In this document: positions 1-35,338 of the stretch, in pieces
Numbering within the stretch: the stretch's first letter is position 1
Layout of the letters: the number at the start of each line of letters is the position of its first letter
Assembly: GCA_001823875.1 (NCBI GenBank)
Contig: MHVX01000006.1
Location: 1-35,338 of the forward strand
Length of the DNA: 35,338 nucleotides
Reading direction: 5' to 3'
Source of the DNA: Candidatus Zambryskibacteria bacterium RIFCSPHIGHO2_12_FULL_43_12b
GTDB taxonomy: Bacteria > Patescibacteriota > Minisyncoccia > Phycocordibacterales > Zambryskibacteraceae
Notes under the pieces: generated by a model
The model's database searches: none
What the model saw: the letters and a program-made list of their open reading frames with translations, nothing else
What the model was told of the DNA's origin: nothing
Position numbers and translations under genes: made by a program

Positions 1-2
1 TC

Positions 3-299
3 GCGAAAAAACTCAAAATTACGGAAACAGTGAACAGCCCCACTTTCGTGATTATGAAAAAATACTTGACTCACGATTCCGTTTTTAAAACGCTCATTCA
101 CATTGATGCTTATAGACTTGATAGCCCCCAAGAGCTTGAAAAACTGGGGTGGCTAGAACTTCTCTCCAACCCAAAAAATTTAATCGTAGTAGAATGGGCG
201 GAGAAAATTGTGGAGATATTACCGGATACTGCATTGTGGATTTGCTTTGAATTTGTGAATGAAAACACGCGGAAACTAGAATTAAGAATTAAAAATTAG
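3..299 (+). CDS. tsaE: TsaE, tRNA threonylcarbamoyladenosine biosynthesis ATPase (3' part)
   Basis: C-terminal part of the ATPase that helps TsaB/TsaD make t6A37 on ANN-decoding tRNAs. The reading frame is open to the window edge, so the N-terminal part with the Walker A loop is missing here. Visible family marks are the switch-like segment VNSPTF followed by the HIDAYRL block and the VVEWAEKI segment. The last codons (ELRIKN) are made by an AATTAAGAATTA-type intergenic repeat that also occurs near 8.2 and 9.1 kb, so the natural C-terminus may have been extended by the repeat. It lies 43 nt upstream of polA on the same strand. Confidence 0.85.
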   Translation, partial: AKKLKITETVNSPTFVIMKKYLTHDSVFKTLIHIDAYRLDSPQELEKLGWLELLSNPKNLIVVEWAEKIVEILPDTALWICFEFVNENTRKLELRIKN

Positions 300-316
300 G
301 AATCAAGATTGGAATT
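279..316. repeat. AATTAAGAATTA-type short repeat
   Basis: AT-rich stretch with imperfect copies of GAATTAAGAATTA, overlapping the end of tsaE. Related copies lie at 8193-8220 and 9139-9150. Function unknown; it is probably a low-complexity spacer sequence. Confidence 0.5.
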
Positions 317-342
317 ACGCGCACAGCCTAATCCCAGACAAC

Positions 343-2796
343 ATGCCTAACAAGACTGCAAAAAAGGATAAGACTTCCAATAGTCGCAAACAAGGTGCGA
401 CACTGGTATTGCTCGACGCTCATGCCATTCTCCACCGCGCTTATCACGCGCTTCCCGATTTTTCGACAGCAAAGGGAGAGCCCACAGGAGCTCTTTACGG
501 CCTCTCTGCAATGCTTATAAAAATAATTTCGGAACTTAAACCAGACTATATTGCCGCGGCTTTTGATTTGCCAGGACCCACATATAGGCACGAGGCCTAT
601 GAGGCGTATAAGGCGAAAAGAAAAAAGATGGAGGATGACTTGGCGGTGCAGATAAATCGTTCGCATGATGTCTTTAGCGCTTTTTCAATTCCCCAATATT
701 CAGTTCCAGGCTTTGAGGCGGATGATATTTTGGGAACCCTTGTAGACAAAGTAAAAGATATCAAAATCATTATTGCGTCCGGCGATATGGACACTCTCCA
801 ACTCATTGATGATGATAGGGTCAGGGTCTATACCTTAAAAAAGGGAATTAATGACACGATTTTGTACAACGAGGCTGTGGTAAAAGAGAGATTCGGTTTC
901 CCCCCTAACCTTTTGCCTGATTACAAGGGGCTTCGGGGAGACCCGTCGGACAATATTGTTGGAGTAAAGGGCATAGGCGAAAAAACGGCAACAACTCTCA
1001 TTACTACATTCGGTACAATTGAAAATTTATATAAAGAACTTAAGAAAAGCCCTCAGAAGTTTAAAGATGCGGGTCTTAGCGATAGAATCATCAGTTTACT
1101 TAAAGAAAACGAAGAGGAAGCGATTTTTTCTAAAATGTTAGCAACAATTAGAAGAGACGCGCCCATTGAATTCTATCTGCCAGAAAAGACCTGGAAAGAC
1201 GGGTTTGATATGGAAAAAGCAGAAAGGGCCTTTCGTGAACTTGAGTTTCGTACCCTAGGCAATCGTCTGAAGGAAGTATTGAACAAAAGTCGTCAACCAA
1301 CGGTAGACAATCCGCAAGTAACAGATGCTAGACAAGGAGAGGAGAAGACAGGGCAATTAACCTTCGTACAAGCAGACGACCACATGCCAAGTCAGGCCGA
1401 AGTGGAGGAAGTCGGGCTTGCTCTCTGGATAATAAACTCCAATCTCACGAACCCAACTCTTGATGATATTTTGCAATTTGGGCAGACTAAGGATTTTGTG
1501 AAAGCGAAGGAAATAATTCTATCGGAAATAAAAAAAAGGGAACTTGCGTTTGTGTATGAAGAAATAGAAAAACCCCTCATCCCTATCATAAAAAAAATGG
1601 AAGAGAGAGGCGTGAGGATTGATAAGGAGAAACTTGCCGAGCTTTCTAAGACTTATCACAAGGAGCTTGATCGACTGGAAAAAGAGATTTGGAAATATGC
1701 CGATGAAGAGTTTAATGTTTCTTCTCCAAAACAAGTAGGGGAGATTTTGTTTGTAAAAATGGGTCTTTCTGTCAAAAACCAGAAGAAAACATCAACTGGA
1801 CTCAAATCAACTCGCGAATCAGAGCTAGAAAAAATGAGAGATCTTCATCCAATCATTGGCAAAATCCTTGAACACAGGGAACTTGCGAAGCTTCTGTCTA
1901 CTTACATAGACAACATCCCAACTCTTCTAGATAAAAATAACAGACTTCACACTAGTTTGCGTCAAACAGGTTCAACAACTGGAAGGATGTCTTCAACAAA
2001 TCCAAATTTACAAAACATTCCTGTAAAGACAGAATTAGGAAGAAATATTAGACATGCCTTTGTTGCTGAAGACGGCTTCTCTCTTGCCTCGATTGATTAT
2101 TCTCAGATTGAACTTAGGATAGCGGCGATTCTTTCTGAAGATCCAAAGTTTCTTGATATCTTTCATAAAGAAGAAGATGTGCATAGAGCGGTGGCGTCTT
2201 ATGTGTTCAATGTGCCGATTGAGAAAGTCGATAAGAGTATGAGAAATAAAGCCAAGACCATAAACTTTGGAATTCTCTACGGCATGGGAGTAAATGCCTT
2301 GAGGCAGAATTTAGGGGGGACACGGGAAGAGGCGCAAACTTTTTATAATGAATATTTCAAAAGGTTTACCGGACTTGCCGCATATCTTGAAGAGGTAAAA
2401 TCAAATGCGGCAAAGAAAGGCTACACCGAAACCCTTTTCGGTCGAAGACGATATTTTGAAGGGATCAAATCCAAGATTCCCTACATCCGTGCCGGAGCAG
2501 AAAGAATGGCCATTAACGCTCCCATTCAAGGCACGGCGGCAGATGTTATGAAGCTTGCTATGAAGGAAATTGCAAACTGGATTGAAAAAGAAAAAATAGG
2601 TGACGATGTCCACATGATTCTTCAGGTGCATGATGAATTGCTGTTTGAAATCAGGAAAGGGAAAGAGGAAGAAATTGCCCCTAAGCTCAAAGAAATTATG
2701 GAAAACGTCATGCCGAAAGAGAAATCAAAAGGCGTAGTTTGTCGCGCGCATATGGCTGTGGGGCCGTCTTGGGGAGATATGGAAGAAATTTCTTAA
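343..2796 (+). CDS. polA: DNA polymerase I
   Basis: Repair and Okazaki-fragment-processing polymerase, 817 aa. Residues about 20-310 are the 5'-3' exonuclease (flap) domain (LLDAHAILHRAYHAL, FEADDILGTL, GDPSDNIVGVKGIGEKTA). The polymerase domain fills the C-terminal half: motif A DYSQIELRIA near residue 585, motif B around RNKAKTINFGILYG near 636, motif C QVHDELLFE near 761. Between the two, only about 80 residues (about 320-400) stand where the 3'-5' proofreading domain should be, and the DxE/DxD acids are not visible, so it is probably proofreading-deficient, as in Taq. The last codons are followed after 5 nt by holA, suggesting co-transcription. Confidence 0.97.
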   Translation: MPNKTAKKDKTSNSRKQGATLVLLDAHAILHRAYHALPDFSTAKGEPTGALYGLSAMLIKIISELKPDYIAAAFDLPGPTYRHEAYEAYKAKRKKMEDDLAVQINRSHDVFSAFSIPQYSVPGFEADDILGTLVDKVKDIKIIIASGDMDTLQLIDDDRVRVYTLKKGINDTILYNEAVVKERFGFPPNLLPDYKGLRGDPSDNIVGVKGIGEKTATTLITTFGTIENLYKELKKSPQKFKDAGLSDRIISLLKENEEEAIFSKMLATIRRDAPIEFYLPEKTWKDGFDMEKAERAFRELEFRTLGNRLKEVLNKSRQPTVDNPQVTDARQGEEKTGQLTFVQADDHMPSQAEVEEVGLALWIINSNLTNPTLDDILQFGQTKDFVKAKEIILSEIKKRELAFVYEEIEKPLIPIIKKMEERGVRIDKEKLAELSKTYHKELDRLEKEIWKYADEEFNVSSPKQVGEILFVKMGLSVKNQKKTSTGLKSTRESELEKMRDLHPIIGKILEHRELAKLLSTYIDNIPTLLDKNNRLHTSLRQTGSTTGRMSSTNPNLQNIPVKTELGRNIRHAFVAEDGFSLASIDYSQIELRIAAILSEDPKFLDIFHKEEDVHRAVASYVFNVPIEKVDKSMRNKAKTINFGILYGMGVNALRQNLGGTREEAQTFYNEYFKRFTGLAAYLEEVKSNAAKKGYTETLFGRRRYFEGIKSKIPYIRAGAERMAINAPIQGTAADVMKLAMKEIANWIEKEKIGDDVHMILQVHDELLFEIRKGKEEEIAPKLKEIMENVMPKEKSKGVVCRAHMAVGPSWGDMEEIS

Positions 2797-2801
2797 TAAA
2801 C

Positions 2802-3521
2802 ATGATATATCTCATCTATGGTTCAAATTTCACGAGAACTCGTGAAAAAATGCGCGAGATCTTAGCCACTCAACTAAAGAAGGATCCAGATGCTTCATAT
2901 TTTAGATTCGAGATAGATACCTGGGAACCAAGCAGACTGGAGGAACTTATAGCGAGCAAGGGACTATTTCAGAAGAAATTGGTAGTCATTTTAGATAATC
3001 TTTTGGCGGACAAAGAGGTTTCAAAAGAAATCTTGGAAAACATCAAGTCTTTGGCAGAATCAGAAAACATTTTTGTATTTATTGAATCTACTCTCACGAA
3101 AGAAGTTATAAAAAAAATGGAAAGGGTGGCTCTGAAAGTCCAATGTTTTGATGACGAAGAAGTAGCAGAGAAAGAGGAGAAATTTAAAATTTTCACACTT
3201 GCGGACGCTTTTGGAGCAAAGGACAAGAAAAAGCTCTGGATTCTCTATCAAAAAGCGCTGCGCTCATATATAGCGCACGAGCAAATTCATGGAATACTAT
3301 TTTGGCAAGTGAAAGCAATGCTCATGTCTCTTCAGGCAAAAAGTGCGAAAGAGTCAGGGCTTAACCCGTATGTGTATTCAAAATCTCTCAGATTTGCAAA
3401 GAACTACACCGAAGATGAGCTTAAAAAACTCTCCACAGAACTCGTGCGAACTTATCATGAGTCCCGCAGAGGCATTATTGACTTTGAAAGCGCTTTGGAG
3501 AGATTTGTATTATCTATATAA
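2802..3521 (+). CDS. holA: DNA polymerase III delta subunit (clamp loader)
   Basis: 239 aa, matching the HolA pattern: N-terminal MIYLIYGSNFTRTREKM, a central segment VVILDN, and a helical C-terminal domain with QVKAMLMSLQ and the final ESALERFVLSI. The clamp loader opens the sliding clamp. It is shorter than the roughly 340 aa of E. coli HolA, which is common in reduced genomes. I chose the ATG at 2802 because it begins the conserved MIYLIYG block; a longer in-frame start at 2739 would overlap polA by 58 nt and adds non-conserved residues. Same-strand neighbour of polA, so a small replication operon. Confidence 0.85.
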   Translation: MIYLIYGSNFTRTREKMREILATQLKKDPDASYFRFEIDTWEPSRLEELIASKGLFQKKLVVILDNLLADKEVSKEILENIKSLAESENIFVFIESTLTKEVIKKMERVALKVQCFDDEEVAEKEEKFKIFTLADAFGAKDKKKLWILYQKALRSYIAHEQIHGILFWQVKAMLMSLQAKSAKESGLNPYVYSKSLRFAKNYTEDELKKLSTELVRTYHESRRGIIDFESALERFVLSI

Positions 3522-3557
3522 GCTTGTGCTTGTGGTCGGATTATTGTGGCCACGAAT

Positions 3558-3587
3558 AATTTTGGCTTCGTCAAACCAAAATTTTCT
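3558..3587 (+). terminator. Hairpin terminator after holA, possibly bidirectional
   Basis: Stem AATTTTGG (3558-3565) pairs with CCAAAATT (3576-3583) around the loop CTTCGTCAAA, followed by TTTT. Just before it, 3540-3560 is a near-palindrome centred on GTGGCCAC. The unit sits between convergent holA and tRNA-Lys and could end both transcripts. The loop TTCGTCAA recurs in the 15.2 kb hairpin cluster. Confidence 0.6.
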
Positions 3588-3609
3588 CGGCCCCACCTCG
3601 TCTGTTTTG

Positions 3610-3682
3610 TGCGCCCAGTAGGAATCGAACCTACGACCGTCTCCTTAAAAGGGAGCTGCTCTACCGACTGAGCTATGGGCGC
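3610..3682 (-). tRNA. tRNA-Lys (anticodon TTT)
   Basis: On the minus strand the seven-base acceptor arm GCGCCCA pairs with TGGGCGC; D-stem GCTC/GAGC, anticodon loop CTTTTAA, T-arm GTAGG-TTCGATT-CCTAC with one-base offset, discriminator A. The 27-43 pair is G.A, otherwise all arms are sound. No CCA is encoded. Downstream of its 3' end lies the hairpin region shared with holA. Confidence 0.95.
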
Positions 3683-3786
3683 ATACTTTATCTTTCTAAC
3701 ATACCTCTGATTTCTACCAAATGAGCTTGGGACGCACTAAAAGCACGATAATTTGTAACACAAAATACTATGAACGGCAATGACAA

Positions 3787-4209
3787 TTAAAGGGGCAAGT
3801 CTAGTGAGAATGCTCCAGCGCCTGTAAATAAAAGGGAGAGTGCGATAGCAAAAATGAATACGTAGAATACAATATCGCGTTTCACTAATGCGCTCTCCTT
3901 CTGTTCCGCAAAGAGTTCAATGAATGCAAGTATCGCAAGCACAAGAGCCGCAATCTGCGTGTAAAATCCCAAAATAAGCATGACTCCAGAGACAATCTCC
4001 ACGAACCCAAGAGCCTTTACCAATTCGCTCCTGTGTTTGAATCCAAAAGCTTCCATGAAGATCCTCCATCTGGGGAGCTCACTTTTAAATTTAAGATATC
4101 CTACATTGAGGATGATAAATCCTAGTACTACTCTCAAGATGAGCGGAGCCAAATGCTCCAAAACTAAAAGGTCCGGAAATGGATTGAGTATTGGAAGGCC
4201 GTTTAACAT
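3787..4209 (-). CDS. DoxX family membrane protein
   Basis: 140 aa integral membrane protein with four predicted helices and the DoxX pattern: LILRVVLGFIILNVGYLKF near the N-terminus, a KALGFVEIVSGVMLILGFYTQIAAL middle segment shown here in part, and a final helix ending LLFTGAGAFSLD. DoxX proteins are small quinone- or redox-linked membrane proteins; the precise role here is unknown. Start ATG at 4209 sits 6 nt from a TAAAAT -10 box, so the mRNA is probably leaderless. It is followed, on the same strand, by tRNA-Lys about 100 nt away; that spacer (3683-3786) holds nothing I can name. Confidence 0.85.
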   Translation of the reverse strand: MLNGLPILNPFPDLLVLEHLAPLILRVVLGFIILNVGYLKFKSELPRWRIFMEAFGFKHRSELVKALGFVEIVSGVMLILGFYTQIAALVLAILAFIELFAEQKESALVKRDIVFYVFIFAIALSLLFTGAGAFSLDLPL

Positions 4210-4215
4210 GCAAAC

Positions 4216-4221
4216 ATTTTA
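4216..4221 (-). promoter_or_regulatory. -10 box of doxX gene, leaderless spacing
   Basis: Minus-strand TAAAAT is separated from the ATG by 6 nt, so transcription should begin at or next to the start codon. No good -35 box is visible. Confidence 0.45.
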
Positions 4222-4240
4222 ACACAATTTGCGGATAGAC

Positions 4241-4279
4241 CCAGTGGTGGATTTTGGTATAAGCAAAATTCACTACTGG
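4241..4279. other. 16-bp hairpin between divergent genes
   Basis: Arms 4241-4256 and 4264-4279 pair along all 16 positions if two G.T pairs are allowed, around the loop GTATAAG. It lies between the divergent doxX and trmH-like genes. The top of the hairpin contains TGG-TATAAG, which could serve as an extended -10 for the trmH gene, so the inverted repeat may be an operator or a transcribed leader structure. Confidence 0.55.
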
Positions 4280-4315
4280 TAGACATGCATCCCGCAAGAT
4301 GTAGGATAAAGAAAA

Positions 4316-4810
4316 ATGATAGAAAAAAAAGGGAATAGCAGTAGAAAGGCGGTGGTGATACTCCATAACATTAGGAGTGTACACAATGTTGGTTCAATAT
4401 TCCGCACGTCAGATGCGGCTGGGGTTGGCAAGCTCTATCTTACAGGCTACACTCCACTGCCTATTGATCGTTTTGGCAGGACAGTGAAGGAGATTGCTAA
4501 AACAGCTCTGGGGGCAGAAAAGTTTGTCTCTTGGGAGCATTGCACTTCAGTCTCCAGGTTGATTACCGAGCTAAAGGACAAAGATTTCCAGATTATTGCA
4601 ATAGAACAATCAAATAAATCTAAGGATTACAAAAAAATAAGAATCAAAAAGAAAATGGCATTTATCATTGGCAACGAAGTAAACGGTTTGCCTCAATCAA
4701 TACTGAGTAAGACAGATCTAATTGCTGAAATCCCCATGAAAGGGGAAAAGGAGTCTCTAAATGTCTCTGTTGCTTTTGGAATTGCTCTATACAGAATCCT
4801 CGGTATTTAA
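4316..4810 (+). CDS. SpoU/TrmH family RNA 2'-O-ribose methyltransferase
   Basis: 164 aa SPOUT-fold methyltransferase. Motif 1 is NIRSVHNVGSIFRTSDAAG, motif 2 IGNEVNGL, motif 3 SLNVSVAFGIALY; these form the trefoil-knot SAM site and include the conserved Asn/Arg and Asn-Val-Ser residues. The substrate (tRNA Gm18, tRNA wobble, or 23S rRNA) cannot be told from sequence. It lacks the extra N-terminal substrate domain of RlmB. Its 3' end overlaps the convergent dedA gene by 24 nt. Confidence 0.9.
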   Translation: MIEKKGNSSRKAVVILHNIRSVHNVGSIFRTSDAAGVGKLYLTGYTPLPIDRFGRTVKEIAKTALGAEKFVSWEHCTSVSRLITELKDKDFQIIAIEQSNKSKDYKKIRIKKKMAFIIGNEVNGLPQSILSKTDLIAEIPMKGEKESLNVSVAFGIALYRILGI

Positions 4811-5353
4811 AGAAAGCTTTTTGGTGATGATTTTTCTTGCTATGAAATAGATTATTACAGTGGCAATAGCCAATGAGCTCATTGCAAGTATAATTTCTTG
4901 CAATGTGTTTTCAAGATCTGGCAGGCTGCTTTTTAGCGCTTTTGCCAAAATTGCAATAATTACAATCCAAAGAGCTCCTACAAGCGCATTAACTACTATA
5001 AACGGCCATAAACCCAATTTCTTGGCTCCATATAGCGCTCGAACAGGCGTACGCAGGCCAACAATAAATTTGGAGTAAAAAAGTGCCTTAAGAGAATGCT
5101 TCGCAAAAAAATCGGAAAATATTGAGTACTTTTCTTTGATTGTGGGAATCTTCAATTTGCCAAAAATCTTTCCGGCAGGAAACCAATATCCAATGGTGTA
5201 CCAAAGCAAGTCTGTGAAAATGGTTGCTAAAATACCGGTTACAATCACATCCCAGAGACCGATGTTTCCTGCAATTGCAAAATAGAGGAGGGCTATTAGC
5301 GCGGCGTCCCCAAAGATGACAATACTTGCAAAATAGATGATATATTCAGGCAT
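4787..5353 (-). CDS. DedA/VTT family membrane protein
   Basis: 188 aa from the ATG at 5353. SNARE-associated Golgi (VTT) domain protein: GDAALIALLY in the first helix region, a central SKFIVGLRTPVRALYGAKK standing where the family has its F..R..PG.R signature, and C-terminal helices. DedA proteins act in membrane lipid (undecaprenyl-phosphate or phospholipid) flipping and envelope homeostasis. A GTG at 5395 would add 14 residues, but the conserved region starts at MPEYIIYF. Its start overlaps the end of mutM by 8 nt, indicating translational coupling at the end of the ruvA-murE-mutM-dedA operon. Confidence 0.88.
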   Translation of the reverse strand: MPEYIIYFASIVIFGDAALIALLYFAIAGNIGLWDVIVTGILATIFTDLLWYTIGYWFPAGKIFGKLKIPTIKEKYSIFSDFFAKHSLKALFYSKFIVGLRTPVRALYGAKKLGLWPFIVVNALVGALWIVIIAILAKALKSSLPDLENTLQEIILAMSSLAIATVIIYFIARKIITKKLSLNTEDSV

Positions 5354-6254
5354 AAAGTTTCTGATGCTTGTCGCAATAGTGCGCGCTCCTTCCACCGACT
5401 ATAATACGCCTGATTACACCTTTGCAGCCACTCTTCCTGCAAGATTCGCCTGTGCGCCTATAAGCTTGGTGCTCAAGCTGAAATTTTCCGCGCTTTCCAG
5501 ATATATCACGGTAGTCAGACATGGAGTCGCCTCCCAATCTAATCCCTTTTCTCAAGATTACTTTCAAGTTTTTCCAAAGATTTGATATCTCAACTGCTTT
5601 CAGCTTCTCTACCCGCGAAAGTGGGTGAATGCCAGAAGCCCAGAGTATTTCATCTGAATAAATGTTTCCAATACCGGCAATGACACCCTGGTCCATCAGT
5701 ATTTGCTTTATGTTTCTCTGCCGTCCAATGGACAGACACTCTTTAAATTTTTTAAGAGTGAAATCTCTGGTCAAAGGCTCTGGGCCAGTCTGTGAAAATT
5801 CTTTGTTTAGCTCTTCTTTGCTAAAGACTGTTATTTTTGCAAACTTCCTCATGTCAGAAAGAACAAGGTGCTTGTCGTTTGAGAGCGACATGACAAAGTG
5901 CACAAATCTATTGAACGGATCATCACGCAATGGTCCTCGCTCTATTGCTACCCATTTATTTTTTAGCAATTTGTATTTTCCATACAGAAGATGTCCAGTC
6001 ATCTTCATATGAATAAGAATAATTTTTTCATTTGAAAGATGAATCAAAATATTTTTTGCGCGTCTTTCTGCTTTTAAGATTTTTGTTCCTAGGACGTCTT
6101 TTTTAAATCTTCTGAAGAATTTCTTGCTTTTTATTTGCTTGTGATTTTCATACAGATGAGAATAGTAGTCCGTCCAAACATCCGCGATTTTCAAACCCCG
6201 CACTTGGAGGTTTATTCCATCCACCGTTGTTTGTACTTCAGGGAGTTCAGGCAA
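5346..6254 (-). CDS. mutM: Formamidopyrimidine-DNA glycosylase (Fpg/MutM)
   Basis: 302 aa bifunctional glycosylase/AP lyase that removes 8-oxoguanine and Fapy lesions. The N-terminus PELPEVQTT supplies the catalytic Pro2 and Glu3; the HMKMTGHLLYG segment holds the conserved lysine; the H2TH region contains QGVIAGIGNIYSDEILW. The C-terminal zinc finger is unusual: C-x4-C then GGRSAHYC-DK-H, so the spacing of the first pair differs and the last cysteine is replaced by histidine. Third gene of the minus-strand operon; murE ends 21 nt upstream. Confidence 0.96.
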   Translation of the reverse strand: MPELPEVQTTVDGINLQVRGLKIADVWTDYYSHLYENHKQIKSKKFFRRFKKDVLGTKILKAERRAKNILIHLSNEKIILIHMKMTGHLLYGKYKLLKNKWVAIERGPLRDDPFNRFVHFVMSLSNDKHLVLSDMRKFAKITVFSKEELNKEFSQTGPEPLTRDFTLKKFKECLSIGRQRNIKQILMDQGVIAGIGNIYSDEILWASGIHPLSRVEKLKAVEISNLWKNLKVILRKGIRLGGDSMSDYRDISGKRGKFQLEHQAYRRTGESCRKSGCKGVIRRIIVGGRSAHYCDKHQKLYA

Positions 6255-6275
6255 TTTAGTTTTTATGTAATTTCT

Positions 6276-7595
6276 CTAATTCTTCTCTTGTTTATCCGCT
6301 AAAACCTTGCTTAGTTCTTGGCGGACTATCTCCGCATCGTCCCATTCTTGCTTGGTGCCATTTGGCCCCATGATATACGGGTCAGTGCCTTTGCCTGTTA
6401 TTAAAACAGCCACCTTGTTTTGAATATTAGGATCTACCAAACTATAGGCCCTTTTCATCGCAGAGGTGATTGCTCCTCTTCTATCTAAGATGATTTCACA
6501 AGGTTTGTTTTTCACAGCTTCCTTCATGGGCTTGAGGATTTCCATTGGGTTCTCGTCATACGGATCTTCATTGGTGAGTATTACTTCATCACAGTACTTG
6601 TCTGCTACAGTCCCCATTTCTTTTCTTTTCCATTTATCCCTGCCGCCACCTGTGTTTCCGAGCACGCATAGTTTTTTGTGACTTGGAAACGCTTTGTATA
6701 GTTCAGTCAGCGATTCTACCGTGTGAGCATAATCTACGATTGCATCAAAACGTTGAAGTTCTCTTTTGGGGTGTTCATCTGGAAGCCGCACGTATTCCAC
6801 ACGTCCGCGGATCATGTGGAGCTCTCCTATTGCTTTGTCTATCACACGTATGTCTACACCGATTGCATAAGTGAAAGTGGCAGCAGCGAGCAGATTGTAA
6901 ATATTGAAGACCCCGCGGAGGGGCGATTTTATAGGGATTCCTTTGAAACTAAAAGAAGTCACCGTGTCATCGGCGTTCCATGGCTCCGCTAGCGAAAGGG
7001 AATACGGGTGGCTTGCCGTACCTGCCGTGTCCAAAAAGGTCTGTCCGTACTTATCATCAACATTGGCCACCATTATTTTCTTTTCCTTTGAAGACTTCCT
7101 CAGTTCTTTTGCAAGTTTAAGCTTAGCTTCCAAATATTTTTCAAAAGAACCGTGAGATTCAATATGCTCTGGAGCGATATTTGTGAATATGAGAGCGTTT
7201 GGAAACATCCATTTGTGCCGATATTGCTTCACGCCCTCAGAAGTCATTTCTACGATTACCCACTCGCATGCATTGTTTGCCGCTTCACGTAGGAATTTTT
7301 GCATCACAAATCTTCCGGGCATGGTCATCTTAAACATATTGCGCTTGGTTTTTCCCGCAATCTTGAATCGCAATGTTCCCGCTATCGCCGTCCTGTAGCC
7401 AGCTTCCTCCAATATGGCATTAATTATCTCTGTCGTGCTCGTTTTTCCCTTTGTTCCAGTAACCCCCACAATTTTTAGTTTTCTTGCTGGAAATCCGTAA
7501 ATTAATGCTCCAAGAAATGAAAGCACGTAGTGGTAAATCGGTTGAGCTAACCGAAAAAGTGATGGGGGAATAATCTTTCTAATAGTGTTGAGCAT
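6276..7595 (-). CDS. murE: MurE-like Mur ligase (UDP-MurNAc-tripeptide synthetase family)
   Basis: 439 aa ATP-dependent amino-acid ligase of peptidoglycan synthesis. The P-loop GVTGTKGKTSTTEI begins at residue 44, EHIESHGSFEKYLEAK is the Mur central-domain metal-binding block, and the C-terminal domain carries LGNTGGGRDKWKR and LTNEDPYDENP. In canonical MurE the P-loop sits near residue 110, so the N-terminal UDP-MurNAc-binding domain is absent or replaced by a short hydrophobic stretch (about residues 10-40). The position of the DNP(R/A) specificity motif holds DPYDENP, so the third amino acid is not predictable. Its start codon directly follows the ruvA stop. Confidence 0.85.
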   Translation of the reverse strand: MLNTIRKIIPPSLFRLAQPIYHYVLSFLGALIYGFPARKLKIVGVTGTKGKTSTTEIINAILEEAGYRTAIAGTLRFKIAGKTKRNMFKMTMPGRFVMQKFLREAANNACEWVIVEMTSEGVKQYRHKWMFPNALIFTNIAPEHIESHGSFEKYLEAKLKLAKELRKSSKEKKIMVANVDDKYGQTFLDTAGTASHPYSLSLAEPWNADDTVTSFSFKGIPIKSPLRGVFNIYNLLAAATFTYAIGVDIRVIDKAIGELHMIRGRVEYVRLPDEHPKRELQRFDAIVDYAHTVESLTELYKAFPSHKKLCVLGNTGGGRDKWKRKEMGTVADKYCDEVILTNEDPYDENPMEILKPMKEAVKNKPCEIILDRRGAITSAMKRAYSLVDPNIQNKVAVLITGKGTDPYIMGPNGTKQEWDDAEIVRQELSKVLADKQEKN

Positions 7596-8168
7596 TTATC
7601 TTTTTGTTGAAAGTATTTTTAGCGCTTGCTTCACTTTCTCGCTCGTGCCTACAACATCCTTTTTGACTGACTGAATCGCGTCTCGAGCTTCTTTTTGCGA
7701 GTAACCGAGCGAAGTAAGCGCCTCCAACACATCCTCTTCTTCTCGTAGTTCACCTCCGTCTTTCCTTTCAGAATCTCCGAGTTTGCCTGATAGTTCCATC
7801 ACGATTTTCTCCGCATTCTTTTTGCCGATTCCTCCGACTTTAATGAGATGAGCAGTATTTCCGTGAAGAACGGCCTGTTTGAGGGTTTCTAGCGTTGCCA
7901 CATTGAGTATGCCAAGTGCGGTTTTAGGTCCGATTCCAGAGATGGAAATAAGCAGTTCAAAGAATTCCAATTCTTCATATGTTTGGAATCCGTATAGATC
8001 CTGAGCATTCTCTCGCACTGCCAAATGTGTCCAAAGTTCCGCAGAGACACCTTTGAGGTTCTCTAGGGTAGTGCCTGTCACAGATATTTTATATCCTACT
8101 CCATTTACATCGAGAGTAAGATTGCCCTCATTTTTATGGAGTATTGTGCCGGAGAGGTGAGATATCAT
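7596..8168 (-). CDS. ruvA: Holliday junction branch migration protein RuvA
   Basis: 190 aa. Domain I (MISHLSGTILHKNEG, VNGVGYKI), the helix-hairpin-helix domain II (LLISISGIGPKTALGIL and LIKVGGIGKKNAEKIVMEL) and the RuvB-contacting domain III at the C-terminus (EEDVLEALTSLGYSQKEA) are all present. RuvA tetramers bind four-way junctions and load the RuvB motor. First gene of the minus-strand operon. A TATGAT box 6 nt before the ATG suggests a leaderless transcript. ruvB and ruvC are not in the window; the resolvase-family ruvX is at 11.7 kb. Confidence 0.95.
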   Translation of the reverse strand: MISHLSGTILHKNEGNLTLDVNGVGYKISVTGTTLENLKGVSAELWTHLAVRENAQDLYGFQTYEELEFFELLISISGIGPKTALGILNVATLETLKQAVLHGNTAHLIKVGGIGKKNAEKIVMELSGKLGDSERKDGGELREEEDVLEALTSLGYSQKEARDAIQSVKKDVVGTSEKVKQALKILSTKR

Positions 8169-8174
8169 AGGCTA

Positions 8175-8180
8175 ATCATA
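8175..8180 (-). promoter_or_regulatory. -10 box of the ruvA operon
   Basis: Minus-strand TATGAT lies 6 nt before the ruvA ATG, the leaderless spacing seen at several other genes here. There is no clear -35 box. Confidence 0.4.
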
Positions 8181-8192
8181 ACTCAAGATAAA

Positions 8193-8220
8193 GGAATTAA
8201 GAATATGGAATTAAGAATTA
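8193..8220. repeat. Tandem GGAATTAAGAAT repeat
   Basis: Two copies of GGAATTAAGAAT (8193-8204, 8207-8218) in the ruvA-rpsT divergent spacer; the same family overlaps the tsaE end and recurs at 9139-9150. Confidence 0.55.
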
Positions 8221-8267
8221 AATATAACTCACAATTCCTGATTCTGACTCTCTAATTCGCGCAAAGC

Positions 8268-8296
8268 TTGCGTAACCGCGAGCTTTGGGTTAGCAT
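8268..8296 (+). promoter_or_regulatory. Candidate promoter of rpsT
   Basis: TTGCGT (8268-8273), 17-nt spacer, TAGCAT (8291-8296), then 7 nt to the ATG. Moderate match to a sigma-70 promoter with leaderless spacing. Confidence 0.4.
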
Positions 8297-8303
8297 AGCC
8301 GTC

Positions 8304-8567
8304 ATGCCAATTACATCTTCAGCCAAAAAGGCTCTCCGAGTATCCCGCCGAAAGCGGGCAATTAATCTTGTTCGTAAGGACTCTCTAACAAGCGCCGTGA
8401 AGGCCTTCAGAAAGTTGATTGCCGATAAGAAAACAAAAGAGGCAGTGGCTTTTTTCCCAACACTTCAGAAAGCGCTTGATAAGTCCGCTAAGACTGGAAT
8501 TATAAAAAAGAACGCCGCCTCTCGCAAAAAATCTCGCTTCATTGCGATGATAAAAAAGATTTCATAA
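8304..8567 (+). CDS. rpsT: 30S ribosomal protein S20
   Basis: 87 aa, the usual S20 length, strongly basic and all-helical: MPITSSAKKALRVSRRKRAIN at the start and a Lys/Arg-rich C-terminus. S20 binds 16S rRNA early in small-subunit assembly. ATG 8304 starts the conserved MPxxxSAKKxxR block; an upstream in-frame start adds 12 residues that do not fit. Monocistronic, with its own strong terminator directly after the stop. Confidence 0.93.
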   Translation: MPITSSAKKALRVSRRKRAINLVRKDSLTSAVKAFRKLIADKKTKEAVAFFPTLQKALDKSAKTGIIKKNAASRKKSRFIAMIKKIS

Positions 8568-8568
8568 G

Positions 8569-8596
8569 AAAAGGAGAGCCGAGGCTCTCCTTTTTT
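8569..8596 (+). terminator. Intrinsic terminator of rpsT
   Basis: Perfect stem: AAAAGGAGAGCC pairs with GGCTCTCCTTTT around a GA turn, with a run of six T. It may also serve the convergent gene on the minus strand. Confidence 0.9.
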
Positions 8597-8615
8597 GTTT
8601 AAATCATTTTCGCGC

Positions 8616-9119
8616 TTACCCACGTACCACTTGCAGGAGTGGGTTCTCGCTAATACGCGTGACCCTAGCTATCTCCTCCTCCGTGATGCGGTTCATGTCA
8701 GCCGCCACTGCCACCATCAATGCTTCGTCTACCCATTCCGGCAGTCCAGAGAAGGACAGAATGAGAGCTCCGGCGCGAATGGCTCCACCGTACCTCTTCC
8801 TTTCTTTGTCTCGACTTTGCCAGCTACTCACGTGAGTAGGGTGGGAAGAAAGTCGCTTTGCCTTTTCATCAGCAAAGAAGAAACTTTCTGATGTCGGCAA
8901 CACTTCTCCGATTGGCGACAAAGAAATGATCCTCGGGAACCCTCCATCTGAGTAATCGCCATAGATGCAGACATACCCAGCCACAGATTTTCCTGCCATG
9001 TTCTCAGGCAAAAAATCGTAAGCTCGCGCACATACTGGCCCGATGAGTTTCTTCACAGACCTTCTAACTGAGCTGTGGATCATGCCCGGGAGCTCAATCA
9101 AAGTTTTGGTATCGCTCAC
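8616..9119 (-). CDS. Hypothetical protein, 167 aa, own promoter
   Basis: Not recognised with confidence. The protein is soluble with no membrane helix. A C-terminal stretch, GGAIRAGALILSFSGLP, followed by DEALMVAVAA, faintly recalls the GlcG/DUF336 fold, but this is only a resemblance. It starts with GTG behind a strong GGAGGAG Shine-Dalgarno, unlike most neighbours. Its base composition is richer in G+C than the flanking ruvA and rpsT, a feature shared with the 22.2-24.9 kb and 30.2-30.6 kb cassettes. It is divergent from the next unknown gene. Confidence 0.65.
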   Translation of the reverse strand: MSDTKTLIELPGMIHSSVRRSVKKLIGPVCARAYDFLPENMAGKSVAGYVCIYGDYSDGGFPRIISLSPIGEVLPTSESFFFADEKAKRLSSHPTHVSSWQSRDKERKRYGGAIRAGALILSFSGLPEWVDEALMVAVAADMNRITEEEIARVTRISENPLLQVVRG

Positions 9120-9138
9120 ATCTCCTCCATGAGAGTGT

Positions 9139-9150
9139 GGGAATTAAGAA
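9139..9150. repeat. Short copy of the AATTAAGAA repeat
   Basis: GGGAATTAAGAA between the promoter and the Shine-Dalgarno of the 167-aa gene; same family as 279-316 and 8193-8220. Confidence 0.35.
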
Positions 9151-9164
9151 CTGAAACTTTCATT

Positions 9165-9192
9165 ACATTACATTATTAAAATAAATAGTCAA
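9165..9192 (-). promoter_or_regulatory. Promoter of the 167-aa gene
   Basis: Minus-strand TTGACT (9187-9192), 16-nt spacer, TAATGT (9165-9170). This leaves a leader of about 40 nt that carries the GGAGGAG site. Confidence 0.5.
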
Positions 9193-9203
9193 CGACTGTG
9201 ATC

Positions 9204-9219
9204 TGTGCTTGTTTGCACA
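9204..9219. promoter_or_regulatory. Inverted repeat between divergent unknown genes
   Basis: TGTGC-N6-GCACA lies between the two divergent genes at 8616-9119 and 9271-9576, upstream of both candidate promoters. It may be an operator. Confidence 0.35.
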
Positions 9220-9270
9220 AGTTGAATACGTGCGCTAATGTATCCGTAAAGGTTCTTATAGGAGGTTCAA

Positions 9271-9576
9271 ATGTCTAGACCGGCTTTGTGGTTCACTTTC
9301 GGCAGTCTGCCTAAAAGTGGGCACATCGTTGTTTTAAGTGTAGATCACACTTCTAAACCATCAGATAAGGTCATTTCAGAAAGAAAGGTGGAAGCTTTTG
9401 GTGAAAAGGCTCATGATGCGGTCTGCGAGACCATTTGTCTTTACAAAGGAAGACAACGTCGTTTCAAAGCGGAATTCAAGAAGTTTCTCAGACACGTCGG
9501 AGTTCCAGAGTATAAACTTCAGGAGGTGTTATTGAAGTTTGCAAACGAAACTGAGCGAATATTAAATAGTCGATAA
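9271..9576 (+). CDS. Hypothetical protein, 101 aa
   Basis: Not recognised. A small, basic, probably soluble protein with a beta-rich N-terminal half (ALWFTFGSLPKSGHIVVLSVDH) shown in part, and a helical, Lys/Arg-rich C-terminal half (YKGRQRRFKAEFKKFLRHVG). A good AGGAGG site ends 6 nt before the ATG, and a compact terminator follows the stop, so it is an independent unit. Divergent from the 167-aa gene; the two may be jointly controlled. Confidence 0.7.
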   Translation: MSRPALWFTFGSLPKSGHIVVLSVDHTSKPSDKVISERKVEAFGEKAHDAVCETICLYKGRQRRFKAEFKKFLRHVGVPEYKLQEVLLKFANETERILNSR

Positions 9577-9597
9577 GGGGCCACAAGCCCCTTTTTC
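9575..9597 (+). terminator. Intrinsic terminator of the 101-aa gene
   Basis: AAGGGGC pairs with GCCCCTT around CACAA, followed by T-rich sequence. The stem begins inside the stop codon. Confidence 0.85.
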
Positions 9598-9633
9598 GTT
9601 GCTCGCTCGCACAAAATATACTTCGTAATCTTG

Positions 9634-9705
9634 TGCTCCCAGTAGGAATCGAACCTACATTTTAACTTCCGCAAAGTTATGTCCTATCCATTGAACGATG
9701 GGAGC
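9634..9705 (-). tRNA. tRNA-Arg (anticodon GCG)
   Basis: Acceptor GCTCCCA/TGGGAGC, D-stem GTTC/GGAC, anticodon stem TAACT/AGTTA with loop TTGCGGA (anticodon GCG), T-arm GTAGG-TTCGATT-CCTAC, discriminator A. No CCA encoded. Bacteria normally read CGU/CGC/CGA with ACG edited to ICG; a genomic GCG is unusual. After the 3' end, GCACAA and a distal TTGTGC (9608-9613 region on the plus strand) could form a loose stem. Confidence 0.92.
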
Positions 9706-9708
9706 TGT

Positions 9709-9746
9709 TTTAAAGCTAGAAGCTAAAAGCTAACAGCTTGAAGCTC
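9709..9746. repeat. AGCT-rich dispersed repeat
   Basis: Run of AAGCTAG/AAGCTAA/AGCTTG units upstream of tRNA-Arg. Fourteen bases at 9709-9722 are the exact inverse of CTTCTAGCTTTAAA at 35307-35320, and a diverged copy lies at 21744-21772. Confidence 0.55.
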
Positions 9747-9751
9747 ATGTG

Positions 9752-10231
9752 TCAAAACCCCAATTTCTCTAAAATCTTTTCAAAGATTGATTCGCTATGA
9801 AACACTTCGGGCAGATATCTAGATAAATATTTTCTTATTTTATCAACGCTCGCTTCTTCTGTGTCCACCGAGATTATTATGTAAGGCATTATTAGTCTTT
9901 GTGATTTGAGCAAAATCTGGGTTTTAGTGTCTGTTTCCTCAATCCAAAAAGATTCAAGCGCGCGGTATGGGTAATAATACCTATCTATTCTTATGCCAGC
10001 CTCGTCTAGAACGATGTCTATAAGTCTTGGGGGTCTGGATGCGTAAAGTGAAAGGGCGAACCCGCCAAGTATGATGACGATAGCAAATAATACGTTATTA
10101 AGAATGATGGATGTTACAGCTATAGCTACAGTGATGATGCCTACAGCCCAAAACCAATCCGCGCTACGATCCTTTTGGTCGTATTCATATGTCTGCCAGT
10201 GAACCGATTCTATTTTCTTAGGAGGTGCCAT
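9752..10231 (-). CDS. Two-helix membrane protein with PH-like cytoplasmic part
   Basis: 159 aa from the ATG at 10231 (an upstream TTG would add six residues). A short soluble N-terminus (MAPPKKIESVHW) precedes two hydrophobic helices around residues 30-70, then a soluble domain of about 90 residues beginning SRPPRLIDIVLDEAGIRID. The helices-then-beta-rich layout resembles bacterial PH-domain membrane proteins common in CPR genomes, but I cannot assign a function. Last gene of a minus-strand run after the VKOR gene (39-nt gap). Confidence 0.7.
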   Translation of the reverse strand: MAPPKKIESVHWQTYEYDQKDRSADWFWAVGIITVAIAVTSIILNNVLFAIVIILGGFALSLYASRPPRLIDIVLDEAGIRIDRYYYPYRALESFWIEETDTKTQILLKSQRLIMPYIIISVDTEEASVDKIRKYLSRYLPEVFHSESIFEKILEKLGF

Positions 10232-10270
10232 GTGAGATACTTCACACAAAATACTATCACAAATTTGACT

Positions 10271-10714
10271 CTAATTTATGAACACATTCAAGATGTTTTG
10301 ATTCATAACTATTAGCGCGAGAAGGAAGATAGCGGTGCAAATGCTTGCGGAAAAAAGACACCATGTGCACCAGTGGTGGAGCACAAACGCTTGAACTGCG
10401 GTCAGATACATTGAGAATAAGAAAGCGACGATACTTACTGAAAGAACGATATATGATATTTCTGTACTAATGAGAACGGGATAGAGAACGGAGAGAGAAT
10501 ATAGTATGGCAATAAGAGCATAGTAGATCATTCCCAAAAGCTCCACTGGGATGCCAAATATTCTTGAATAGTCGCTGTGCACCACACTCTCACAGCTTCC
10601 TTCAAGAGGGCATACCAATGGAGTCATTCTTTGTTTATGCGTTCTTATATATCTGGCAAGCAGGAATCCGGCGAATCCCAGGAGCGCAATCAAAATTTTT
10701 CCGGCGTTTTCCAT
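10271..10714 (-). CDS. Vitamin K epoxide reductase (VKOR) family thiol oxidase
   Basis: 147 aa with four membrane helices. Two cysteine pairs mark the family: C35-PLEGS-C41 in the periplasmic loop, followed by the conserved SDYSRIFGIPVELLG helix start, and the W-C116-TW-C119 quinone-side CXXC. Bacterial VKOR reoxidises DsbA-type proteins, passing electrons to quinone, so this cell probably makes extracytoplasmic disulfides. No thioredoxin-fold partner domain is fused and no DsbA is seen in this window. Lies between two other membrane-protein genes on the same strand. Confidence 0.93.
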   Translation of the reverse strand: MENAGKILIALLGFAGFLLARYIRTHKQRMTPLVCPLEGSCESVVHSDYSRIFGIPVELLGMIYYALIAILYSLSVLYPVLISTEISYIVLSVSIVAFLFSMYLTAVQAFVLHHWCTWCLFSASICTAIFLLALIVMNQNILNVFIN

Positions 10715-10750
10715 TAAATTATTTTAACATGCATTCGTGTTATGACAGCT

Positions 10751-11290
10751 TTAGAGCGCATTCATCGCAAGCCAAACAAAGTAAATCCCAACCATATTCA
10801 TAACAAAAGAAATACAAATCAGAGCTTTGGTCCTGGTTTTGGAAAAACCAAGCAAAGCTAAACCGAGTTCATCTGGAAAAGGAGAAGCGATAATGACCGC
10901 GCCTAAAATAGGGTTAAGCCAGCGTAGAAACTCGGCTTTTATGAGGTAATGGGGACGCATTCCAGCTTTCATTATCATTTCGTCCACGTCCTCACTGACA
11001 CGATTTTTTACAAAAAGGAAAAGTACCAGGTCTCCTACCACCGCTCCAAGAGCGCCAACGATAGCGATTTCTGGCAAGGGGTTAGCCTTCAATAGTTCAA
11101 CAAAGAGTATTGTAGAAGCTGTGAGCGTGAATACAGAGGTAAAAAATATCCCGGCCATGAAAGCGCCGACAAGTCCCCAGGAATGAGCGTTGGCGAGAAA
11201 AGAATCAAGCATTCCGCTTTTGACGAGGGAAAGGGTGATGATGACACAGATTAAAAGGATCAGAGTGTCTTTAAGCAAATGACTTTTCAC
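10751..11290 (-). CDS. Integral membrane protein, VTT-like
   Basis: 179 aa, about five helices. The segments GALGAVVGDLVLFLFVK and ASPFPDELGLALLGFSK resemble the paired signatures of VTT/DedA-like transporters (glycine-rich re-entrant segment with acidic residue, then P-x-P-D/S-E), but overall similarity to the dedA gene at 4.8 kb is low. Function unknown. It heads the minus-strand group with the VKOR gene (36-nt gap). Confidence 0.65.
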   Translation of the reverse strand: MKSHLLKDTLILLICVIITLSLVKSGMLDSFLANAHSWGLVGAFMAGIFFTSVFTLTASTILFVELLKANPLPEIAIVGALGAVVGDLVLFLFVKNRVSEDVDEMIMKAGMRPHYLIKAEFLRWLNPILGAVIIASPFPDELGLALLGFSKTRTKALICISFVMNMVGIYFVWLAMNAL

Positions 11291-11322
11291 ACGCTTATTA
11301 TACTAGAAAGAATTCCGTACTT

Positions 11323-11412
11323 TGGCGGAGGAGGTGAGATTCGAACTCACGGGACCCTTACGAGCCCTCCAGTTTTCAAGACTGGTGCAATCGACCACTC
11401 TGCCACTCCTCC
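11323..11412 (-). tRNA. tRNA-Ser (anticodon TGA)
   Basis: Acceptor GGAGGAG/CTCCTCC, anticodon stem CCAGT/ACTGG with loop CTTGAAA (anticodon TGA), long variable arm, T-arm GTGAG-TTCGAAT-CTCAC, discriminator G. CCA is encoded (plus-strand TGG at 11323-11325), the only tRNA gene of the eight here that clearly has it. Its 5' end is 3 nt past the stop codon of the upstream DUF5652 gene. Confidence 0.95.
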
Positions 11413-11415
11413 GTA

Positions 11416-11658
11416 TTACTGTGTAATTTCTGACTCTGCTTGTTTTCTTGAAATAAAGAAAAGATAGATTATTTCAAGTATCCCGACTGTATTAACAAGC
11501 AAGACAACCAAAAACCAGCCCTTTTGCGATAAGCGCGCTGATCTCCACAAAGCAAGTCCTTTCCATATGACACTCCAAATTATTATAAGCGCAAGGAGCC
11601 AAAGATGACTTGATAAGTATTCTGCGAATGCTTGGGTTTGTATTGTTATGTTTGTCAT
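11416..11658 (-). CDS. DUF5652 family small membrane protein
   Basis: 80 aa with two hydrophobic helices. Family pattern: IIWSVIWKGLALWRSAR between the helices, then KGWFLVVLLVNTVGILEIIYLF. DUF5652 proteins are frequent in CPR genomes and have no known function. It lies directly upstream of tRNA-Ser on the same strand, so the tRNA may be cut from a shared transcript. Confidence 0.85.
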   Translation of the reverse strand: MTNITIQTQAFAEYLSSHLWLLALIIIWSVIWKGLALWRSARLSQKGWFLVVLLVNTVGILEIIYLFFISRKQAESEITQ

Positions 11659-11688
11659 AATCCCACATCTTATATCAAAAAGTCATAG

Positions 11689-11717
11689 CTGACAAATTAA
11701 ATTTTCTGTGATATACT
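11689..11717 (+). promoter_or_regulatory. Promoter of ruvX, leaderless spacing
   Basis: CTGACA (11689-11694), a 17-nt spacer and TATACT (11712-11717): five of six matches in each box. Only 6 nt separate the -10 box from the ATG at 11724, so the mRNA should start at the start codon. Confidence 0.7.
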
Positions 11718-11723
11718 GTTGGC

Positions 11724-12110
11724 ATGAAATATCTCGGCATTGACTACGGTATTAAGCGTGTTGGCCTTGCTGTCTCTGATTCAGAGGGGAAGATGGCTTT
11801 TCCTCTAGACGTCCTCTCAAATGACAAGAGACTCATTGCTCGTATAAAGCAAGCATGCTCTTCGGAAAAGATTCAAAGCATTGTTATAGGAGAATCGCAG
11901 GATTTCAAGGGCAAAGATAATCCAATCATGAAAGATGCCAAAGATTTTTTGAAAGTACTTAAAAAATCAATAAACCTGCCTACACACTGGGAGCCAGAAT
12001 TTCTCACCAGCGCTGAAGCAGAGCGTCTGCAAGGTAAACACGGAATGCTTGATGCTTCCGCTGCGGCACTCATACTTAAAAGCTATTTGGACAAAAAGGG
12101 CAACAAGTAA
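11724..12110 (+). CDS. ruvX: RuvX/YqgF family nuclease
   Basis: 128 aa RNase H-fold protein. The N-terminal GIDYGIKRVGLAVSD carries the first metal-binding Asp (D7); SIVIGESQDFKG is the second strand motif; the C-terminal LDASAAALILKSYL carries the last Asp. YqgF proteins have been proposed as Holliday junction resolvases and shown to act in 16S rRNA 5' maturation. It is followed after 3 nt by a tRNA-binding-domain gene. Confidence 0.92.
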   Translation: MKYLGIDYGIKRVGLAVSDSEGKMAFPLDVLSNDKRLIARIKQACSSEKIQSIVIGESQDFKGKDNPIMKDAKDFLKVLKKSINLPTHWEPEFLTSAEAERLQGKHGMLDASAAALILKSYLDKKGNK

Positions 12111-12113
12111 CAA

Positions 12114-12440
12114 ATGATTTCGATTGATGATTTTAAGAAAGTTGAAATAAAAGTTGGCAAGATCCTCTCCGCTTCACCAGTAGAAGGTTCTCTGAAACTA
12201 TTGAAGCTTTCAGTCGATTTTGCCGAGGATACTCCAAGGCAAGTAATTTCTGGTATTGCAAAATATTTTCCTGATGCGAAAGTCCTTGCAGGAAAGAAAT
12301 GCGCATTTGTTACAAATCTTGAACCAAGAGAAATTATGGGGCTTACCAGTCAAGCAATGATAGTAGCTGCAAGTGCGGAAGAGATCATCTCGCTTTTTGA
12401 GGTAAGTGATTCAATCCCAGAAGGTACTCTGGTTAAGTAA
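12114..12440 (+). CDS. Stand-alone tRNA-binding (EMAP-II/Trbp111-like) domain protein
   Basis: 108 aa OB-fold protein of the MetG C-terminal/CsaA/Trbp111 type: FKKVEIKVGKILSASPVEG at the start, RQVISGIAKYF in the middle, and the CAFVTNLEPREIMGLTSQAM block near the C-terminus. Such domains bind structured tRNA non-specifically and usually dimerise; they can help methionyl-tRNA synthetase. In this genome the domain is probably encoded apart from metG. Co-transcribed with ruvX. Confidence 0.9.
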   Translation: MISIDDFKKVEIKVGKILSASPVEGSLKLLKLSVDFAEDTPRQVISGIAKYFPDAKVLAGKKCAFVTNLEPREIMGLTSQAMIVAASAEEIISLFEVSDSIPEGTLVK

Positions 12441-12470
12441 ATGTCTTTGAATCAAAGTTTCTGTAAAATC

Positions 12471-12479
12471 TGCTATAAT
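12471..12479 (+). promoter_or_regulatory. Extended -10 promoter of pilM
   Basis: TGC-TATAAT, an extended -10 with a perfect -10 hexamer (12474-12479), 7 nt before the ATG of pilM. The element reads TCTGCTATA, as does that of the RluA-family gene at 16.25 kb. Confidence 0.65.
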
Positions 12480-12486
12480 TTAGCAA

Positions 12487-13521
12487 ATGCCTGTTCTGTT
12501 TAAAAAAAAGAAAGAAAAAGAGGGCTGGCGAACTTTTTTTGATTTTTTCCCAACTCCCAAGTTTCTAGAAATGCCGTCACCCGGGCTTGCGATATCTGAA
12601 ACCGGCTTAAGACTTGTTGAATTTTCGCACACTAAAAAGGGTTACATTTTGGAAAGAGCCGATTCAGCGCCTTTTTCCGAGTCTCTTATCTCGGCCGGTG
12701 ATATAAAAGACAAAGAAAAATTGATTTTAGAGTTGAAAAAGTTTCGTGAAAAACATAACTTGCGTTATGTAAGAGCCAGCTTGCCGGAGGAAAAAGCTTA
12801 TCTATTCAATACTACTTTGAATCAGGAGCAGATGGAGAATGCAAGCACTTCTATTGAATTTAGTATTGAAGAAAATGTCCCGCTCTCGGTTTCGGAGGCG
12901 GTATTTGACTTTGTTGTCGTGAATCCAGACAGATCTCCCGATGAACCGGCTAAAGTTAACGTGTCGGTTGTGTCACAAGAAGTGGTGGCTGAGTATCTGG
13001 AGGTGCTTCGCACCGCGGAGTTTGAACCGCTACATTTTGAAATTGAATCTCAAGCCATTGTGAAGTCGGTTATTCCAAGAAATGACGCTGGTGTAAATGT
13101 GATATTGAATCTCTCTAGAGGCAGAGCTGGACTTTATATTGCCGATGGCAGAGCGATTGCTTTCACATCTACAATTCCGCTTGCACAATATGGTAGTGAT
13201 CAGAAGACTCCTCTTTCCGCAGAGTGCCTAAACGAGATTTTGGTTGAAATGAAAAAAATTTTCCTTTATTGGCAAAACTTGGCGGAAAGAATGGAAAAAA
13301 GGATAAAGCCAATAGAGAAGATAATCTTAGTTGGCGAAGACGGTGGGAGAGCTGAGGTCGCAGATTTTCTGGGTAAGTCATTTGAGGTTTCAATAGAGAA
13401 AGGCAATGTTTGGCAAAACGTTTTCTCTCTTGATGATTATGTGCCAAGCATTTCCCGAGAAGAGTCACTCTCTTATGCGGTAGCGATAGGACTCGCTATG
13501 CCACGTCGTAGTAAAATATAG
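12487..13521 (+). CDS. pilM: Type IV pilus assembly protein PilM
   Basis: 344 aa actin-like ATPase of the pilus inner-membrane platform. The N-terminal SPGLAISETGLRLVEFSH matches the phosphate-1 region, and later segments (RASLPEEKAYLF, SIEFSIEENVPL, NVILNLSRGRAGLYIADG, IEKIILVGEDGG) follow the PilM/FtsA pattern. PilM binds the cytoplasmic tail of PilN. First gene of an operon with pilN and pilO like proteins. No pilin, PilB or PilC is in the window. It probably supports CPR pili used for host attachment or DNA uptake. Confidence 0.9.
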   Translation: MPVLFKKKKEKEGWRTFFDFFPTPKFLEMPSPGLAISETGLRLVEFSHTKKGYILERADSAPFSESLISAGDIKDKEKLILELKKFREKHNLRYVRASLPEEKAYLFNTTLNQEQMENASTSIEFSIEENVPLSVSEAVFDFVVVNPDRSPDEPAKVNVSVVSQEVVAEYLEVLRTAEFEPLHFEIESQAIVKSVIPRNDAGVNVILNLSRGRAGLYIADGRAIAFTSTIPLAQYGSDQKTPLSAECLNEILVEMKKIFLYWQNLAERMEKRIKPIEKIILVGEDGGRAEVADFLGKSFEVSIEKGNVWQNVFSLDDYVPSISREESLSYAVAIGLAMPRRSKI

Positions 13522-13523
13522 AC

Positions 13524-14066
13524 ATGTTCAATCTTCTTCCAGAGATAGAGAAAAAGAATATTATGAGAGAATATATCTTAAGGAGATATGTTGTACTTGC
13601 CTTGTTTCTTTTTGCCCTTGGCGCGATAGCCTCAATATCACTCTTTCCTTCATACCTGCTCTCATCGGTTAAGGTGGTAGAGGTGGAGGAGCAGATTTCA
13701 TCAGTGAAATCGTCTGCTATATTCAAAGAAGCAGAGGCCCTGGCTTCAGCCCTTAATCTTACAAATCAAAAGATCTCCGCATTAAAGCCTCCAGAAAAAT
13801 ATGTCTATTTGGGAACCCTTGTCTCAAGCATTGTGGAGAAAAGAGGGGGTTCAATTAGGTTGAACGGCTTCAAATATAATCGCGGAGATGGCAAAAATCA
13901 CGGAGTAATTACTGTTTCTGGTATTGCCCGTGATAGAGAATCCCTTTCCGCTTTTCTGACTGTCTTGAAGGAAGAGGAGAAGTTTCTGGAGGTCAATTTG
14001 CCTGTTTCTAACTTTGCGCAAGACAGGAACGCTCCCTTTACTATAGATATTCGGGGGGCTTTTTGA
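13524..14066 (+). CDS. pilN: PilN-like pilus assembly protein
   Basis: 180 aa with the PilN layout: a short cytoplasmic tail starting MFNLLPEIEKKNIMREY (the PilM-binding INLLP-type motif), one helix around residues 25-50, a coiled-coil and a ferredoxin-like periplasmic domain (VKVVEVEEQISS onward). Starts 2 nt after pilM. Assigned from motif, topology and position. Confidence 0.8.
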   Translation: MFNLLPEIEKKNIMREYILRRYVVLALFLFALGAIASISLFPSYLLSSVKVVEVEEQISSVKSSAIFKEAEALASALNLTNQKISALKPPEKYVYLGTLVSSIVEKRGGSIRLNGFKYNRGDGKNHGVITVSGIARDRESLSAFLTVLKEEEKFLEVNLPVSNFAQDRNAPFTIDIRGAF

Positions 14067-14067
14067 T

Positions 14068-14655
14068 ATGAAAAACATTTCAAACACAAGTAAGATTCTC
14101 ATAGCATCCATTTTTCTCGTCATCCTCGTATATTGTATTTATGGGCTTCTTTTCTGGACGATCAAAGGGGAAAACGAAAAAGTCTCCATTTTGTCCAACG
14201 AGGCCAAAATTGATTTACAAAAAGACGAATCGTTAAGGGCGACGAAGGTATCGCTATCAAACAACAAAGATTCAATTGAAAATATAGACTCCCACTTCCT
14301 TGCCCCAGACGGAGTCGTCGGTTTCATTGAAGGACTGGAAAGTTTAGGCAGGGAAGCGGGCGTGTCTATTTCTGTAGCCTCGGTCACTGTGGAAGCAGAT
14401 TCAAAAAATAAAAATGATTTTAAAGAAACTCTGCGTCTGCGCGTCATTACCACTGGATCATGGTCAAATACTTACTATTTCATCTCTTTGCTTGAAAATC
14501 TTCCTCTCAGCGCGGAGATAAAAAACGCCACTCTTTCTCTTACGGGGGCTTCTGACAAGCTTGCTTTCACAGGAGCGTCTGTGTCATCTAGGAAGCCCGC
14601 TGCCGAGGAAAAATGGAAAGGTGAGATTGAACTCACTGTTAGGAAGCTAAAATAA
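14068..14655 (+). CDS. PilO-like pilus assembly protein
   Basis: 195 aa: a short N-terminal tail, one helix at about residues 10-32, a coiled-coil (NEKVSILSNEAKIDLQKDE) and a C-terminal domain of PilO shape (TGSWSNTYYFISLLENLPL). Starts 1 nt after the preceding gene. PilO forms a heterodimer with PilN under the secretin or envelope. Sequence identity to characterised PilO is weak, so the call leans on order and architecture. Confidence 0.7.
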   Translation: MKNISNTSKILIASIFLVILVYCIYGLLFWTIKGENEKVSILSNEAKIDLQKDESLRATKVSLSNNKDSIENIDSHFLAPDGVVGFIEGLESLGREAGVSISVASVTVEADSKNKNDFKETLRLRVITTGSWSNTYYFISLLENLPLSAEIKNATLSLTGASDKLAFTGASVSSRKPAAEEKWKGEIELTVRKLK

Positions 14656-14656
14656 C

Positions 14657-14989
14657 ATGAAATTTTCTTCACTAAAAAGTATTAAGTTTCAAATGCCTCA
14701 CAGAACTCATCGTGAGTTTAGAACAATCGGCGAGAAGGCCAATAATGACTGGCGCTCAATTCTTCTTGGGTTTGTGATTCTGGCTTTGGGTGCGGTGACA
14801 ATGAGTTTCTACGTATTTATAAAGGTTAGCAAAGGAGAGATTTTTACAGTTGCATCAGAGACCAATAGTGTAAAAACAGACGTTGACGAGGAAGCGCTAG
14901 AAAGCGTGATGACTCATTTCCAAGAGAGGAAAATATACCTGGATACACTCAGAGCAAATCCACCAAAGAGAATAGATCCATCACTCTAG
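14657..14989 (+). CDS. Small one-helix protein at the end of the pil operon
   Basis: 110 aa, one helix at about residues 38-60 (ILLGFVILALGAVTMSFYVF), a basic cytoplasmic N-terminus and a short extracytoplasmic tail ending NPPKRIDPSL. It stands where pilP is found in proteobacterial operons but shows no PilP lipobox or beta domain. Starts 1 nt after the PilO-like gene, so clearly in the operon. Function not recognised. Confidence 0.65.
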   Translation: MKFSSLKSIKFQMPHRTHREFRTIGEKANNDWRSILLGFVILALGAVTMSFYVFIKVSKGEIFTVASETNSVKTDVDEEALESVMTHFQERKIYLDTLRANPPKRIDPSL

Positions 14990-14991
14990 TT

Positions 14992-15020
14992 ACCTGCTAC
15001 TAGAAACTAGTTGCTGGTAT
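14992..15020. other. Imperfect hairpin after the pil operon
   Basis: TACCTGCTACTAG and CTAGTTGCTGGTA pair at 11 of 13 positions around AAA. There is no T run; it may protect the mRNA end or be a degenerate terminator. The adjacent TTGTGGTCACAA is a second small palindrome. Confidence 0.45.
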
Positions 15021-15131
15021 TGTGGTCACAAGTTACTAAGTATAATTCTTCGTTGGACTCAAATTCTACTAAGTACTCGCGACCCCGCCTCACAGTCGTA
15101 ACCGACATTGTTGTGGCCGGCACATGCTAAA

Positions 15132-15332
15132 AAAGTGAAGCAGTTCACTTTCTCTTTACGCTTGTGCCCCCGGCAGGAGTATCTCCCTCGGCTCAAATTT
15201 TTTCGTCAAAAAATTTGGCCTGGGCACCGGCTCATAAAATTTCTTGTTAGAAATTTTAAGCTCCGCCGTTCGATTCCTGCGCGCAAGCAAAGCAGTTTGC
15301 TTGCTCGTGTGCATAAATTAGCTTCGCATTTG
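15132..15332. repeat. Hairpin cluster with duplicated tRNA-Arg 3' end
   Basis: This spacer holds no gene. Bases 15162-15178 repeat exactly the 3' end of tRNA-Arg(TCT) and its flank (15330-15346), 168 bp apart. Around and between them are four perfect hairpins: 15132-15151 (8 bp, loop GCAG), 15194-15217 (10 bp, loop CGTC), 15235-15258 (10 bp, loop TGTT) and 15283-15304 (9 bp, loop GCAG). An inverted 13-base copy of the T-loop lies at 15268-15280 versus 15341-15353. Read along the tRNA strand, the GCAG loops become CTGC, as in the tRNA-Leu(GAG) element. Confidence 0.8.
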
Positions 15333-15404
15333 TGCCCCCGGCAGGAATCGAACCTACATCAAAGCCTTAGAAGAGCTCTGTTCTATCCATTGAACTACGG
15401 GGGC
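15333..15404 (-). tRNA. tRNA-Arg (anticodon TCT)
   Basis: Acceptor GCCCCCG/CGGGGGC, D-stem GTTC/GAAC, anticodon arm GAGCT-CTTCTAA-GGCTT (anticodon TCT), T-arm GTAGG-TTCGATT-CCTGC with one T.G pair, discriminator A. No CCA encoded. Its last 17 bases and flank are duplicated 168 bp downstream of its 3' end. Confidence 0.94.
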
Positions 15405-15436
15405 GTCGAGACAATATTACACAAAACAGACAATAA

Positions 15437-16012
15437 TTACAGCCCTTTTCTTTTGATTTCCTTGTATCTGAAGCAATCTTGTGTGTGGTCGTTCACCATC
15501 CCGACGGCCTGCATGTGAGCGTAAACAATTGTTGGACCGAGAAATTTAAAGCCTCGTAATTTTAAATCTTTTGCAAAAATTTCAGCTTCTGGGGTGATAG
15601 CAGGCAAATCTTTCAGGGTTTTTCTTTTCCCATCAATTTGTTGACTGCCGACAAAACTCCACATATATTTAGCAAAACTTCCGAATTCTTTCTGTACCTC
15701 AAGAAATTTCTGAGCATTGTTTACCGTTGCCTCAATTTTCAATCGGTTTCTTATAATCCTCGCATCTTTAAGCAGTCGCATAACATCTCTTTTTGTAAAC
15801 TTTGCCACTTTTCTATAATCAAAATTCGCAAAAGCTTTTTTATAACCTTCTCGACGATAGAGGATGGTGCACCAAGATAGCCCTGCCTGCGCGCTCTCAA
15901 GTACGAGAAATTCAAATATTTTCCTGTCATTAAAAATAGGAACACCCCACTCTTTGTCGTGGTAAGAAATCATTAGTAGATCAGTGTTTGGCCACTTGCA
16001 TCTTGTTTTCAT
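15437..16012 (-). CDS. tag: DNA-3-methyladenine glycosylase I
   Basis: 191 aa enzyme that removes 3-methyladenine from alkylated DNA. The zinc ligands line up with E. coli Tag: C5, H18, H176 and C180 (NDHTQDC). The catalytic-pocket stretch FEFLVLESAQAGLSW is present with E39 and W47. The ATG lies 1 nt after the 3' end of tRNA-Leu(CAG) on the same strand, so tRNA 3' processing would release a leaderless tag mRNA. Length and motifs are normal. Confidence 0.95.
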   Translation of the reverse strand: MKTRCKWPNTDLLMISYHDKEWGVPIFNDRKIFEFLVLESAQAGLSWCTILYRREGYKKAFANFDYRKVAKFTKRDVMRLLKDARIIRNRLKIEATVNNAQKFLEVQKEFGSFAKYMWSFVGSQQIDGKRKTLKDLPAITPEAEIFAKDLKLRGFKFLGPTIVYAHMQAVGMVNDHTQDCFRYKEIKRKGL

Positions 16013-16013
16013 G

Positions 16014-16095
16014 TGGGCGCGGAGAGACTCGAACTCTCAAGGGTTGCCCCATACGCTTCTGAAGCGTACGCGTATACCAGTTCCGCCACGTGCCC
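16014..16095 (-). tRNA. tRNA-Leu (anticodon CAG)
   Basis: Anticodon arm TACGC-TTCAGAA-GCGTA (anticodon CAG), long variable arm, T-arm GAGAG-TTCGAGT-CTCTC, discriminator A. Acceptor GGGCACG/CGCGCCC has an A.C mismatch at pair 5-68. No CCA encoded. It lies in a tRNA-Val, tRNA-Leu, tag unit. Confidence 0.92.
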
Positions 16096-16105
16096 ATCTA
16101 TTCTG

Positions 16106-16178
16106 TGCGCGATACAGGACTCGAACCTATGACCTTCCCGGTGTAAACGGGTTGCTCTACCAACTGAGCTAATCGCGC
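16106..16178 (-). tRNA. tRNA-Val (anticodon TAC)
   Basis: Acceptor GCGCGAT/ATCGCGC, D-stem GCTC/GAGC, anticodon arm ACCCG-TTTACAC-CGGGA (anticodon TAC), T-arm ATAGG-TTCGAGT-CCTGT, discriminator A, no encoded CCA. Ten nt separate it from tRNA-Leu(CAG) downstream. Confidence 0.95.
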
Positions 16179-16254
16179 ATATTTTTCTTCGCATTTACCA
16201 TGCGTGAACTACAAATTACATCAAAATCATATTTTATGCCAGAAGCCTGGAGTC

Positions 16255-16263
16255 TGCTATATT
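16255..16263 (+). promoter_or_regulatory. Extended -10 promoter of the RluA-family gene
   Basis: TGC-TATATT with the -10 hexamer at 16258-16263, 6 nt before the ATG; leaderless spacing. It matches the pilM promoter in the bases TCTGCTATA. Confidence 0.6.
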
Positions 16264-16269
16264 GGACTC

Positions 16270-17013
16270 ATGTCAATCTCAAGCCAAGTAAAAATTCTAT
16301 ATGAGGATGAAAACATGGTTCTAATCAATAAACCCGCGGGGCTTATTGTGCATGGAGATGGCAAGAGGGAGGAGGAGAGCGTGGCGCAGTGGATGCTCGC
16401 TCATTATCCAGAATCCGAAAGCGTTGGGGAACAAAATATACCAGAGAATCAATCCACCCTTCCCATCCTAAGATCAGGAATTGTCCATCGTTTAGATAAA
16501 GAAACGTCCGGCGTGTTGGCCCTCGCCAAGAATCAAAAGGCGTTCCTTCACTTGAAAAAACAGTTTCAAGACCGTGAAACTGAAAAGATATATCACACAT
16601 TTGTGTATGGAATAATGAAGAAGGACGAAGGTACGATTGACAGGCCAATTGCTAGAAGTAGAAGAGATTTCAGGCTTTGGTCAGCGCAAAGGGGAGGTAG
16701 AGGAGAGCTCCGTGAAGCGATCACAGACTATGAAGTGCTATTTCGTGGAGATGATTTTACTTTTGTACAAGTAAAACCTAAAACAGGTCGCACGCACCAG
16801 ATTAGAGTGCATTTTAAGGCAATCAATCATCCTCTCGTCTGCGATAAGCTCTACGCTCCCAAGCAAAAATCAAAGCTTGGATTTGAAAGGCTGGCTCTGC
16901 ATGCTCGTAAGCTGAAGCTCCTGAATCTGGACGGCAAACACATAGAGGTAGAAGCTCCTTACCCACCTGATTTTGAGAATGCAATCAAGAGAATTGGGTA
17001 TTTGCCTCATTGA
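16270..17013 (+). CDS. RluA/RluD family pseudouridine synthase
   Basis: 248 aa from ATG 16270; an upstream in-frame ATG at 16204 would start before the promoter. Catalytic motif IVHRLDKETSG with Asp76, preceded by the INKPAGLIVHGDG motif and followed by KTGRTHQIRVH. It converts uridine to pseudouridine in rRNA or tRNA. There is no clear N-terminal S4 domain, which is closer to RluA/RluC minimal forms, so the exact target is open. Followed by rplS. Confidence 0.92.
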   Translation: MSISSQVKILYEDENMVLINKPAGLIVHGDGKREEESVAQWMLAHYPESESVGEQNIPENQSTLPILRSGIVHRLDKETSGVLALAKNQKAFLHLKKQFQDRETEKIYHTFVYGIMKKDEGTIDRPIARSRRDFRLWSAQRGGRGELREAITDYEVLFRGDDFTFVQVKPKTGRTHQIRVHFKAINHPLVCDKLYAPKQKSKLGFERLALHARKLKLLNLDGKHIEVEAPYPPDFENAIKRIGYLPH

Positions 17014-17043
17014 GCGAGGTGTGCTAAATTGGGCATTCTTAAT

Positions 17044-17481
17044 ATGAAAACGACTTATAAGATTTCACCTGTAAATATTGCAGAAAGGCAGAAAATTGAT
17101 ATTCATGCCGGCGATACTGTGAAGGTGGCTCAAAAAATTCAGGAAAAAGGCAAAACTAGACTTCAGATGTTTGAAGGGCTTGTATTGGCCGTGAAGCATG
17201 GCAAAGAAGCTGGCTCCACCTTCACTGTGCGTAAGACAGCAAGTGGCGTGGGTGTGGAAAGAATCTTTCCTCTTTACTCTCCAATGATAGATAAGATTAC
17301 GATTACTAAACGCGCCAAAGTTCGCAGAGCAAAGCTGTATCACATTAGAGACAAAGCAAACAAAGAAATCCGACGCCAGATGAGGAACGTTCAATTTGTT
17401 GAAGCAGATGAGGATGTGGCAGAAATTCCAGCAGAGTCTGTAAAAGAGACTCCGACTGAAAAGCAAAAAGTAGAGGCGTAA
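17044..17481 (+). CDS. rplS: 50S ribosomal protein L19
   Basis: 145 aa. L19 core: DIHAGDTVKVAQKIQEKGKT, RLQMFEGLVLAVKHG, FTVRKTASGVGVERIFPLYSP, then RAKVRRAKLYHIRDK. The acidic C-terminal tail of about 30 residues (VEADEDVAEIPAESVKETP) is an extension beyond the usual 115 aa. ATG 17044 begins the conserved region; a TTG at 17029 would add five residues. A terminator follows. Confidence 0.95.
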   Translation: MKTTYKISPVNIAERQKIDIHAGDTVKVAQKIQEKGKTRLQMFEGLVLAVKHGKEAGSTFTVRKTASGVGVERIFPLYSPMIDKITITKRAKVRRAKLYHIRDKANKEIRRQMRNVQFVEADEDVAEIPAESVKETPTEKQKVEA

Positions 17482-17493
17482 AAATGAGTAATG

Positions 17494-17516
17494 AAAGGGA
17501 CTAAAAGTCTTTTTTA
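17494..17516 (+). terminator. Terminator of rplS
   Basis: AAAGGGACT pairs with AGTCTTTTT (two G.T pairs) around AAA, running into a T tract. Confidence 0.65.
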
Positions 17517-17524
17517 TTATTATC

Positions 17525-17550
17525 TAAATGGTAGACGCTATCACCTTGAG
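17525..17550 (+). other. tRNA-Leu-like 5' fragment upstream of the homing endonuclease
   Basis: The stretch contains AAATGGTAGACGC and CTTGAG, which read like the D-loop and anticodon loop (GAG) of a bacterial tRNA-Leu, and compare with AAACTGGTATACAC and ATTGAG in the intact gene at 18256. No acceptor stem precedes it and it ends right after the anticodon. It could be a tRNA remnant left by intron or endonuclease movement, or chance. Confidence 0.45.
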
Positions 17551-17573
17551 CAGAAATACATACAGAGTATAAT
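17546..17573 (+). promoter_or_regulatory. Promoter of the homing endonuclease
   Basis: TTGAGC (17546-17551), 16-nt spacer, perfect TATAAT (17568-17573), 6 nt before the ATG. The -35 box falls in the tRNA-Leu-like fragment. The same promoter probably reads through into tRNA-Leu(GAG). Confidence 0.6.
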
Positions 17574-17579
17574 AAATAG

Positions 17580-18254
17580 ATGCACAAGCGAGGAGTAAGA
17601 CCAAAAAATAAAATCAAAATAATATGGTCTGCGAACTTTGCCTATGGAATAGGACTGCTAGTCACTGATGGATGCCTATCGTCGGATGGAAGGCATATTA
17701 CCTTCGTATCTAAGGATATGGAACAAATTGAAAATTTTAGAGGGGCGTTTGGTCTGAGAGACATAAAAACCGGCCAGACAACATCTGGACATAAAGGTAA
17801 AAGAGTTCATAGGCTTCAATTTGGCGACGTAGTATTTTATCGGTTTTTAGAAGGAATAGGTCTTACCTCAGCGAAATCAAAAACAATTGGCTCAGTGGAC
17901 ATCCCAAATAGTTACTTATTTGATTTTTTAAGAGGATGTTTTGATGGGGATGGCACATTCTACTCTTATTGGGACCCACGTTGGAAATCGAGTTTTATGT
18001 TTTATACCGAATTTATTTCAGCGAGCAAAAAGCATATCCTCTGGTTACAGGAAAAGCTATATGAAATATTAAGAATAAGAGGACATATTACAAATGATAA
18101 AAAGGGAGCGACATTACAACTAAAGTATGCAAAAAAAGACTCGCTGAAGTTGCTCAATAAATTGTACTCAAACAAAAAAGGTCTGTTCTTGAAGAGAAAG
18201 AAGTTGAAAGTTGTCAAAGCATTAGCTATAGTGGGGCTGTCTTTGAAAAAATAA
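17580..18254 (+). CDS. LAGLIDADG family homing endonuclease
   Basis: 224 aa with two LAGLIDADG-type helices: GIGLLVTDGCL at about residues 24-34 and LFDFLRGCFDGDGTF at about 116-130; each ends in the acidic residue that binds metal. Two motifs in one chain imply a monomer that cuts a long asymmetric site. It is not inside an evident intron. Its stop codon is 1 nt before tRNA-Leu(GAG), and a tRNA-Leu-like fragment lies just upstream, so the tRNA gene is the probable homing target. The N-terminus is basic (MHKRGVRPKNKIK). Confidence 0.85.
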   Translation: MHKRGVRPKNKIKIIWSANFAYGIGLLVTDGCLSSDGRHITFVSKDMEQIENFRGAFGLRDIKTGQTTSGHKGKRVHRLQFGDVVFYRFLEGIGLTSAKSKTIGSVDIPNSYLFDFLRGCFDGDGTFYSYWDPRWKSSFMFYTEFISASKKHILWLQEKLYEILRIRGHITNDKKGATLQLKYAKKDSLKLLNKLYSNKKGLFLKRKKLKVVKALAIVGLSLKK

Positions 18255-18255
18255 T

Positions 18256-18337
18256 GCGCGGGTGGTGAAACTGGTATACACGTAAGATTGAGGTTCTTAT
18301 GCCGCAAGGCGTGGAGGTTCAAGTCCTCTCCCGCGCA
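18256..18337 (+). tRNA. tRNA-Leu (anticodon GAG)
   Basis: Acceptor GCGCGGG/CCCGCGC, anticodon arm TAAGA-TTGAGGT-TCTTA (anticodon GAG), variable arm GCC-GCAA-GGC, T-arm GGAGG-TTCAAGT-CCTCT, discriminator A. The gene itself lacks CCA (next bases CAG), yet a copy of its 3' end 122 bp downstream does carry CCA. No promoter fits in the 1-nt gap after the endonuclease gene. Confidence 0.95.
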
Positions 18338-18462
18338 CAGATTTAGCGAAGCAACTGCTTGCTTCGCGCACAAAGTCTTGAAGACCCAGAGCATGTTTTG
18401 TCGTAGACAAAACGCGAAGGGTGTACCGAATCTGTAAGATTCAAGTCCTCTCCCGCGCACCA
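18318..18462 (+). repeat. tRNA-Leu 3'-end duplication bracketing a hairpin element
   Basis: Bases 18318-18338 (T-arm to acceptor end) recur exactly at 18440-18460, the second copy ending in CCA (18460-18462). The interior is bounded by ACAGATT (18337-18343) and AATCTGT (18429-18435). It contains a 9-bp hairpin with loop CTGC (18346-18367) and an 8-bp hairpin with loop GTA (18395-18413). This looks like a small insertion at the tRNA 3' end that rebuilt the tRNA. Confidence 0.85.
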
Positions 18463-18476
18463 ATCTAGTGAAAAAA

Positions 18477-19019
18477 TCAATACACCGGAACTTCTTCTTT
18501 TTTGTGAGAAAGAAACGCTTCGTATCTCGCTAAAGCGTAAAGCAAAGATGATAGCCTGTTGAGATAGGAGAGAGTTTCGGGAGAGAGTTGTTTATCAAGT
18601 CTTGAATTTGCTGAAATCACAGAACGCTCGGTCCTTCGCGACAGCGCTCTCGCGTAGTCAAAGAGCGCAGAGAGCTCTGTGGCTCCAGCGATTACGAAAG
18701 AATTTGGTTTTTCAATGTAACTTTCAATTTCTCCAATAATATATTCCATTTCTTCAATTCGTGATTTTGGGATTGATTTTTCTGCGCCAGCCAAACCAGC
18801 TTGAATAATGAATAGATTATGCTGAATTGTGCGTATGATTTTGCACACATTAAATAAGACAGGTTTTTCGCATTGATATTTTGCAAAACATACTCCAAGA
18901 AGGGAATTGAGCTCATCAAGACCTCCCAGCGCCTCAAAGACTGGGTGGTTTTTAGTTATCCTGTCCTTACTCTTATAAAGACTGGAAGTTCCATCATCTC
19001 CTTTGCGAGTGTAAAGCAT
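18477..19019 (-). CDS. ATP:cob(I)alamin adenosyltransferase (PduO type)
   Basis: 180 aa from ATG 19019 (a longer start at 19067 would overlap nrdJ). PduO/MMAB motifs: YTRKGDDGTSSLY near the start, GGLDELNSLLG, RALSRRTERSV and SYLNRLSSLLYALARYE. It moves the adenosyl group of ATP to cobalamin, giving adenosylcobalamin. It begins 7 nt after the end of nrdJ on the same strand, and that reductase needs just this cofactor, so the pair forms a functional unit that lets the cell use scavenged B12. Confidence 0.92.
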   Translation of the reverse strand: MLYTRKGDDGTSSLYKSKDRITKNHPVFEALGGLDELNSLLGVCFAKYQCEKPVLFNVCKIIRTIQHNLFIIQAGLAGAEKSIPKSRIEEMEYIIGEIESYIEKPNSFVIAGATELSALFDYARALSRRTERSVISANSRLDKQLSPETLSYLNRLSSLLYALARYEAFLSHKKEEVPVY

Positions 19020-19026
19020 TTTGTTT

Positions 19027-21318
19027 TTATGTTTTGCTTTCTGCGGGGGTTGAAACGTCAATTTCACAGAGGCCCCCTACGCAAGCGTACTCTTTTGATC
19101 CGGTGGTCTTGTCATCTTCCTCATACAGGACCAGTTTGGAGAAATCAATTTTTGGAAATCGTGACATTAGCTCCAAATATCTTTCTTCAGTGATCTTTTC
19201 ATATGGAGCTAAGCGATATACATGATCACTTTTAGGCAAAAATGAGAGTCCGCCGACTATATCCCAATTTTGATATACCCAATTTCCGACAGAGAGCCAT
19301 TCGTGGGGCTCAACCGAGATAGTGACCGAAGGATTGTGCTCACAATAATTTTCTTTTAGAACCTTCCAATACTCAAGCTGATCGTGAGCCGTTAGATCGT
19401 CTTTCACGATGGCATCTTTAGGAGCCTTAACTGGGAACTCTAGGACCCACGTAGTGGCGCTCTCTTTGGTTTGCCCAACTTCAGGCACGCATGGCACACC
19501 CTCATCTTCAAGTAATCTTTTAAGAGGATTGTGTCCTTCAATTCTTACTCGACGGATGTAGTAGGGAGAATGGCGTGGGTGCATTCCAGAGGCAGAGTCA
19601 AAAAGCTGGGAGCCGTTCCCGGATGGTTTCACGCATGTAATACAGGTGGAAGGGTTGATACCGAATCGTTTTGCGTATTTTCTGTTTGTGTCTATCGCGA
19701 CTTCCTTGAGTCTTCTTTGAGTCTGCTTGTCTCGCACTATCTTATTGTCCCACTGGCCTGTCATTGATACTCCAAGAAGCGCTTCATCTTCACAGTTCCT
19801 TCTCCACTCTGGAGAAAGATATGGAAATTTTGTTAGAGATGCCTGATATGTACCTAGAATTGTTGCGATTCGAATTTTTTCCATTAGAGTTTCCTCAGTA
19901 TCTTCCGGACGCACTACGACTTCGCTTAGGTTACAGAATTGCTTTGATTTAAGAATTATTTCACCGCATGGATTTGTACCACTGGTCCAGAATCCTTCCT
20001 CAAAAATTTTCCACCTACGGGCGGGAAGCTGTCTCTTGAGGCTGCCTCGGTTGAATATTCCGCGTTCCCCCGATCCACTTTTTGCGAGATTTATCCATTC
20101 ATCAAGGAATTGCTCCATAGTAGGCTTCTCGTTATAGACTGCGGAATTATTGGCCATAGAGCGTTGTGGGTTTGAGAAATAGAACTGTCCATTTTTTGCT
20201 TCTCTCATTTCCATATCATCAAGATCAGATATGGAAATCAGGGCACTTCTGCGAACTCCACCGGCCACCACAATTTCTCCAATTTTGCAGACTATGTCAT
20301 GTACATCAAGCGTGGTGAGGTGCCTACCTTGTCTCAAAAGCATTCTCTCTCGTGTGAAATCAAGTAGATTGCGCAATGGGTCTGGCCCAGAAGCTCTTCC
20401 TCCCATTGTCTTGAGGCGTGCTCCGCGCGGTCTAACGGCGCTGTAGTCAAATTCTATATCCGAACCTTCAGCCCAAGTGTTCATGCCTAAAGCGAGAGCA
20501 TCACCCCACCCTTCTTTACTGTCACCAATCAAATACACTGGTTTCTTTTTACCTGTTTGCCTTTTTATTATCGGGAGGCACTCAACGGTTTGTCTTTCAA
20601 CAGAAAATCCCACTCCAGTTCCGCACATTGATATATACATTATTTCTGCGAAATCTTGCCAGCTTGCTGGAGCAATAAAGGAGCAATTATACACGCAGAC
20701 ATTGCTTGCTCTTGCCGGAGCGCCCGCGCTCCAAAGCAAGCGCATCGATCCCATCGCTTTCATTTCAAGCATGTATTCGCGAATTTCTGAGTACTCCGCA
20801 AGAGTGAGCTTCTTGCCAAGATTTTCTTTCATAAATGAAATGTAGCGGTCAATGCTTTCCATCCAAGTTTCGCGTCTTCTTTTTTCTTCAAGCCATCTTG
20901 AGTAAGTGCTGTAAAAAACAAATTCGGAAAGTTGATTGCGGAAGTATTTTTTGCTTTCTATTTCTAGTGCAATAAGTTCGCTTGAGACTTTCTGACTCTC
21001 TTTGCGCATTTTCGCATGATTTTGTCGGTAGAGAATGTATGCTTTTGCTGTCGCAGGGTACTTTTGAAGCATTAATTCCGCTTCCACCAGATCTTGAACT
21101 CCTTCAACTGAAGGAGTGAAGAGTTTGTTTTCCTTTTTTTGCGCAGTTAGTTTGTCTGTAACAGCCTGTGCAACTTTTGTCGGAGCCCTCTCCTCGTATT
21201 CCCCAGCGGCTTTCATCGCCTTTTCTACCGCGATTGAAATTTTCTCCATATTAAATGGAACTATAGAGCCATCTCTCTTGATGATATTATTTATATTCAG
21301 TCTTTTTGTGGAAGGCAT
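19027..21318 (-). CDS. nrdJ: Class II (adenosylcobalamin-dependent) ribonucleotide reductase
   Basis: 763 aa. An N-terminal ATP-cone (IIKRDGSIVPFNMEKISIAVEKA, shown in part, to about residue 95) precedes a reductase core like Lactobacillus leichmannii RTPR. NPCGEI holds thiyl Cys451 and Glu453; Cys462 lies 11 residues later as in RTPR; NVCVYNC (208/212) supplies the other active-site cysteine; the tail YACVGGLC carries the C-x4-C pair that re-reduces the site. It makes deoxynucleotides without oxygen. Operon with the adenosyltransferase; divergent from an ArsR-type gene over a shared operator-like region. Confidence 0.95.
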   Translation of the reverse strand: MPSTKRLNINNIIKRDGSIVPFNMEKISIAVEKAMKAAGEYEERAPTKVAQAVTDKLTAQKKENKLFTPSVEGVQDLVEAELMLQKYPATAKAYILYRQNHAKMRKESQKVSSELIALEIESKKYFRNQLSEFVFYSTYSRWLEEKRRRETWMESIDRYISFMKENLGKKLTLAEYSEIREYMLEMKAMGSMRLLWSAGAPARASNVCVYNCSFIAPASWQDFAEIMYISMCGTGVGFSVERQTVECLPIIKRQTGKKKPVYLIGDSKEGWGDALALGMNTWAEGSDIEFDYSAVRPRGARLKTMGGRASGPDPLRNLLDFTRERMLLRQGRHLTTLDVHDIVCKIGEIVVAGGVRRSALISISDLDDMEMREAKNGQFYFSNPQRSMANNSAVYNEKPTMEQFLDEWINLAKSGSGERGIFNRGSLKRQLPARRWKIFEEGFWTSGTNPCGEIILKSKQFCNLSEVVVRPEDTEETLMEKIRIATILGTYQASLTKFPYLSPEWRRNCEDEALLGVSMTGQWDNKIVRDKQTQRRLKEVAIDTNRKYAKRFGINPSTCITCVKPSGNGSQLFDSASGMHPRHSPYYIRRVRIEGHNPLKRLLEDEGVPCVPEVGQTKESATTWVLEFPVKAPKDAIVKDDLTAHDQLEYWKVLKENYCEHNPSVTISVEPHEWLSVGNWVYQNWDIVGGLSFLPKSDHVYRLAPYEKITEERYLELMSRFPKIDFSKLVLYEEDDKTTGSKEYACVGGLCEIDVSTPAESKT

Positions 21319-21342
21319 GGGGTGTGTGATATATTGATAAGA

Positions 21343-21375
21343 ATCTATACATTATACGGATAGATAGTCATCTAT
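21343..21375. promoter_or_regulatory. Operator-like inverted repeats over the nrdJ promoter
   Basis: ATCTAT (21343-21348), ATAGAT (21360-21365) and ATCTAT (21370-21375) form two overlapping inverted repeats. Between the first two arms lies a perfect minus-strand TATAAT (plus 21351-21356), the likely nrdJ -10, about 32 nt from the nrdJ start. The third arm overlaps the ATG of the ArsR-type gene. This suits autoregulation plus control of nrdJ. Confidence 0.6.
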
Positions 21376-21742
21376 GGGAAAGAAAATCATGGGGATAAGA
21401 GAGAAGAATACAAAAGAAAATACAAGTCCAGATAGAACCTACAAGAGACCATCTTGGGTGAAGGCATTAGTCGCTACCGAAGAGGAGCTTTGCCCAGATT
21501 GTTTTAAGGTGGTGGGCACGAAAAGCAGATATAGTCTTGTATGCGCTCTTGGTAAGAAAAAAGGAGGAATGACGGTAAGCGAGCTTACAGACCATCTTAA
21601 ACTCCGTCAGCCTACTGTTACACATCATCTAAATATTTTGCGTTCGGTTGATGCCGTAGAAAGCGAGGATAGGGGACGGGAAAGGGTCTATAGGCTCAAT
21701 CGAGGAGCCCATTGCTTTGAGGAGTGCAAGATTCCGTATTAA
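21374..21742 (+). CDS. ArsR-family winged-helix regulator
   Basis: 122 aa. Winged HTH: SRYSLVCALGKKKGGMTVSEL, recognition-helix region LRQPTVTHHLNILRSVDAV and wing RGRERVYRLN. Two cysteine groups, LCPDC near residue 39 and HCFEEC near the end, could bind metal or sense redox. A second ATG at 21389 is possible. Divergent from nrdJ with 55 bp between, which suggests it controls the reductase-adenosyltransferase operon, perhaps in answer to metal, cobalamin or redox state. No NrdR is in view. Confidence 0.85.
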   Translation: MGKKIMGIREKNTKENTSPDRTYKRPSWVKALVATEEELCPDCFKVVGTKSRYSLVCALGKKKGGMTVSELTDHLKLRQPTVTHHLNILRSVDAVESEDRGRERVYRLNRGAHCFEECKIPY

Positions 21743-21743
21743 T

Positions 21744-21772
21744 GCTTCTAGCTGTTAGCAGTGAGCTTTAAA
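21744..21772. repeat. Diverged copy of the CTTCTAGCT...GCTTTAAA repeat
   Basis: GCTTCTAGCT (21744-21753) and GAGCTTTAAA (21763-21772) match, in order, the inverse of 9709-9746 and the sequence at 35307-35320. Confidence 0.45.
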
Positions 21773-21795
21773 TACATAGTTTTTTGGCTGTATTA

Positions 21796-21804
21796 TGGTA
21801 TAAC
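21796..21804 (+). promoter_or_regulatory. Extended -10 promoter of tRNA-His
   Basis: TGG-TATAAC (hexamer 21799-21804), 13 nt before G-1 of the tRNA. Confidence 0.5.
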
Positions 21805-21817
21805 AGTGAGGTTATAT

Positions 21818-21890
21818 GGTCCTTATGGTGTAATGGTTAGCACTGAAGTTTGTGGAACTTCCAGTTCGGGTTCAAATCCCGATAAGGACC
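21818..21890 (+). tRNA. tRNA-His (anticodon GTG)
   Basis: G-1 is encoded and faces C73; acceptor GTCCTTA/TAAGGAC, anticodon arm GAAGT-TTGTGGA-ACTTC (anticodon GTG), T-arm TCGGG-TTCAAAT-CCCGA. CCA is not fully encoded (CA then A). Its 3' end is duplicated 161 bp downstream. Confidence 0.95.
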
Positions 21891-22053
21891 CAAAAATAAT
21901 GAAGGAAATGCGAAGCATTTTGTGAATATATTTTTGGAGTACTTATTGGGGTTTGAAAGACGGAGCGCCGACTTTAGCGGCGCGAGTCCGGGGAGGAAGT
22001 TCTTATGAGCGAAGCGAATTAGAAACTTGACCCCAAATCCCGATAAGGACCCA
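21873..22053 (+). repeat. tRNA-His 3'-end duplication bracketing a hairpin element
   Basis: CAAATCCCGATAAGGACCCA at 21873-21892 recurs exactly at 22034-22053. The interior, without a credible gene, holds a hairpin at 21906-21920 (AAATGC-GAA-GCATTT), one at 21965-21983 (GCGCCG/CGGCGC) flanked by CGGA/TCCG, two copies of GCGAAGC, and TTGGGGT (21946-21952) facing ACCCCAA (22030-22036). Confidence 0.85.
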
Positions 22054-22096
22054 TGGAATATGGCTCTGTTGAGACATCTCAAAGAGATATTTAGGC

Positions 22097-22125
22097 TTGA
22101 CTTTCATATTAGAATACGCTATACT
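22097..22125 (+). promoter_or_regulatory. Strong sigma-70 promoter of the PPDK-like gene
   Basis: TTGACT (22097-22102), 17-nt spacer, TATACT (22120-22125). It leaves a leader of about 85 nt before the GTG start. The leader has small inverted repeats (GAGC/GCTC) but fits no riboswitch I know. Confidence 0.8.
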
Positions 22126-22215
22126 TGTTACAGTGTTCTTTGAGACTACTAGGAGCCTTGCGCTCTTACAAATATTGGTTAATTGGGTATTTACAACCTT
22201 TCACGGAGGTGAGAA

Positions 22216-24465
22216 GTGGCGCGTCGCAATCGACAGGTCGTCTTCTTCTTCCGAGAAGGCGATCCAACGGCTCTCCAGACTTTTGGAGGGAAGGGTGCGA
22301 ATTTGGTGAAGATGAGAAAAGCTCAGTTCCCAGTTCCGCCCGGCTTCATCGTTTCAACTTCGGTAAGTCGTGCTTTCCAACAAGAGGGCACACTGCCGGA
22401 GCGGCTCGAGTGGCAATTGAATCGGGCTGTAACAGACCTTGAAAAGGAAACGAGACTCAAGTTTGGCGGCAAACAGCCGCTTCTAGTCTCGGTTCGGTCT
22501 GGGGCTCCGGTATCAATGCCGGGCATGATGGACACTGTTCTCAACGTCGGGATGAATCTCGAAGTGTTGGAACATTTCATCGCTTATACCGGTGATGCTG
22601 AGTTTGGACATGACACATACCGCCGATTCCTGATGGGTTTCGGCACAACCGTGCTCGGATTTGGACGCAGTGCTCTCGAGAATCAAATGGAGAAGGCATC
22701 TACTTCGCAAGAAGCTTGGATAGCACTCCGTGAAATTCTCAAAGATGCATTGACGGATGATCCACGCGAGCAACTTCGGCAAGCGATTGTCGCAGTATGC
22801 AAATCGTGGGACTCGCCGAGAGCGCGTGACTATAGGTCGCTTTACGACATCTCCAGTCAAATGGGGACAGCTGTAGTAGTGCAGGCCATGGTCTTCGGCA
22901 ACCGCGGAGATAATTCAGGCAGTGGCGTCGTGTTTTCTCGCGATGTTGCTACTGGTGCTCGAAAGATCTATGGAGAATTTGCGTTCAACGAGCAAGGCGA
23001 AAGTCTTGTCGCTGGTTCACAGACTCCAGAAGATATTTCGGCGCTTGGCGAAAAAGATGAGGAGCTATTCGCGACTCTATCTCATTTCGTCAAAAGTATT
23101 GAGCAGCTCGAACGTGATGCGGTGGATGTGGAGTTTACCGTTGAAAACGGCAAACTTTATATCCTCCAGCACAGAGTTGCAAAGCGGACCGTGCAAGCTG
23201 CGGTGAGGATAGCGGTTGACATGGTCAGAGAAGGGCTTATCACTGAGAAGGATGCGGTTTCCCGTTTTTCGAAAGATGAACTGGAGAAAATCGCGAATCC
23301 ACTGAAGAAGTTCTCTCCACTACACGACCTTCAACAGACCAAGGATCGGATTAACGGCCTTGCCGCTTCTCCTGGCGCTGCTTGTGGAAGAGTTTGTTTC
23401 ACTTCCGAATCAGCGCAAATACTTTCTCGCCAAGGTGAGAGAGTCATCCTTGTCCTGCCTGAAACAAGTCCCGATGATTTCGCCGGAATGCTTGCTTCAA
23501 GCGCAATTGTTACAAGTCGTGGCGGTACAACCTGCCACGCGGCAGTTGTGGCGAGAGCTCTGGGTATACCGGCAGTTGTGGGGACTGGAGTGGTGATAGG
23601 TGATGGCTCGCTTCAAGTTGGGAACAAGATCGTGCGAGAAGGAGATACGCTCTCGGTAGATGGCTCTATGGGCATGGTTGTCGCAGACAAGCTTGACCTG
23701 ATCGAGTCCGAATCTTCGGACGAAGCGGGAATCTTGCTTGGATGGAAGAGGAAACACGAGAAGTTGGTTGACCTTGATTTATTCAACTCCAACTTCTCGG
23801 TAAACACTATCCTCAACGATATGTATGTCCTTGAGACCATTCGTCAGGAGCAATTGAACGATGAGCTGAGGAAGGAGGTTGAAGCGTGCTATGACATGGC
23901 GCTCAATCACTACGCTCAGATCTTCGCTACGTATCTACTCGCCGCCGTTGCCGGTGAACTCCGACATGGTTGGCATCATCTCAGTGCGGTTGACCGCGAA
24001 AGTCTCGGAAAGTGGGGTGTCTTTCATACATCCGACAGAACCCAGGCTCAGGTTACAACCGTAAAGAGATTGCTTGAGTTTGGCGGGAACGATATCCTCG
24101 CTGAATTCTGTGAGATCGCTGAACGCACTTTCGAGAAGTTTCATGCGACAGGGTTCGGAGGAAGACCGTGGGCGGTTATAGCACAGACCGTGAGGATGTA
24201 TCTCGCTGGAGACATCAATCAGACGTTATTTGTTGATAGGGTCTTTGACCTTCGTCACAATAACGGACTGGCTTTTGACAAGCATCCCATGGTAAGCAGT
24301 TTGACGGATCGTACGAAACTTGATCGTCAGCTTGATATCAAGCGTATGGTCCTTGAACCTGCGCAACGCATCAAAGCGCTGCTCGGAATGGGTCGAGTTT
24401 CTCAGGAAGTTCTTGTACTGCTCAATCGTACGTACCCAAACCCAAACGGAGGAAGGAACTCATGA
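22216..24465 (+). CDS. PPDK-like phosphotransferase with a non-canonical C-terminal domain
   Basis: 749 aa. Residues 1 to about 340 are the pyruvate-phosphate-dikinase ATP-grasp domain (LVSVRSGAPVSMPGMMDTVL, QAMVFGNRGDNSGSGVVFSRD, VEFTVENGKLYILQHRVAKRT). Residues about 375-515 are the swivelling phosphohistidine domain with GGTTCHAAVVAR; the phosphorylated His is H441. In true PPDK (about 870-900 aa) a PEP/pyruvate barrel follows; here residues about 520-749 are a different, mostly helical domain with no barrel motifs that I can see. The ATP half is intact, the acceptor is unknown. Starts at GTG behind GGAGGT; more G+C-rich than its neighbours. Confidence 0.88.
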   Translation: MARRNRQVVFFFREGDPTALQTFGGKGANLVKMRKAQFPVPPGFIVSTSVSRAFQQEGTLPERLEWQLNRAVTDLEKETRLKFGGKQPLLVSVRSGAPVSMPGMMDTVLNVGMNLEVLEHFIAYTGDAEFGHDTYRRFLMGFGTTVLGFGRSALENQMEKASTSQEAWIALREILKDALTDDPREQLRQAIVAVCKSWDSPRARDYRSLYDISSQMGTAVVVQAMVFGNRGDNSGSGVVFSRDVATGARKIYGEFAFNEQGESLVAGSQTPEDISALGEKDEELFATLSHFVKSIEQLERDAVDVEFTVENGKLYILQHRVAKRTVQAAVRIAVDMVREGLITEKDAVSRFSKDELEKIANPLKKFSPLHDLQQTKDRINGLAASPGAACGRVCFTSESAQILSRQGERVILVLPETSPDDFAGMLASSAIVTSRGGTTCHAAVVARALGIPAVVGTGVVIGDGSLQVGNKIVREGDTLSVDGSMGMVVADKLDLIESESSDEAGILLGWKRKHEKLVDLDLFNSNFSVNTILNDMYVLETIRQEQLNDELRKEVEACYDMALNHYAQIFATYLLAAVAGELRHGWHHLSAVDRESLGKWGVFHTSDRTQAQVTTVKRLLEFGGNDILAEFCEIAERTFEKFHATGFGGRPWAVIAQTVRMYLAGDINQTLFVDRVFDLRHNNGLAFDKHPMVSSLTDRTKLDRQLDIKRMVLEPAQRIKALLGMGRVSQEVLVLLNRTYPNPNGGRNS

Positions 24466-24893
24466 AGAAGTTCTGGAGGTCCCTCATGAACAGTCTCTTC
24501 GCCTGGCCGGATCAGTACTACATGGCTGGCACAGAGGGAACAGGAATGTACTTCGTTCACCTTGTTTCACGCAGAGGACGCGTCGGGGTGAGGAAGCTCG
24601 CGATTGGATGGAGGATCCGGGTAGAGCCGAGGAATCTCTTCGGCCGCCAGATCTTTGCGAGGCCGCTTTACAAGCACCTCAGCAGGGAAGCTGGTTGGAC
24701 TCAGCCGGGCGAGAGAGGTCAGGTGAGGTTCTCTCGTCTGGTCTGGAATCAGACAGAACTTGAGTCCGGCATTGCCTATGCGGAGAAGGCGCTTATGGAA
24801 GGTTTTCTTCCATTGGCGCAGCGCCGGCCAAGGCCTGTCTTGGCAACCATCAGCACCAGCATGCAGTTGCTCGGAGATGGATCTCTAAACTAA
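24462..24893 (+). CDS. Hypothetical basic protein coupled to the PPDK-like gene
   Basis: 143 aa, start overlapping the PPDK-like stop (ATGA), so translationally coupled. The protein is Arg-rich and aromatic (SLFAWPDQYYMAG, LAIGWRIRVEPRNLFGRQIF), without membrane helix or a motif I know. Coupling and shared composition suggest it works with the kinase, possibly as its substrate or regulator, as the PPDK regulatory protein does elsewhere, but it does not resemble that family. Confidence 0.7.
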   Translation: MKKFWRSLMNSLFAWPDQYYMAGTEGTGMYFVHLVSRRGRVGVRKLAIGWRIRVEPRNLFGRQIFARPLYKHLSREAGWTQPGERGQVRFSRLVWNQTELESGIAYAEKALMEGFLPLAQRRPRPVLATISTSMQLLGDGSLN

Positions 24894-24901
24894 CCAATGT
24901 T

Positions 24902-24930
24902 CCAGGCGGCAGTTGAGGACTGCCGCCTGG
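24902..24930 (+). terminator. 12-bp perfect hairpin after the PPDK-like operon
   Basis: CCAGGCGGCAGT and ACTGCCGCCTGG pair perfectly around TGAGG. No T run follows, so it may be an RNA-stabilising or Rho-linked end rather than a classical intrinsic terminator. Confidence 0.7.
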
Positions 24931-24953
24931 CCGAAGCCCCACAAGTCTGTTTC

Positions 24954-24982
24954 TTGACAGCAGGTGATGGCTGTGCTAGAAA
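24954..24982 (+). promoter_or_regulatory. Promoter of an orphan transcription unit
   Basis: Consensus -35 TTGACA (24954-24959), exact 17-nt spacer, weak -10 TAGAAA (24977-24982). Confidence 0.55.
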
Positions 24983-24987
24983 GTAGG

Positions 24988-25226
24988 ATGGAGAGCGAAT
25001 CTCTCCTAGTAGTAAAAATTATATTAATTTTCTTTGCGAAAATGGGCCGTGGCTCCCAGCTCTTTGGTCTCCGACTGAACAGCAATGCCATTCCTGCGAG
25101 AGCGAGATTGAGTGTGCTGGTAAGCATACTACAATCCCTAGACGATGGTCAGATCGGTTATCTGCTGTCGTGACGGAATCGCGAGGATTGAGAACTCAAC
25201 CCCCCAGTTAAAAACTGGGGGTTTTT
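24988..25226 (+). ncRNA. Orphan transcription unit: candidate structured RNA or 61-aa protein
   Basis: A promoter at 24954-24982 and an intrinsic terminator at 25201-25226 frame about 240 nt with no recognisable gene. Local hairpins: GGAGAG-CGAAT-CTCTCC near the start, AAAATTA-TAT-TAATTTT, and CAGAT-CGGTT-ATCTG near 25150-25165. It does not match tmRNA, SRP RNA, RNase P RNA or 6S RNA marks that I could look for. An ATG at 24988 opens a 61-codon frame to 25173 (MESESLLVVKIILIFFAKMG at its start) with the start codon right at the expected +1, so a small protein is an alternative. Confidence 0.4.
25201..25226 (+). terminator. Intrinsic terminator of the orphan unit
   Basis: CCCCCAGT pairs with ACTGGGGG around TAAAA, followed by five T. 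Confidence 0.9.
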
Positions 25227-25282
25227 ATTTGTAAAAAAGTTTTCATTCTACGATTATGATTTAAAATTTATATGTGTCTATA

Positions 25283-25528
25283 TTACGGAGTTGTATTTTC
25301 TTGAGGAGTAGGGAAAGTAGTAGGGATTTCTGGGAGAACTACATTAATAGTTGGTTTAGTATTGGTTATGGAATCCATTTGCTTGCGGATGTAGGGTAGT
25401 GTAAGCAATACTACTGCCACTAACACAAGAATCACTAAAATTGCGCCAATCACAACTCCCGCGCCACCACTCATTGCACTACTTTGTCTTTCTTTGATTT
25501 CACTTGGATTGTTTATAACTGTTGTCAT
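25283..25528 (-). CDS. Small one-helix membrane protein
   Basis: 81 aa: a polar N-terminus (MTTVINNPSEIKERQSSAMS), a glycine-led hydrophobic helix at about residues 21-46, and a Pro/Thr-rich tail (PEIPTTFPTPQENTTP) probably outside the cell. No family recognised. It stands alone, downstream of the secreted PG-binding protein gene on the same strand but separated by a terminator. Confidence 0.65.
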   Translation of the reverse strand: MTTVINNPSEIKERQSSAMSGGAGVVIGAILVILVLVAVVLLTLPYIRKQMDSITNTKPTINVVLPEIPTTFPTPQENTTP

Positions 25529-25598
25529 TTGATTATTATTAGCTTATATTCTTACTCGTAAAGCCGTGTTGTTCTCATAATGATTACAAAATCGGCGT

Positions 25599-25632
25599 AA
25601 AACAAAAACAGCCGCATGGCTGTTTTTGTTTT
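25599..25632 (-). terminator. Long perfect terminator hairpin, bidirectional
   Basis: AAAACAAAAACAGCC pairs with GGCTGTTTTTGTTTT (15 bp) around GCAT; A and T tracts on both sides make it work in either direction. It ends the secreted-protein gene at 25651. Confidence 0.88.
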
Positions 25633-25650
25633 AACTGTATTACCGGATTA

Positions 25651-26589
25651 TTACGGCAAGGTTAAGAGTGAATTTTGGCTTGATGTCGCGGTATTTCCGC
25701 TTGCATCAGCTGATACTACTATGTAGTAGTAAGTAGATGATGCGGCAAGTCCGGTAAGACCAAGTGTATGATTTTTGACAAAGGAACTGTTACTTACAGT
25801 AGAAGTTGTCGATGCAAATGCAATAGGGCTAGTTGTGCCATACCAGACTTTACCATTTGCATTCTCATTTGTGGTCCACTTGATATTTGCAGTTGTTGAG
25901 GCAACATCATTTGAGCGGATATCAGTTAATACAGGCGCGGTAGTGTCGACTACAGGAGGGGTTGTAGTCCCATTATTATCATCGTCGTCATCATCCCACT
26001 TTTTCTCTATGCCCTTAGGAAGTTCCTGACAGAGAGGAATAATTGGTTTCTCGCCATTCTGTTTCTTGAGCCATCCCGGCGCAATTAGGTGTCCCGGAGG
26101 GACCATAGCGCACAGATGTCTGCCTCTCCAGCCATCCCCATCTTCATCTTCTTCACTATCATCTTCGCGCGAAAGGCGGTTCTTACTAAGTTCTTTGTTG
26201 AGTTTCTCAAGTGTTTTTGGCCCAACAAAACCCAATCCCTCAATGCCGTTTCTCTCCTGGAACTTTCTCACTGCCTTTGCTGTCAGAGCTCCATAGTATC
26301 CAGAGATAATGCCCTCAGGGTAAATACTTGGGTCAGCCGCGAGGATTGCCTGCAGTGCAGAAACATCGTCCCCGCTCATTCCTTGGCGGAGGTTTCTAAT
26401 TAGTTGCAAACTTTCTGTAACTTTCTGCTGCAAAGTCATCAGTTCGGCGAGCTGTGCCTGCAGAGTCTTAATTTGTTCAAGAAGCGCTTGAACAGAAGAG
26501 GTAGTTGTTGTCTGCGCAGATACGCTCGGCACAGAGCTTGCAAAGACAAACAAAACGGCTAAAAATCCAACAGCTATTTTATGTTTCAT
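25651..26589 (-). CDS. Secreted protein with peptidoglycan-binding and FN3-like domains
   Basis: 312 aa. Signal peptide (MKHKIAVGFLAVLFVFASS, cleavage near VSA-QT), a coiled coil (LLEQIKTLQAQLAELMTLQQK shown in part), then a PG_binding_1 domain at about residues 66-132 (LRQGMSGDDVSALQAIL, GYYGALTAKAVRKFQERNG, VGPKTLEKLN), acidic Asp/Glu-rich linkers, and a C-terminal fibronectin-III-like domain (DTTAPVLTDIRS, TTANIKWTTNENANG, TYYYIVVSADASGN). It likely sits at the cell wall or surface. The linkers EEDEDGDG and WDDDDDDNNG could bind calcium. Confidence 0.88.
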   Translation of the reverse strand: MKHKIAVGFLAVLFVFASSVPSVSAQTTTTSSVQALLEQIKTLQAQLAELMTLQQKVTESLQLIRNLRQGMSGDDVSALQAILAADPSIYPEGIISGYYGALTAKAVRKFQERNGIEGLGFVGPKTLEKLNKELSKNRLSREDDSEEDEDGDGWRGRHLCAMVPPGHLIAPGWLKKQNGEKPIIPLCQELPKGIEKKWDDDDDDNNGTTTPPVVDTTAPVLTDIRSNDVASTTANIKWTTNENANGKVWYGTTSPIAFASTTSTVSNSSFVKNHTLGLTGLAASSTYYYIVVSADASGNTATSSQNSLLTLP

Positions 26590-26710
26590 AAGTTTAATAT
26601 TAGTAATATTATCGGCTTACGCCGCAAGTGGAGACGGTGAATGACCAAATCTCTTACCTGTGTATTATAACCCAAATAAAGATTCTTATAGATCAATCCG
26701 GCAAAAAGGT

Positions 26711-26716
26711 TATAAT
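26711..26716 (+). promoter_or_regulatory. -10 box upstream of the 30-aa gene
   Basis: Perfect TATAAT, 8 nt before the ATG at 26725; leaderless spacing. The preceding 120 bp to the divergent secreted-protein gene holds nothing else I can support. Confidence 0.5.
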
Positions 26717-26724
26717 TTAGAGCC

Positions 26725-26817
26725 ATGGAGGGATTTCCTGAAAAGTCTAAAAAAATAACTGATGATGAGCTCGCAAATCATTTGCATTATCAAGAAAGAA
26801 GAGAAGAGAAGAGATGA
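26725..26817 (+). CDS. Small 30-aa protein, coupled to the next gene
   Basis: Open frame of 30 codons beginning MEGFPEKSKKITDDELANHL and ending in a charged EERR-type tail. It starts 8 nt after a perfect TATAAT and its stop overlaps the next start (ATGA), which argues that it is translated. It may be a leader peptide or small protein; no family recognised. Confidence 0.5.
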   Translation: MEGFPEKSKKITDDELANHLHYQERREEKR

Positions 26818-27065
26818 ATGATCTGCGGGCTCTGGCTGATGTGCTTGGTTTGAAAATTATGAGAGAGGAGTATTTAGGAGGCACTCCCACAGTTGTTGTG
26901 AAAAACGAGAAGGACGAAGATGTTCATATCGGTTTTCCAGATCGCAGAAATATGAGCCCTAACGCACCTGTCCAGCTTCGTATGGCACAAGCAACCAGAA
27001 GAATTGCCTCAGTTGATATGAGTTTTATCGGAAGTGGTGGCTGGGATTACAGAATAAATCTGTAG
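26814..27065 (+). CDS. Hypothetical protein, 83 aa
   Basis: Small soluble protein, no helix or motif recognised. The composition (VVVKNEKDEDVHIGFPDRR in the middle, RRIASVDMSFIGSGGWDYRI at the end) suggests a compact alpha/beta fold. Coupled by a 4-nt overlap to the 30-aa gene and 19 nt before the DUF2914 gene. Confidence 0.55.
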   Translation: MNDLRALADVLGLKIMREEYLGGTPTVVVKNEKDEDVHIGFPDRRNMSPNAPVQLRMAQATRRIASVDMSFIGSGGWDYRINL

Positions 27066-27084
27066 TTAGCATTGTAGTCTTTTG

Positions 27085-28185
27085 ATGCAATCAAAGTTTG
27101 GAAAAATAAAAGCATGGTTTGAAAAATATGAAGCGTATATTTCTACAGGGTCACTCCTGTTAGGTTTTGCTATTGATAATCTGACACTCAAACGCATTGA
27201 TCTTCCTTTTGAAAACATTGTCTTATTTACCTATTTGGCGATTTCTGCAATCGGAATAACTCTTATCAATCTCTATGACACGGGCAAACTCCACGAAAAA
27301 CTCATTGAAAAGACCAGATTTTTACTGCCTCATATTGTACAGTTTGCCTTTGGAGGACTCTTCAGCGGATTCTTTGTCTTCTACTCTCGTAGCGCCTCTT
27401 TTTTTACGAGCTGGCCATTCCTAGTCCTCCTCTTGGTGATTATGGTGGGTGGTGAGCGGTTCAAGCATTACTATTTGCGTATTGGATTCCAGGTTGGAGT
27501 TTTATACATTGCGCTCTTCTCCTTCTCCATATTCTATATACCTGTACTGACAGGGAAGATGGGAGTTTGGACCTTTTTACTTAGCGGGCTCTCAAGTCTA
27601 GTCATTATCGCCCTATTCCTTCGTTTCCTTCTTCAGATTGTGCCTGATGTGATAAAGAAAAATAAGAGAATAATTGGTTGCGCGGTTGGAGGAGCATTTT
27701 TTCTAATAAACATATTTTATTTTGCAAACATTTTACCACCCATACCTCTCGCTCTTAAAGACGGAGGAATCTATCACTCTCTAGTAAAAAGAGATGGAGA
27801 GTACTGGGTAAAAGAAGAGAGGGGAAATTGGAATAAGTTTTTCAGTCGCTATGATGTAATTCATCTTAGTCCGGGAGCAAGTCTCTATGCTTACAGCTCA
27901 GTCTTTGCTCCAACGAACCTCAATACAAATATTGTCCATAATTGGCAGTATTTTGATAAACAAAATGACAAGTGGGTAAGCGCGAGTCGCATTATCTTTC
28001 CAATTGTCGGGGGACGAGATGGTGGATACAGAGGCTATTCATGGAAAAGTAGTTTGTTTCCGGCATTATGGAGGGTGGATGTAGAGACTCTAAGTGGACA
28101 GATTATTGGCAGAATTAAATTTAGGATAGAGATCTCTGGAGCGACTCTTCAAGAGAGTCAATTCAGGTGGGTGGAAGGAAAGTAG
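27085..28185 (+). CDS. DUF2914 membrane protein
   Basis: 366 aa. About seven membrane helices fill residues 20-230. The C-terminal DUF2914 domain is clear: NIVHNWQYFDKQNDKWV, SRIIFPIVGGRDGGYRGYS, ALWRVDVETLSGQIIGRIKF. DUF2914 is found on membrane proteins of several phyla with unknown role; the domain should face outside. I chose ATG 27085 over the TTG one codon earlier. Confidence 0.88.
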   Translation: MQSKFGKIKAWFEKYEAYISTGSLLLGFAIDNLTLKRIDLPFENIVLFTYLAISAIGITLINLYDTGKLHEKLIEKTRFLLPHIVQFAFGGLFSGFFVFYSRSASFFTSWPFLVLLLVIMVGGERFKHYYLRIGFQVGVLYIALFSFSIFYIPVLTGKMGVWTFLLSGLSSLVIIALFLRFLLQIVPDVIKKNKRIIGCAVGGAFFLINIFYFANILPPIPLALKDGGIYHSLVKRDGEYWVKEERGNWNKFFSRYDVIHLSPGASLYAYSSVFAPTNLNTNIVHNWQYFDKQNDKWVSASRIIFPIVGGRDGGYRGYSWKSSLFPALWRVDVETLSGQIIGRIKFRIEISGATLQESQFRWVEGK

Positions 28186-28248
28186 TATTGAAATATAATA
28201 AAGCTGGAGTAGACTGGATTCAGAAGTGTCTTCAACTGTGGAGGCAAA

Positions 28249-28509
28249 GTGAGACCTGGAGAGTTTTTTGTCTTCGTCTGGGCCTTCTTGTGGCCGATTG
28301 ATAGGGATGATAGGTTCACAGCGCCAGGGTGTCTCTCAGAGAAGAAGTTAAAAGTCGTTGAAAAGCAAATGCTCAATGCGCCGTTTGAGTATTTAGCACA
28401 TCTGCGAGATTGCGATGAGTGCTACGATATACTCTTTCGTAAGCTTACACCCTCAAAGAGGGTAATCCTTCGGAGACTTCAGATACGCTTGAAAAGTAGG
28501 ATTGGGTAG
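28249..28509 (+). CDS. Small protein with an HxxxCxxC zinc-binding motif
   Basis: 86 aa, GTG start 4 nt after GGAGG. The middle contains FEYLAHLRDCDECYDIL, with the H-x3-C-x2-C pattern of zinc-binding anti-sigma (ZAS/zf-HC2) domains, followed by a basic tail (KRVILRRLQIRLKSR). No membrane anchor of the usual anti-sigma type follows; a hydrophobic patch is at the N-terminus (FFVFVWAFLWP). Higher G+C and its own terminator; function inferred only from the motif. Confidence 0.6.
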   Translation: MRPGEFFVFVWAFLWPIDRDDRFTAPGCLSEKKLKVVEKQMLNAPFEYLAHLRDCDECYDILFRKLTPSKRVILRRLQIRLKSRIG

Positions 28510-28513
28510 AAAT

Positions 28514-28545
28514 AAGCGCCGAACGAGTTTCGTTCGGCGCTTTGT
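28514..28545 (+). terminator. Intrinsic terminator after the zinc-motif gene
   Basis: AAGCGCCGAACGA pairs with TCGTTCGGCGCTT around GTT: a 13-bp perfect stem. The T tract is short. Confidence 0.82.
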
Positions 28546-28594
28546 CCTATATATCATAATTGATATAATGCTCGCATATAAATAATAGTTAAAC

Positions 28595-29176
28595 ATGAAC
28601 AAGAAGCAGATCATCATAGGAGTTGTTATATTATTGGTAGCAGTTGCCGGAATTGTATGGTACTTGAGGATTTCAAGTACGATGAGCGATGTGAGGGTAG
28701 AAAGTACCGTTCCCACCAACTCATTGGCGGGTTCAGGTGAACCAATTGATGTTAAAAACGCAAACTACTTAATCGAGTCTCGCGAAATTCTTCTTGAAGA
28801 TGGTGTAGCCTCAGCTCCCGCCGCTCCAGGATCTGCGTCAATCATTCGCACATCTGTGCTTGAGGGGCCAGCATTTGCTGATATTGACGGAGATAATGAG
28901 AAAGATGCAGTTGTTATTTTGCGAGACGAGCCGGGCGGCACAGGAATCTTCTATTTTGTTTCTACGCTACTTACAAACAATGGCGCGCAAAGAAGCTCAA
29001 ACTCGCTTCTACTCGGGGATAGAATCCGAATTAAAGAGATAGCTATTGAATCAGGATTAATATCAATAAAGATACTGGATCGAGCCTCCGGCGATGCCAT
29101 GGCGGTAGCTCCAAGCGTGGAGAAAACTCTCACATTCAGATTGAATTCCAAAGTGCTGGAAATTGTAACTCAATAA
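28595..29176 (+). CDS. Membrane-anchored protein with a DxDGD repeat
   Basis: 193 aa. One N-terminal helix (residues 5-24, IIIGVVILLVAVAGIVWYL) anchors an outer domain. FADIDGDNEKDAVVIL resembles an FG-GAP/VCBS calcium-binding loop. Otherwise unknown. A TATAAT about 27 nt upstream may be its promoter. The next gene is similar in layout. Confidence 0.68.
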   Translation: MNKKQIIIGVVILLVAVAGIVWYLRISSTMSDVRVESTVPTNSLAGSGEPIDVKNANYLIESREILLEDGVASAPAAPGSASIIRTSVLEGPAFADIDGDNEKDAVVILRDEPGGTGIFYFVSTLLTNNGAQRSSNSLLLGDRIRIKEIAIESGLISIKILDRASGDAMAVAPSVEKTLTFRLNSKVLEIVTQ

Positions 29177-29193
29177 TATAATTAGGATTAAAT

Positions 29194-29979
29194 ATGAATA
29201 TGAAAAATAAGCTGATTATCATAGCCATCTTGGTAATTGCGATTATTGGCCTCGCAACTTTAATGTTTGGCGAGTATGTTCAGGCTCCGCTCACAGAAGA
29301 TCAAGCAATAATTGATAGCGCGCAAAAGCCGGCTGAAGAGGGATTGAAATCAGAGGTGGATAAAGGCAAACAAGGGGGAGTAATTAGTATTGCAAGCCCG
29401 TCTGTAGCGCTTACTAAAGAAGATTTGTGGAAAACATGGACACAGTACCTCACTTTTGCTAAGGATAAGAATATAGAGGGGGTAAAATCCCTTTCCTACC
29501 AAGTTTCTGAATCATGCGCTAAGCCGGAATTGAAGAAAGAATGCGAAGAAAAGATGCTTGCTGTCTATACCGCGGGAATTGCTATGAATGAAAAAGGTTT
29601 CACCAAAGCTTTTATCGATTCTAAACAGGCAATCCTTAAGACGGAGGTAAGAGTTGAGGAGAAAGATGAATCTTTTGTTGCAACGGAAGGACAAATTGTG
29701 TTTGCAGTCAATTCTTCAGGGAAGATGTCATTATTACATTTAGATCCAGCTCAAATATGGACTGTACGTAAAAATAATGCTTCTACTACTGCGGAACTAA
29801 AAGCCAGACTCAGTTTATTTACAAAAGACTCAGACCTTGATGGATTATCTGATGATCTAGAAAGGTGTATTTTCCCTGACGATTGGATAGTCTTTGTGTG
29901 CAACGAGACTAACCCTATTAAGCGCGACAGCGACAATGATGGTTGGTGGGATGGCGTAGAGTACTTTTTTCAGAATTAG
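29194..29979 (+). CDS. Membrane-anchored protein with thrombospondin-type-3 calcium repeats
   Basis: 261 aa. An N-terminal helix (LIIIAILVIAIIGLATLMF) anchors an outer domain; the C-terminus has DSDLDGLSDDLE and KRDSDNDGWWDG, typical TSP3-like calcium loops, separated by a short cysteine pair (C...C). Central region unknown. Starts 17 nt after the previous gene, behind TAGGATTA; a start at the second Met is equally possible. Confidence 0.72.
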   Translation: MNMKNKLIIIAILVIAIIGLATLMFGEYVQAPLTEDQAIIDSAQKPAEEGLKSEVDKGKQGGVISIASPSVALTKEDLWKTWTQYLTFAKDKNIEGVKSLSYQVSESCAKPELKKECEEKMLAVYTAGIAMNEKGFTKAFIDSKQAILKTEVRVEEKDESFVATEGQIVFAVNSSGKMSLLHLDPAQIWTVRKNNASTTAELKARLSLFTKDSDLDGLSDDLERCIFPDDWIVFVCNETNPIKRDSDNDGWWDGVEYFFQN

Positions 29980-30079
29980 GGACAACAAATTACGGATAAA
30001 GAATTTTAAAAAGTGAATCCTTTGGAACTTATTACTGAACTCATGCCAACAGAGCCATTTTTTGTGCTGGGGATAACTC

Positions 30080-30147
30080 TTGCAGAAGTGTATAAAGGGC
30101 GTAATATAGGAATTTGTGGTGCTATCGCAACGGGGTGATAGTCCACA
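30080..30147 (+). promoter_or_regulatory. Promoter and structured leader of the 126-aa gene
   Basis: TTGCAG (30080-30085), 16-nt spacer, TAATAT (30102-30107). The transcript would start with a hairpin: TGTGG (30115-30119) and CTATC (30122-30126) pair with GATAG (30137-30141) and CCACA (30143-30147). It could modulate expression; no known riboswitch recognised. Confidence 0.5.
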
Positions 30148-30171
30148 GGCACATTTTACAGAGGATGGAAG

Positions 30172-30552
30172 ATGACCCAACCTGCGGGCAGTTTCGTGGC
30201 CGGTACGACCGGGAGTCCGGCCAAGGGAAGAACCTCAACGAATGGAGGAAATGATCCCAATCGGTTGGAAAAGAAGTTGCTGAGAAGGATGAGTGGCAAC
30301 AGCATTCAGCAGGACATGGTTCTTCTGTCGCAGATCGCTGGAGATCTGTGTTACAGGAAGCCGAGTACGATGGCCGAGTCTCAGTGGGAAGCACATCTCG
30401 CTGCAGGTCGCTACCATCTCGGGAAGAAGTACGGCAACCTCGCCTCTCTGCTGGCTCTCCACAGGCAAAAGGACCGCGGTCCTTTTCTGGCGAGAACTTT
30501 CATGGAAGAGCATCTTTCCACCGGCGGAAACGGAGGTGTAGCCACCTCTTGA
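30172..30552 (+). CDS. Hypothetical protein, 126 aa, higher-GC cassette
   Basis: Not recognised. Disordered Gly/Thr/Ser-rich N-terminus (VAGTTGSPAKGRTSTNGG), a helical middle (NRLEKKLLRRMSGNSIQQD) and a Gly-rich tail. It follows a good GAGGATGGAAG site and ends in a strong terminator. Base composition is clearly more G+C-rich than its neighbours, like the PPDK-like operon and the 167-aa gene. Confidence 0.6.
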   Translation: MTQPAGSFVAGTTGSPAKGRTSTNGGNDPNRLEKKLLRRMSGNSIQQDMVLLSQIAGDLCYRKPSTMAESQWEAHLAAGRYHLGKKYGNLASLLALHRQKDRGPFLARTFMEEHLSTGGNGGVATS

Positions 30553-30573
30553 CACCCTACCCCCGAAAACAAC

Positions 30574-30610
30574 TGTCCCGGCGCGAGAATACGCGCCGGG
30601 ACTTTCTTTT
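30574..30610 (+). terminator. Intrinsic terminator of the 126-aa gene
   Basis: GTCCCGGCGCG pairs with CGCGCCGGGAC (11 bp) around AGAATA, followed by TTTCTTTT. Confidence 0.9.
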
Positions 30611-30614
30611 ATGT

Positions 30615-30620
30615 GATAAT
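30615..30620 (+). promoter_or_regulatory. -10 box of the methyltransferase gene
   Basis: GATAAT, 8 nt before the ATG; leaderless spacing. It sits directly after the preceding terminator. Confidence 0.4.
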
Positions 30621-30628
30621 CTATTTTA

Positions 30629-31501
30629 ATGTCTGAAATCAAACTTTTGATAACTAAACCTAGTGAAGATTATGAGCTTCTAGATAGCGGGGAAGGGTTA
30701 AAATTGGAAAGATTCGGTTTAAACGTAATTTCCAGGCCTGACCCTCAAGCGCTTTGGGATAAAGGCAGTAAAAATCTCTGGCAGAAAATTGATGCTTCCT
30801 TTAACACCAAGTGGCACACAGAGAAAAGTCTCAAAGGAGATTGGAGAATAAACCTGTGCGACAACACATTTATTCTCAAACTTTCCGCCTTCAAACATGT
30901 AGGAGTATTTCCAGAACAAGAGAGTAATTGGAAATGGATGGATGAGAAGATTAGGACTGAAAGCTCTATAGTAAAAAAGGAAATAAATGTTTTGAATTTA
31001 TTTGGGTACACAGGAGGAGCAACCATGGCTTGTCTTAAAGCAGGAGCAAGAGTTACACATGTGGACGGGTCTAAGAGCGCTATAACGTGGGCAAAAGCCA
31101 ACGCCGAGGCATCGAAGCTTGCGGGTAAGCCAGTACGTTGGATATTGGATGATGCAACAACCTTTGTGAAGAGAGAAATAAGAAGGAATGTAAAATATGA
31201 CGCAATAATTCTTGACCCTCCATCTTTTGGACGAGGTCCAAAGGGAGAACCATGGAAGATTGAGAAGGATTTGCCAGGACTTATTCATTTGCTCAGGGAG
31301 ATTGTTTCAGATAGTCCTCTTTTTGTACTTATGAATGGCTATGCATCTGGATATTCGCCAATCACTTACGAAAATAGCCTTGACTGGTTTAAAAAAACAT
31401 TTGGAGGGGTAATGACTTCTGGAGAATTGGGAATAGAGGAGTCGGGTGGAGAGAGGATTCTGCCGGCAGGTATCTTTGCTCGCTGGCAAAGACATGTCTA
31501 G
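30629..31501 (+). CDS. SAM-dependent methyltransferase (RlmI/RlmK-like)
   Basis: 290 aa Rossmann methyltransferase. SAM motif I is LNLFGYTGGATMACLKAGA, the acidic loop VDGSKSAI, and the catalytic ILDPPSFGRG is the DPPxF motif of C5-cytosine rRNA methyltransferases of the RlmI type. The N-terminal PUA domain of E. coli RlmI is missing. Substrate is probably rRNA, exact site unknown. Confidence 0.85.
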   Translation: MSEIKLLITKPSEDYELLDSGEGLKLERFGLNVISRPDPQALWDKGSKNLWQKIDASFNTKWHTEKSLKGDWRINLCDNTFILKLSAFKHVGVFPEQESNWKWMDEKIRTESSIVKKEINVLNLFGYTGGATMACLKAGARVTHVDGSKSAITWAKANAEASKLAGKPVRWILDDATTFVKREIRRNVKYDAIILDPPSFGRGPKGEPWKIEKDLPGLIHLLREIVSDSPLFVLMNGYASGYSPITYENSLDWFKKTFGGVMTSGELGIEESGGERILPAGIFARWQRHV

Positions 31502-31536
31502 ACGTTGTAAGATAAGTTTCCTCCAATCGTCAAACA

Positions 31537-32049
31537 ATGAAGAGAAAAGAACAAATCTCAGATGAAATGTTTATCAAAGCCTATGATGAACTGTCAGACT
31601 CTCTTTTTAGGCATGCTTTTTTCAGAGTGTCTGATAGAGAGGTTGCTTTAGATATAGTCCAGAATGCTTTTATGAAGACTTGGCAACATATATCAAAGGG
31701 GGAAGAGGTTAGAAGCCTCAAGCCGTTTCTCTATAGAGTCGTGGGTAATCTTGTAATTGATTATTATAGGAAATCTAAAAGTGAATCTTTGGATTCTCTT
31801 CTGGATGAAGGTTTTGACCCTACTGGATCTGATGATAGCAAAGACGCGATGGAGCTTGATGCGGAAGTGTCACTTGTCCTCAAAGCTTTGGAGGTCCTTC
31901 CGGAGTCAGATCGCAACATTATCACCCTGCGTTACGTTGATGGTTTATCCATAACTGACATCTCTAAGTTTCTAGGAAAAACAGAAAACGCAGTCTCTGT
32001 GAATTTGCATAGAGCGGTGGATAGAGCGAAGAAAATTTTTGAAATATGA
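31537..32049 (+). CDS. ECF-type RNA polymerase sigma factor
   Basis: 170 aa. Region 2 at about residues 10-75 (LFRHAFFRVSDREVALDIVQ, AFMKTWQHI, YRVVGNLVIDYYRK) and region 4 at about 105-165 (LPESDRNIITLRYVDGLSI, TDISKFLGKTENAVSVNLHRA). Overlaps the next gene by ATGA. The pair forms a sigma/anti-sigma-like operon that probably handles envelope signals. Confidence 0.92.
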   Translation: MKRKEQISDEMFIKAYDELSDSLFRHAFFRVSDREVALDIVQNAFMKTWQHISKGEEVRSLKPFLYRVVGNLVIDYYRKSKSESLDSLLDEGFDPTGSDDSKDAMELDAEVSLVLKALEVLPESDRNIITLRYVDGLSITDISKFLGKTENAVSVNLHRAVDRAKKIFEI

Positions 32050-33023
32050 CAAATTTTGAAGAAAAACTAAAGAAAGTGAGCCGAAGCGTTGAGATGACTG
32101 CGAAGGAACGCGGTTCTATTAAAGCGCGTTTGGTCAAGGAAATATCGGCGGATACAATGCCAGCCGCAGTTTCTCTGTATTCTCCAAATGCTTGGCTATT
32201 TATTCGCAAACATACATTGTCCGTGGCTTTTGTCGCGATTATTTTCTTTGGAGGTTCACTTTCCACAATCGCGGAGGGTACGCTTCCTGGGGACATTCTC
32301 TATCCACTAAAAGTTGGTGTTAACGAGGAGGTGCGTGGGTGGTTTGCGACCAGTAACACCGCAAAGAGCGAGTGGCAAATATCTCTTGCGGAGAGAAGGC
32401 TTGATGAAGTTGAGAAACTTCAGGAGGCTGGGTCTTTGAGCGATGATTCAAGACAAGAGATTGAGGAGAAAATTGAGGAACACGCTCGAAAAGCAGAAGA
32501 AAGTGTGAGTGCTGATGAAGCAGAGACGAATGCTTCGGTCAGTATTTCCGAGGCCGGTCTTATGAAAACAAGCGCTCCAACAGCGGAAGAGAGTGAACTT
32601 ACGACTACACAGGCCTTAGAAAGCTCGTTTGTAGCCCAAGAAGAACCAGTTTCTCAAGAGATAGAGGAGGTCAGTGTGGATTCTCGAGAAAGCCTAAAGA
32701 ATTTAAGAATCAAAATTGGAGAGCTTAAACTCCGTTTAAGAGATTTACAAGATGACAAAGTGTTTGAGATTCGTTCCAAGGCAAGACTTATGCTTGTTCG
32801 AGCGAGAGAGAATTTGTTTAAGGCAGACGCGCTGCTTCTAAAGGGAGAAGAGGAAAATGCAAGGGAGCTACTCAAAAAGGCGGAAGAAAATATTTCAAAA
32901 GCCGAGAACATTGTTAAGGATTTTGAAGACAGAGTTCAAGAAGTGGAAATTAGGAGTGAAGTAAAAGGAGTTCAGATTGAAGAGAAGGGTGAGGATGAAA
33001 AAGATCAGGATGTTGTAAGATAG
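32046..33023 (+). CDS. DUF5667 membrane protein, putative anti-sigma partner
   Basis: 325 aa. A cytoplasmic N-terminus of about 55 residues, one helix at about 57-75 (LSVAFVAIIFFGGSLSTIA), then a DUF5667 motif (TLPGDILYPLKVGVNEEV) and a long charged coiled-coil outside (EEKIEEHARKAEES; KIGELKLRLRDLQDDKV; RARENLFKADALL). The overlap with the sigma gene and the topology suggest an anti-sigma factor with an outside sensor, but no ZAS motif is seen. Confidence 0.75.
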   Translation: MTNFEEKLKKVSRSVEMTAKERGSIKARLVKEISADTMPAAVSLYSPNAWLFIRKHTLSVAFVAIIFFGGSLSTIAEGTLPGDILYPLKVGVNEEVRGWFATSNTAKSEWQISLAERRLDEVEKLQEAGSLSDDSRQEIEEKIEEHARKAEESVSADEAETNASVSISEAGLMKTSAPTAEESELTTTQALESSFVAQEEPVSQEIEEVSVDSRESLKNLRIKIGELKLRLRDLQDDKVFEIRSKARLMLVRARENLFKADALLLKGEEENARELLKKAEENISKAENIVKDFEDRVQEVEIRSEVKGVQIEEKGEDEKDQDVVR

Positions 33024-33087
33024 TATACAGTTACGAGTCTTTATAGTAGAGAAATAAGTAATTAATAATCGTTAAGTAGATAAAAAC

Positions 33088-33879
33088 ATGGATGAAGTAA
33101 ACAAGGGTAGTGCTTGGAAATATGTGCCAGCATTTACGATAGTGTTGTCACTTTTTCTTTTAGTACAAATTGTTAGCTCTATAAAAGAGTATAGATATAT
33201 TGGCGGAGATGCTCTTCCGCAAAATGTCATCACTGTAAACGGTGAAGGAAAAACTTTTGCAGTGCCCGACATTGCCACTTTTTCGTTTAGCGTGATTGAA
33301 GAGGGAAAGACGGTAAAAGAAGCGCAAGATAAAGCGACCGTGAAGATGGATCTTGCGCTTGCGGCCATGAAGGCTCTTGGCATTGAGAATAAGGATATAA
33401 AAACTAGCGGGTATAATGCCTATCCAAAGTATGAAAATGAACAAATCGTCTGCATCACTTATCCTTGTCCAGTGGGCAGACAGAAGATAATAGGATATGA
33501 GGTAAATCAGAATATTACTGTGAAGGTGAGAAAGATAGATGACGCTGGCAAGACGATTGATGCCGTTACAACGGCTGGAGCATCAAATGTGAGTGGGATC
33601 TCCTTCACAATTGATGATGAGGACGCTCTTACAAGAGATGCGCGAAAAAAGGCGATAGAAGATGCCCGAGAAAAAGCAAAGGAACTCGCAAAAGATCTTG
33701 ATGTAAGGCTCGTGCGAATCGTGAATTTCTCTGAAAATGGCAGGGGGTATCCAATGTATTTTAAAACTGAGGCTTCGCTGGGTATGGGAGGAGCAGATTC
33801 AGCTGTTCCGGCTCCGACACTTCCAGTGGGAGAGAATGAGATAGTTTCTAACGTGACGATTACTTACGAAATAAGGTAA
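33088..33879 (+). CDS. SIMPL (DUF541) domain protein
   Basis: 263 aa. An N-terminal helix at about 12-30 (VPAFTIVLSLFLLVQIVSSI) precedes the SIMPL domain: ITVNGEGKTFAVPDIATFSF, VKEAQDKATVKMDLALAAM, GVSGISFTI-like NVSGISFTIDDEDAL, ARKKAIEDAREKAKELAK. Envelope-located, oligomer-forming family of uncertain function; linked to oxidative stress in some bacteria. Followed by a terminator. Confidence 0.9.
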   Translation: MDEVNKGSAWKYVPAFTIVLSLFLLVQIVSSIKEYRYIGGDALPQNVITVNGEGKTFAVPDIATFSFSVIEEGKTVKEAQDKATVKMDLALAAMKALGIENKDIKTSGYNAYPKYENEQIVCITYPCPVGRQKIIGYEVNQNITVKVRKIDDAGKTIDAVTTAGASNVSGISFTIDDEDALTRDARKKAIEDAREKAKELAKDLDVRLVRIVNFSENGRGYPMYFKTEASLGMGGADSAVPAPTLPVGENEIVSNVTITYEIR

Positions 33880-33923
33880 ACGCAGACACACGCAAAGTAA
33901 ATACGGGAAAACGCAGAAGTAGC

Positions 33924-33951
33924 AAAAAACGCCTAAAAATGGGCGTTTTTT
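33924..33951 (+). terminator. Intrinsic terminator of the SIMPL gene
   Basis: AAAAAACGCC pairs with GGCGTTTTTT around TAAAAATG, ending in T. Confidence 0.88.
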
Positions 33952-33961
33952 GATGGGAAGA

Positions 33962-33989
33962 TTGACTTTATTCTTTTGCAGTATAGTAT
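33962..33989 (+). promoter_or_regulatory. Promoter of secE-nusG-rplK
   Basis: TTGACT (33962-33967), 16-nt spacer, TAGTAT (33984-33989). It leaves a leader of about 105 nt before secE. Confidence 0.6.
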
Positions 33990-34100
33990 GTATGTACACC
34001 CGCGAGGTGTTTTTTTATAGATGCGGAAGCCTGCGGACTAAACGCAGAATATGCAGAAACACATCAAATTTATACAACTTATTAAACTTAACAATTAAAC

Positions 34101-34280
34101 ATGAGCCTCATAGACTACATAAAGGAAACAAGAGGGGAATTGAAGCATGTCAGCTGGCCGACTAGAAAACAAGCCACGGTCTTTACTGTGATTGTCATTG
34201 TGATTTCTGTAGCAGTCTCTATATATTTGGGAATCTTTGATTTCATCTTTTCCGAACTATTGAAGATTTTTATTAGTTAG
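34101..34280 (+). CDS. secE: Preprotein translocase subunit SecE
   Basis: 59 aa, found by translating the gap before nusG. MSLIDYIKETRGELKHVSWP opens with the amphipathic helix and the conserved V-x-W-P-T-R-K motif, then one membrane helix (VFTVIVIVISVAVSIYLGIF). SecE clamps SecY in the translocon. Gene order secE-nusG-rplK is the standard bacterial one. Confidence 0.94.
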   Translation: MSLIDYIKETRGELKHVSWPTRKQATVFTVIVIVISVAVSIYLGIFDFIFSELLKIFIS

Positions 34281-34316
34281 TCTCCTTAGCTGTGATTAGT
34301 TCATTTGATAATTAAT

Positions 34317-34862
34317 ATGTCTAAACAAATAATTCAAGAAGGGAGAAACTGGTATGCCATTCATACCTATTCAGGTTATGAAAATGCGGTTATGAAAAAT
34401 CTCAAACAGCGCATTGAATCGCTTGGCATGGAAGGCAAAATTTTTGATGTAATCGTTCCTACGGAAAAGAAGATTAAGATAAAGGCTGGTAAACGCGTGG
34501 AAGAGGAAGAAAAGATCTATCCCGGCTATGTGCTTGTAGATATGATAGTAACAGACGACTCTTGGTACGTAGTGCGAAACACGCCTCGTGTTACAGGCTT
34601 TGTCGGCTCCGGAGTTTATCCTGTGCCTATTGATAAGAAGGAGATTGATTCCATTTTCAGCCGCATGAATGCAGACAAGGCTGAACACGCCTTTGATCTT
34701 AATGTGGATGAGAGCGTCCTTATTGTCGATGGTCCTTTCAAGGACTTAGAAGGGAAAGTGAAGGAGGTGGACAGGGAACGTGGCAAGGTGAAGGTCCTAG
34801 TTTCTATGTTCGGCCGCGAAACTCCTGTTGAGCTGGATTTCTTGCAGGTTAAAAAGATTTAA
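34317..34862 (+). CDS. nusG: Transcription antitermination factor NusG
   Basis: 181 aa from ATG 34317 (ATT/ATA-rich start at 34305 not used). NGN domain: [39 protein letters not shown]; linker; KOW domain at the C-terminus: [31 protein letters not shown]. NusG couples RNA polymerase with the ribosome or Rho. Length is typical. Confidence 0.96.
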
Positions 34863-34880
34863 GGTAATGTACTAGTCCAA

Positions 34881-35306
34881 ATGGCCAAGAAAATAACAAA
34901 AAAACTAAAAGTAGTGCTTCCTGCCGGAAAAGCGACTCCCGCGCCTCCAGTTGGTCCTGTACTCGGACAGGCTGGTCTTAATATCGGCCAATTTATTACT
35001 GAATTCAATAATGCCACTCGTGAAATGATAGGGCAGACGATTCCGGCTGAAATCACTGTCTATGAAGACAGAAGCTATACTTTCATACTTAAGACCCCTC
35101 CAGCATCAAGCCTCATTCTTCAGGCAATTGGAGCGGAAAAAGGCTCTGGGAAACCAAACACTGCGAAGATTGGCAAACTTACAAAAGCTCAGCTCAAAGA
35201 GATTGCTGAAAAGAAAATGCCTGATTTAAATGCCAATGATATAGAAGCAGGGATGAAAATTGTTGCGGGGACGGCAAGACAGATGGGGGTAGAGACAGAA
35301 ATCTAA
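34881..35306 (+). CDS. rplK: 50S ribosomal protein L11
   Basis: 141 aa, the standard length. [20 protein letters not shown] (N-terminal PPVGP motif), [12 protein letters not shown], and the C-terminal rRNA-binding domain with [15 protein letters not shown]11 shapes the GTPase-associated centre. 18 nt after nusG. The rplA gene would be expected next beyond the window. Confidence 0.97.
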
Positions 35307-35320
35307 CTTCTAGCTTTAAA
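35307..35320. repeat. CTTCTAGCTTTAAA dispersed repeat
   Basis: Exact 14-base inverse copy of 9709-9722 directly after the rplK stop codon; a diverged copy is at 21744-21772. Confidence 0.5.
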
Positions 35321-35338
35321 AACAACCCCCGCCACAAT

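Follow-up and report, generated by a model that had tools for sequence, protein, structure and literature searches.

The tRNA-Leu(GAG) locus

The window analyzed here, i.e. the whole stretch of 35,338 nucleotides of a Candidatus Zambryskibacteria contig (MHVX01000006.1), encodes a tRNA-Leu(GAG) followed by a small unit that contains additional copies of the end of the tRNA gene (Table 1). The sequence TTCAAGTCCTCTCCCGCGCAC at 18318-18338 recurs exactly at 18440-18460, at a spacing of 122 bp, and comprises the final 20-21 bases of the tRNA, starting at T54 of the T-loop and ending one base past A73; when the alignment of the proximal (P) and distal (D) copies is extended to 36 nt, they are 86% identical. 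A 21-bp exact repeat at this distance far exceeds what would be expected by chance. The proximal copy completes a well-scoring tRNA (ARAGORN, Rfam) and reads on as A73-CAG, lacking CCA, whereas the distal copy reads A73-CCA (18460-18462). The segment between them contains two hairpins, GCGAAGCAA-CTGC-TTGCTTCGC (18346-18367) and GTTTTGTC...GACAAAAC (18395-18413). The 122-bp segment folds better than its dinucleotide shuffles (z of -2.8 to -3.3), and there is no ORF of consequence within it. An earlier note, made from the sequence alone, had claimed the exact tail duplication, the CCA confined to the distal copy, the two hairpins and the absence of coding content, all of which are borne out. It also described 7-bp terminal repeats (ACAGATT/AATCTGT); these are present in the window copy, but the left one is missing in the relatives, so that terminal repeats are not a defining feature of the element.

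A freestanding LAGLIDADG-type ORF (window 17580-18254, plus strand; PF14528, E 8.6e-5) is inserted between rplS and tRNA-Leu(GAG). It was rejected as a mobilizer of the unit, given that its homologues adjoin tRNA-Leu(GAG) in six other genomes (L008, L018, L022, L027, L103 and L111), five of which have no detected unit.

Table 1. Features of the two tRNA-associated units in the window
Feature	Position	Strand	Basis or remark
tRNA-Leu(GAG), host tRNA, 3' end without encoded CCA	18256..18338	+	ARAGORN; Rfam RF00005
P, direct copy of the tail (T54-A73 and the next C), proximal	18318..18338	+	repeat comparison
h2 hairpin, in relatives separating the anti-acceptor from the anti-T segments	18346..18367	+	same position in relatives
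A, AGTCTTGAA, T-loop portion of the tail in inverted orientation	18374..18382	+	partly decayed in the window copy
core1 stem2 (18384-18387 with 18419-18422) with apical hairpin 18395-18413	18384..18422	+	alignment A1; covariance model R1
Conserved linker GTACn	18423..18427	+	
Hairpin GAATC-TGTAA-GATTC, 3' strand running into the distal tail	18428..18442	+	n:n' pair Watson-Crick in 114/119 distinct copies
D, direct copy of the tail, distal, then CCA	18440..18462	+	repeat comparison
tRNA-His(GUG), host of the second unit	21819..21891	+	
core2-type unit behind tRNA-His: A ggggtttgaa 21948-21957, core2 21958-22033, D from C56 at 22034	21948..22052	+	

A family of units behind tRNA genes

In a BLASTN comparison with 99 related genomes, the right end of the element (about 18417-18463) recurs downstream of many tRNAs. 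This right end, GTACnGAATCTGTAAGA followed immediately by TTC, is located downstream of tRNAs for Leu, Lys, Val, Gly, Ser and Trp, among others, and in most loci inspected it leads into a second copy of the tail of the respective tRNA. An exact scan of the species collection identified 65 contigs, among which the fold-bearing ones belong to unassigned bins or to Patescibacteria, with assignments to Taylor-, Kaiser-, Zambryski-, Lloyd- and Nomurabacteria and Parcubacteria; ten matches in other phyla and one viral match lack the fold and were dismissed as chance. With the hairpin position left free, the right-end motif (GTACnGAAnCTGTAAGn followed by TTC) is found in 65 of 297 genomes of the same order, in up to 12 copies per genome, and a control pattern, the motif read backwards, had zero matches in the genomes listed. 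A tRNA on the same strand is located within 450 nt upstream of 98 of the 119 distinct copies, several of the others lying at contig ends, and the tRNAs that carry units represent 17 amino-acid types plus one undetermined.

Covariance model searches with strict filters recovered further copies in 16 of 286 genomes from other orders of the class. The window's own genome has four copies by this approach, located at tRNA-Leu(GAG), tRNA-Arg(TCG), tRNA-Gly(TCC, decayed) and at a contig end; model R1 assigns 67.4 bits (E 7.8e-16) to the window copy, which is itself among the 44 sequences from which R1 was built. That the unit is an element at a tRNA 3' end, and that it belongs to a family in Patescibacteria, is supported. 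Two contigs binned as Woesebacteria and Paceibacterota (L061 and L087) contain the same core1 sequence, and this binning is probably erroneous.

Direct repeats such as P and D, and the perfect tandem duplicates in some arrays, are also what simple tandem duplication of a tRNA tail would leave behind. The repeats, however, enclose a conserved core that is common to several tRNA types and genera, which refutes this explanation, as well as mere chance, and renders either exceedingly improbable. The units apparently comprise a large, undescribed family of foldable DNA elements downstream of nearly all kinds of tRNA genes in Patescibacteria. No description of the combination of P, A, core and D was found in the literature searched, and the novelty of the family is provisional because the coverage of this literature leaves out most subscription journals and all preprints.

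Anatomy and covariation of the fold

Each unit holds the tail of its own tRNA three times, namely, as a direct copy (P), an inverted copy (A) and another direct copy (D). From P to D, the order is a variable stretch, which in 23 of 87 copies harbors an intrinsic-terminator-like site, an anti-acceptor segment (in about half of the copies), the h2 hairpin, A and the core. Segment A is complementary to the T-loop and T-stem strand; its sequence is GGACTTGAA in most tRNA-Leu copies, of which AGTCTTGAA in the window copy is a partly decayed version. In core1, one base separates A from stem2; next come a variable apical helix, in many cases with tandem G.A pairs at its entrance, the linker GTACn and then the hairpin GAAnC-TGTAA-Gn'TTC, the 3' strand of which supplies the first three bases of D.

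Together, A and D close a three-way junction, with stem2 and the CTGTAAG hairpin as the further helices. Pairing in the A:D helix and stem2 reaches 95.3%, compared to 76.1% in shuffled combinations and at most 55.5% in slid registers, and 111 double changes occur in these helices versus 29 in shuffles. Covariation extends to the hairpin, at the n:n' pair of which (Table 1) all four pair types are present. About ten copies have tandem G.A in place of two A:D pairs. In some others, AC or a 14-base hairpin is inserted in D after TTCRAn, and pairing with A resumes beyond the insertion. The claim that the distal copy is the ancestral end of the tRNA gene accordingly stands in part: the layout fits a displaced tail, but these insertions imply that D is not always the displaced native end. 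The 14-base insertion, AA-GCG-TACT-CGC-GG with GTG/CAC and ATG/CAT variants, is located between distal tail positions 59/60 at L130, L143, L144, L147, L149 and, as read by eye, L061.

Two other irregularities of tRNA genes were observed. At L102 (minus strand, about 7070-7200 of the reverse complement), the variable arm of a tRNA-Leu joins the second half of core1, followed by the tail; this interrupted tRNA is a product of deletion or assembly collapse. Separately from the units, duplications of the 5' part of a tRNA, from the flank to the D-loop, occur 60-220 bp upstream of tRNA-Lys, Cys, Phe, Met and Gln (11 of 342 tRNAs tested; L002, L046, L119, L082, L183 and L184), and several of these share TAGCTGTyTTGGTAGA in place of TAGCTCAGTTGGTAGA.

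The units match their host tRNAs

Over positions 59-65, A matches its own tRNA at 5.85 of 7 positions, compared to 3.91 after shuffling (maximum 4.28), and D matches at 12.6 of 15 versus 7.2. A segment complementary to the acceptor strand was detected in 43 of 87 copies, with 9 expected. Cores that differ by only 1-2 nt are found behind Leu(taa) and Leu(tag) of one genome (G037), as well as behind Gly(gcc) and Pro(tgg) of another (G033), and in each case A fits the tRNA that it follows. If A had simply mutated after its arrival, such a fit would hardly result, which implies a copying step. Simple recombination at T54 would leave A unfitted once a core moves to another tRNA, and this counts against a cassette. 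The possibility that A is copied from the 5' strands of the tRNA was rejected because, at the G.U positions of the few tRNA-Leu copies inspected by hand (L098 among them), A corresponds to the complement of the 3' strand.

Alternative cores, arrays and cargo

A second core family, core2, keeps the order of P, A, core and D, with the core sequence AGnCGGAGC...GCGAGnCGGGGTCGAG...GTGACC; one such unit lies in the window behind tRNA-His (Table 1). Within one genus, the tRNA-Gln(TTG) of one species is followed by core1 and that of another by core2, and the two loci resemble each other in terminator and anti-tail. Tandem units (L033, L036, L162, L164, L179 and L185) and mixed arrays, in which core1 and core2 stand behind one tRNA, were also identified.

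Only three copies (L057, L109 and L239) bear cargo. There, the distance to the following D of the tRNA concerned is 937, 1327 and 1841 bp, with ORFs in between: a 230-aa protein, membrane-like by eye only; a 142-aa DUF218-like protein, called from a weak match below the cut-off; and an ORF that is zinc-ribbon-like, likewise by eye only, with a 287-aa ORF. The cargo genes may be flanking genes trapped by rearrangement. No recognizable integrase or integrase remnant is present in the cargo units examined.

Filled and empty loci, and candidate enzymes

The order rplS - tRNA-Leu(GAG) is conserved. The locus is filled in this genome, G005, G044, G033, G550 and others, and empty in many, including G002, G003, G006, G012, G018, G020 and G026 of the window's own family, a distribution in which gain and loss are not polarized. 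The empty-site comparison proposed in the earlier note thus turned up orthologous loci that lack the unit, as opposed to a segment carried by all relatives. No near-identical pair of strains with and without the unit was found.

Hand-picked sets of 15 carrier and 15 non-carrier genomes, the latter defined by the strict motif, were surveyed for enzymes that could move the units. Tyrosine recombinases are mostly represented by one protein of Xer size per genome, in carriers as in non-carriers, and no dedicated enzyme, be it a tyrosine recombinase beyond the Xer-like one, a Y1 transposase or a reverse transcriptase, tracks the units in these 30 genomes. Mobility driven by Y1 transposases or reverse transcriptases was rejected, neither being associated with the units and Y1 being absent from the carriers G033, G419, G461, G098 and G501. 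Searches of phages, plasmids and IMG/VR contigs found no units, and carriage by phages, plasmids or viruses was rejected as well, the single viral match lacking the fold. For recombination, the remaining hypothesis is a host protein that would act in trans.

The earlier note likened the element to integration by tyrosine recombinases, and the units could conceivably be scars of ordinary islands of this kind (Islander type), left when serial integrations in the T-loop were followed by deletions that spared the att region. The resemblance is real as far as the T54 junction and the intact proximal tRNA end are concerned, some units hold genes, and a T-loop crossover with a restored tRNA end and a displaced fragment is the standard signature of such islands (PMC4383910, PMC1762012). 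The likeness does not extend to the inverted tail copy A or the covarying three-way junction, which are not expected of such att sites, nor to the presence of the same core at many tRNA types. Moreover, the units examined are free of integrase remnants and most carriers have no tyrosine recombinase in addition to the usual one. We regard an origin as island scars as improbable.

Pairing at the DNA or RNA level

The main rival of a mobile DNA unit is a structured non-coding RNA in the tRNA trailer, in which the transcribed A would pair with P or D and the core would be an RNA domain for tRNA processing or regulation. The units always lie on the tRNA strand, their helices covary around conserved elements (the TGTAA loop, the GTACn linker and tandem G.A), and 74 of 100 comparisons give the tRNA-sense strand a slight advantage in fold stability, which leaves room for an RNA role. 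These features are countered by the patchy presence of the unit behind orthologous tRNAs, its association with tRNAs of any type and the occurrence of several different cores behind the same tRNA. Furthermore, the ratio of G.U to A.C is 36:17 in the element helices (0:4 at n:n') compared to 164:13 in the tRNA stems of the same loci, which points to pairing at the DNA level or to neutrally decaying copies. In the 23 of 87 copies located past an intrinsic-terminator-like site, pairing and conservation are about the same as in the others, and only the tRNA reaches the gathering score in Rfam 15. Taken as a whole, a trailer RNA appears unlikely.

A possible mechanism

Among the mechanisms considered, recombinase-driven movement of a DNA cassette has the best support, at roughly even chances, with the trailer RNA as its principal competitor. 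The sequences show the family and its association with tRNA genes, the copying of the host tail into P, A and D, the covarying fold, tandem and mixed arrays, empty orthologous loci and three units with cargo. The description of the unit as a small, tRNA-anchored, foldable, cassette-like mobile element is, in our estimate, about as likely to be true as not, its action as DNA and its enzyme being what we infer. Under the cassette mechanism, the window unit would be an empty copy with its anchor in the T-loop of the tRNA gene. Units would begin with TTCRANNCC (P, which restores the tRNA 3' end) and continue with optional cargo, A, the folded core and a base n adjoining the TTCRANNCC of D. In the single-stranded unit, A would pair with D and the core would supply stem2 and the CTGTAAG hairpin, placing the tip of the three-way junction at the T54 junction. 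The folded strand would be the recombination substrate, as attC is in integrons, with the intact T-arm of a tRNA gene as the double-stranded target. Crossover beside T54 would let P repair the tRNA and displace the old tail to D, and repetition would generate arrays. The recombinase might act in trans, possibly being the universal Xer protein, and A might be re-fitted to the new tRNA through copying, such as template switching in a palindrome.

A more far-reaching proposal, which we put forward tentatively and consider possible rather than probable, is that Patescibacteria have an integron-like system that originated separately from IntI integrons, in which any tRNA T-arm can be the dock, re-fitted single-stranded units are the cassettes and genes can ride along. 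If the DNA reading is true, bacteria with tiny genomes, usually without a dedicated integrase, would have a gene-capture or selfish system that docks at tRNA genes, and the unsolved origin of folded cassette sites would gain a second, independent case, with the fitting of A as a visible trace. If the RNA reading is true, the units would be a new class of tRNA-linked structured RNA. Under either reading, the family is easily detected and can confuse the annotation of tRNAs and islands.

Comparison with known systems

Several known types of elements share features with the units. Group I and group II introns were rejected: there is no Rfam intron match, and most units measure roughly 70-150 nt from P to D, too short for the catalytic core of such introns, which comprises about 200 nt or more. 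The units resemble REP/RAYT and IS200/IS605 hairpin elements in being small, non-coding, foldable as a single strand and multicopy, but differ in their strict tRNA T-loop context, the copying of the tail and the fact that Y1 transposases do not track them.

With tyrosine-integrase islands, the units share the defining direct repeat from the T-loop to the tRNA end and the restored proximal gene. They differ in their size of about 120-150 bp, the lack of an integrase gene, the inverse tail copy, the covarying fold and the presence of one core family at many tRNA types. To our knowledge, att sites of ordinary islands have neither an inverted tail copy nor a covarying three-way junction. The comparison is with islands of the T-loop class, exemplified by the attB of phage Ms6, with its T-loop junction, restored proximal end and displaced distal fragment; restoration of the gene with displacement of the old fragment (PMC4383910) and T-loop crossover in Ms6 (PMC1762012) have been described.

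The integron attC site is a palindrome of variable length between an inverse core (RYYYAAC) and a core site (GTTRRRY) and is folded as one strand (PMC3053210). Unlike attC, the units have nTTCRANNCC and GGNNTYGAA in these places, the core site being the tRNA T-loop, and form a three-way junction with the TGTAA hairpin. Integron cassettes carry promoterless ORFs in arrays; the units do form arrays, but most of them are empty (cargo in 3 cases), and each matches its host tRNA. No IntI was found in the general survey of tyrosine recombinases, which mostly yielded one Xer-like protein per genome. The overall plan is nevertheless that of integron cassettes, with a core site, cargo or none, an inverse core, a variable palindrome and another core site, and with arrays and extra unpaired bases in one strand (the AC insertions in the units); as in attC, the fold is conserved, as evidenced by the covariation of A:D and stem2, with little conservation of sequence and a variable apical part.
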